The notes under the pieces are model-generated. The model was not told the DNA's origin, searched no databases, and saw only the letters and a list, made by a program, of their open reading frames with translations. From contig JALSJF010000010.1 in NCBI GenBank assembly GCA_026989505.1, positions 1 through 34,535 on the forward strand: a stretch of 34,535 bases of DNA, written 5' to 3'. The first letter of the stretch is position 1. Each line of letters opens with the position of its first letter. Position numbers and translations under genes: made by a program. Source of the stretch: Cyclobacteriaceae bacterium (GTDB lineage Bacteria > Bacteroidota > Bacteroidia > Cytophagales > Cyclobacteriaceae). Shown here piece after piece: positions 1 through 34,535 of this stretch.

Positions 1-1
1 C

Positions 2-88
2 TGTGATCAAAATGGTGTTGCCGCTCTCCCCGGCAACCTTTACTTTTACGCCTGGGAATTTGCAATAGTGCCGGGGGCAAAGCGTTGA
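2..88 (+). CDS. Possible C-terminal end of an upstream gene, partial
   Basis: The second forward frame is open from the window edge to a TGA at 86-88 and would encode about 28 residues ending VPGAKR. The third forward frame is also open, to a TAG at 66-68. The reverse strand has an open stretch with protein-like composition but no ATG, GTG or TTG to begin it before the edge, so a leftward gene starting here is unlikely. A rightward gene ending just before the next start codon at 97 fits best. The piece is too short to assign a family, and the choice of frame is uncertain. Confidence 0.3.
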   Translation, partial: CDQNGVAALPGNLYFYAWEFAIVPGAKR

Positions 89-96
89 TAATTTAT

Positions 97-939
97 ATGC
101 GATACCTGATTTTTTTTATAGTGTCTAGCATTCTTGCTGCCGGAACTGTCCTGGCGCAAGCCCAGGCTCCGGATGAAGATGGTTTTACCACTATTTCAAC
201 CCCCCTTACCGTAGATCTAGACCGCAGGGACAGCGAGGAAAAAACTTTTACGGAAAAAAAGAAGAAACCGAAAAAGAATTTTTATTACGGCCTGAAGACC
301 AAAAAAGGCTTTACCACCCGCGGCCGGGGAGAGAAAGAAGAAATTGTCTTGTTTAACTATTTAAAAGAGTATCAGCGCCCCGACCCCTATGTGCGCGATA
401 TATATTATTATGATTTTGCGCGTAAGGAAGTAAGAAAAACCAGGCGGTTTGACCCGGCCAGAGGGGTCTTGCTGCACGGGCCGTATTCGGTACGCAGGGG
501 CGAGGTAATAGTGGAAGAAGGGGCCTTTTATATCGGCACCAAACACGGGCGGTGGGTGAGGAAAACGCCCAATGATATATTGCTGGACAAGGAAAAATAC
601 TACCGTGGCTGGCCAAAAGAATCGCTGGTAAGGTTTTATGACCCCGATACCCGTACCCGGTTAAGAGAGATTATCCCCGTGGAGTATGGCATAAAAGAAG
701 GCTATTATTTTTATTTTTTTAAGGATGGCTCACCGGCTGTTACCGGGGAATACCGTTACGGCAACAAGGTGGGCAAGTGGGTTTCTTATTACGAAAACCG
801 CAGGGGCAGGCGCAAACGCGAAATCCAGTTCCGCAGAGACCCAAATGATGATGATTTTGTGCCCTATATTACCCGCGAGTGGAACAAAGCCGGCAAACTG
901 GTGTATGACCGGACAAAAGATAAAACTAACATACAGTAG
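97..939 (+). CDS. Exported MORN/YwqK-like repeat protein
   Basis: A 280-residue protein counted from the ATG at 97. A TTG four codons upstream is less likely because the signal peptide (MRYLIFFIVSSILAAGTVLAQA) begins at the ATG. A Lys-rich linker (about residues 45-65) is followed by repeated aromatic/glycine motifs of the MORN/YwqK type: HGPYSVRRGE, GTKHGRWV, KEGYYFYFFKDG and GEYRYGNKVGKWVSYY. In this family such repeats form beta-hairpin ladders. YwqK of Bacillus is annotated as an antitoxin, but exported Bacteroidota versions are common and have no assigned role, and no toxin gene lies beside it. Its stop codon touches the stop codon of the convergent DUF4834 gene. Function unknown; repeat class fairly sure. 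Confidence 0.75.
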   Translation: MRYLIFFIVSSILAAGTVLAQAQAPDEDGFTTISTPLTVDLDRRDSEEKTFTEKKKKPKKNFYYGLKTKKGFTTRGRGEKEEIVLFNYLKEYQRPDPYVRDIYYYDFARKEVRKTRRFDPARGVLLHGPYSVRRGEVIVEEGAFYIGTKHGRWVRKTPNDILLDKEKYYRGWPKESLVRFYDPDTRTRLREIIPVEYGIKEGYYFYFFKDGSPAVTGEYRYGNKVGKWVSYYENRRGRRKREIQFRRDPNDDDFVPYITREWNKAGKLVYDRTKDKTNIQ

Positions 940-1173
940 CTACTCCACCTCTTCGTAATCTACATATTCCCCCCCCTGATAACCCTTTTTATTGGGGGTG
1001 TTGGGGTCATAGTCAACATGCAAGTCACCCCTGTGCTGTGCTCTCCGCGGGCCACTACCATAGCGGCTGCCCCGGTTGTTATCGGGGCCGCCACCCAGCA
1101 CTGTCCTGAAGATATGGCCCAGGGCTTTAAAAAAGACCCAGATCAAGAAAAGCAGGGCAAGTATTTTAATCAT
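940..1173 (-). CDS. Small DUF4834-like membrane protein
   Basis: A 77-residue protein with one N-terminal membrane segment (MIKILALLFLIWVFFKALGHIF) followed by a Gly/Arg/Asp-rich soluble tail ending GEYVDYEEVE. One hydrophobic helix plus an acidic, Tyr-containing C-terminus matches the small Bacteroidota membrane proteins grouped as DUF4834, whose function is not known. Its ATG lies one base after the carB stop codon, so it is almost certainly translated from the carB transcript. The link to CarB is positional only. The final stop codon abuts that of the convergent gene at 939. Confidence 0.7.
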   Translation of the reverse strand: MIKILALLFLIWVFFKALGHIFRTVLGGGPDNNRGSRYGSGPRRAQHRGDLHVDYDPNTPNKKGYQGGEYVDYEEVE

Positions 1174-1174
1174 T

Positions 1175-3988
1175 TTATTTACTTAAATACAGGTTCCGTT
1201 CGGCATAAATATCGAGGAAATAATCATCCATCAGATCGTCAATGAAATAAATTGATTCTCCGGTGGATTTCATTTCCGGCCCCAGAGTTTTATTTACATT
1301 CGGAAACTTGCTGAATGAAAATACCGGCTCCTTAATGGCATAACCATGTTTTACGGGCTTAAATTCAATATCCTTCAGCTTTAATTCACCTAACATTATT
1401 TTGGTGGCATAGTTTACGTAGGGCTCCTGATAGGCCTTGCAAATAAACGGCACCGTGCGCGAAGCCCGGGGGTTGGCCTCAATGATATACACCTTGTCGT
1501 TTTTGATGGCAAACTGAATATTGATCAGGCCCACGGTTTTCAGTGCCAGGGCAATTTTTTTGGTATAGGCCTCAATCTGGCGAATAACAAAATCGCCCAG
1601 GTTGTACGGGGGCAGCACGGCATAGGAGTCGCCCGAGTGAATACCGGCCGGTTCTATATGCTGCATAATGCCGATAATATAAACCTCTTCGCCATCACAA
1701 ATAGCATCGGCCTCGGCTTCAATGGCGCCATCAAGGAAATGGTCGAGCAGCACCTTATTGCCGGGGATTTTCTTCATGATATCCACGATATGCTCTTCCA
1801 GTTCTTTTTCGTTAATCACGATTTTCATACTCTGGCCGCCCAGCACATACGAAGGCCGCACCAGCAAGGGGAAGCCTATTTCCTTCGATAGTTCAATCGC
1901 CTGTTCGGCATCTTCGGCCACCCCAAACTCAGGGTAGGGGATATTTAGCTCTTTCAGCAAACTGGAAAAACTGCCCCGGTCTTCGGCCAGGTCCAGGGCT
2001 TTGAAAGAGGTGCCAATGATTTTCACCCCGTATTTATCGAGTTTTTCGGCCAGCTTGAGGGCCGTTTGACCACCAAGCTGCACGATTACCCCTTCGGGTT
2101 TTTCGTGTTCGATAATACTGTAGATATGCTCCCAGAAAACCGGTTCAAAATAAAGTTTGTCGGCTACATCAAAATCCGTGGAAACCGTTTCGGGGTTGCA
2201 GTTAATCATAATGGTTTCGTAGCCGCTTTCTTTGGCCGCCAGCACCCCGTGTACGCAGGAATAATCAAACTCTATCCCCTGGCCAATACGGTTAGGGCCC
2301 GAACCCAACACCACAATTTTTTTGCGGTCGGTGGCTACCGATTCATTTTCTTTGTCGTAGCACGAATAATAGTAGGGCGTTTGCGCCTCAAACTCGGCCG
2401 CACAGGTGTCCACTAATTTATACACCCGGTTAAGGCCTGTTTCTTTACGCTTAGTATATACTTCCGACTCCCAGCAGCCCAGTAAATGGGCAATCTGCCG
2501 GTCGGCATAGCCTTTTTCTTTGGCTGTTCTTAACAACTCCCCGGGGATGGTCTCCAGGTCATATCGGGCGATCTCCTCTTCCAGCACTACCAGTTCTTCA
2601 ATCTGGCAGAGGAACCATTTGTCAATCTTCGAAAGCTTATGAATGGTGGCCAGCGAGATGCCCAGTTTAAAGGCATCGTATATATGGAACAACCGGTTCC
2701 AACTGGGGTGTTCCAGGCTCTCCAGGATCTGTTGCTGGTCTTTCAGTTCTTTGCCATCGGCCCCCAGGCCATTGCGTTTAATCTCCAACGATTGACAGGC
2801 CTTTTGCAGGGCCTCCTGAAAATTGCGGCCAATTCCCATAGCCTCACCCACCGATTTCATTTGCAGGCCGAGGTGACGGTCTGAGCCCTCAAACTTATCA
2901 AAGTTCCAGCGGGGTATTTTTACGATAACGTAATCCAGGGCCGGCTCAAAATAGGCTGAAGTGGTTTTGGTAATCTGGTTGTTAAGTTCATCCAGGTTGT
3001 AGCCGATAGCCAGCTTGGCGGCTATTTTGGCAATAGGGTAACCGGTGGCCTTGGAAGCCAGGGCCGAAGAACGCGACACCCGCGGGTTTATTTCAATGGC
3101 CACAATCTCATCGTTCTCCGGGTTAACGGCAAACTGCACATTACAGCCCCCGGCAAACTGGCCTATGCCGTTCATCATTTTGATGGCCAGGTTACGCATC
3201 TCCTGATACACCGTATCGGGCAGGGTCATGGCGGGGGCCACCGTAACCGAATCGCCTGTGTGTACCCCCATGGGGTCAAAGTTTTCGATGGAACAAATAA
3301 TGATGATATTGCCGGCCCCATCGCGCAGCAGTTCCAGTTCATATTCTTTCCAGCCCAGGATGCTTTGCTCAATCAGCACTTCATGGATGGGCGAGGCATG
3401 CAGGCCGTTCGACAGGGCGCTTTCAAAATCATCGGCCGAAAACACAAAACCGCCACCGGTACCGCCCAGGGTGTAAGAAGGCCGGATGACCAGGGGAAAG
3501 CCAATCCGCTGGGCTATTTCCTTGCCCTGCAAAAACGAGGTGGCCGTCTCCCCGGTGCAAACATTAATGTCCAGTTCCTTCATTTTCAGGCGGAATTTCT
3601 CCCGGTCTTCGGTGGTTTCTATGGCATCAATATCTACCCCGATAATTTTCACATCAAAAATCTCCCAGATGCCCGCCTTCTGGCAATCGATGGCCAGGTT
3701 AAGGGCCGTTTGGCCACCCATAGTAGGCAACACCGCATCGATCTCATGCTTTTTCAGGATCTCAATGATGGATTTTTTGGTCAGCGGCTTCAGGTAAATA
3801 TTATTGGCGGTTATGGGGTCGGTCATAATGGTGGCCGGGTTAGAGTTGATCAGGGTCACCTCTATCCCTTCTTCGCGTAGTGAGCGGGCTGCCTGTGAAC
3901 CGGAATAATCGAACTCACAGGCCTGGCCAATGACAATGGGGCCGCTACCAATAATTAATATGGATTTTATACTTTCATCTCTGGGCAT
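1175..3988 (-). CDS. carB: Carbamoyl-phosphate synthase large subunit, lacking the MGS domain
   Basis: CarB makes carbamoyl phosphate from bicarbonate, ammonia channelled from the glutaminase subunit CarA, and two ATP, feeding pyrimidine and arginine synthesis in the cytoplasm. Both ATP-grasp halves are present. The first opens with LIIGSGPIVIGQACEFDYSG and holds RPSYTLGGTGGG; the second opens with VVLGSGPNRIGQGIEFDYS and holds RPSYVLGGQSM. Metal-ligand segments EINPRVSRSSA and EANPRASRTVPF occur in each half. At 937 residues it is about 135 shorter than the Escherichia coli enzyme and ends just after the second half, so the C-terminal methylglyoxal-synthase-like domain that binds ornithine and UMP in enteric bacteria is absent. 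I recall similar short forms in other Bacteroidota. carA is not in the window. Transcribed with the DUF4834 gene. Confidence 0.97.
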   Translation of the reverse strand: MPRDESIKSILIIGSGPIVIGQACEFDYSGSQAARSLREEGIEVTLINSNPATIMTDPITANNIYLKPLTKKSIIEILKKHEIDAVLPTMGGQTALNLAIDCQKAGIWEIFDVKIIGVDIDAIETTEDREKFRLKMKELDINVCTGETATSFLQGKEIAQRIGFPLVIRPSYTLGGTGGGFVFSADDFESALSNGLHASPIHEVLIEQSILGWKEYELELLRDGAGNIIIICSIENFDPMGVHTGDSVTVAPAMTLPDTVYQEMRNLAIKMMNGIGQFAGGCNVQFAVNPENDEIVAIEINPRVSRSSALASKATGYPIAKIAAKLAIGYNLDELNNQITKTTSAYFEPALDYVIVKIPRWNFDKFEGSDRHLGLQMKSVGEAMGIGRNFQEALQKACQSLEIKRNGLGADGKELKDQQQILESLEHPSWNRLFHIYDAFKLGISLATIHKLSKIDKWFLCQIEELVVLEEEIARYDLETIPGELLRTAKEKGYADRQIAHLLGCWESEVYTKRKETGLNRVYKLVDTCAAEFEAQTPYYYSCYDKENESVATDRKKIVVLGSGPNRIGQGIEFDYSCVHGVLAAKESGYETIMINCNPETVSTDFDVADKLYFEPVFWEHIYSIIEHEKPEGVIVQLGGQTALKLAEKLDKYGVKIIGTSFKALDLAEDRGSFSSLLKELNIPYPEFGVAEDAEQAIELSKEIGFPLLVRPSYVLGGQSMKIVINEKELEEHIVDIMKKIPGNKVLLDHFLDGAIEAEADAICDGEEVYIIGIMQHIEPAGIHSGDSYAVLPPYNLGDFVIRQIEAYTKKIALALKTVGLINIQFAIKNDKVYIIEANPRASRTVPFICKAYQEPYVNYATKIMLGELKLKDIEFKPVKHGYAIKEPVFSFSKFPNVNKTLGPEMKSTGESIYFIDDLMDDYFLDIYAERNLYLSK

Positions 3989-4031
3989 ATCGTGGGTGGG
4001 CTTTAGGCATTTTGCTAGGCTTAAATTAGCG

Positions 4032-4039
4032 CAAAGTTA
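4032..4039 (-). promoter_or_regulatory. Predicted -7 element for carB
   Basis: On the reverse strand this reads TAACTTTG, an exact match to the Bacteroidota -7 consensus TAnnTTTG, ending 43 bases before the carB start codon. No good TTTG -33 element lies 19-20 bases upstream, so the call rests on the -7 box and its distance from the gene. Confidence 0.5.
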
Positions 4040-4077
4040 GAATAACAAAAGTTGTTTTTGGCTAATTGCCTGAAAAA

Positions 4078-6204
4078 TTAGAAATTAAACTGAATACCCG
4101 GCCCGATCAGCAAAAACATGGAGTCTGATTTAAACAAATAACCCAATCCTGCATAGAGTGGAAAGTTGACCTTGGAGTCGGCATGCAGGGGTTGGAACCT
4201 GATTAACGAGACCATGCCAATATCGCCCTGGTCTTCCCCGCCACGGGTTAAACTGCTAAAGGCATTCAGAAAAATAAAGCCCAGGCCTACGCTTAACGGG
4301 TTTAGTTTATTGATTTCATTTTTCTTGTAAAAGCTAACCTGTGCCATTGACGCCACACTCAGCCCGGTGAGGGAGCCTATCCCGGGTTCATCCAGCCTTT
4401 TGGCCAACAACCCTGCGGGAAACGAAACCTCAACGGCCACAGTAAATTTAGCACTGCGGTATATCTGCACATGTTCGGAATACCCTTCGCCCCCGTAGTT
4501 GGCTTTATCGTGCCTGATGGTCAACTCTATCCTCGACCAGGGGCGCAACTCGTGCGTTTTGTTAACCATGATATCATTCAGCCGGATCATGGGATTGGCG
4601 GCATTGGCTTTACTGTACCCCTCATGGCGGACCGAGGACTCTCCGGGGACAATTTTAATGTCCTCAACCGTACGCGACTCAATTAATTTTTTGTTCTTGT
4701 CCCAGTACCTGACTTCCACTTCAAGGTACTGTATGCCGTAAAACTTGTTGCCTTCATCAATGGCCTCTTCATTAAAATGAATTATCAGGTCACCAATTTC
4801 ACCATCATATAATGCCGGTTTAATGAAAAACTCGCTGTTAACTACCTTGTTGCCCCCGCCATAATTAAGGGTAACAAAATCAAGCGGCCGGGGGCGTTCA
4901 TATTCTTTCACCAGTAGTTCAAAAGCGGTGTTGTGCCCGTTCAGGGTAATGGGGATAGTGCGTTCTTTTACATCTACGGGGATGGTTATACTACAGTACA
5001 GGACATTCTCGCTGGTACGTGAGGTGTCAACAATTGCCGGGTACTTGCCATCGCTGAATTTAAGGGTAGAAGATTCCAGGCCAACGCCTTCAAATTTCAG
5101 GTCAAGGGTTTCGCCCGGGTAAACAATGTGGGATGCATTCCAATCCTGGGCCTTGCGCAAGAGCATCAGCCTGGTGATTTCGGGCTTCTTAAGGATGTTG
5201 AAGTTGGTGAAGAACATGGTTTCATCGCCAAGCTTCATATAGAGGTAGCCTTCTTCCACACGGTGCAAAGCATACGTACGCAAGGAACCCACCACTTTAT
5301 TTTGATTTTCGATAATTGCCCGGGTGAAGAGTTCGCCAATCAGCCGCCCCCCCGGTTTCTCCTGGTCTTCTATACGGTAGGTGCGGTTAAGCCTGATGTT
5401 ATGGTTATTGTCAAACTTCACGGAAATGAGTTTAGCCCCCTGCGGTTCAAAATAGTACGACTGCTTATCAAAATTCAGGTAGTTAACCTTGCTGAAAACC
5501 GCCCTGATATTCAGGTGGAAGTCAAGCACATCATAAGACAGCAGGCCTTCTTTATCCAGGAAAGGCTTGTACGACTCTATCTGCACATGTAGTAATACGG
5601 TGCCGGTTCTTTTTACATGCAGGATTAACTCGGGGCCGGTTTCTTCCACCACCACCCGGTATTCCACTATTCCTTGTTTTTGCCAACCGTTACTGGGTTT
5701 TATAAGGTACGGGTTGGCCATCGGAATGGCATACTTCACCTCCTGGCCACTGTAAACTTCCACGGAAGGCTCGATGTCGGGCAGTGAGGGAAAAATAAAC
5801 GGGTAAAGCCGGATGGCTTTATTCACGGTTTTATGGTTGATGATGGTGCTGAGGACCATGCGGCTGTACGGGTTGCTGAGAATATCGTTGAAGCGAATGG
5901 TGCCCACATAACTACCGTCATCAACCCTGATTAACGAATCAACAACCTCAATATTGGGGGTGGGTAAAATACGGATGGACATTTGGTGTTGCGGGTCCTG
6001 CGGGATTATTTTAACAGCAACAACCTCCGCCAGGTTTTTAAGCACAAAATACAGGTACGCTGATTTACGGTACTCAATAGGGGTCTCCTTTAACGAAAAA
6101 GTGGCCGAATCGGTAGTAATTTGTACGTCTTTGATAAACTCCTGGGCACTGGCGGGGAAAGAAGTTGCCGCTACTACCAGGGCAAGAAAAATTGTCTTTT
6201 TCAT
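4078..6204 (-). CDS. Exported protein of unknown function, 708 residues
   Basis: I do not recognise a named family. The protein starts with a clear signal peptide (MKKTIFLALVVAATSFPASAQ) and continues as a long, mostly beta-rich sequence without cysteine clusters or a lipobox. The middle (about residues 150-560) looks like several tandem Ig-like or beta-sandwich domains. The last 110 or so residues are glycine- and aromatic-rich with alternating hydrophobic strands (PLYAGLGYLFKS, LLIGPGIQFNF) and end in Phe, which resembles an outer-membrane beta-barrel ending. I infer a periplasmic or outer-membrane location. It is a single-gene unit between carB and feoB with its own predicted promoter. Confidence 0.7.
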   Translation of the reverse strand: MKKTIFLALVVAATSFPASAQEFIKDVQITTDSATFSLKETPIEYRKSAYLYFVLKNLAEVVAVKIIPQDPQHQMSIRILPTPNIEVVDSLIRVDDGSYVGTIRFNDILSNPYSRMVLSTIINHKTVNKAIRLYPFIFPSLPDIEPSVEVYSGQEVKYAIPMANPYLIKPSNGWQKQGIVEYRVVVEETGPELILHVKRTGTVLLHVQIESYKPFLDKEGLLSYDVLDFHLNIRAVFSKVNYLNFDKQSYYFEPQGAKLISVKFDNNHNIRLNRTYRIEDQEKPGGRLIGELFTRAIIENQNKVVGSLRTYALHRVEEGYLYMKLGDETMFFTNFNILKKPEITRLMLLRKAQDWNASHIVYPGETLDLKFEGVGLESSTLKFSDGKYPAIVDTSRTSENVLYCSITIPVDVKERTIPITLNGHNTAFELLVKEYERPRPLDFVTLNYGGGNKVVNSEFFIKPALYDGEIGDLIIHFNEEAIDEGNKFYGIQYLEVEVRYWDKNKKLIESRTVEDIKIVPGESSVRHEGYSKANAANPMIRLNDIMVNKTHELRPWSRIELTIRHDKANYGGEGYSEHVQIYRSAKFTVAVEVSFPAGLLAKRLDEPGIGSLTGLSVASMAQVSFYKKNEINKLNPLSVGLGFIFLNAFSSLTRGGEDQGDIGMVSLIRFQPLHADSKVNFPLYAGLGYLFKSDSMFLLIGPGIQFNF

Positions 6205-6232
6205 CAGGCTAAGGTTGGCTTGCTCAACAGGT

Positions 6233-6240
6233 CAAAAATA
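6233..6240 (-). promoter_or_regulatory. Predicted -7 element for the 708-residue exported protein
   Basis: The reverse strand reads TATTTTTG, matching TAnnTTTG exactly, and ends 28 bases before the start codon at 6204. The -33 region shows no convincing TTTG. Confidence 0.5.
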
Positions 6241-6286
6241 AGCAATAATCGGCTTGCCTTACCACTAAAATTGTATTTCCGGCAAA

Positions 6287-8347
6287 TTAGCTAAACCCGG
6301 TGAATACCAGGTAAGCCACAACATAAGCCAGCCCCGACATATACAGGGTTTGCAACAGGGGCCACTTCCAGCCTTTGGTTTCGCGGTAAACCACAGCGAG
6401 GGTACTCATACACTGCATGGCAAAAGCATAAAAGACCATCAACGACAGGCCTACCGGCAGGGTAAACACCGGTAACCCGGTACGGGGGTTAATTTCATTT
6501 TTCATTTTCGACTTGATGGTGGCCTCATCGTCTGCCCCTGACTGAATGCTGTACAGGGTGGCCATGGTCCCCACAAATACTTCGCGGGCGGCAAAGGAAG
6601 TAACCAGGGCAATGCCAATTTTCCAATCGTAGCCCAGCGGCCTGATGATGGGCTCCAGGCCTTTGCCCAGCATGGCGGCATAGGAGTGTTCGAGCTTATA
6701 GGCCGCCAGTTTATTATCAAACTCTTGCCGGGTATAGGACTGGCCGGCAAATGATTCCTGCACCTTTGCTTCTGCCTGTTCCATGGCATCACCAGGGCCA
6801 TAAGAGGCCAGCACCCAGAGCACAATGGATATGGCAACAATTATTTTGCCCGCCTCAAAAGTGAAGGTACGTACTTTTTCCACAATAATCAGGCCCACGT
6901 TTTTCCAGCGCGGCCGTTTGTAGGTGGGCAGTTCCATAATCAAAAAACTCCGCTCCCGGGTTTTGATCACCCGCTGCAACAGCCAGGCCGTGATTAACGC
7001 GGCCCCAAAGCCCAGCAGGTAAAGGGCCAGCAGCACCAGCCCCTGAAGAGTTAAGAAACCCAGTACCGTTTCATCAGGAATCACCAGGGCAATTAAAATG
7101 GTGTACACCGGCAGCCGGGCCGAGCAACTTATCAGCGGGGTAACAAAAATGGTAATCAGCCGTTCCTTCAGGTTTTCGATATTGCGGGTGGCCATAATGG
7201 CCGGAATGGCACAGGCCACACCCGAAATAAGCGGCACCACGCTCTTGCCGTTAAGCCCCACCTTGCGCATGATCTTGTCCATTAAAAACACGACCCGCGA
7301 CATATAGCCCGACTCTTCGAGCAAGGCAATAAAAGCAAACAGAATGGCAATCTGCGGGATAAAAATCATTACCCCGCCTACCCCGGGCACAATGCCGTCT
7401 TTGAGCAGGGAGGTGAGCACCCCGGGCGGCAATACCTGCCCCAGCCAGTTGGAAAAACTGCTGACATAATTGTCGATCAAATCCATTGGCCAGCTAGCCA
7501 GGGTGAAGATGGCCTGAAAAATGACAAACAGAATGGCGATGAAGATCAGATAGCCCCAGACCTTATGCGTGAGCACCTTGTCAATCCGGTCAGTATATAC
7601 TTTCAACCCTTTTTGGTTGGTGGGCTTTTCGGCCTTTTGCACAATGCGGTTAATCTTACCGTAGCGCAGGGTAGTATCCCGGGTTTGTAACGACTGCGCC
7701 TTGTCTTCGGCTACCTGATTGGCTGCCAGAAGCTGGTGCAGTTTCAGGTAGGGCGAAACTTTACTGTTGTTAATTGCCGTGCTTAACGCAGGGCCGGCAA
7801 TTTCATTAATATCGAGGAAAGGCCGTGGGCGTGGGCGTACCGGTGCGGCCAGGGCTTCCTTCAGGCGGTGGATACCCTCCCCCTTGCGGGCATTGATAGC
7901 CACTACGGGGATAGCATACGCGGCTGCCAGGCTATCGGCAAGCACACCTTTGCCCATCCGTTCGGCCAGGTCCACCATATTAAGGGCCAGGATTGTGGGT
8001 ATCCCCAGGTCAATAACCTGCGATAATAATAGCAGGTTACGCTTGAGGTTGGAAGCATCTACGGTAACCACCAGGACATCGGGGAAATCTTTGTTGTCCG
8101 GGTCGGTGAGGATATCGGTTACCACTTGTTCGTCCGAAGATTTGGCATAGAGGCTATAAGTGCCCGGTAAGTCAAGTACATTAACCCTGGAGCCATTGGC
8201 CAGCAACAAAGTGCCGGTTTTTTTATCCACCGTTACCCCGGGGAAATTGCCCACTTTTTGGTTCAGGCCGGTTAACTGGTTGAATAATGATGTTTTTCCC
8301 GAATTTGGATTACCGATCAGGGCGACATTCAATACTTTAGCTGCCAT
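6287..8347 (-). CDS. feoB: Ferrous iron transporter FeoB
   Basis: FeoB is the inner-membrane Fe(II) importer with a cytoplasmic G domain. G1 is GNPNSGKTS at residues 12-20, G2 lies around FPGVTV (35-40), G3 is DLPGT (59-63) and G4 is NMVD (about 122-125). The membrane part starts near residue 265, with the Gate regions, a Cys-containing segment GVACAIPAIMATRNIE and a second Gate ending FAMQCMSTLAVVYRETKGWKW. At 686 residues it is shorter than the 773-residue E. coli protein but in the range of compact FeoB forms; no FeoC gene follows. Its ATG comes directly after the feoA stop codon (TAAATG), so the pair is translationally linked. The gene runs toward the unrelated 708-residue protein. Confidence 0.97.
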   Translation of the reverse strand: MAAKVLNVALIGNPNSGKTSLFNQLTGLNQKVGNFPGVTVDKKTGTLLLANGSRVNVLDLPGTYSLYAKSSDEQVVTDILTDPDNKDFPDVLVVTVDASNLKRNLLLLSQVIDLGIPTILALNMVDLAERMGKGVLADSLAAAYAIPVVAINARKGEGIHRLKEALAAPVRPRPRPFLDINEIAGPALSTAINNSKVSPYLKLHQLLAANQVAEDKAQSLQTRDTTLRYGKINRIVQKAEKPTNQKGLKVYTDRIDKVLTHKVWGYLIFIAILFVIFQAIFTLASWPMDLIDNYVSSFSNWLGQVLPPGVLTSLLKDGIVPGVGGVMIFIPQIAILFAFIALLEESGYMSRVVFLMDKIMRKVGLNGKSVVPLISGVACAIPAIMATRNIENLKERLITIFVTPLISCSARLPVYTILIALVIPDETVLGFLTLQGLVLLALYLLGFGAALITAWLLQRVIKTRERSFLIMELPTYKRPRWKNVGLIIVEKVRTFTFEAGKIIVAISIVLWVLASYGPGDAMEQAEAKVQESFAGQSYTRQEFDNKLAAYKLEHSYAAMLGKGLEPIIRPLGYDWKIGIALVTSFAAREVFVGTMATLYSIQSGADDEATIKSKMKNEINPRTGLPVFTLPVGLSLMVFYAFAMQCMSTLAVVYRETKGWKWPLLQTLYMSGLAYVVAYLVFTGFS

Positions 8348-8578
8348 TTACCCTACCAACGAAATTGTTGCCGCTTCCGCTTTGCGCAAGGATAACCGGT
8401 AACCATCAACACTAATACATATCGGGTCGCCCAGGGGGGCAGCAAATTTCATGCGCACTTCGGTGCCGGGCAAACAACCCATGTCTAATAATTTCAGCGC
8501 CAGCTTGTCATCCTTAAAACAGCATATTTTGCCCACTTCTCCGGGGGCCAGGTTGGCTACTGTTTTTTGCTCGCTCAT
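8348..8578 (-). CDS. feoA: Ferrous iron transport protein FeoA
   Basis: A 76-residue SH3-fold cytoplasmic partner of FeoB. The start is taken as MSEQKTVANL at 8578. An in-frame ATG 18 codons upstream would place the N-terminus over the promoter and adds a sequence unlike the family. Family features are LAPGEVGKICCF near the start, LLDMGCLPGTEV in the middle (the usual LxxMGLxPGxxV signature with Cys in place of Leu) and GDPICISVDGYRLSLRKAEA at the end. It is the first gene of the feoAB operon. Confidence 0.95.
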   Translation of the reverse strand: MSEQKTVANLAPGEVGKICCFKDDKLALKLLDMGCLPGTEVRMKFAAPLGDPICISVDGYRLSLRKAEAATISLVG

Positions 8579-8602
8579 TTTATTTAGACTAATTATAAAC
8601 AA

Positions 8603-8633
8603 CAAAGATAATGGGCTTTGCCCCGTAAACAAA
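8603..8633 (-). promoter_or_regulatory. feoAB promoter of Bacteroidota type
   Basis: On the reverse strand TTTG (8633-8630), a 19-base spacer and TATCTTTG (8610-8603) give a complete match to TTTG-N19-TAnnTTTG. The -7 box ends 24 bases before the feoA start codon. This is the clearest promoter in the window. Confidence 0.75.
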
Positions 8634-8671
8634 ATGATCTATATCATGATTGAAGGAAAGATTTTTATCTT
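8634..8671. promoter_or_regulatory. Two small inverted repeats upstream of feoAB, candidate operator
   Basis: Directly upstream of the -33 box lies ATGAT-N4-ATCAT (8634-8647), followed by AAGAT-N4-ATCTT (8658-8671). Both are perfect 5-4-5 repeats in AT-rich DNA. Ferrous uptake operons are usually iron-controlled through Fur or DtxR-family proteins, and these are plausible binding sites, but neither matches a full Fur box. The assignment to a regulator is inference. Confidence 0.35.
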
Positions 8672-8833
8672 ATCTTAATTAAGGGCATCGTGGCTTCCGC
8701 CACCCAAACGTTTACCGCGTTAAATTAGGCCAGCATTGGCAGCAGGATGAAAGGGCAAAAGACCATTACCCTTCACGGCCAGGGGTTCCGCCTTGTAATT
8801 GACAAATAAATTGCTTAAATTATAGCCCCGGTA

Positions 8834-8864
8834 TTTCCTGGCAATAAGCGATATCGTATCTTTA
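8834..8864 (+). promoter_or_regulatory. Possible promoter of the hisA-like gene
   Basis: TTTC (8834-8837), 19 bases and TATCTTTA (8857-8864) resemble TTTG-N19-TAnnTTTG with one mismatch in each box, 26 bases before the ATG at 8891. Most of the rest of the 312-base divergent region between feoA and this gene (8672-8833) shows nothing I can assign. Confidence 0.4.
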
Positions 8865-8890
8865 CATGTTTGGTATAAAATCAGAATAAA

Positions 8891-9619
8891 ATGCAATTAA
8901 TCCCCTCAATAACCATAATCAAAGGGCAGATCAACCGCCTCAAACAAGGTGATTTTTCTAAGCCAACGGCTTACCAGGACAGCCCGGTGGACCTGGCCCG
9001 GAAATTCGAAGAGCATGGTGTTGAAGTGGTGCATTTGGTTGATTTGGATGGCGCCCGTGAAGGGTGGCCGATAAACTACCATATCCTGGAAGCCATCGTA
9101 GGCCATACTAACCTGAAAGTTGATTTTACCGGGGGCATCAATACCGATGGGGATGTGAGCAAAGCCTTTGAGTACGGGGCCAGTTACCTTACTATTGGCA
9201 ATGTGGCGGTGAATAACCGCAAGTTATTTGCCTCCTGGATTATTTCATATGGCCGCGAGAAAATCACCCTCAGTGCCGACAGCCTGCAAGGCAAGATTGC
9301 CGTCAGGGGCTGGCAGAAAAAGACAGACATTGATTTATTTGACCACATCGGTTATTTTTATGACCGCGGGCTGAAGTATGTGAAGGTTACCGACATTGAA
9401 CGGGATGGCATGATGCAGGGCCCGGCCCTCAAGTTGTATCAAGCTATCATGCAAAGGTTTCCTGATATTCAAATCCTTGCCAGTGGCGGGGTGCGTCATG
9501 TAGATGACCTGAAAGCTTTGGCCGACATCGGTGTGTTTGCCACCATCTTTGGCCGGGCCTATTTTGAAGGAAAGATAAAACTGGCCGACCTGGAAGCCTT
9601 CACGGCCGGGGCTGTGTAG
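8891..9619 (+). CDS. HisA-like TIM-barrel protein with altered catalytic site
   Basis: The sequence aligns along its whole 242 residues with HisA, the ProFAR isomerase of histidine synthesis. Shared segments are DLDGAREG (51-58), the phosphate-binding loops TGGIN (80-84) and ASGGVRHVDDL (197-207), KIAVRGWQ (135-142) and TDIERDGMMQGP (167-178). Asp130, equivalent to the general acid of HisA, is kept. The general base, Asp8 in PAID of normal HisA, is Thr8 here (PSIT). The usual Arg after GGI is Asn84. No other his gene is near; HisA normally sits beside hisF and hisH. I therefore call it a HisA-family paralogue rather than hisA: it may be inactive, act on another sugar phosphate, or be a real HisA with an unusual mechanism. 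Confidence 0.8.
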   Translation: MQLIPSITIIKGQINRLKQGDFSKPTAYQDSPVDLARKFEEHGVEVVHLVDLDGAREGWPINYHILEAIVGHTNLKVDFTGGINTDGDVSKAFEYGASYLTIGNVAVNNRKLFASWIISYGREKITLSADSLQGKIAVRGWQKKTDIDLFDHIGYFYDRGLKYVKVTDIERDGMMQGPALKLYQAIMQRFPDIQILASGGVRHVDDLKALADIGVFATIFGRAYFEGKIKLADLEAFTAGAV

Positions 9620-9622
9620 CCT

Positions 9623-9988
9623 TTATTCAAGCGGATCGGTGAACTTAAACTTATCGATGATATAATAGATAAAGTTAAAAGACATGGCCGAATTGGGGTC
9701 ATCCTCTTCCTGTACCGTTTCAGCCTCCGCCCGGCTTTTATCAAAAGTTGTTAAACCATTGTTCTGCCTAACTACCGGCTTTGCCAGAGGTTGCGCCTGA
9801 GGATAGACCGGAACGATAAAATCATCCTGCACCTTGTTCTCTTCTGCGTAAATATCCAGGCTGTCTTCGGCTGTTTTTTTCTTTTTAGGACAATCCTCAC
9901 CCGGCCCATCTACACCGGCATATACCGGTGCCGCCAGCAAACTGGCCGTAATCATAGCTAAAATCAGGAATAAATTTTTGTGTAACAC
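9623..9988 (-). CDS. Small exported protein of unknown function
   Basis: A 121-residue protein with a signal peptide ending near LLAAPVYA (about residue 24), followed by GEDCPKKKK and a long low-complexity region rich in Glu, Asp, Lys and Pro. It ends with a more ordered aromatic segment, NFIYYIIDKFKFTDPLE. The only mature Cys is in that GEDCPKK motif. I recognise no family. It is convergent with the hisA-like gene, with three bases between stop codons. A secreted or periplasmic location is inferred from the signal peptide. Confidence 0.6.
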   Translation of the reverse strand: MLHKNLFLILAMITASLLAAPVYAGVDGPGEDCPKKKKTAEDSLDIYAEENKVQDDFIVPVYPQAQPLAKPVVRQNNGLTTFDKSRAEAETVQEEDDPNSAMSFNFIYYIIDKFKFTDPLE

Positions 9989-10120
9989 AGTTCAGGCCAT
10001 GGTTAACGTGTGTAAATATACGGGGTTTAGATTGAAAATGTTATGCCCCTATTGAAAAAATAATACTAATTTTATTGCACTTAGCTAAGAATTGCAAAAT
10101 TGCCGCAAACATAGTACAAT

Positions 10121-10468
10121 ATGGATGAAATAAAGAGCAAAATTTCCTGGGGGGAATTTGAAAAAGTTGACCTCCGGGCCGGTACCATCATCAAAGCCGA
10201 ACCCTTCCCCGAAGCCCGTAAACCAGCCTATAAATTGTGGGTTGATTTAGGCCCGCTGGGAATAAAAAAATCAAGCGCCCAAATCACCGCCCATTATAAA
10301 CTACAGGATTTGCCCGGCAAACAAGTGGTATGTGTGGTGAATTTCGGGGATAAGCAAATCGGCCCGTTTATTTCGCAGTTGCTGGTTACAGGTTTTGCCG
10401 ATGAAAACGGCAACATTATCCTTACTACCGTTGATAAAAAAGTGCCCAATGGCGCGCAACTATTCTGA
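10121..10468 (+). CDS. csaA: CsaA-like tRNA-binding protein
   Basis: A 115-residue stand-alone EMAP/Trbp111-type OB-fold domain. The family signature is easy to see: WGEFEKVDLRAGTI near the start, FPEARKPAYKLWVDLG, then the KSSAQIT segment, VVCVVNFGDKQIGPFISQLLVTGF and the end VPNGAQLF. CsaA proteins dimerise and bind tRNA; the Bacillus protein has also been described as a secretion chaperone. The upstream 130 bases give no clear promoter. It is followed after 63 bases by alr in the same direction, so the two could share a transcript. Confidence 0.93.
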   Translation: MDEIKSKISWGEFEKVDLRAGTIIKAEPFPEARKPAYKLWVDLGPLGIKKSSAQITAHYKLQDLPGKQVVCVVNFGDKQIGPFISQLLVTGFADENGNIILTTVDKKVPNGAQLF

Positions 10469-10531
10469 ATGTTCTTGCTGACCCCAAAAGACTAAATTGT
10501 ATTTTTACCGGGTAATTTCCTTGTCTGAAAA

Positions 10532-11647
10532 ATGCAAAATAAAAATATAAAATTGCATCCTACCAAGCTGGTGGTCAATCGCCAGGCGTTGCTGAATAAT
10601 GCCCTGGCCTACCGGCAAATGCTCCCGGCAACAACTAAACTAATGTTGATGATCAAAGCTTTTGGCTATGGTAGCGGGGATGTGGCCATTGCCCGGGCCC
10701 TGGCCCAAAACAAGGCCCTTGATTATTTAGGTGTAGCCTATATAAACGAAGGTATCGCCCTGCGCGAAGAAGGCGTAAGCCTACCGGTTATGGTAATGAA
10801 CCCCGGCATTACCGACCTCGAAGAGGTGCTGGCCTTTAACCTGGAACCCACCCTTTATAACCCACAGCAACTAACACAATTGCTCAAACTAAACCCGCAA
10901 AAAATCAGCGGCATAAAAGTGCATGTTAAAATCGACAGCGGCATGCACCGGCTGGGGTTTCATATCGATGAAATTAACGAGGCTGCCGCCAGGTTGAAGG
11001 AGGCTAAGGTTGAGGTAGTTGGCGCCTATACCCATTTGGCCTCTACCCCGGAACCCGGCCACGATGCGTTTACCCACCGGCAAGTTGCCTATTTCAACCA
11101 GGCCTATGAACTCCTGGTGAGGGTGTTGGGGTATACTCCCCTGCGCCATGTGCTCAACTCGGCCGGTATTGTGCGCTTCCCCGAATACCATTACGACATG
11201 GTGCGGGCCGGTATGGGGGTATATGGTATCGACCCTTCCGGCACCGAACAGGAAAAATTCAGGCCTATCAGCCGCTTTGTTACCGAAATATCGCAAATTA
11301 ACACCCTCGCTAAAGGCGAGACCGTAGGCTATGTAAGACGTGGCCGAATCACCCGCAATAACAGCCGTATTGCCGTGCTGCCGGTGGGCTATGCCGATGG
11401 CTATAACCGCCTGTTCAGTAATGGCGCTGCCGAGGTGTTTGTTAATGGCCACCGGGCCCCGGTAATTGGCAACATTTGCATGGACATGACTTTTGTTGAT
11501 GTTACGGATATCCCTTGTAACGTTGGCGATGAGGTGGAGTTATTTGGTGATAACATCCCCATTCAGGAGCTAGCCGATGCCGCCAACACGATTGACTATG
11601 AAATCCTGACCAGCATTGGCGCCCGTGTGGTGCGCGAATATGTGTAA
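10532..11647 (+). CDS. alr: Alanine racemase, stand-alone
   Basis: A PLP enzyme making D-alanine for peptidoglycan. The N-terminal TIM barrel carries the PLP lysine as Lys42 in MIKAFGYGSG. The C-terminal beta domain carries the catalytic Tyr267 in GETVGYVRRG, and NICMDMTFVDVT is the usual substrate-site motif. The length, 371 residues, is normal for Alr. The variant KAFGYG, rather than KANAYG of most Alr enzymes, is what I associate with the Alr half of the MurF-Alr fusions common in Bacteroidota, but no MurF domain is present here: the ATG at 10532 is preceded by a clear gap after csaA. A genome might also carry the fused version, making this a second racemase. Confidence 0.93.
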   Translation: MQNKNIKLHPTKLVVNRQALLNNALAYRQMLPATTKLMLMIKAFGYGSGDVAIARALAQNKALDYLGVAYINEGIALREEGVSLPVMVMNPGITDLEEVLAFNLEPTLYNPQQLTQLLKLNPQKISGIKVHVKIDSGMHRLGFHIDEINEAAARLKEAKVEVVGAYTHLASTPEPGHDAFTHRQVAYFNQAYELLVRVLGYTPLRHVLNSAGIVRFPEYHYDMVRAGMGVYGIDPSGTEQEKFRPISRFVTEISQINTLAKGETVGYVRRGRITRNNSRIAVLPVGYADGYNRLFSNGAAEVFVNGHRAPVIGNICMDMTFVDVTDIPCNVGDEVELFGDNIPIQELADAANTIDYEILTSIGARVVREYV

Positions 11648-11738
11648 ACAGGGCCGTGCGCAGATGAAGGGAAAAGTTATCGGTGCACGCATACCAACTT
11701 CCTGATAAATTATGTAGATTAAGGGTTTAATTTTGTTG

Positions 11739-13043
11739 ATGCCCTTCAGAAAAACAAAACCTACGACCGGTAAACAGCAAGCCCTGGCACAATTCCGCCA
11801 GCATGTTTCCAGTAGCAAGGCCGCTTTCTTTAAAAAATACGGCATGGACTTTATTATGGGCGAACGTCAGGGCCCGCATCTGCATGACCTGGATGGGCAC
11901 AAGAAGCTCTATAACCTCCATTGCAATGGCGGGGTGTTTAACCTGGGCCATCGCAACCGGGAGATCATCAACACCCTGCAGGAAAGCCTCAACCATCTTG
12001 ATATCGGCAACCACCATCTTATGAGCCAACCCCGGGCGGCCCTGGCAAAACAACTGGCCGCACTAATGCCTCACGGCCTCGAATACACCGTTTTTGGTGT
12101 CAGTGGCGGAGAGGCCATCGACCTGGCCATTAAAGTAGCCCGTGGTTTCACCCAGCGAAAAAAAATCCTCTCCGCCCGGGGCGGCTACCATGGCCATACC
12201 GGCTTATCCATCCAGGCCGGGGATGCGCATTACCGGCAGCCTTTCCAACTTTCTTCGGCAGACTTTATGCAGGTGCCTTTTAACAACCCCGCTGCCCTGG
12301 CGGCCGCCCTGGATGATAAAGTGGCTGCGGTGTTGCTGGAAACCATTCCCGCTACCCTGGGCATGCCGGTACCTGAGCAAAATTATTACCGCCAGGTCAA
12401 AGAGCTCTGCCGGCAACATGGGGCCCTCCTTATTCTTGATGAGGTACAAACCGGCCTTGGCCGCACCGGCAAACTCTGGGCCTTTGAACATTTTAATGTG
12501 GTGCCCGATATGGTGGTGCTGGGTAAAGGGCTGTCGGGCGGTATCTACCCGGTTAGCGCTACCGTGCTGAATAAAAAGCTGGAGGCGGTATTTCATGCAG
12601 ATCCGTTTATCCATATTTCCACCTTTGGCGGGGCCGAGTTGGGCTGCAGGGTAGCACAAAAAGTGTTGTCCATCGCCTCGCAGCCGGAGTTCCTGCAACA
12701 TGTTAATCAATTGGCCGAAAAATTTATGGGGGAACTACAGGGGCTGCAACAAAAACATAGCCCCCTGTTTAAAGGTGTACATGGCCTGGGCTTAATGCTG
12801 GCCCTGGAGTTTACCAGTGCCCTGGCCGGCCCCGTGCTGACCAAAACTGCCTATGCTAACGATCTGTTGTTAATTTATGCCAATAATGATACGGCCCGGG
12901 TACAGTTTTTACCCCCTCTCACCATGCAGGAAGGTGACATTCCCTATGTCATCGGGCAGTTGGATAAGGCCATTCGCCAACTCAAACGCCTGTTGCCCCT
13001 GGTGAAAGCAAAACAGGCCATCGCTTCATTTTTTAACACGTAA
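11739..13043 (+). CDS. Class III PLP aminotransferase, first gene of three-gene cassette
   Basis: A 434-residue fold-type I enzyme of the class III family (acetylornithine, 4-aminobutyrate and glutamate-semialdehyde relatives). I see the substrate entry segment HCNGGVFNLGHRN, the PLP phosphate region FGVSGGEAIDLAIKVAR, the stacking motif GGYHGHTG, LLILDEVQTGLGRTG with Asp234 for the pyridine nitrogen, and Lys263 in VVLGKGLSGGIYP for the Schiff base. All catalytic positions are intact. The start is the ATG at 11739; two TTG codons just upstream are less likely. Four bases separate it from the next gene, and nothing in the context (no arg, hem or bio genes) identifies the substrate. A TAATTTTG at 11728-11735 resembles a -7 box but sits too close to the ATG unless the message is leaderless. 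Confidence 0.9.
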   Translation: MPFRKTKPTTGKQQALAQFRQHVSSSKAAFFKKYGMDFIMGERQGPHLHDLDGHKKLYNLHCNGGVFNLGHRNREIINTLQESLNHLDIGNHHLMSQPRAALAKQLAALMPHGLEYTVFGVSGGEAIDLAIKVARGFTQRKKILSARGGYHGHTGLSIQAGDAHYRQPFQLSSADFMQVPFNNPAALAAALDDKVAAVLLETIPATLGMPVPEQNYYRQVKELCRQHGALLILDEVQTGLGRTGKLWAFEHFNVVPDMVVLGKGLSGGIYPVSATVLNKKLEAVFHADPFIHISTFGGAELGCRVAQKVLSIASQPEFLQHVNQLAEKFMGELQGLQQKHSPLFKGVHGLGLMLALEFTSALAGPVLTKTAYANDLLLIYANNDTARVQFLPPLTMQEGDIPYVIGQLDKAIRQLKRLLPLVKAKQAIASFFNT

Positions 13044-13047
13044 TTTG

Positions 13048-13953
13048 ATGAACCGTAACCAGGAAACCCTCCGTAAGTTCGAACAGGGCCTCAACCCGCA
13101 AGCCCCGGAAAAATCAACTGTCAAAGCCGAGGTGAAAGGCTACGGGGAAATATCTTCGATTTTCTCTGTAGCCGGAATTGCCGGCTGGGTTTTCAAGCGC
13201 CTGCCCCTTTTTGCTACCGTTGCCGAAGCCGAAAAATATGTGGCCAACTACCAGCGCTACACTGCAGCTTTACAGGAGGCCGGCCTGCACCTGCCTGCCG
13301 ACAGCACCACCATTGTGGAGGGCGAAAAGGTGGTATTATACATTGGGCAGGAAGAAATCGGCAAAGAAAACTTCTGCCATAACTTATTGCATAGCCTGCA
13401 AGCCTCCGACAATATTGCCATGATCAGCCAGCTGCTTACGCAAATCAATAAAGTATTTAACTATAACCAACAACACCGGCCGGCCGTGGAGTTGAGCATT
13501 GACGGCCAGGTTTCCAACTGGGCAAGGGTTAACCGGCAAATCGTTTTTGTGGATACCAGCACCCCGCTTTTTAAACACCACGGGAAAGAGCAACTCGACC
13601 CGGAATTATTACTTAACAGCACTCCCGGGATATTAAAATGGATTATCCGCAAGTTCTTTTTACAAGAGGTGATGGACAGGTACTATGACCAACGGCTGGT
13701 GTATATTGACCTGCTGGCCAACCTGCACAAAGAGCAAAAGCCGGAATTAATCCCCGAAGCCTTGCAGGCGGCCAACAACCAACTGCCGGATACGCTCGAA
13801 AAAATTTCCCGTAAAGAAGTTGACAACTATTATAAAGAAGATAAGTTTATCTGGCAACTGTTCTTGTCCTTCCGTAAAACAGACCGCTGGTTCACCAATA
13901 ACATTCTTGGCAGGCGCTATCAGTTTATCCTGCCGGGGAAAATAAAACGCTGA
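13048..13953 (+). CDS. Kinase-fold protein (DUF6206-like)
   Basis: A 301-residue cytoplasmic protein with the landmarks of an atypical, aminoglycoside-phosphotransferase-like kinase. A glycine-rich loop GYGEISSIF (31-39) is followed by WVFKRLP with a candidate ATP-binding Lys50, a helical middle lobe, DGQVSNWA (152-159) in the place of the catalytic HGDxxxxN loop (Asp152, Asn157), and FVDTSTP with Asp169 in the place of the metal-binding DFG aspartate. I recall a family of unknown function, DUF6206, with this opening, but cannot confirm the number. The helical C-terminal part (190-300) is rich in aromatic and basic residues. It sits between an aminotransferase and an Ntn hydrolase with 4- and 6-base gaps, so it probably acts on the same small molecule. 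Kinase activity is inference. Confidence 0.7.
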   Translation: MNRNQETLRKFEQGLNPQAPEKSTVKAEVKGYGEISSIFSVAGIAGWVFKRLPLFATVAEAEKYVANYQRYTAALQEAGLHLPADSTTIVEGEKVVLYIGQEEIGKENFCHNLLHSLQASDNIAMISQLLTQINKVFNYNQQHRPAVELSIDGQVSNWARVNRQIVFVDTSTPLFKHHGKEQLDPELLLNSTPGILKWIIRKFFLQEVMDRYYDQRLVYIDLLANLHKEQKPELIPEALQAANNQLPDTLEKISRKEVDNYYKEDKFIWQLFLSFRKTDRWFTNNILGRRYQFILPGKIKR

Positions 13954-13959
13954 CCAACC

Positions 13960-15267
13960 ATGTGTGACACCTTTGTAGCCCTGCCCCCTGCCACGGCCGA
14001 TGGTTCGGTAATCTTCGCCAAAAACAGCGACCGTGAAGCTAATGAGGCCCAGCAACTGGAATACCATGCCGCCCAAACCCATCACGCGGAGAGCATGGTG
14101 CAATGTACCTACCGCAGCATCCCGCAGGCCGGCCATACCCATGCCGTACTGCTTTCACGACCTTTTTGGATGTGGGGGGCAGAAATGGGGGCCAACGAGC
14201 ATGGGGTGGTAATTGGCAACGAGGCCGTTTTTACCCGGTTAAAGGTAGCCCGGAAGGGGGTACTTACCGGCATGGACTTGCTACGCCTGGCGCTGGAACG
14301 CACCGCTACAGCCACAGCAGCCAAAGACCTGATTATTGAACTCCTGGGCCGCTACGGGCAAGGTGGAGTGGCCGGCTATACCGATAAAACATTTGCCTAT
14401 CACAACAGTTTTATCATAGCCGACCAACAGCAAGCCTGGGTGCTGGAAACGGCCGGGGAATTCTGGGCGGCAAAAAAAGTAACAACCTATTATACGATTA
14501 GCAATGGCTTAACCATTGAAGAAGATTACGATGAGATACATCCCGGGGCAGAGGCTTTTGCCCGCAAAAAGGGCTGGGTTAGGCAGAAAAGGTTTGGCTT
14601 TGCTACTGCTTTTTCCGACTGGCTTTTCACCCGTTTTTCAGCCTGCCGGGTAAGACAGGAGCAAACGAATAACCATTTAGCCGCAGGTAAAATTACCGTT
14701 CACGGGGCTATGGCACACCTGCGTTCGCATCACCAGGAGCCCTACAACCCTGCCAACCATTGGTTAAGCAATGCCATTTGTGCCCATGCCGGCTATCCCC
14801 TTACCCGCCATGCCGGACAAACTACCGGTTCGCTGGTTGCCCACCTCACTACCAGGCCAACGTATTGGGTTACCGCTACTTCAACCCCCTGTTTGTCGGT
14901 CTTTAAACCGGTTTGGTTACATGGCCCGGTTTTACCGGAACTGGGCCCGGAACTTACCGGAAAGTTTAATCAAAGCTCCTTCTGGTGGCAGTTTGAAGCA
15001 CTGCACCGGGAAGTGCTGAAAGACTATCGCAGCCGGGCCGGAACGGTGCAAAAAGAACAGGCGGCTTTGCAGCAAGCTTTGCTGGCCATGGTTTATGATG
15101 AGCAAGCGCGAGGCTATGCGGTAACGGCAGAAGCCTTTGCCCGGGCCGGCCGGCTGAGCCCAGGACTGCAGGATAAAATCAAATCCCTGCCGGTACAACA
15201 TAAGGCCAACCTGTTGTACCGCGCCTATTGGGCCAGGTTGAACAAGGTGTCCGGAATGGCCGGATGA
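13960..15267 (+). CDS. Secernin-like Ntn hydrolase (peptidase family C69)
   Basis: A 435-residue protein that starts MCDTFVALPPATADGS, the hallmark of secernins: after removal of Met1, Cys2 would be the N-terminal nucleophile, with no propeptide. Further family segments are VIFAKNSDREANEAQ (18-32), SRPFWMWGAEMGANEHGVVIGNEAVFTR, GMDLLRLALER and the NSFIIADQQQAWVLETAGEFWAAKK block. Related enzymes are dipeptidases or amidohydrolases that cleave a C-N bond of small amides; the substrate of bacterial secernin-like proteins is mostly unknown. No signal peptide, so cytoplasmic. It closes the operon with the aminotransferase and the kinase-like gene. A mix of amino transfer, phosphorylation and amide hydrolysis suggests handling of a modified amino acid or polyamine. 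Confidence 0.88.
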   Translation: MCDTFVALPPATADGSVIFAKNSDREANEAQQLEYHAAQTHHAESMVQCTYRSIPQAGHTHAVLLSRPFWMWGAEMGANEHGVVIGNEAVFTRLKVARKGVLTGMDLLRLALERTATATAAKDLIIELLGRYGQGGVAGYTDKTFAYHNSFIIADQQQAWVLETAGEFWAAKKVTTYYTISNGLTIEEDYDEIHPGAEAFARKKGWVRQKRFGFATAFSDWLFTRFSACRVRQEQTNNHLAAGKITVHGAMAHLRSHHQEPYNPANHWLSNAICAHAGYPLTRHAGQTTGSLVAHLTTRPTYWVTATSTPCLSVFKPVWLHGPVLPELGPELTGKFNQSSFWWQFEALHREVLKDYRSRAGTVQKEQAALQQALLAMVYDEQARGYAVTAEAFARAGRLSPGLQDKIKSLPVQHKANLLYRAYWARLNKVSGMAG

Positions 15268-15313
15268 GCCGGTGAAGCCGGTTGTTGGGCCCAAGGTTGG
15301 CTTTCACAAGGGG

Positions 15314-16345
15314 TCAATAATATTTCTGCCGCAGCCAAAAAGCTACCCGCACCAGCAGGATTAAAGCCGGCACCTCTACCAGCGGGCCAATCACCCCGGC
15401 AAAGGCCTGGCCGGAATTGAGGCCGAAAACAGCTATGGCCACCGCTATGGCCAGTTCAAAATTATTACCGGCCGCGGTAAAGGCAATAGAGGCGGTTTTC
15501 GTATAACCGGCCGCCAGTTTTTTACTGATAAAAAAACTGAGCAGGAACATAACGGCAAAATAGATGAGTAACGGCACGGCAATTGCCGCCACATCCATGG
15601 GTATTTCTACAATTAAATCCCCCTTTAACGAAAACATCACCACAATAGTAAACAGCAAGGCCACCAGGGTAAGGGGCGCTATGGCCGGGATAAATTTGCC
15701 GTTATACCAGCCCTCCCCTTTGCGCTTCACCAGCACCAGCCGGCTTACTGCCCCGGCCACAAAAGGGATTCCGAGGTAAATAGCCACACTCTTGGCAATG
15801 GTAGTAATGGAGATATCTACGATAGCCCCGGCATAGCCAAAATAAGGCGGCAATACGGTGATAAACAGCCAGGCATAAAAACTATAAGCAAATACCTGGA
15901 AAATACTGTTTAAAGCTACCAGGCCGGCCCCATACTCACCGCTGCCCCCGGCCAGGTCGTTCCATACCAATACCATGGCAATGCAACGGGCCAGGCCAAT
16001 CAGGATCAGGCCCACCATATACTCCGGGTAATCATGCAGGAAAACCAGGGCCAGCACAAACATCAACACCGGGCCGATGAGCCAGTTAAGCACCAGCGAA
16101 ATGGCCAGGGTCTTTACATCGCGAAAAACCTGCGGTAACAGCTTATAATCCACTTTGGCCAGGGGCGGGTACATCATCAAAATAAGGCCAATAGCAATAG
16201 GGATATTGGTAGAGCCCCTGCTAAAGGAATCAACAAAGCCGGCCGCAGCCGGAAAAAGGGCGCCAAGGGCTACGCCCAACGCCATGGCCAGGAATATCCA
16301 CAGGGTAAGATAACGGTTAAGAAAACCTAATTTTTTAATGGCCAT
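15314..16345 (-). CDS. acr3: Arsenite efflux permease Acr3
   Basis: A 343-residue inner-membrane carrier with about ten hydrophobic helices, of the Acr3 branch of the BART superfamily, expelling As(OH)3 or arsenite. The helix-four motif [13 protein letters not shown] with Cys121, essential in characterised Acr3 proteins, is present, as are [13 protein letters not shown] near the start, the [18 protein letters not shown] helix and [13 protein letters not shown] with the conserved Glu near the end. Its ATG overlaps the stop codon of arsC by one base (TAATG), showing coupled translation in an arsR-arsC-acr3 operon. It is convergent with the secernin-like gene, 46 bases away. Confidence 0.96.
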
Positions 16346-16956
16346 TACTTCTTATTTATCAAAGCAAAAACATAAAACATCTCGGCCGCAATTTGCTGCG
16401 AGCGGGCCGCGTACATTGCGGCCTCACGGGCAGTGCCGTCAAATTCTTTAGGGTCATCATAGCGAAGCGGGATACGCACCCCGGCCCCGGGGATAAAGGG
16501 ACAGTTTTCATCGGCCCCGGCACAGGTCATAACCGCGGCAAATCCATTGCGGGGGTTGGCCGGGTCATCGTATAATTTCGACCAGGCCAGTATAGGCGGG
16601 GCATCGCTGGCAAAGCGTATTTCATAGCGCGGGTTAGCATGGCTGTCTTTTTTGCTGATCTTGAAGCCAACCCCCGATAAGGCTGCTACCGCCCGTTCGT
16701 CAAAGGCCGTTACGGCCACCCCGCCCGAATAGCTATTGGCCCGGATACCATAAAAACAGGCCGCTGTCTGGGCCCATACCTGCGCCAGTTGGCTCCTGCG
16801 GCTGTTGTGGGTACAGATAAAGTTTACGTTTACGGCCCGGCCCACGGCAGCTTCCGCACGGATATAAGCTGCCAGGTTGTTAAGTACCGCCAGCCGCGCA
16901 GTGGCTACAGGAGCCTGCGGCAGACGGGCAATAAAGCGGCAAAGCTCCGGGTACAT
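16345..16956 (-). CDS. arsC: Arsenate reductase of the low-molecular-weight phosphatase type
   Basis: It reduces arsenate to arsenite for export by Acr3. The P-loop C-x5-R-S reads CTHNSRRS (Cys48, Arg54, Ser55). The general-acid aspartate is in [10 protein letters not shown], and two more cysteines (Cys145, Cys152 in [11 protein letters not shown]) could form the redox relay of thioredoxin-coupled enzymes. The 203 residues include a 45-residue N-terminal helical extension before the P-loop that the 130-residue enzymes lack. I chose the ATG at 16956, two bases after the arsR stop codon, because MYPEL begins that extension. An ATG eight codons earlier (16980) overlaps arsR. Confidence 0.9.
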
Positions 16957-16958
16957 CG

Positions 16959-17294
16959 CTAACAAATACCGGGGCCACATACCCCGTTATAACTATCGAA
17001 TAGCCGGTTAAACAACGCTTTAATTTCCTGCCATCTTTGCGGGTTGATACAATAACTTACCGATACCCCTTCAATGGTTCCCCGGATTAACCCTGCCTCT
17101 TTCAACTCGCGCAGATGCTGGCTGATGGTGGCCTGGGCCAGCCCCAGTTCCTGTACCAGGTCACCATTGATACAGGCATTGGCCTTCAGCAGGTACTCAA
17201 GAATGGCCACCCGGGCCGGATGGGCAAAGGCCTTGGCCGTTTGGGCCAGGGCATTCTGCCGGTCGGTAAATAAATCGGTTTTGGTTACCCCCAT
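16959..17294 (-). CDS. arsR: ArsR/SmtB-family repressor
   Basis: A 111-residue winged-helix repressor that releases DNA when it binds arsenite. The helix-turn-helix is LVQELGLAQATISQHLRELKEAGLI (46-70), followed by the wing GTIEGVSVSYCINP. Candidate thiol ligands are Cys41, just ahead of the recognition helix, Cys82, and Cys106 plus Cys111 in the C-terminal CGPGIC. The classic E. coli CVCDLC motif is absent, so the As(III) site must use another arrangement, as several ArsR subtypes do. First gene of the operon; probably autoregulated through the palindromic region just upstream. Confidence 0.93.
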   Translation of the reverse strand: MGVTKTDLFTDRQNALAQTAKAFAHPARVAILEYLLKANACINGDLVQELGLAQATISQHLRELKEAGLIRGTIEGVSVSYCINPQRWQEIKALFNRLFDSYNGVCGPGIC

Positions 17295-17303
17295 AAGCTG
17301 ACA

Positions 17304-17328
17304 ATTAATTACATTGCAATATTACGAT
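17304..17328. promoter_or_regulatory. Candidate ArsR operator upstream of arsR
   Basis: AATTAATT (17303-17310) is followed by the perfect 8-base palindrome ATTGCAAT (17313-17320) inside an AT-rich, partly symmetrical stretch, 10-35 bases before the arsR start codon. On the reverse strand TAATATTG here resembles the -7 box with one mismatch. Position and symmetry fit an autoregulatory site; the binding protein is inferred. Confidence 0.35.
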
Positions 17329-17449
17329 TTGTTGTGTAAAAACAATAGCTTCCTGTCAAGTAAAAAGGCAACATCCGGTGAATAATAACGTTACCTATTC
17401 CCGAAACAACGGCTATTGCCTACCTTAGCCCAAACTATTCATCAGGATC

Positions 17450-20044
17450 ATGCGTACTCGCCCGATTGTTCTTGTTGCGTTCTTCTTGCTACCCCTGCTG
17501 GGCCTTTCACAAGCCAGGCGGGCCAGGGCATTAATCGAAAAACAAAAACTACCGGAAGCCTATGCCCTGCTGCACAAAGGCCTGGCCAAAGACTCCCTCG
17601 CTGCGGCAGGGAAATATGTGCTGGCCGGCCTTTTCTTTAATCCGGCCTTTGAATACCAAAACCTGGATTCGGCCTATCATTATATCCTGGCAGCCCTCAG
17701 GGCCTATGAACTTACCGGGCCCAAAGAGCAGGAAACCCTGGCCAACCGCGGTTTTACCCCGGCCGTTTTTCAGGCCCTCAAAGAAGAAATTGAGCAAGCC
17801 GGCTTTGCCCGGGCCGTTGTTGGCGGCCGGGAAAAAGATTTTAGCAATTTCATCGCCCAATTCAGCACTTCGCCCCTCACAGACTCAGCCGTGGTGCTGA
17901 GAAATGCCGAGGCTTTTAAAACAGCCCGGGCCGTTAACACCTGGCCGGCTTATCACAAGTTTTTTACTACCTACCCGCAGGCCAGGGAAGCCCCCGAGGC
18001 CAGAAGGCTTTATGAAAAGCTCTTATATGAAGAGAAAACTGCTGATGGCAAGTTAGCCTCCTATGAAAAATTTTGCCGGGATTACCCGGCCAACCGGCAC
18101 CGCCCGCAAGCCGAGCAGCAAATTTATAACATTATTACCGGCAGGAACAGCCCACAGGCACAGCAAACATTTTTTACTTCTTATGCGCAAAGCCTTTTAG
18201 CCGGGAGGGCAAAACTCAAGTATTATACATTGGTAAGCACTGAAGAAAAAGAGCAATTATTAACTCCTGATTTTTTTTCACAGGAAGTAATTGACTCTAT
18301 TCGTTTCATTGAAAAACTAAAAGGACAACTTGCCCTGCCGGTAGTTCATGAGGGCCGTTTTCAGGTAATTGATGCTACCGGGGCCACCATCACCGGTGGC
18401 TTTGACAACCTTGGCCGGGACGACAAATGCGGCACGGGTATCCCCGGCATTATCCTGGCTACCGCAGCCGGCACAAACCTGGTGCTGGCCCTCGATTCAA
18501 CCGTGCTAAGCAACGGCACTATCAGCGCCATAGCCCGCCAGGAGCGGGGTATGCTTAAAGTTACCTCTGCCAAAGGGGTTTATTTCATTACTGAGGCGGG
18601 CTTCCGCGATAACCCGCATTATTTCCGTCAGGCGCAAATGGCCGGCCCGTACATTGCTTTCTATGACCGGGGGCGCTGGGGGCTGGAGAGCGTCACCGGC
18701 CTTGCCCTGCTGCCGGCTGAGTACGACACCCTCTTTCGTTTTCACCAACAACTTGTCCTGCGCCAGGGAAACAGGTGGGGGATTTTCCCCGAAACCTGGT
18801 TTTACCCTTTGCTTGAGCAGGAAAGTATTCCTCTGGAACTACCGTATGATATGATTAGTATTGAAAACCCCGATTATGTTTTGCTGGCCAACAAAGGTGA
18901 AATCGCCTTGATGGACAAAACCGGGGCGTTTGTTGTGCCCCTGGCAGCACAGGCAATAGAACTGGTAGCAGGAGGCTATTTTATCGACCGGGGCGACAGC
19001 ATCCTGGATACCCGCATCAACCACCGCTGGTACCGCGATATCTACCAAAACCACCACTGGGTTATTGGTGAAAAACCGGATACCATGGAAGTGTTTTATC
19101 AGGGCTCGTTGGTTTTTAAGTCCGATGATGCCCGCCCCCTCGGCACCTCAGCAGCTATCGTCACCTGGGCCGACAGCACGTTCTGTTATTTTAATGACAG
19201 CACCCGGTTATCCATTGCCCCGGGCGACAAGATCTTACCCCTCAGTACGATGGATGTGAACAGCCGGCAACGGCATTATTACTACGCTGCCAAAAACCCG
19301 GGCAAGGATGCCGTTTACGACAACCGGGGCCTTGAAATAAAAACCGGCAAATTTGATAAACTCCTTGACCTGGGCGAACAGTATATGTTAAGCAAAGTTA
19401 AACGGTCGTTCCGCCTGCTGAACGATAGCGGCAAGGTGGTTTTGCAGGACATTGATGCAGCCATCAGCCTGGGCAATGGCTATGTTTCTTACCTCTCGGA
19501 TGGGAAGTTCGGCCTCTTTAACCTGCTTAATAATACGCATAGTAAACCCCGCTACGACCGCCCTTTTGCCGTGTACCACGATTCGCTGTTTGTAGTGGTA
19601 AAGGACAATAAATATGGCCTTACCAACCGCCATGATTCGCTCATTGTACCCCTTTATTATCACGAAATACGCTACCTGAACGATAGTATTGCTGCCCTCA
19701 ACAGTAATTTCCGCTGGCTTTTTCAGGACCTTAACTCCGGCAAATTGCTGGTAGATAATATCCGTGATTATTGGCCTGTGGCAGACACGCAGGAACCCTT
19801 TTACAAACTTTTTAAAGGTATCGGTTACGGTATCTGGTCGCCAGCCCGGGGCCTGGTGCTGCCGCCAACCTTTGACGAAATAAACGTTAAATCCCAACAT
19901 GGGCAGCTCATGTTTGTAGCCGAAAAATGGGTAGAAGAGGCCGACCTCGTGGTGATGCTTTACTATAATCACCAGGGTAAACTGGTAAGAAAAGAAGTGT
20001 TGTCCACTGCAGAATACGAAGGTTTGGTATGTAGGGAGGAATAA
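17450..20044 (+). CDS. Large exported WG-repeat protein
   Basis: An 864-residue protein with a signal peptide (MRTRPIVLVAFFLLPLLGLSQA). Residues about 25-270 are alpha-helical and Ala/Tyr-rich with a tetratricopeptide-like look (AYALLHKGLAKDS, AYHYILAALRAYEL, repeated YEKF/YxKFF). From about 300 on come degenerate WG (KWG) repeats: GRFQVIDATGA, RGRWGLESVTG (near 405), GNRWGIFPETW (near 440), KGEIALMDKTGAFV, DGKFGLFNLLN (near 684), DNKYGLTNRHD (near 719) and GYGIWSPARGLVLPP (near 790). WG repeats form beta-rich structures of unknown partner; many Bacteroidota have such exported proteins. It is divergent from arsR (155 bases apart) and stands alone. Confidence 0.85.
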   Translation: MRTRPIVLVAFFLLPLLGLSQARRARALIEKQKLPEAYALLHKGLAKDSLAAAGKYVLAGLFFNPAFEYQNLDSAYHYILAALRAYELTGPKEQETLANRGFTPAVFQALKEEIEQAGFARAVVGGREKDFSNFIAQFSTSPLTDSAVVLRNAEAFKTARAVNTWPAYHKFFTTYPQAREAPEARRLYEKLLYEEKTADGKLASYEKFCRDYPANRHRPQAEQQIYNIITGRNSPQAQQTFFTSYAQSLLAGRAKLKYYTLVSTEEKEQLLTPDFFSQEVIDSIRFIEKLKGQLALPVVHEGRFQVIDATGATITGGFDNLGRDDKCGTGIPGIILATAAGTNLVLALDSTVLSNGTISAIARQERGMLKVTSAKGVYFITEAGFRDNPHYFRQAQMAGPYIAFYDRGRWGLESVTGLALLPAEYDTLFRFHQQLVLRQGNRWGIFPETWFYPLLEQESIPLELPYDMISIENPDYVLLANKGEIALMDKTGAFVVPLAAQAIELVAGGYFIDRGDSILDTRINHRWYRDIYQNHHWVIGEKPDTMEVFYQGSLVFKSDDARPLGTSAAIVTWADSTFCYFNDSTRLSIAPGDKILPLSTMDVNSRQRHYYYAAKNPGKDAVYDNRGLEIKTGKFDKLLDLGEQYMLSKVKRSFRLLNDSGKVVLQDIDAAISLGNGYVSYLSDGKFGLFNLLNNTHSKPRYDRPFAVYHDSLFVVVKDNKYGLTNRHDSLIVPLYYHEIRYLNDSIAALNSNFRWLFQDLNSGKLLVDNIRDYWPVADTQEPFYKLFKGIGYGIWSPARGLVLPPTFDEINVKSQHGQLMFVAEKWVEEADLVVMLYYNHQGKLVRKEVLSTAEYEGLVCREE

Positions 20045-20139
20045 AAAATTATTAGTTCGATAAGGCAATCTTTTCCCGCAACAATTTTTCTTGGCCGCCA
20101 ACAGCATATTTCGGAGTAGGGGTGCCGCCAGACAGGCGA

Positions 20140-20805
20140 TCAGGCCGAATAACCCGGTTGCAGGTATTCCTGCTTCAACAACGGGCATATTTTATAGCGC
20201 TCGTCATGGGTATCATGGTACAAGGCCTCCAGTAATTCATACACATGGCCCAGGCCCCAGGCCTTGGCCCAGGCAAAAGGCCCCAGCGGATAATTGGTGC
20301 CCAGTTGCATGCCGGTATCAATAGCATCACGGGTGGCGGTGCCTTCCATAACGGTATAATACGCCTCATTAATAATCATGGCGATAACCCGCGGGGTTAC
20401 CATTCCTACACGGTCATCAACCCGCACGGCTGCCAGCCCCAGTTTTGCCAGTAATTCATCCGCCTTGTCTTTATTGCCGTGCAGGGCCGATACCTCCAGT
20501 AAAGGCCGTTCTAAAAAGGTGGGATCGGCCGCCATACCATACAAAGCCGGGTTATCCCCACCGGTAAAAAACGCCAGCTCGGCCAGGCTGGTGCGGGTGG
20601 CATTGATAAACAAATGGATATCAGGTTTGCCGGCATAGTCAACCAGGTCATCCGGGCTGTCATCAACACGAAAATCAAAAACTACCGCCTCCCCTGTTCC
20701 GGGGATATCCAGGGCTCGTTCCTGTACTTCAACCTGAAGGTCAGGGTTAACCTTTTCTTTTATTACGGCCGTCTGGTGATCATCACCAATTACATAAATT
20801 TTCAT
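20140..20805 (-). CDS. Degenerate 3-hydroxyacyl-CoA dehydrogenase-like protein
   Basis: A 221-residue protein whose C-terminal 95 residues follow the helical domain of 3-hydroxyacyl-CoA dehydrogenases: RVGMVTPRVIAMIINEAYY (132-150), then GTATRDAIDTGMQLGTNYPLGPFAWAKAWGLGHVYELLEAL. The N-terminal half is short (about 125 residues against about 190) and lacks the GxGxxG NAD motif: it begins MKIYVIGDDHQTAVIK. The place of the catalytic HFFNP segment reads ALYGMAADP, without His. Both cofactor and catalytic signatures are therefore missing, so a dehydrogenase reaction is unlikely. A structural, acyl-CoA-binding or regulatory role is possible. It is divergent from ridA across 55 bases with a shared inverted repeat. 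Confidence 0.75.
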   Translation of the reverse strand: MKIYVIGDDHQTAVIKEKVNPDLQVEVQERALDIPGTGEAVVFDFRVDDSPDDLVDYAGKPDIHLFINATRTSLAELAFFTGGDNPALYGMAADPTFLERPLLEVSALHGNKDKADELLAKLGLAAVRVDDRVGMVTPRVIAMIINEAYYTVMEGTATRDAIDTGMQLGTNYPLGPFAWAKAWGLGHVYELLEALYHDTHDERYKICPLLKQEYLQPGYSA

Positions 20806-20826
20806 TTAAAATCAGGGGGTAATGCC

Positions 20827-20834
20827 TACATTTG
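20827..20834 (+). promoter_or_regulatory. Predicted -7 element for ridA
   Basis: TACATTTG matches TAnnTTTG exactly and ends 26 bases before the ridA start codon. The -33 position has only a weak TTTA-like sequence. It overlaps the left arm of the inverted repeat at 20830-20851. Confidence 0.55.
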
Positions 20835-20851
20835 GTCAAAAGTAACCAAAT
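20830..20851. promoter_or_regulatory. Perfect 7-8-7 inverted repeat between divergent promoters
   Basis: ATTTGGT (20830-20836), eight bases, then ACCAAAT (20845-20851). The arms overlap the ridA -7 box on one strand and flank the -7 box of the opposite gene (20837-20844), so one protein bound here would cover both promoters. The regulator is unknown. Confidence 0.5.
20837..20844 (-). promoter_or_regulatory. Predicted -7 element for the dehydrogenase-like gene
   Basis: Read on the reverse strand this is TACTTTTG, an exact TAnnTTTG match, 31 bases before the start codon at 20805. A TTTG (20869-20866 on the reverse strand) lies 21 bases upstream, two more than the usual spacing. It fills the loop of the 20830-20851 inverted repeat. 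Confidence 0.5.
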
Positions 20852-20860
20852 CAGATTATA

Positions 20861-21241
20861 ATGAGCAAAACTATTATCAATACCCCGCAGGCGCCTGCCC
20901 CCATCGGCCCTTATAGCCAGGCGGTAAAAGCCAATGGTATGTTGTTTGTTTCCGGCCAGATTCCTATCATCCCGGCTACGGGAGCGCTGGCAGAGGGCGG
21001 CATAAAGGCCGAAACCACCCAGGTGATGAAAAACTTGCAGGCTATCCTGGCAGAGGCCGGTGCCGGTTTCGGGCAGGTGGTAAAAACCAGCATTTTTGTG
21101 GCCGATATGAATGACTTTGCAGCCGTTAACGAGGTGTATGGCCAATATTTTAGCGAAAACCCTCCGGCCAGGGAAACCGTAGCCGTACGCACACTGCCCA
21201 AAAATGTGAATGTTGAGATTTCCTGTATTGCCGTGCTGTAA
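20861..21241 (+). CDS. ridA: RidA family enamine/imine deaminase
   Basis: RidA trimers hydrolyse reactive 2-aminoacrylate and other enamines released by PLP enzymes, protecting PLP-dependent proteins. At 126 residues it has the usual length. Signatures are PAPIGPYSQAVKANGMLFVSGQIP (12-35), the catalytic Arg104 in PPARETVAVRTLPKNVNVEI, and the C-terminal Glu119 in VEISCIAV. Reading frame and ends are clear. It has its own promoter divergent from the dehydrogenase-like gene and is followed after 108 bases by gltX. Confidence 0.96.
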   Translation: MSKTIINTPQAPAPIGPYSQAVKANGMLFVSGQIPIIPATGALAEGGIKAETTQVMKNLQAILAEAGAGFGQVVKTSIFVADMNDFAAVNEVYGQYFSENPPARETVAVRTLPKNVNVEISCIAVL

Positions 21242-21324
21242 ATTCAACCAATAACTGTTTGACAAGCAGTAGTATGCACAGGAAAGATTTCAATTACTTT
21301 ACCCGTTGGGCAAATAATCCGGGT

Positions 21325-21332
21325 TAACTTTG
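21325..21332 (+). promoter_or_regulatory. Predicted -7 element for gltX
   Basis: TAACTTTG matches TAnnTTTG and ends 17 bases before the ATG at 21350. It overlaps the last two bases of the repeated sequence ATAATCCGGGTTA (21314-21326). A TTG at 21306 is 16 bases upstream, three short of normal spacing. Confidence 0.5.
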
Positions 21333-21349
21333 TGCCGTAAATACTGCTT

Positions 21350-22876
21350 ATGGCGAAAGAAGTACGTGTAAGGTTTGCCCCCAGCCCAACCGGGGGCTTA
21401 CATATCGGTGGGGTGCGCACGGCCCTGTATAATTATTTGTTCGCCCGCAACCGGGGAGGCAAGTTTATTCTGCGGATTGAAGACACCGACCAGTCGCGCA
21501 AGGTGGACGGGGCCGAAGAGTACATTGTTGAGGCCCTGGCCTGGCTGGGTATTGAGCCGGATGAAAGCCCGCAGAAAGGGGGCGTTTCCGGCCCTTACCG
21601 GCAGTCGGAAAGGCTGGCCCATTACCGGCAATATATTGACCAACTGCTGGCGGCCGGCCATGCTTATTATGCTTTTGATACCCCGCAAGAACTTACCGCC
21701 ATGCGCGAAAAGCTGCAACAGGAAAAAGCCGCTATCCAGCAGTACGGGATCAGCACCCGTATGGGGATGCGCAATTCGTTAACCCTGCCGCAAGCCGAAG
21801 TTGAGGCCCTGCTGAAGTCAGGAACACCCTATGTGGTGCGGCTGAAAGTACCGGAGGGGCAAACCCTTGTAGTGGATGATGTTGTCCGCGGACAGGTTAA
21901 AGTTGAGTCGGCCATTATTGATGATAAAGTGCTGCTGAAAGCTGATGGCTATCCTACTTATCACCTTGCCAATGTAGTGGATGACCACTTAATGCAGATA
22001 ACCCATGTGATCCGGGGGGAAGAGTGGTTGCCCTCCGCCCCGCTGCATGTGCTTCTGTACCAACTACTGGGCTGGCAAAACGAAATGCCCCGGTTTGCCC
22101 ATTTGCCCCTGCTGCTTAAGCCCGAAGGCACCGGCAAACTCAGCAAGCGCGATGCCGACAAGCATGGTTTCCCTATTTTCCCCATTGCCTGGCATGACCC
22201 CCGCACCGGTAACACCGCTGACGGCTTCCGCGAGCACGGCTACCTGCCGGAGGCTGTGGTTAACTTTTTGGCCTTATTGGGCTGGAACCCCGGCACTGAG
22301 GAGGAAGTTTTTGCCCTGCCGCGGCTGGTGGAGATCTTTGACCTGCAGCGAATTAATAAAGCCGGGGCAAAATTTGACATCGAAAAAGCCAAATGGTATA
22401 ATCAAATATATCTGCGGCAACAGCCTGCTGACCAGCTTACCCGGCAGTTTCTGGCCGAAATCAAGCAAAAGGGGCATGCCTGTAGTGAAGCAAAAGCCCG
22501 GGCCATCGTGGCCTTACTTCTGGAGCGGGTGACATTTTTTGCCGACTTCTGGAACCAGGGGCAATTCTTTTTTGTTTTACCTGCTGAATACGATAGGCAA
22601 ATGGCCCGTAAAAAATGGGGCCGGGAGGTTGCCCGGGTGCTGTCCGCTTTTGCCCGGAAACTTACCGGGGAACGGGTGGCAGATACCGATGCCACCAAGC
22701 AAGCCCTCTGGGAAGTTGCCAATGAACATGGCCTGGGGCTGGGCAAGGTTATGCCGGGCCTGCGTTTGGCCCTGACCGGTGGCAGTGGCGGCCCCGACCT
22801 TATGCAGATCATAAAAATATTGGGTGCCGAAGAAACCGCCAACCGTATTCAGAAAGCTATTGCAACCCTAAACTAA
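21350..22876 (+). CDS. gltX: Glutamyl-tRNA synthetase
   Basis: A class I synthetase charging tRNA-Glu. The HIGH motif is in RFAPSPTGGLHIGGVRTALY (HIG at 18-20) and the KMSKS motif reads GKLSKRDADKHG (near 263). RIEDTDQSR and the zinc-free insertion typical of bacterial GluRS follow, then LLGWNPGTEEEVF and a helical anticodon-binding domain ending MQIIKILGAEETANRIQKA. At 508 residues the length is normal. The combination of RFAPSPTG and EDTD marks GluRS rather than GlnRS. It is followed six bases later by a 58-residue gene probably on the same message. Confidence 0.97.
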   Translation: MAKEVRVRFAPSPTGGLHIGGVRTALYNYLFARNRGGKFILRIEDTDQSRKVDGAEEYIVEALAWLGIEPDESPQKGGVSGPYRQSERLAHYRQYIDQLLAAGHAYYAFDTPQELTAMREKLQQEKAAIQQYGISTRMGMRNSLTLPQAEVEALLKSGTPYVVRLKVPEGQTLVVDDVVRGQVKVESAIIDDKVLLKADGYPTYHLANVVDDHLMQITHVIRGEEWLPSAPLHVLLYQLLGWQNEMPRFAHLPLLLKPEGTGKLSKRDADKHGFPIFPIAWHDPRTGNTADGFREHGYLPEAVVNFLALLGWNPGTEEEVFALPRLVEIFDLQRINKAGAKFDIEKAKWYNQIYLRQQPADQLTRQFLAEIKQKGHACSEAKARAIVALLLERVTFFADFWNQGQFFFVLPAEYDRQMARKKWGREVARVLSAFARKLTGERVADTDATKQALWEVANEHGLGLGKVMPGLRLALTGGSGGPDLMQIIKILGAEETANRIQKAIATLN

Positions 22877-22882
22877 CAGCCG

Positions 22883-23059
22883 ATGAATGATAAACAGTCG
22901 CCCGCAAAAGGCAAGGCCCACCCCGACCTTGGCAACTTTAGTGTTGCCGTAACCGAATTCGGTGAAATCGAAGGGAGTATTGACATAGATAAAATCAACA
23001 CTTTCCTGAACCATAATGTTGCCGATAAAAAACTCGGCAAAAAGCAGGTGCCGGGTTAA
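22883..23059 (+). CDS. Conserved-looking small protein downstream of gltX, 58 residues
   Basis: A 58-codon reading frame from the ATG at 22883 to TAA at 23057-23059, six bases after gltX. Its middle, FSVAVTEFGEIEGSIDIDKI, alternates hydrophobic and charged residues like a beta-hairpin, followed by a predicted helix NTFLNHNVADKKLGKKQ. Codon use resembles neighbouring genes, and the start codon spacing fits an operon. I believe similar small acidic/basic proteins follow gltX in other Cytophagales, but I cannot confirm this here. No cysteine, no membrane segment, so cytoplasmic. Function unknown. Confidence 0.65.
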   Translation: MNDKQSPAKGKAHPDLGNFSVAVTEFGEIEGSIDIDKINTFLNHNVADKKLGKKQVPG

Positions 23060-23167
23060 CGGGTAAGCTTTCCCTGTTTGGGCCGGCAAATAAGGCAAAC
23101 AACCACAGCTTCTTTTGTATCTGCCGATTAGCTGTTATATTGCAGGCAGAACCAATCTTTGCCGGTC

Positions 23168-23689
23168 ATGAAATACACCCTGCTATTTTTCGCCCTGATC
23201 ATCCTGGGTGGATGCAATACCAACAACAACGGTACCGTAAACCAGGAAATACACAGCGATTATGAAGACCAGACCATTATGATTGGCGCAATCAACTGGG
23301 ATGGCCTGACCAAAGAACCCTATGCCAACTGGTTTAAGCCTAACTATTTAAATTACCCGGTTGACACGGCTGCCCTGGCCACCATTGCCGATAAAATGGC
23401 GGACATAGAAATCGTGGTGTTTATGGGCACCTGGTGCGAAGACAGCCAGGCACAAGTACCACAGTTTTACAGGATACTGGATTATCTCCGCTACCCGCTG
23501 GGCAAGATGAAGGTGATGGGGATAGACAAGGCCGAAGACGGCTTGATCATCACCCCCGAAGCAGCCGAATATGCTATCGACAAAGTGCCCACTTTTATCT
23601 TTTTCCGGGATGGGCATGAATTGGGGCGCATCCGCGAGTACCCGGTAAAAACCATTGAAAAAGATATGCGGGAAATTATTGGGGGGTAG
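23168..23689 (+). CDS. Thioredoxin-fold lipoprotein with a single active-site cysteine
   Basis: A 173-residue protein from the ATG at 23168; a TTG three codons upstream is less likely. The signal MKYTLLFFALIILGGC has a lipobox with Cys16 as the lipid anchor. The rest follows the thioredoxin fold: VVFMGTWCEDSQAQVPQFYRIL is the active-site region, MKVMGIDKAEDG is the central strand, and VPTFIFFRDGHELGRI holds the cis-proline and final strands. The usual WCxxC is WCEDS, so only the first cysteine is present. It cannot form an intramolecular disulfide and may act as a monothiol reductase, peroxidase-like protein or binder. Location: inner or outer membrane facing the periplasm. Confidence 0.82.
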   Translation: MKYTLLFFALIILGGCNTNNNGTVNQEIHSDYEDQTIMIGAINWDGLTKEPYANWFKPNYLNYPVDTAALATIADKMADIEIVVFMGTWCEDSQAQVPQFYRILDYLRYPLGKMKVMGIDKAEDGLIITPEAAEYAIDKVPTFIFFRDGHELGRIREYPVKTIEKDMREIIGG

Positions 23690-23704
23690 GATCAATCTGA
23701 TAAT

Positions 23705-23931
23705 ATGAAGTATAGAATTATCTTCTTAACTGGAGTTATATTATTTAACATCTCCCTACTGTTTGCACAGGGTGTGGATTCTATAAGTCTACAGGTTAGG
23801 GGGGTAGAGAAGTAGCTTTTAGCTCTATACCGTTGCGAAAACATCAAGTAACTATTTTGCAGTTCATCAGCCCTGCGGGCGAAAAATTTGGTGTGGAACA
23901 TTATATAGTATTCAAAATTCACCTTACGGAT
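23705..23931 (+). pseudogene. Frameshifted small exported protein remnant
   Basis: From the ATG at 23705 the frame encodes a convincing signal peptide (MKYRIIFLTGVILFNISLLFAQ) and then GVDSISLQVRG before hitting a TAG at 23812-23814. The adjacent frame continues as REVAFSSIPLRKHQVTILQF and on to ISPAGEKFGVEHYIVFKIHLTD, stopping at about 23931. The two join if one base is added to the run of six G at 23799-23804, giving roughly 75 residues. The stretch is AT-richer than its neighbours. It may be a decayed gene, a phase-variable G-tract or a sequencing error. No family recognised. Confidence 0.45.
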
Positions 23932-23934
23932 TGA

Positions 23935-23984
23935 ATTATCCGGGTTACGTCATTATTCACGACCTGCGTGGATAATCCGGGTTA
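23935..23984. repeat. Short direct and inverted repeats in the gap before nadA
   Basis: ATCCGGGTTA occurs at 23938-23947 and again inside ATAATCCGGGTTA at 23972-23984; the same 13-mer occurs at 21314-21326 before gltX. In addition ATTATCC (23935-23941) and GGATAAT (23970-23976) form an inverted repeat with a 28-base loop. The remaining gap up to the nadA promoter (23985-24033) shows nothing else. Confidence 0.4.
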
Positions 23985-24033
23985 GAACAGGATAAGCATA
24001 GCAAAAAAACAAAGGGTAATGCGGCAATAAATC

Positions 24034-24065
24034 ATTGATAACAATCCCTGTTTGCCCTACTTTTG
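24034..24065 (+). promoter_or_regulatory. nadA promoter
   Basis: ATTG (24034-24037), 20 bases, then TACTTTTG (24058-24065), an exact TAnnTTTG box ending 16 bases before the ATG at 24082. This placement is also the reason for rejecting the in-frame upstream TTG at 24052, which lies inside the promoter. Confidence 0.6.
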
Positions 24066-24081
24066 CGGTAACGATAAAAGC

Positions 24082-25008
24082 ATGGACTATACAGCCGAAA
24101 TACAGCAGTTGAAGGAACAGAAGAATGCCGTTATCCTGGCACATTATTATCAAACAGGCGACATCCAGGATATTGCCGATTTTGTTGGCGACAGCCTGCA
24201 GCTCTCACAACAGGCAGCCGCTACGGATGCCGAAATAATTGTTTTTGCCGGAGTGCATTTCATGGCTGAAACGGCCAAAATCCTCAACCCCGATAAAAAG
24301 GTCCTGGTACCCGACCTCGAAGCCGGGTGCTCGCTGGCTGACGCTTGTCCTCCGGCCGGTTTTAGTGCCTTCAAGGCCAGGCACCCCAATCATGTGGTGG
24401 TGTCTTATATCAATTGCAGTGCCGATATCAAGGCTATGTCTGACTACATTTGTACCTCCGCCAATGCCAAAACCATCATTAATGCCATTCCCGATGATAA
24501 ACCCGTTATTTTTGCCCCCGACAAAAACCTGGGGCGTTATCTGATCCAGGAAACCGGCCGTGATATGGTATTGTGGGACGGCTCCTGCCTGTTGCATGAG
24601 TCTTTTTCTATCGACAAGATCCTGGCCCTGTACAAGCAATACCCCGAGGCTCATTTCATTGCCCACCCGGAAGCGGAGAAACATATTTTAAAAATAGCCG
24701 AGTTTATAGGTTCCACAACAGGCCTGTTGAACTATGTTAGAAAAGCCTCCGCCAAAACGTTTATTGTGGCGACCGAATCAGGAATTTTGCACCAGATGCA
24801 ACGTGAGAACCCCGATAAAACTTTGCTGGCCGCCCCGGTAAGGGAGGATAGCGAATGCGCTTGCAACGAATGCCCTTATATGAAAATGAATACCATGGAG
24901 AAACTTTACCGGTGCCTGTACGAAGAAAGCCCGGAAGTCAGGGTGGCGGGGTCATTGCAGGCCAGGGCCAAACAACCGATCGACAAAATGCTGGCCTTAT
25001 CCAACTAA
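24082..25008 (+). CDS. nadA: Quinolinate synthase A
   Basis: NadA condenses iminoaspartate with dihydroxyacetone phosphate to quinolinate in NAD synthesis, using a 4Fe-4S cluster. The 308 residues match the shorter form of the family. Cluster cysteines are probably Cys83 in [14 protein letters not shown], Cys169 in WDGSCLLHE, and Cys264 (or Cys261) in [17 protein letters not shown]. Substrate motifs [19 protein letters not shown] (21-39) and [22 protein letters not shown] are intact. No nadB or nadC is adjacent. It converges on comF with six bases between stop codons. Confidence 0.96.
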
Positions 25009-25014
25009 GCCCGG

Positions 25015-25695
25015 CTACATGGCGGCCGCCAGGGCAGCTACGCTGAGCGAGGCCACCCCGGCCGCCAGCAGGGTTTCACCACAAGCTTCCAGGGTAGCCC
25101 CTGTGGTAATTACATCATCTACCAATAATACCTGTTTGTCTTTCAGCCCGTTACCGGCTACGGCAAAAATCCCGTGCACGTTTTGCCAGCGCTCGGCCCG
25201 GTCTTTTTTGGTTTGGGAGCTGCTCTTTTTCTGCCGTTTTACCGTAGCCGGGTTAAGCTCAGCGGCCAAAACTGCGGCTATACCCTCAGCCAGGTAAGTG
25301 CTTTGGTTGTAGCCTCGCAGGCGCAGTTTACTTTTGTGCAAGGGTACCGGCACCACTACTTCAATACCGGCCAGGGCATGCGTTGCCTGCAGGCGCATAG
25401 CCAGCATCTTGCCCAGGTAAACCGCCAGACCGGTGTGGTTTTTATATTTTATATGGTGCAACAACCGCTGGGCAATACCCCCATGATAAAATTTTAAGTA
25501 CGCCCGCGCTTCCTGTAGCCGTAAACGTCCGGCAAACCGGTTGAGAAGGTTTTCCTGCGGGGAAAAGACCGGCAGGGAAACCACACAATTGCTGCAAAGA
25601 TATTCTTCTCCGGTTGCAAGGGGGCGGTTACAACCGGCACACGGATCCGGGAAGACCAGATCGGCCAAATCGCTGAAGATAGCTTTTATACGCAT
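25015..25695 (-). CDS. comF: ComF-family phosphoribosyltransferase-like protein
   Basis: A 226-residue cytoplasmic protein. It starts at the ATG 25695 (MRIKAIFSDLADLVFPDPC); an ATG 24 codons upstream adds a sequence unlike the family and would run into the opposite gene's leader. A zinc-ribbon (Cys19-x2-Cys22 and Cys34-x2-Cys37) precedes a phosphoribosyltransferase domain with VVPVPLHKSKLRLRGYNQS and the PRPP-loop VLLVDDVITTGAT. In naturally competent bacteria ComF is needed to bring single-stranded DNA into the cytoplasm; in others the name reflects the family only. Divergent from the amidohydrolase gene. Confidence 0.93.
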   Translation of the reverse strand: MRIKAIFSDLADLVFPDPCAGCNRPLATGEEYLCSNCVVSLPVFSPQENLLNRFAGRLRLQEARAYLKFYHGGIAQRLLHHIKYKNHTGLAVYLGKMLAMRLQATHALAGIEVVVPVPLHKSKLRLRGYNQSTYLAEGIAAVLAAELNPATVKRQKKSSSQTKKDRAERWQNVHGIFAVAGNGLKDKQVLLVDDVITTGATLEACGETLLAAGVASLSVAALAAAM

Positions 25696-25843
25696 CGGGC
25701 TACAAGGAAATGCCGTTAAATTTAATAAATAATTTACAATTGGGTTGAGCGCATGTTTGCCACTCATGTTTTTACTGCCCGCAGTTTGTAAAAATAATAG
25801 TAATTTTCACGCACAATTTTTTTCTCACTCAGGAATGTGTACC

Positions 25844-27433
25844 ATGCGAAACATCAGCTTATTTACTGTCTTACTGCTATGCGGCCTGACCTTAACCACT
25901 CAGGCACAAATCAAACCCTCCCCACCGAGGGCCGAGGGCGAAGGGCCGTACAAACAACTTATCATCCGGGGCGCTACCCTCATCAGCGGCACCGGGGCGC
26001 CCCCTACCGGTCCGGTAGATGTAGTGGTAAAGGGCAACCGCATTGCCGAAATACGTAGGGTAGGCTCGCCCGGGATGCCAATAGAGCCAAGCCGCAGGCC
26101 GGTGGCCAACCCCGGTGACAAAGAAATTGAGGCGGCCGGCATGTACTTATTGCCCGGTTTTATTGATATGCACGCCCATATAGGTGGTACCAGCAAAGAC
26201 CAATCGGCCGAATATGTGTTTAAATTGTGGCTGGCCCATGGGATCACCTCCATTCGCGACCCTTCGGCCGGAAATGGCCTGGCATGGGTGTTGGAGCATA
26301 AGGAAAAAAGCCTGAAAAACGAAATTACCGCACCGCGGATTTTTGCCTATACCGCTTTTGGCCAGGGCGAAAAAAAGGGCATCAACAGCCCCGAAGAAGC
26401 ACGCGCCTGGGTGCAGGCCAATGCCAAAAAAGGAGCCGATGGCATCAAGTTTTTTGGTGCCCCGCCCGCCATCATGGCGGCTGCCCTGGAAGAGAACAAG
26501 AAGCTGGGTTTGCGTTCGGCTTGTCACCATGCCCAACTGAATGTAGTGGGGTGGAATGTACTCAACTCGGCCCGGGCCGGGCTTACCAGTATGGAACACT
26601 GGTATGGTTTGCCGGAAGCCCTGTTTGATGATAGGGTTATCCAAAACTACCCGGCCGGTTATAATTACCAGAATGAGCAAGACCGCTTCGAAGAGGCCGG
26701 CAAACTTTGGCAGCAAGCCGCCCGGCCCGGCTCAGCCCGGTGGAATGCCGTAATGGATGAGCTGCTGGCCCTTGATTTTACCCTTGACCCCACGTTTAAC
26801 ATTTATGAGGCCAGCCGCGACCTGATGCGCGCCCGCAGGGCCGAATGGCATGAAGACTATACCCTCCCCGGCCTGTGGGAGTTCTACCAGCCAAGCATGC
26901 AATCGCACGGTTCTTACTGGCATTTTTGGGGTACCGAGCAGGAGGTGGCCTGGAAAGAAAACTACCGTATCTGGATGCAGTTTGTCAATGAATATAAAAA
27001 CAAAGGCGGCCGCGTAACGACCGGCTCCGATTCGGGGTTTATCTTTCAACTGTACGGCTTTGCCTATATCCGCGAACTGGAATTGTTGCGTGAGGCCGGT
27101 TTTCATCCCTTAGAGGTTATCCGCTCGGCCTCCCTTATGGGCGCCCAGGCTTTGGGCCAGGAAGAAAACCTTGGCTCTATTGAAGTAGGCAAGCTGGCGG
27201 ATATGATTTTAGTTGCAGAAAACCCCCTGGCCAATCTGAAGGTACTGTATGGTACCGGGGCCATTAAACTCACCGAAGATAACGAAGTGGTACGGGTAGG
27301 TGGCGTTACGTACACCATTAAAGACGGCATTGTGTATGATGCCAAACAATTGCTGCAAGATGTAAAGAGAATGGTGGATGAAGAAAAGGCCAGGCGCGGA
27401 GGCTGGGAGCTAAAACAACCCGGCCTTGATTAA
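25844..27433 (+). CDS. Exported metal-dependent amidohydrolase
   Basis: A 529-residue enzyme of the amidohydrolase superfamily with a signal peptide (MRNISLFTVLLLCGLTLTTQAQ); the ATG at 25844 follows AGGA by nine bases, which favours it over an ATG three codons upstream. The N-terminal beta-sandwich half is followed by the metal-binding HxH in GFIDMHAHIGG (His110, His112), a Lys candidate in GADGIKFFGAPP, histidines in SACHHAQLNVVGW, the catalytic Asp in VTTGSDSGFIF and the closing GSIEVGKLADMILVAENPLANL. Sequence style is closest to imidazolonepropionase- and prolidase-like exported members, with no assigned substrate. An insertion of about 90 residues (FDDRVIQNYPAGYNY and on) separates the two metal regions. 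A terminator follows. Confidence 0.9.
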   Translation: MRNISLFTVLLLCGLTLTTQAQIKPSPPRAEGEGPYKQLIIRGATLISGTGAPPTGPVDVVVKGNRIAEIRRVGSPGMPIEPSRRPVANPGDKEIEAAGMYLLPGFIDMHAHIGGTSKDQSAEYVFKLWLAHGITSIRDPSAGNGLAWVLEHKEKSLKNEITAPRIFAYTAFGQGEKKGINSPEEARAWVQANAKKGADGIKFFGAPPAIMAAALEENKKLGLRSACHHAQLNVVGWNVLNSARAGLTSMEHWYGLPEALFDDRVIQNYPAGYNYQNEQDRFEEAGKLWQQAARPGSARWNAVMDELLALDFTLDPTFNIYEASRDLMRARRAEWHEDYTLPGLWEFYQPSMQSHGSYWHFWGTEQEVAWKENYRIWMQFVNEYKNKGGRVTTGSDSGFIFQLYGFAYIRELELLREAGFHPLEVIRSASLMGAQALGQEENLGSIEVGKLADMILVAENPLANLKVLYGTGAIKLTEDNEVVRVGGVTYTIKDGIVYDAKQLLQDVKRMVDEEKARRGGWELKQPGLD

Positions 27434-27461
27434 TCAGCCTGGAAAAATCACCAGAATTTTT

Positions 27462-27482
27462 AGCCCACAGGGCTTTCTTTTC
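27462..27482 (+). terminator. Rho-independent terminator after the amidohydrolase gene
   Basis: AGCCC (27462-27466), loop ACA, GGGCT (27470-27474), followed by TTCTTTT on the forward strand. It sits 29 bases after the amidohydrolase stop codon, between convergent genes. Confidence 0.6.
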
Positions 27483-27486
27483 CGAG

Positions 27487-28428
27487 CTAATCACCTGCCT
27501 GTTGCTGCAAGGCGTTTTCTACCGAAACCTGAATAAACCGGGTGATATTTGGGTGGGGCAACAAGGTTTTACCACTCCATTTATACGCCAGGCCGGTCAG
27601 TCTTTTTACATACCTGGCTTCAACCCCACCTTGCGCCAACAGCAAAGGAATAACAATTACATCCCCATCTTTACCCGCCTGATAAACAAGGGTTCTGAGG
27701 TGCTCTTTAGCTTGTTCGTAAACAGCGGTATCGGCATCATCGCGTACGGTAAGGGCGAATATCTGTTTAAACCTTGCGCCTTTTCGTTGTTGCTTCTCTC
27801 TTATTTGGTCGGTCAGCTTTTCCATTGTCTTAACCCAATTCCGGTTATCCTCCTCTTTATTCGGGCCGTGGGCAACAATCAAAATGGTTTCGTTGGCCGG
27901 ATTGGCGCTTAACTCCGCAATGCGTTCATGTAAAATCTCCGCTACCAATGGGTGCGCATCTAAGGGCTTGGTTAAAATTATTTCCGCTTTAAAACGAAGC
28001 GGTTGCATTGACATTTCCGAAGAAGCACCCATAGCCATACCAGCGGTTGAATTATCAGCACCCATGCCAGGCATTAGCAAGGGAGGGTCAGCCAGAGACT
28101 CCCTTAAGCCCAGCAAATATTCATTTTGACGGATAATCGGACTGTAGGATGAAATAAACAAGGGTACTACCACAATTTTGGTAGCGCCCTGACTTTCGAG
28201 TTTATCAATTCCGGCCTGCATGCTTTTGGGGTTAGCCATGCCAAAAGCAACTTCTACGAGGTAGCTTCGCTTTAAGGCTTCGGTAGCATTGTTAACCGTT
28301 TCATCCCAGCTACTGTGCCTGCCACCATGGGCAAGAATTAATACGCCAACTTTTTCAGTAATTAGGGCAAATGAACAATTCACCAAAATCAGGTTTAAGA
28401 CTACGAAAGCCAACACGGATTTTCTCAT
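27487..28428 (-). CDS. Exported CbiX-like protein with methionine-rich loop
   Basis: A 313-residue protein with two class II chelatase-like halves. Half one: VGVLILAHGGRHSS (His34) and IVVVPLFISSYSPIIRQNEY. Half two: ILIVAHGPNKEED (His187) and VIVIPLLLAQGGVEARYV. CbiX, SirB and CbiK insert cobalt, iron or nickel into tetrapyrroles using two histidines; here the first is kept but the second, in PxFLxxGxH, is Pro in half one and Val in half two. An N-terminal signal sequence (MRKSVLAFVVLNLILVNCSFA) points to export or a lipid-like anchor, unusual for a chelatase. Between the halves residues 119-141 hold six Met (MPGMG, MAMG, MSM). I infer a metal-binding rather than a classical chelatase role. 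Confidence 0.8.
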   Translation of the reverse strand: MRKSVLAFVVLNLILVNCSFALITEKVGVLILAHGGRHSSWDETVNNATEALKRSYLVEVAFGMANPKSMQAGIDKLESQGATKIVVVPLFISSYSPIIRQNEYLLGLRESLADPPLLMPGMGADNSTAGMAMGASSEMSMQPLRFKAEIILTKPLDAHPLVAEILHERIAELSANPANETILIVAHGPNKEEDNRNWVKTMEKLTDQIREKQQRKGARFKQIFALTVRDDADTAVYEQAKEHLRTLVYQAGKDGDVIVIPLLLAQGGVEARYVKRLTGLAYKWSGKTLLPHPNITRFIQVSVENALQQQAGD

Positions 28429-28445
28429 ATGTTTCTTTTTTTGGT

Positions 28446-28453
28446 CAAAGATA
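28446..28453 (-). promoter_or_regulatory. Predicted -7 element for the CbiX-like gene
   Basis: The reverse strand reads TATCTTTG, an exact TAnnTTTG match identical to the feoAB box, ending 17 bases before the start codon at 28428. No TTTG lies 19 bases upstream; the palindrome at 28459-28481 occupies that space. Confidence 0.6.
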
Positions 28454-28458
28454 AAACA

Positions 28459-28481
28459 CTATTTAGAATTTATCTAAATAG
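28459..28481. promoter_or_regulatory. Perfect 9-5-9 palindrome at the CbiX-like promoter
   Basis: CTATTTAGA (28459-28467), five bases, TCTAAATAG (28473-28481). It covers the region from about -13 to -35, where a bound repressor would block RNA polymerase. The inner pattern TTTAG-N7-CTAAA is reminiscent of DtxR/MntR-family sites; that assignment is inference. No T-run follows, so it is not a terminator. Confidence 0.55.
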
Positions 28482-28514
28482 CATGGTGATTTATTTCCCA
28501 ACCGTGTAACAACA

Positions 28515-28543
28515 AAAAGGAGCCCCCGTTTGCGGCTCCTTTT
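28515..28543. terminator. Bidirectional Rho-independent terminator
   Basis: AAAAGGAGCC (28515-28524), nine-base loop, GGCTCCTTTT (28534-28543). The ten-pair stem has an A-run on one side and a T-run on the other, so it can act on both strands. It lies 50 bases past the end of the leftward YXWGXW gene and ahead of the CbiX-like promoter. Confidence 0.85.
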
Positions 28544-28593
28544 CTGTTTAACCTAACCTAAACTTAACCTATGTAATATCTATGTAGCAAATA

Positions 28594-28917
28594 CTATGCC
28601 CAAAATCCGGGGACATACACCCAGCCGCCCCTGACACGTTGCCAATGGCCGTTAACCCAGGTTTTGTGCTGCCTTTTCTTCACCACACGCCCTTTTACCC
28701 AAACATAGTTACGCTGGCGCTTATGCCACACCCAATGCCCTTCAATCCACACATAGCCAGGTCGTATATGGGCCGGGCGGTGGGCGCGGTAGTGGTGGGC
28801 AGGCTTTACCTTAACTATTTTATAGCGGGGGTGGGGTTCATGTCCGGCTAACACTTGGTTGGTCGGCCCAAAAGAAAACAGCAGCAGGACAACGAGGTAT
28901 AAAAGGGGCTTTTGCAT
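28594..28917 (-). CDS. Exported YXWGXW-type repeat protein
   Basis: A 107-residue protein. A signal peptide ends near NQVLA (about residue 24). The mature part is basic and aromatic with repeats of the form YVWxxGHW: PGYVWIEGHWVWHKRQ, NYVWVKGRVVKKRQ, KTWVNGHWQRVRGG and WVYVPGFW. This fits the YXWGXW / WxxGxW repeat class, thought to fold as short beta-hairpins, found in exported proteins of many bacteria and without a settled function. High His and Lys content (HEPHPRYKIVKVKPAHHYRAHRP) could allow metal or nucleic-acid contacts. Followed by a strong terminator. Confidence 0.8.
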   Translation of the reverse strand: MQKPLLYLVVLLLFSFGPTNQVLAGHEPHPRYKIVKVKPAHHYRAHRPAHIRPGYVWIEGHWVWHKRQRNYVWVKGRVVKKRQHKTWVNGHWQRVRGGWVYVPGFWA

Positions 28918-28932
28918 GATTTTATTTTTTTG

Positions 28933-28961
28933 TTTGGTATATAGACAATTATTATACCAAA
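28933..28961. promoter_or_regulatory. Perfect 9-11-9 inverted repeat upstream of the YXWGXW gene
   Basis: TTTGGTATA (28933-28941), eleven bases, TATACCAAA (28953-28961), starting 15 bases before the ATG at 28917 read leftward. No exact TAnnTTTG box is seen near it. The half-site TTTGGT/ACCAAA is the same as in the repeat between ridA and its divergent neighbour, though with a longer spacer, and a single TTTGGTATA occurs at 8870-8878. Confidence 0.45.
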
Positions 28962-28991
28962 AGGTTTAACCCATGCTTTAGCCCGGGTCTG

Positions 28992-29372
28992 CTACGGCTG
29001 CAAAAGATCGGGGTTTTCAAATTCGTTGCCCAGCACCTCGCAACGGTTGGCCTCCGAGCGGCCAAAGGGGGTCATTTTTAGTTTCCGCTCCACATCGGTA
29101 TAGGCCCAGCCTCCCCGGTTATTATCCCAGACAATAATATTTTTACTGTCGTCAATCAAAATAATATCCCGCTGAAAAATTTCTTTATTATTAATGTCCT
29201 TCTGCCCGGTATATTGCATAATCTCCACATCCTCATCCTTCACACCATCCATGTTTTTATCACTGTAAATCATAAACGAATGGTGCTCTGTAGAAAACGA
29301 AAGCGCCCCCGACCGGTATAGCTTCTTGGTTTTTTTATTGAATGCCCTGAATTTAAGCTCGATGTTTAGCAT
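28992..29372 (-). CDS. YopX-family protein, orphan
   Basis: A 126-residue protein. The opening IELKFRAFNKKTKKLYRSG and the central VEIMQYTGQKDINNKEIFQRDIILI are the YopX signature (the Bacillus SPbeta prophage protein), followed by the expected acidic strand VWDNNRGGWAYTDVE. YopX proteins are typical of phages and their remnants, and their role is unknown. Here there are no other phage genes within reach, so it may be a domesticated copy. No signal peptide; cytoplasmic. The ATG at 29372 gives the usual length. Confidence 0.8.
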   Translation of the reverse strand: MLNIELKFRAFNKKTKKLYRSGALSFSTEHHSFMIYSDKNMDGVKDEDVEIMQYTGQKDINNKEIFQRDIILIDDSKNIIVWDNNRGGWAYTDVERKLKMTPFGRSEANRCEVLGNEFENPDLLQP

Positions 29373-29484
29373 GCCGCAAATTAAACATTCTCTGTGCGCA
29401 ATTTAAAATACTTTTGCCGGGAATTCTTTTATTATCTCTTTATTCTATTACTTTAGCAAGCGAAGAAATCCTGTTTTAATTAGT

Positions 29485-30036
29485 ATGGCCAAAAAATGGA
29501 AAGTAGTATTCCTGGTATTTTTTAGCATAGTGGTAATACTGGTGTGTGTTGTAGCTATTATGCGGGTGGGCACCCAGGGGGCAAGCCCACAGGAAACAGT
29601 TAACTATGATAAAGATGGTTTAAAGCTGGAGGTAGTATATTGCCGTCCTTACAAAAAAGGGCGGCTTATTTTTGGCACCAAAGAAGCGGGCGCGTTGCAG
29701 CCTTTCGGCCAGTATTGGCGCTTGGGGGCCAACGATGCTACCTCACTGAAGCTTAACCGTGATGTAACGTTTGCCGGCCGGCCACTAAAAGCCGGCCGTT
29801 ATGCTGTTTACGCTGTTCCCGGAGAAAAAACCTGGCAGATTGGCATTAACAGCGAGGCCAACAGGTGGGGAAAAGCCGAACCCGATTACAGCAAAGATGT
29901 GCTTACTGTTGACGTGCCGGTAATTTATACGGATGAGGTTACCGAACAATTAAAAATCAACTTTGAGCCTACGAAAACCGGGGCCAATATGGTTATCCGC
30001 TGGGAAAACGCTATGGTCGTTATTCCTATTGGGTAA
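29485..30036 (+). CDS. DUF2911 membrane-anchored protein
   Basis: A 183-residue protein with one N-terminal membrane helix (KVVFLVFFSIVVILVCVVAIMRV) and a periplasmic domain. The DUF2911 signature is clear: VVYCRPYKKGRLIFG, LQPFGQYWRLGANDATSLKLN, FAGRPLKAGRYAVYAVPGE and WQIGINSEANRWG. The domain is widespread in exported Bacteroidota proteins and has no known reaction. The helix lacks a clear cleavage site or lipobox, so I expect it stays as an anchor. Its last 11 bases overlap the end of the convergent methyltransferase gene. Confidence 0.88.
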   Translation: MAKKWKVVFLVFFSIVVILVCVVAIMRVGTQGASPQETVNYDKDGLKLEVVYCRPYKKGRLIFGTKEAGALQPFGQYWRLGANDATSLKLNRDVTFAGRPLKAGRYAVYAVPGEKTWQIGINSEANRWGKAEPDYSKDVLTVDVPVIYTDEVTEQLKINFEPTKTGANMVIRWENAMVVIPIG

Positions 30037-31213
30037 CCTTTTCGCCTACCACCAGGCGCAATTTGAGATTAAAATCACGGTACCCGAAAAGGTAGGTATT
30101 GCCGCCATCGGCCAGGTGTAGTTTTTGTTTTATTTGCTGCGGGTTATCAGGAAAGTTGCGCACACTGATATTGGCCTTACTACCCTGTATATAAGGCGCC
30201 AATTGCTTTTTATTGTAGCCAACATTGGCCACTACCTTAAACACCCGTCCGGGGAAACCGTTAACCTCTTTTGCGGCTGTAAATAAATGTGTATGGCGGT
30301 GTAATTTAATGAGCCCGTACCGCTGGCAAAGCGTACGAAAGCCCCCCGACTTCATAATTGCCGCGTTGGGCTCGTATAAATAATGGCTTACCGGGCCTGT
30401 CGGGCAGGCCTCCTGGTCTTTTTCCTGATAAGCAAACGCAAAAATGTCTTCCCCTTTAGCTGTGATATTAACACTCTTGATTTTTATGGTTTGCGCAGGG
30501 GCTTTTCCCAGCAGGAACAACAGTTCTTTTACCTCATTACCAATCGCCAGAATGACCACAGCCGCCACCGTAGTAAGCTGCTTTATTGCCAGGCTGATAT
30601 CCAGCATGGGCGAAGCTTTCACCATTATGTTTCGGCCAAACCGTAACAGTTGTGGCAACAAGGCCGGTAGGTCGGGTTCGCTGTCGGCAAAGCTAATCAC
30701 ACGCTGTTTGGCCGGCCGCCTGTCGGGGTCAAGGTAAATTAAATCATAAGGGGTATCATTGTTGGCCAGAAAGACCTCCGCAGCAGCAACGTTTACATCA
30801 ATATTACCCTGGCCCAGAACGGCAAAATTATGCCGGGCAATTTCCGCCAGGGCGGGGTTGGGTTCAACATAGGTAAGCCGGGCAAACTGCTGCGCGAGAA
30901 AATAGCTGTCAACCCCCATGCCCCCGGTAAGGTCCAGGGCCCGGCCTCCGCCATACAGCCCGGCTTTATATTTGGCGGCCACTTCCGAGGAGGCTTGCTC
31001 TACCGCCACCGGGGCCGGAAAAATTATTCCTTCCATGTGGTACCAGGAAGGGAGTTTGCCGGCTGCTTTTTGCCGGGCCTTGATCTGGGTTACAATTTCC
31101 GGCAGGGGCAGATATGGGTACTTCCCCTTTTGCAACATCAGCCTGGCCACATCATCCTGTTCGTGCTGGCGGATGAAAGCCTGTGCTTCCGGGGATAGCA
31201 GCCGTTTATCCAT
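30026..31213 (-). CDS. THUMP-like class I SAM methyltransferase
   Basis: A 395-residue protein. Residues 92-135 begin a Rossmann methyltransferase: motif I DLTGGMGVDS (94-103), an acidic end of strand two in YVEPNPALAE (Glu117), and motif IV LDPDRRPAK (161-169), which resembles the DPPY-type catalytic motif. The C-terminal part (about 300-395) with GFRTLCQRYGLIKLHRHTHLF, RNFPDNPQQIKQKLHLADGG and TYLFGYRDF matches what is annotated as a THUMP-like domain, probably for RNA binding. I infer an RNA-modifying enzyme with unknown target. Its ATG overlaps the asd reading frame by eight bases, so both are in one transcript. Confidence 0.85.
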   Translation of the reverse strand: MDKRLLSPEAQAFIRQHEQDDVARLMLQKGKYPYLPLPEIVTQIKARQKAAGKLPSWYHMEGIIFPAPVAVEQASSEVAAKYKAGLYGGGRALDLTGGMGVDSYFLAQQFARLTYVEPNPALAEIARHNFAVLGQGNIDVNVAAAEVFLANNDTPYDLIYLDPDRRPAKQRVISFADSEPDLPALLPQLLRFGRNIMVKASPMLDISLAIKQLTTVAAVVILAIGNEVKELLFLLGKAPAQTIKIKSVNITAKGEDIFAFAYQEKDQEACPTGPVSHYLYEPNAAIMKSGGFRTLCQRYGLIKLHRHTHLFTAAKEVNGFPGRVFKVVANVGYNKKQLAPYIQGSKANISVRNFPDNPQQIKQKLHLADGGNTYLFGYRDFNLKLRLVVGEKVTQ

Positions 31214-32201
31214 TTACCAGGTTATGGTCGAGCAGATACTGCGCTATTTGCACGGCATTGGTGGCTGCCCCTTTGCGCAGGTTATCGGCCACCACCCACA
31301 TATTCAGGGTGTTGGGCTGGGTTTCGTCTAAACGCACCCGCCCGACAAACACCTTATTGCTTTTATGGGCATAAAGGGGCATCGGGTAACGGTTCTTGTC
31401 CGGCTCATCCTGCAATTCTACCCCCGGGGTATTGGCAATAACCTGCTTTATTTCGTTCAGGCTGCCCAGGTGGGCAAACTCGGCATTAACGGCTTCGGCA
31501 TGCCCGCCCATGATTGGCAGCCGCACGGCCGTGGCGGTTACCCGGATGCTGTCATCGGCAAAAATCTTTTTGGTTTCGTTCACCATTTTCATCTCCTCTT
31601 TGGTGTAGCCGTTGGCTAAAAACACATCAATGTGCGGTAAGGCGTTCATGTCAATAGGGTGCGGGTACACCATGGCGGCCTCTTGTTGCTGCCGCTCAGC
31701 CATTAACTGGTCCACAGCCGCTTTGCCGGTACCGGTTACCGACTGGTAAGTAGAAACGACAACCCGCTGCAGGTGGAATTTTTTATGTAACTCAGATAAT
31801 GCCAACACCATTTGAATGGTGGAGCAATTAGGGTTAGCGATAATTTTGTCTGCTTTGGTAAGTGTAGCGCCATTGATTTCGGGTACAATCAGTTTGTGCT
31901 CAGGACTCATGCGCCAGGCGGAAGAATTATCAATTACCGTAGTACCAACGGCCGCAAAACGCGGGGCATTATCCAACGAAGTTTGCCCTCCGGCAGAAAA
32001 AATGGCCATATCAGGGGCCTGGGCGATGGCCTCCTCCATGCCGGTCACCGGCCAGCGCTGGCCGGCAAAAGTAACCTCCTTGCCCACCGAGGCGGCTGAA
32101 GCCACCGGAATTAACACATCTACCTGAAATGACAATTCCTCAAGAACTTCCAGTATTTCACCCCCCACCAGGCCGGTAGCGCCCACAACAGCTAATTTCA
32201 T
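31206..32201 (-). CDS. asd: Aspartate-semialdehyde dehydrogenase
   Basis: Reduces aspartyl phosphate to aspartate semialdehyde with NADPH, the branch point to lysine, diaminopimelate, threonine and methionine. The NADP motif is VVGATGLVGGEIL (5-17), the catalytic Cys126 is in ANPNCSTIQMV, and the catalytic His is in LPIMGGHAEAVN. SAGGQTS and NSSAWRM are further family landmarks. At 331 residues it has the normal length for the bacterial enzyme. It heads a two-gene unit with the methyltransferase. Confidence 0.96.
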   Translation of the reverse strand: MKLAVVGATGLVGGEILEVLEELSFQVDVLIPVASAASVGKEVTFAGQRWPVTGMEEAIAQAPDMAIFSAGGQTSLDNAPRFAAVGTTVIDNSSAWRMSPEHKLIVPEINGATLTKADKIIANPNCSTIQMVLALSELHKKFHLQRVVVSTYQSVTGTGKAAVDQLMAERQQQEAAMVYPHPIDMNALPHIDVFLANGYTKEEMKMVNETKKIFADDSIRVTATAVRLPIMGGHAEAVNAEFAHLGSLNEIKQVIANTPGVELQDEPDKNRYPMPLYAHKSNKVFVGRVRLDETQPNTLNMWVVADNLRKGAATNAVQIAQYLLDHNLVNG

Positions 32202-32250
32202 ATTTTTATTTATTTAACGTATTTACTATATTTCCCATTGTTTATCAGCG

Positions 32251-32258
32251 CAAAACTA
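32251..32258 (-). promoter_or_regulatory. Possible -7 element for asd
   Basis: The reverse strand reads TAGTTTTG, matching TAnnTTTG, 49 bases before the asd start codon. The box directly abuts the ATG of the divergent gene at 32259, so the -33 region would lie inside that coding sequence, where no TTTG is evident. Confidence 0.35.
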
Positions 32259-34535
32259 ATGAAAGCAACAGGATTTTTCTTCTTGTTTTTCCTTTGGCAA
32301 ACAAGTTTTTCGCAGTGGACCGAAGATTTTGCTGATGGGGATTTTACCCAAAACCCGGCCTGGGCAGGGGATACCGCCCTGTTTACGGTGACGGCTGCTG
32401 CCCTGCAGCTCAACGCCCCCGCGGTCAGCGGTACGGCATTTCTAGCCACCCCCTCCACTACGATTAATGACGCCACCTGGGCATTCCGGGTACGCATGGC
32501 ATTCAACCCTTCCGGCAGTAATTACAGCAAAATTTACCTTGTTGCCGACCGCGAAAACCTGAACGGCAGCCTGAACGGCTATTTCGTGAAGCTGGGCGGC
32601 ACCCCTGACGAAGTAAGCCTATACCGGCAGGAGGGGTTAACCGCAGTGAAAATAATTGACGGGCTAGACGGACGGCTGTCATTGTCAAATGTTGACGTAC
32701 AGGTGCAAGTTAGCCGGACGGCCAGCGGCAACTGGCTGTTATCCTCAAGGCTGGCTACAGAAACAACCTGGGTTACCGAGGGCACAGTTACCGATGCCGC
32801 TTATTTTACTTCTGCCTATTTTGGCGTTAGCTGTATTTATACGGCCACCCGCTCCACCAGGTTTTATTTTGATGATATAGCCGTAACCGGCTCAGCCTAT
32901 GTTGACATGCAGCCTCCCGCAATCGATACGGTTATGGCCACGGATGAATACACCTTGCTGCTAAGGTTTAACGAAGCAATTGATACACTCTCGGCCGCCA
33001 ATACCGCCAATTATCTATTGAATAACACGGAGTCCCCGGCCAGCCTGGGCGTTGCCGATAGCAGTATCTCCCTTACTTTTACCAACAACCTGGCGGTGCT
33101 CAACGCTTTATGGGTTAGCGGGATAAAAGACCTTGCCCTTAACCTCATGGCCGACACCATGTTGCAGGTGGTTTATGTCAGTAGCGCCCCCGTACGCTAT
33201 GGCGATGTGGTAATCAATGAAATCATGGCCGACCCAACCCCCAGGGAAGATTTGCCCGGAACCGAATACCTGGAGTTGTTTAATGCCAGCAACCGGGCCA
33301 TTGACATGACGGGATGGTCATTAAAGGATAAAGTTAGTACGGCAATAGTACCAGGAATTGTTTTACTTCCGGATTCCCTGCTTATCCTCAGCAGCGCGAG
33401 CGGGGCGCCCCTGCTGGCACCCTACGGGCAGGCGCTTGGCCTTTCCCCCTGGCCTTCGCTGAACAACAATGGCGACAGTATTTACCTGCTCAACAGCAGT
33501 GCTCAGCTAATGGACCTGGTTGTTTACGATAAAGATTGGTACGCGGATAATAGCAAAACGGAAGGCGGCTGGAGCCTGGAACGGATCAACCCTTACCATC
33601 CATGCTCGGGTTACTTAAACTGGCAGGCCGCAGTTGCCTTACAAGGCGGTAGCCCCGGCCAGCAAAATTCGGTTTTGGCTGCTACCGATACCGTACCACC
33701 GGTAATATTGAACCACCAGGTGTTACCAAGCTCTATCGTTATCACCTTTAACGAACCGTTGCGGGATACCCTGGGATCAGCCAATATTGAGCCGCCAAAT
33801 GCCCTGCAACAAGTAACTATTGACTATAATCAGCTTACGCTTTCATTCATTCAGCCATTTATCCCGGAACAAACCAATACGTTAACCATCGGCTACCTGG
33901 CCGACTGTTTTGCTAATGGGCAAACCGGGCTGGAAGTTCGTTTTGTGCCCGACTTTGCGCCACCACAAATCGATACAGTCTATGCTAATTACCCGCAAAC
34001 TATTGCCGTACGGTTTAATGAGCCGGTTTTGAATCCGGCAACCGGCAACTTTTCGCTGGTGTCCGTGGGTCCTCCGGAGTCAATAAGCGTGGACCCGGAT
34101 AGTTCCCGGTGGGTCGTACTTTTTTTCTCCCAACCCTTAGTAACGGGCAATAATTATACCCTGGTGGTCGATAGCCTGGCGGATAAATTCAATAATATGA
34201 CCAACCAGTCATTCTATGGTTTTGTTTATCAGCCTCTCGGCTATCCGCAGTTTGGTGAAGTGCTGATAACCGAGATCATGGCCGACCCTTCGCCTCCTGT
34301 GAACCTGCCTGAAGAAGAATACCTCGAGCTTGTTAACCGGTCGGGCAAACGGCTGTTGCTTCAGGGCCTAACCCTGGCCGATTCCCGTACGGAAACCGTG
34401 CTTCCTGACGGTATCATCGGCCCGGGGGAACGGGTTATCCTCTGTAAAGCCAGTGCGGTTACGTTGTTCACCGGTTACGGTAAAACCATTGGTATTCCCA
34501 ACTGGCCGTCACTCAATAACCGGGCCGACCAACTG
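32259..34535 (+). CDS. Large exported lamin-tail-domain protein, truncated by the window end
   Basis: The frame is open from the ATG at 32259 to the last base, 759 codons with no stop. The signal peptide is MKATGFFFLFFLWQTSFSQ. Residues about 20-215 look like a jelly-roll/laminin-G-like domain. Then come Ig-like segments (PPAIDTVMATDEYTLLLRFN near 222; PPVILNHQVLPSSIVITFNE near 487; PPQIDTVYANYPQTIAVRFN near 567) and two lamin-tail domains: VVINEIMADPTPREDLPGTE near 318 with TGWSLKD and SLNNNGDSIYLL, and VLITEIMADPSPPVNLPEEE near 667, reaching SLNNRADQL at the edge. Such proteins in Bacteroidota are often surface-delivered, sometimes by the type IX system, but the C-terminus that would show this is outside the window. 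Confidence 0.88.
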   Translation, partial: MKATGFFFLFFLWQTSFSQWTEDFADGDFTQNPAWAGDTALFTVTAAALQLNAPAVSGTAFLATPSTTINDATWAFRVRMAFNPSGSNYSKIYLVADRENLNGSLNGYFVKLGGTPDEVSLYRQEGLTAVKIIDGLDGRLSLSNVDVQVQVSRTASGNWLLSSRLATETTWVTEGTVTDAAYFTSAYFGVSCIYTATRSTRFYFDDIAVTGSAYVDMQPPAIDTVMATDEYTLLLRFNEAIDTLSAANTANYLLNNTESPASLGVADSSISLTFTNNLAVLNALWVSGIKDLALNLMADTMLQVVYVSSAPVRYGDVVINEIMADPTPREDLPGTEYLELFNASNRAIDMTGWSLKDKVSTAIVPGIVLLPDSLLILSSASGAPLLAPYGQALGLSPWPSLNNNGDSIYLLNSSAQLMDLVVYDKDWYADNSKTEGGWSLERINPYHPCSGYLNWQAAVALQGGSPGQQNSVLAATDTVPPVILNHQVLPSSIVITFNEPLRDTLGSANIEPPNALQQVTIDYNQLTLSFIQPFIPEQTNTLTIGYLADCFANGQTGLEVRFVPDFAPPQIDTVYANYPQTIAVRFNEPVLNPATGNFSLVSVGPPESISVDPDSSRWVVLFFSQPLVTGNNYTLVVDSLADKFNNMTNQSFYGFVYQPLGYPQFGEVLITEIMADPSPPVNLPEEEYLELVNRSGKRLLLQGLTLADSRTETVLPDGIIGPGERVILCKASAVTLFTGYGKTIGIPNWPSLNNRADQL

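Follow-up and report, generated by a model that had tools for sequence, protein, structure and literature searches.

A conserved gene unit joins a secernin to a DUF6206 kinase-fold protein and a class III PLP enzyme

Which chemistry could unite a PLP enzyme, a kinase-fold protein and an amide hydrolase encoded side by side? The window, by which we mean the whole 34,535-nucleotide stretch of Cyclobacteriaceae contig JALSJF010000010.1 that was analysed, carries three co-directional genes for a class III PLP enzyme, a DUF6206 protein and a secernin-type Ntn hydrolase. A sequence-only reading of this DNA had described the three frames and taken them for a functional unit; from the chemistry of the three it inferred one small-molecule pathway. 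The frames are as described, with intergenic gaps of 4 bases (PLP/DUF6206) and 6 bases (DUF6206/secernin):

10532..11647, + strand: alanine racemase, 91 bases upstream of the cassette (PF01168 and PF00842)
11739..13043, + strand: class III PLP (fold-type I) enzyme, 434 aa (PF00202, residue signature, tree)
13048..13953, + strand: DUF6206 protein, 301 aa, modelled with a protein-kinase-like fold (PF19709, AF2 model, kinase matches, conservation)
13960..15267, + strand: secernin-type C69 Ntn hydrolase, 435 aa, predicted nucleophile Cys2 behind Met1 (PF03577, motif, model)

The PLP gene starts with ATG at 11739 (in-frame TTG at 11733) and the DUF6206 gene with ATG at 13048 (TTG at 13045). Promoter-like and terminator-like sites were left unused on account of their counts: 9 against 4.9 expected (sd 2.5) and 9 against 8.8 expected, respectively. 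No aldehyde dehydrogenase or transporter was recognised adjoining the cassette in the window. The alanine racemase just upstream contradicts the earlier statement that no neighbour belongs to an amino acid pathway. We set it aside as a fourth cassette member: among 31 other loci holding the cassette or DUF6206, many of them short, it lies nearby in one, from the same genus, so it is probably outside the unit.

The cassette is conserved in three phyla

The PLP and DUF6206 genes are adjacent on the same strand in 26 loci from three phyla, with gaps of -37 to +22 bases (longest-ORF starts), and the secernin gene is contiguous with the pair in 19 of them. Since 20 Spirochaetota and Bacteroidota regions were chosen by hand, these counts are no random sample; for two loci, L126 and L078, gene content was taken from genome coordinates and annotation. 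Adjacency is thus not peculiar to this genome. Two gene orders occur: PLP-DUF-secernin, and secernin-PLP-DUF in L116, L117 and L118.

Genome samples reveal the same association. Close PLP relatives (44% identity or more) are present in 16 of 198 Spirochaetota genomes, each of which also holds DUF6206 and a secernin. The corresponding PLP/DUF6206 table reads 16 both, 0 PLP only, 1 DUF6206 only and 181 neither (Fisher 1.2e-22, which is no clean probability because the sampled genomes are related). In 395 Bacteroidota genomes, the PLP enzyme and an above-cut-off DUF6206 occur in the same two, both with a secernin. In genomes G184 and G549 the pair has no linked secernin, and one of the same type is encoded elsewhere in the genome.

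The association has exceptions. A secernin occurs without DUF6206 in 22 of the 198 Spirochaetota genomes and in three of five secernin-bearing Bacteroidota, where it lies near a flavin amine oxidase. Genome G740 holds a PLP-clade member and a secernin with no DUF6206. Among MAGs, two (G551, G553) have the PLP gene with no secernin-type match, one (G546) has DUF6206 alone, and one (G554) has a DUF6206 fragment and C69 genes, the one compared being of another type. Altogether, adjacency in 26 loci, two gene orders and co-occurrence bear out the earlier claim: the three genes form a conserved functional unit, and their linkage exceeds chance.

Folds and residues of the three proteins

The first protein belongs to class III by its Aminotran_3 match (PF00202, E 6.6e-77; 259.3 bits for a cut-off of 30.5), and its K263 falls in the lysine column common to all 46 aligned rows. 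The earlier assignment as a class III aminotransferase therefore stands for the class and the PLP lysine; its other half, amino transfer, finds no support. In class III transaminases a Glu/Arg pair acts as the 2-oxoglutarate switch. The window enzyme lacks this pair (the Glu of EPxxGE and the Arg), having T206 and Q389. As Thr206 and Gln389 replace it in 26/26 cassette enzymes, an ordinary 2-oxoglutarate transaminase is unlikely.

In the wider PLP clade, 25 of whose 31 members were placed in a tree, Glu300 and Gln389 are kept by all 31 and position 206 is Thr in 30 and Ser in one; in E. coli PatA, GabT and ArgD, positions 300, 389 and 206 are occupied by Pro, Arg and Glu. Seven residues (H61, N63, G64, H92, P204, E300 and Q389) are invariant in the clade (30/30 or 31/31) and missing from nine reference rows; these rows were picked for keeping Glu and Arg and omit BioA, HemL, the Thioclava enzyme described below and three rows from the window's own genome, all shown in the full 46-row alignment. 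By score and tree, the nearest characterised relative is putrescine aminotransferase. The window enzyme groups with PatA-side paralogues, apart from the Thioclava phospholyase relative (a long branch of unsure placement), and sequence grouping does not place it in the ETNPPL/PHYKPL/A1RDF1 phospholyase family. Glu and Arg persist in four sister paralogues of the clade; neighbours were tested for three of these, and each of the three adjoins amino-acid permeases.

The middle protein is a DUF6206 member (PF19709, 98.9 bits for a cut-off of 30.4, E 3.9e-28). Its AF2 model (pLDDT 88.1, pTM 0.86) adopts a protein-kinase-like fold: it matched 444 PDB structures at E up to 0.001, and the best 50 of the 444 are all kinases. 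PRPK/Bud32 (Z 11.6, 4.7 A over 199 residues), APH(3')-Ia (Z 11.1), Rio1 (Z 10.7) and WaaP are among the matches. Because the protein kinases PRPK and Rio1 match as well as APH and WaaP, the fold gives no substrate name. The motifs read G31/G33/E34/S36, K50, D152-x-Q154-x-S156-N157-W158 and D169. Among 32 distinct sequences (E up to 1e-30, gaps excluded, with a distant member in G724 outside the set), G31, G33 and K50 are kept in 28/28 reaching those columns, and D152, N157 and D169 in 30/30. Model, kinase matches and motif residues all agree with the kinase fold, Gly-loop and catalytic residues first read from the letters. Neither outcome that would have overturned that reading, adjacency in this genome alone or a different fold for the middle protein, was observed. 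The final residue, R301, is invariant in 32/32.

No APH match (PF01636) was found by Pfam at E up to 1 for the window protein, the structural similarity nonetheless, and a PDB sequence search returned only potassium-channel chains (E 0.14-0.16). Its relatives are absent from the plasmid and phage collections (E up to 1e-5 and 0.01). Some Spirochaetota DUF6206 proteins carry an N-terminal extension of about 180-190 residues. A search of one open-access library, which is no proof of absence from print, returned nothing on DUF6206.

The third protein matches Peptidase_C69 (PF03577, E 1.9e-10). M1-C2-D3-T4 is invariant across 14 aligned sequences, and of 35 distinct ORFs 34 carry MCDT among their first 40 residues; Cys2 is the predicted N-terminal nucleophile once Met1 is removed. 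The model, of middling confidence (pLDDT 79.9, pTM 0.87), superposes on the C69 dipeptidase 5iau (Z 32.9, 3.4 A over 389 residues), consistent with the Ntn-type hydrolase proposed earlier, at a sequence identity to the solved dipeptidase of only 15-16%. No PDB sequence match was found at E up to 0.1. Identity to human secernin-1 (SCRN1) is 37% over 329 residues, the human sequence being an approximate query. A non-exhaustive search of the same library found no work joining a secernin with an aminotransferase gene cluster or with a phosphotransferase, and nothing on secernin with Ntn and glyoxylyl.

A candidate pathway and its alternatives

We tentatively propose, with less confidence than doubt, a three-step route: amide hydrolysis by the secernin yields an amine, the kinase adds a phosphate to this amine, and loss of phosphate and ammonia on the PLP enzyme leaves an aldehyde. 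The whole would be one catabolic (or salvage) pathway whose amine enters in amide form. The secernin, having lost Met1, would hydrolyse the amide through Cys2 and release a primary amine with a hydroxyl, an amino alcohol or hydroxy-amine. The DUF6206 kinase would phosphorylate that hydroxyl with ATP. The PLP enzyme would then form an aldimine with the amine and eliminate the phosphate, and hydrolysis would give an aldehyde (or ketone) together with ammonia, the chemistry of known kinase/phospholyase pairs. The order of steps, the substrate class and elimination rather than transamination are what we infer; the analysis itself establishes the conserved unit, the modelled folds, the kept catalytic residues and the missing 2-oxoglutarate switch. 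For 1-amino-2-propanol with a kinase and phospho-lyase, the open-access library returned nothing.

Thioclava plasmids carry a parallel assembly. On 5/5 of them, a related secernin (about 40% identity) is flanked by an amidase and a phosphotransferase; the single phosphotransferase tested by Pfam is an APH, and the remaining four share 74-99% identity with it. A PLP enzyme comes next in two of the five plasmids. These two enzymes are 98% identical, and a search with one of them gave amino-alcohol-phosphate phospholyases as best solved relatives (5g4i, E 1.3e-102; 6tor, E 3.2e-97). The other three loci have no phospholyase gene at that place. Three Haladaptatus secernin relatives list no kinase or PLP neighbour in their incomplete gene tables; one has a glycine-betaine ABC transporter and a carbon-nitrogen hydrolase in its vicinity.

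Phospho-enzymes also recur beside other branches of the PLP clade. In Pseudomonas MPC6 an APH gene is directly 3' of the PLP-clade gene, and in Phyllobacterium and Mesorhizobium a type I phosphodiesterase family protein is encoded directly 5'. Phosphonate-related genes (phnF, DUF1045) lie near the Phyllobacterium relative; none were recognised near the window cassette. The Burkholderia gene has an aldehyde dehydrogenase directly 3' and an APH in a divergent group; the former is the stronger neighbour because a histidine phosphatase sits beside the APH. We did not count the APH located 451 bp upstream of the G740 PLP gene (L147), since it lies near an apparent histidine-phosphatase gene and may be part of a common, unrelated cluster. 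Both APHs, each near a histidine-phosphatase-like gene, may belong to other systems. As a control for chance, the surroundings of five PLP paralogues (four in the tree, several on short contigs) were compared with the APH matches of six genomes, 2-6 in each, and no APH lay closer than 10 kb. In the window's genome, four further class III genes score above the cut-off, and their contigs are likewise free of APH.

Two further neighbourhoods were set aside. In G184 the PLP-DUF6206 pair is flanked by a tryptophan 2,3-dioxygenase family gene and a kynureninase gene; a tryptophan/kynurenine pathway was discarded, its linkage being confined to this genome, and the dioxygenase itself is uninformative because it was found in 6/6 genomes searched, whether or not they carry the cassette. 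The glycerate kinases close to L116 and L117 belong to two families in different orientation and were unseen among the other neighbours tested.

For the elimination pathway we count the unit and its co-occurrence, the kinase fold and motifs, the PLP residue changes, the Thioclava parallel and the phospho-enzyme neighbours. Against it we count the PatA kinship outside the phospholyase clade, the BioA precedent, the substrate-neutral kinase fold, the Thioclava loci without phospholyase, secernins without DUF6206, the rule-breaking G740 and MAGs, the missing aldehyde dehydrogenase or transporter beside the window cassette, and the G184 flanks, which elimination does not explain.

An unlikely but serious alternative is that the PLP enzyme is still an aminotransferase, using another acceptor such as pyruvate in an amine degradation or biosynthesis route: the secernin would deacylate, the kinase would act on the amine or the product, and the phosphorylated intermediate would undergo no elimination. 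Tree and scores place the enzyme by putrescine aminotransferase and the Glu/Arg-keeping paralogues. Loss of the pair also leaves room for transamination, since E. coli BioA has neither residue and yet is annotated as a transaminase. However, seven clade-invariant residues missing from the nine Glu/Arg-chosen rows are a large remodelling for a change of acceptor, and the recurrent phospho-enzymes fit poorly.

A role of the PLP enzyme as racemase, epimerase or aminomutase, in the manner of HemL or class III racemases, is improbable. Its substrate would then be an amino acid freed by the secernin from a peptide or amide, and the kinase would come into play later. A 2-oxoglutarate switch is dispensable in such enzymes, and E. 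coli HemL has none; class III racemases are among the PDB relatives, C69 relatives are named dipeptidases and an alanine racemase lies upstream in the window's genus. Yet no conserved partner indicates amino acid isomers, the alanine racemase recurring in that single other locus.

We give equally little credence to a regulatory role for DUF6206, in which the PLP enzyme or the secernin would be under the control of a protein or RNA-modification kinase. The near-equal Z scores of PRPK/Bud32, Rio1 and APH(3')-Ia would agree with it, as would R301, invariant as if the tail formed an interface; on the other hand, APH (PF01636) phosphotransferases hold the corresponding place in the Thioclava and Pseudomonas assemblies, and the APH family mostly phosphorylates small molecules. 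Finally, adjacency through descent or chance with no common pathway, though synteny is partly inherited inside each clade, is already hard to sustain in view of two gene orders, three phyla and co-occurrence even when unlinked.

Returning to the elimination pathway, its fullest version goes further and is accordingly doubtful: an undescribed amide hydrolase/kinase/phospho-amine lyase pathway, with DUF6206 a new small-molecule kinase family, the Thr/Glu/Gln PLP clade an independently evolved phospholyase, and the pathway amide the natural substrate of the secernin family. It would give DUF6206 a function and suggest two separate origins of kinase/phospholyase chemistry, each built from different components. 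If true, the pathway amide would indicate on which class of substrate the catalytically active human secernins work. The partner pair of the bacterial secernin is seldom found without it, which makes the substrate question testable: once the substrate of kinase and PLP enzyme is identified, the secernin product is known. The cassette offers a first point of entry for experiments on a family that includes three human proteins, SCRN1-3, whose substrates "remain elusive" in the words of a 2022 review (PMC9140057). It also calls for caution over annotation, as some annotated class III aminotransferases are without the residues expected for that role.

Comparison with known systems

Secernins (MEROPS C69, human SCRN1-3) and C69 dipeptidases have the Ntn fold and Cys2 in common with the window protein. 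PatA (YgjG) is the closest characterised sequence relative of the PLP enzyme (PDB 4uox and 5h7d, E 2e-62 to 3e-62); it retains the switch Glu and Arg, for which Thr206 and Gln389 stand in the window enzyme. PbfA, an (R)-1-hydroxy-2-aminoethylphosphonate ammonia-lyase, is an example of a class III protein whose transaminase annotation conceals a lyase (PMC8154272). The window enzyme scores 202 bits against PbfA, below that family's cut-off of 525.

A close analogy in arrangement is with the amino-alcohol kinase and PLP phospholyase pairs (ETNPPL/PHYKPL/A1RDF1, fused in PRK06148/PRK06149), which likewise set a kinase fold beside a class III PLP enzyme without the canonical Glu/Arg. Thioclava has the split form plus a secernin relative, with PRK06148 matches over both parts below the fused-protein cut-off. 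In contrast to these pairs, the window kinase is DUF6206 and not APH, and the window's PLP enzyme comes from a different class III lineage, close to putrescine aminotransferase; its Thr/Gln residues correspond to Ser/Lys in the Thioclava enzyme.

The three-gene cassette and its conservation as a unit

The source genome G000 is a 3.5 Mb draft, 96% complete, in 273 contigs, with the window on contig 10. Family searches identified the three genes of the cassette, and the sequence-only reading was right to describe them as consecutive, separated by 4 and 6 bases. All three are on the forward strand:

10121-10468, free-standing tRNA-binding domain protein (PF01588), preceding the alanine racemase
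91 bases ahead of the cassette, alanine racemase
11739-13043, forward strand, class III PLP enzyme
13048-13953, forward strand, DUF6206 protein
13960-15267, forward strand, C69 secernin
15314-17294, reverse strand, three convergent genes that follow the cassette, the first of the bile acid:sodium symporter family (PF01758)

After the symporter-family gene, reverse-strand frames resemble a low-molecular-weight phosphatase/arsenate reductase and then an ArsR regulator, names given by reading only; the trio is probably an arsenic resistance group.

A scan of the genome collection with the DUF6206 protein as query gave 21 loci with confirmed relatives: going by the record names, 17 in Bacteroidota, 3 in Marinimicrobia/Neomarinimicrobiota and 1 in a Leptospiraceae MAG. 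DUF6206 matches occur in 4 of 148 genomes of the window's own family; one of these, G002, matches at E 8.4e-4 only and has no other cassette genes nearby. Counting scan loci, own-family matches and hand-chosen regions, the PLP gene stands directly ahead of the DUF6206 gene on the same strand in 26 loci (gap -37 to +22, longest-ORF starts), and the secernin gene is also contiguous in 19 of them. The order is PLP-DUF6206-secernin in 16 of the 19 and secernin-PLP-DUF6206 in L116, L117 and L118. For four of the other seven, the genome has its secernin gene at a different site (L016/G184, L033/G549, L122/G691 and L127/G561); in L034 it is 2.2 kb off and inverted, in L028 the contig stops after DUF6206, and in the genome of L035 (G551) a search found no secernin-type match. 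Where DUF6206 has no adjacent PLP gene, the contig starts there (L015/L037, one locus, and L032) or ends there (L038, L039), the DUF6206 frame is split in two (L036), or the genome has neither a PLP nor a C69 match (L030, G546). The adjacency of PLP and DUF6206 genes in 26 loci, with a contiguous secernin in 19, makes the proposed functional unit of three genes well supported.

Co-occurrence was counted in 198 genomes of Spirochaetota, the phylum of G550, with secernins accepted at E up to 1e-20 and close PLP relatives at 44% identity or more. DUF6206 was present in 17 genomes, secernin in 38 and close PLP relatives in 16, every one of which (16/16) carries the other two families. The PLP and DUF6206 genes are neighbours on one contig in 15 of these 16 (G716 has them on separate short contigs), while the secernin is contiguous in 7, 2.2 kb away in 1 and, in the remaining 8, either distant or on a different contig. 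G724, the seventeenth genome with DUF6206, lacks PLP and secernin, and its DUF6206 protein is a distant member of 280 residues. Three further genomes have weaker PLP hits that still pass an E threshold of 1e-70: G740 (43%, secernin present, DUF6206 absent), G604 and G741 (34-35%). With kinship ignored, Fisher tests over the 198 genomes gave 1.2e-22 for PLP with DUF6206 (2.0e-21 counting G740), 1.6e-13 for PLP with secernin and 2.3e-12 for DUF6206 with secernin.

Among 395 genomes of the phylum Bacteroidota, two contain PLP, and these two alone have DUF6206 above the cut-off; G225 has a DUF6206 match below threshold. Secernin was found in five, namely these two and G082, G121 and G129, in which the PLP gene is absent. 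The relation is lopsided: the pair is seldom seen without secernin, but secernins do occur without the pair, as would be expected if the secernin made the pair's substrate. Three genomes break this pattern: in G551 and G553 the PLP gene comes with no secernin-type match, and G554 has a DUF6206 fragment and C69 genes, the single one compared being only 22% identical.

Predicted folds of the DUF6206 and secernin proteins

An AlphaFold2 model of the DUF6206 protein, built from the window protein and 15 relatives, reached pLDDT 88.1 and pTM 0.86. All 50 matches listed by Foldseek against the PDB are kinases. VIA-align scored PRPK at Z 11.6 (rmsd 4.7, 199 residues), APH(3')-Ia at 11.1 (4.3, 198), Rio1 at 10.7 (5.6, 186) and WaaP at 10.5 (4.7, 197); rows within 1 Z count as tied, so the protein is not placed in any kinase subgroup. 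Across 32 distinct sequences, K50, D152, N157 and D169 do not vary among the sequences that cover them (28/28 or 30/30). The kinase fold claimed for this middle protein is therefore well supported as a prediction. Its last residue, Arg301, is invariant as well (32/32), which suggests a role for the C-terminal tail. Some Spirochaetota have long forms of 507-517 aa (L119:6277-7830, L120:7851-9380, L121:5990-7513, L127:6849-8390), in which about 180-190 residues are added at the N-terminus; this part had no Pfam match in the one scanned (L119).

The secernin model has pLDDT 79.9 and pTM 0.87 and is poor over residues 260-288; confidence is uneven over five secernin models (79.9 to 55.4). Its best match is the Lactobacillus farciminis C69 dipeptidase (Foldseek E 6.6e-17 to 5img; Z 32.9 to 5iau), followed by isopenicillin N acyltransferase, bile salt hydrolases and penicillin acylases. 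With this structural match, the assignment as an Ntn hydrolase is well supported. Against a provisional human secernin-1 sequence, identity is 37% over 329 residues, including a common block around WGAEMGANEHGV; if that sequence is accurate, the window protein would belong with the secernins proper rather than with the PepD-like dipeptidases.

The PLP enzyme and the proposed chemistry

A Glu/Arg pair lets class III transaminases such as GABA and ornithine aminotransferase alternate with 2-oxoglutarate. The window enzyme keeps the PLP lysine K263, but the Glu of EPxxGE is replaced by Thr206 and the Arg ahead of xPPL by Gln389; a class III aminotransferase with intact catalytic residues, as first read, thus holds for the lysine and fails for the switch pair. 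Thr and Gln occupy these positions in 26/26 cassette enzymes, with Glu300 in place of the GGNP Pro. Five relatives outside the cassette (Mesorhizobium, Phyllobacterium, Pseudomonas, Burkholderia and G740) agree on all three, the single deviation being Ser for Thr206 in Burkholderia. In a tree with 25 of these 31 enzymes they form one clade (support 100/99), as they do in a tree with 24. H61, N63, G64, H92, P204, E300 and Q389 are invariant in the clade (30/30 or 31/31) and absent from nine reference rows selected for having both Glu and Arg; Gln389 and Glu300 appear in none of 15 rows outside it (one gapped at 389). N63 is shared by a Thioclava phospholyase relative.

Sister paralogues in Spirochaetota (L148, L150, L151, L152) all keep Glu and Arg (4/4), and amino-acid permeases adjoin the three with neighbours tested (L148, L150, L152); these paralogues may be amine transaminases served by a dedicated importer. 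A small SCP2-like protein lies beside the paralogue in L150, the one tested.

As the most likely chemistry we tentatively propose that the secernin would first hydrolyse an amide, the DUF6206 kinase would then phosphorylate, and the PLP enzyme would finally eliminate to an aldehyde. Its main rival, transamination without 2-oxoglutarate, is less likely. Loss of the switch residues counts against 2-oxoglutarate and not against transamination in general, since BioA, which is a transaminase, has neither of them.

Two further neighbourhoods deserve mention. In L016 (G184:C6:58000-77900), at 7357-11870, the pair is flanked on one side by a gene of the tryptophan 2,3-dioxygenase family and on the other by a kynureninase gene, with operon-like gaps of 39 and 38 bases, an arrangement that the proposed amide hydrolysis, phosphorylation and elimination do not explain. 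In the Spirochaetota locus L118 (9621-12170), a gene for an MbnB/TglH/ChrH-type RiPP modification enzyme is found near the cassette, on the other strand.

Parallel assemblies and known systems

Five Thioclava plasmids carry a secernin that shares about 40% identity with the window protein and is flanked by an amidase and a phosphotransferase; an ABC transporter is also close by. Pfam places the one phosphotransferase tested in the APH family, and its four counterparts share 74-99% identity with it. On two of the plasmids a class III PLP enzyme comes next; the other three leave no space for one ahead of uvrB. The best solved relatives of the tested Thioclava PLP enzyme are the phospholyase 5g4i, known as A1RDF1, and the ethanolamine-phosphate phospho-lyase 6tor. 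Kinase and PLP enzyme match opposite ends of the joined model PRK06148, below the joined-protein cut-off.

Within the window's PLP clade, Pseudomonas MPC6 has an APH directly downstream of the PLP gene. Directly upstream of the Phyllobacterium gene is a type I phosphodiesterase family protein (Pfam), to which the protein upstream of the Mesorhizobium gene is 92% identical. The Burkholderia gene has an aldehyde dehydrogenase 107 bases downstream and, in a divergent group, an APH that also reaches the cut-off for choline/ethanolamine kinase. In the Bacteroidota of the window's family without the pair (L129 of G121, L130 of G082, L134 of G129), a flavin amine oxidase is near the secernin in 3/3 and a carbon-nitrogen hydrolase in two, the third being only partly tested. 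A secernin relative on a Haladaptatus halobius plasmid (L155) has genes for a glycine-betaine ABC transporter and for a member of the carbon-nitrogen hydrolase family in its vicinity. As we read these assemblies, their common thread would be a free primary amine handled after amide cleavage. A precedent for misannotation is PbfA, a class III enzyme that had been annotated as a transaminase and proved to be a lyase (PMC8154272).
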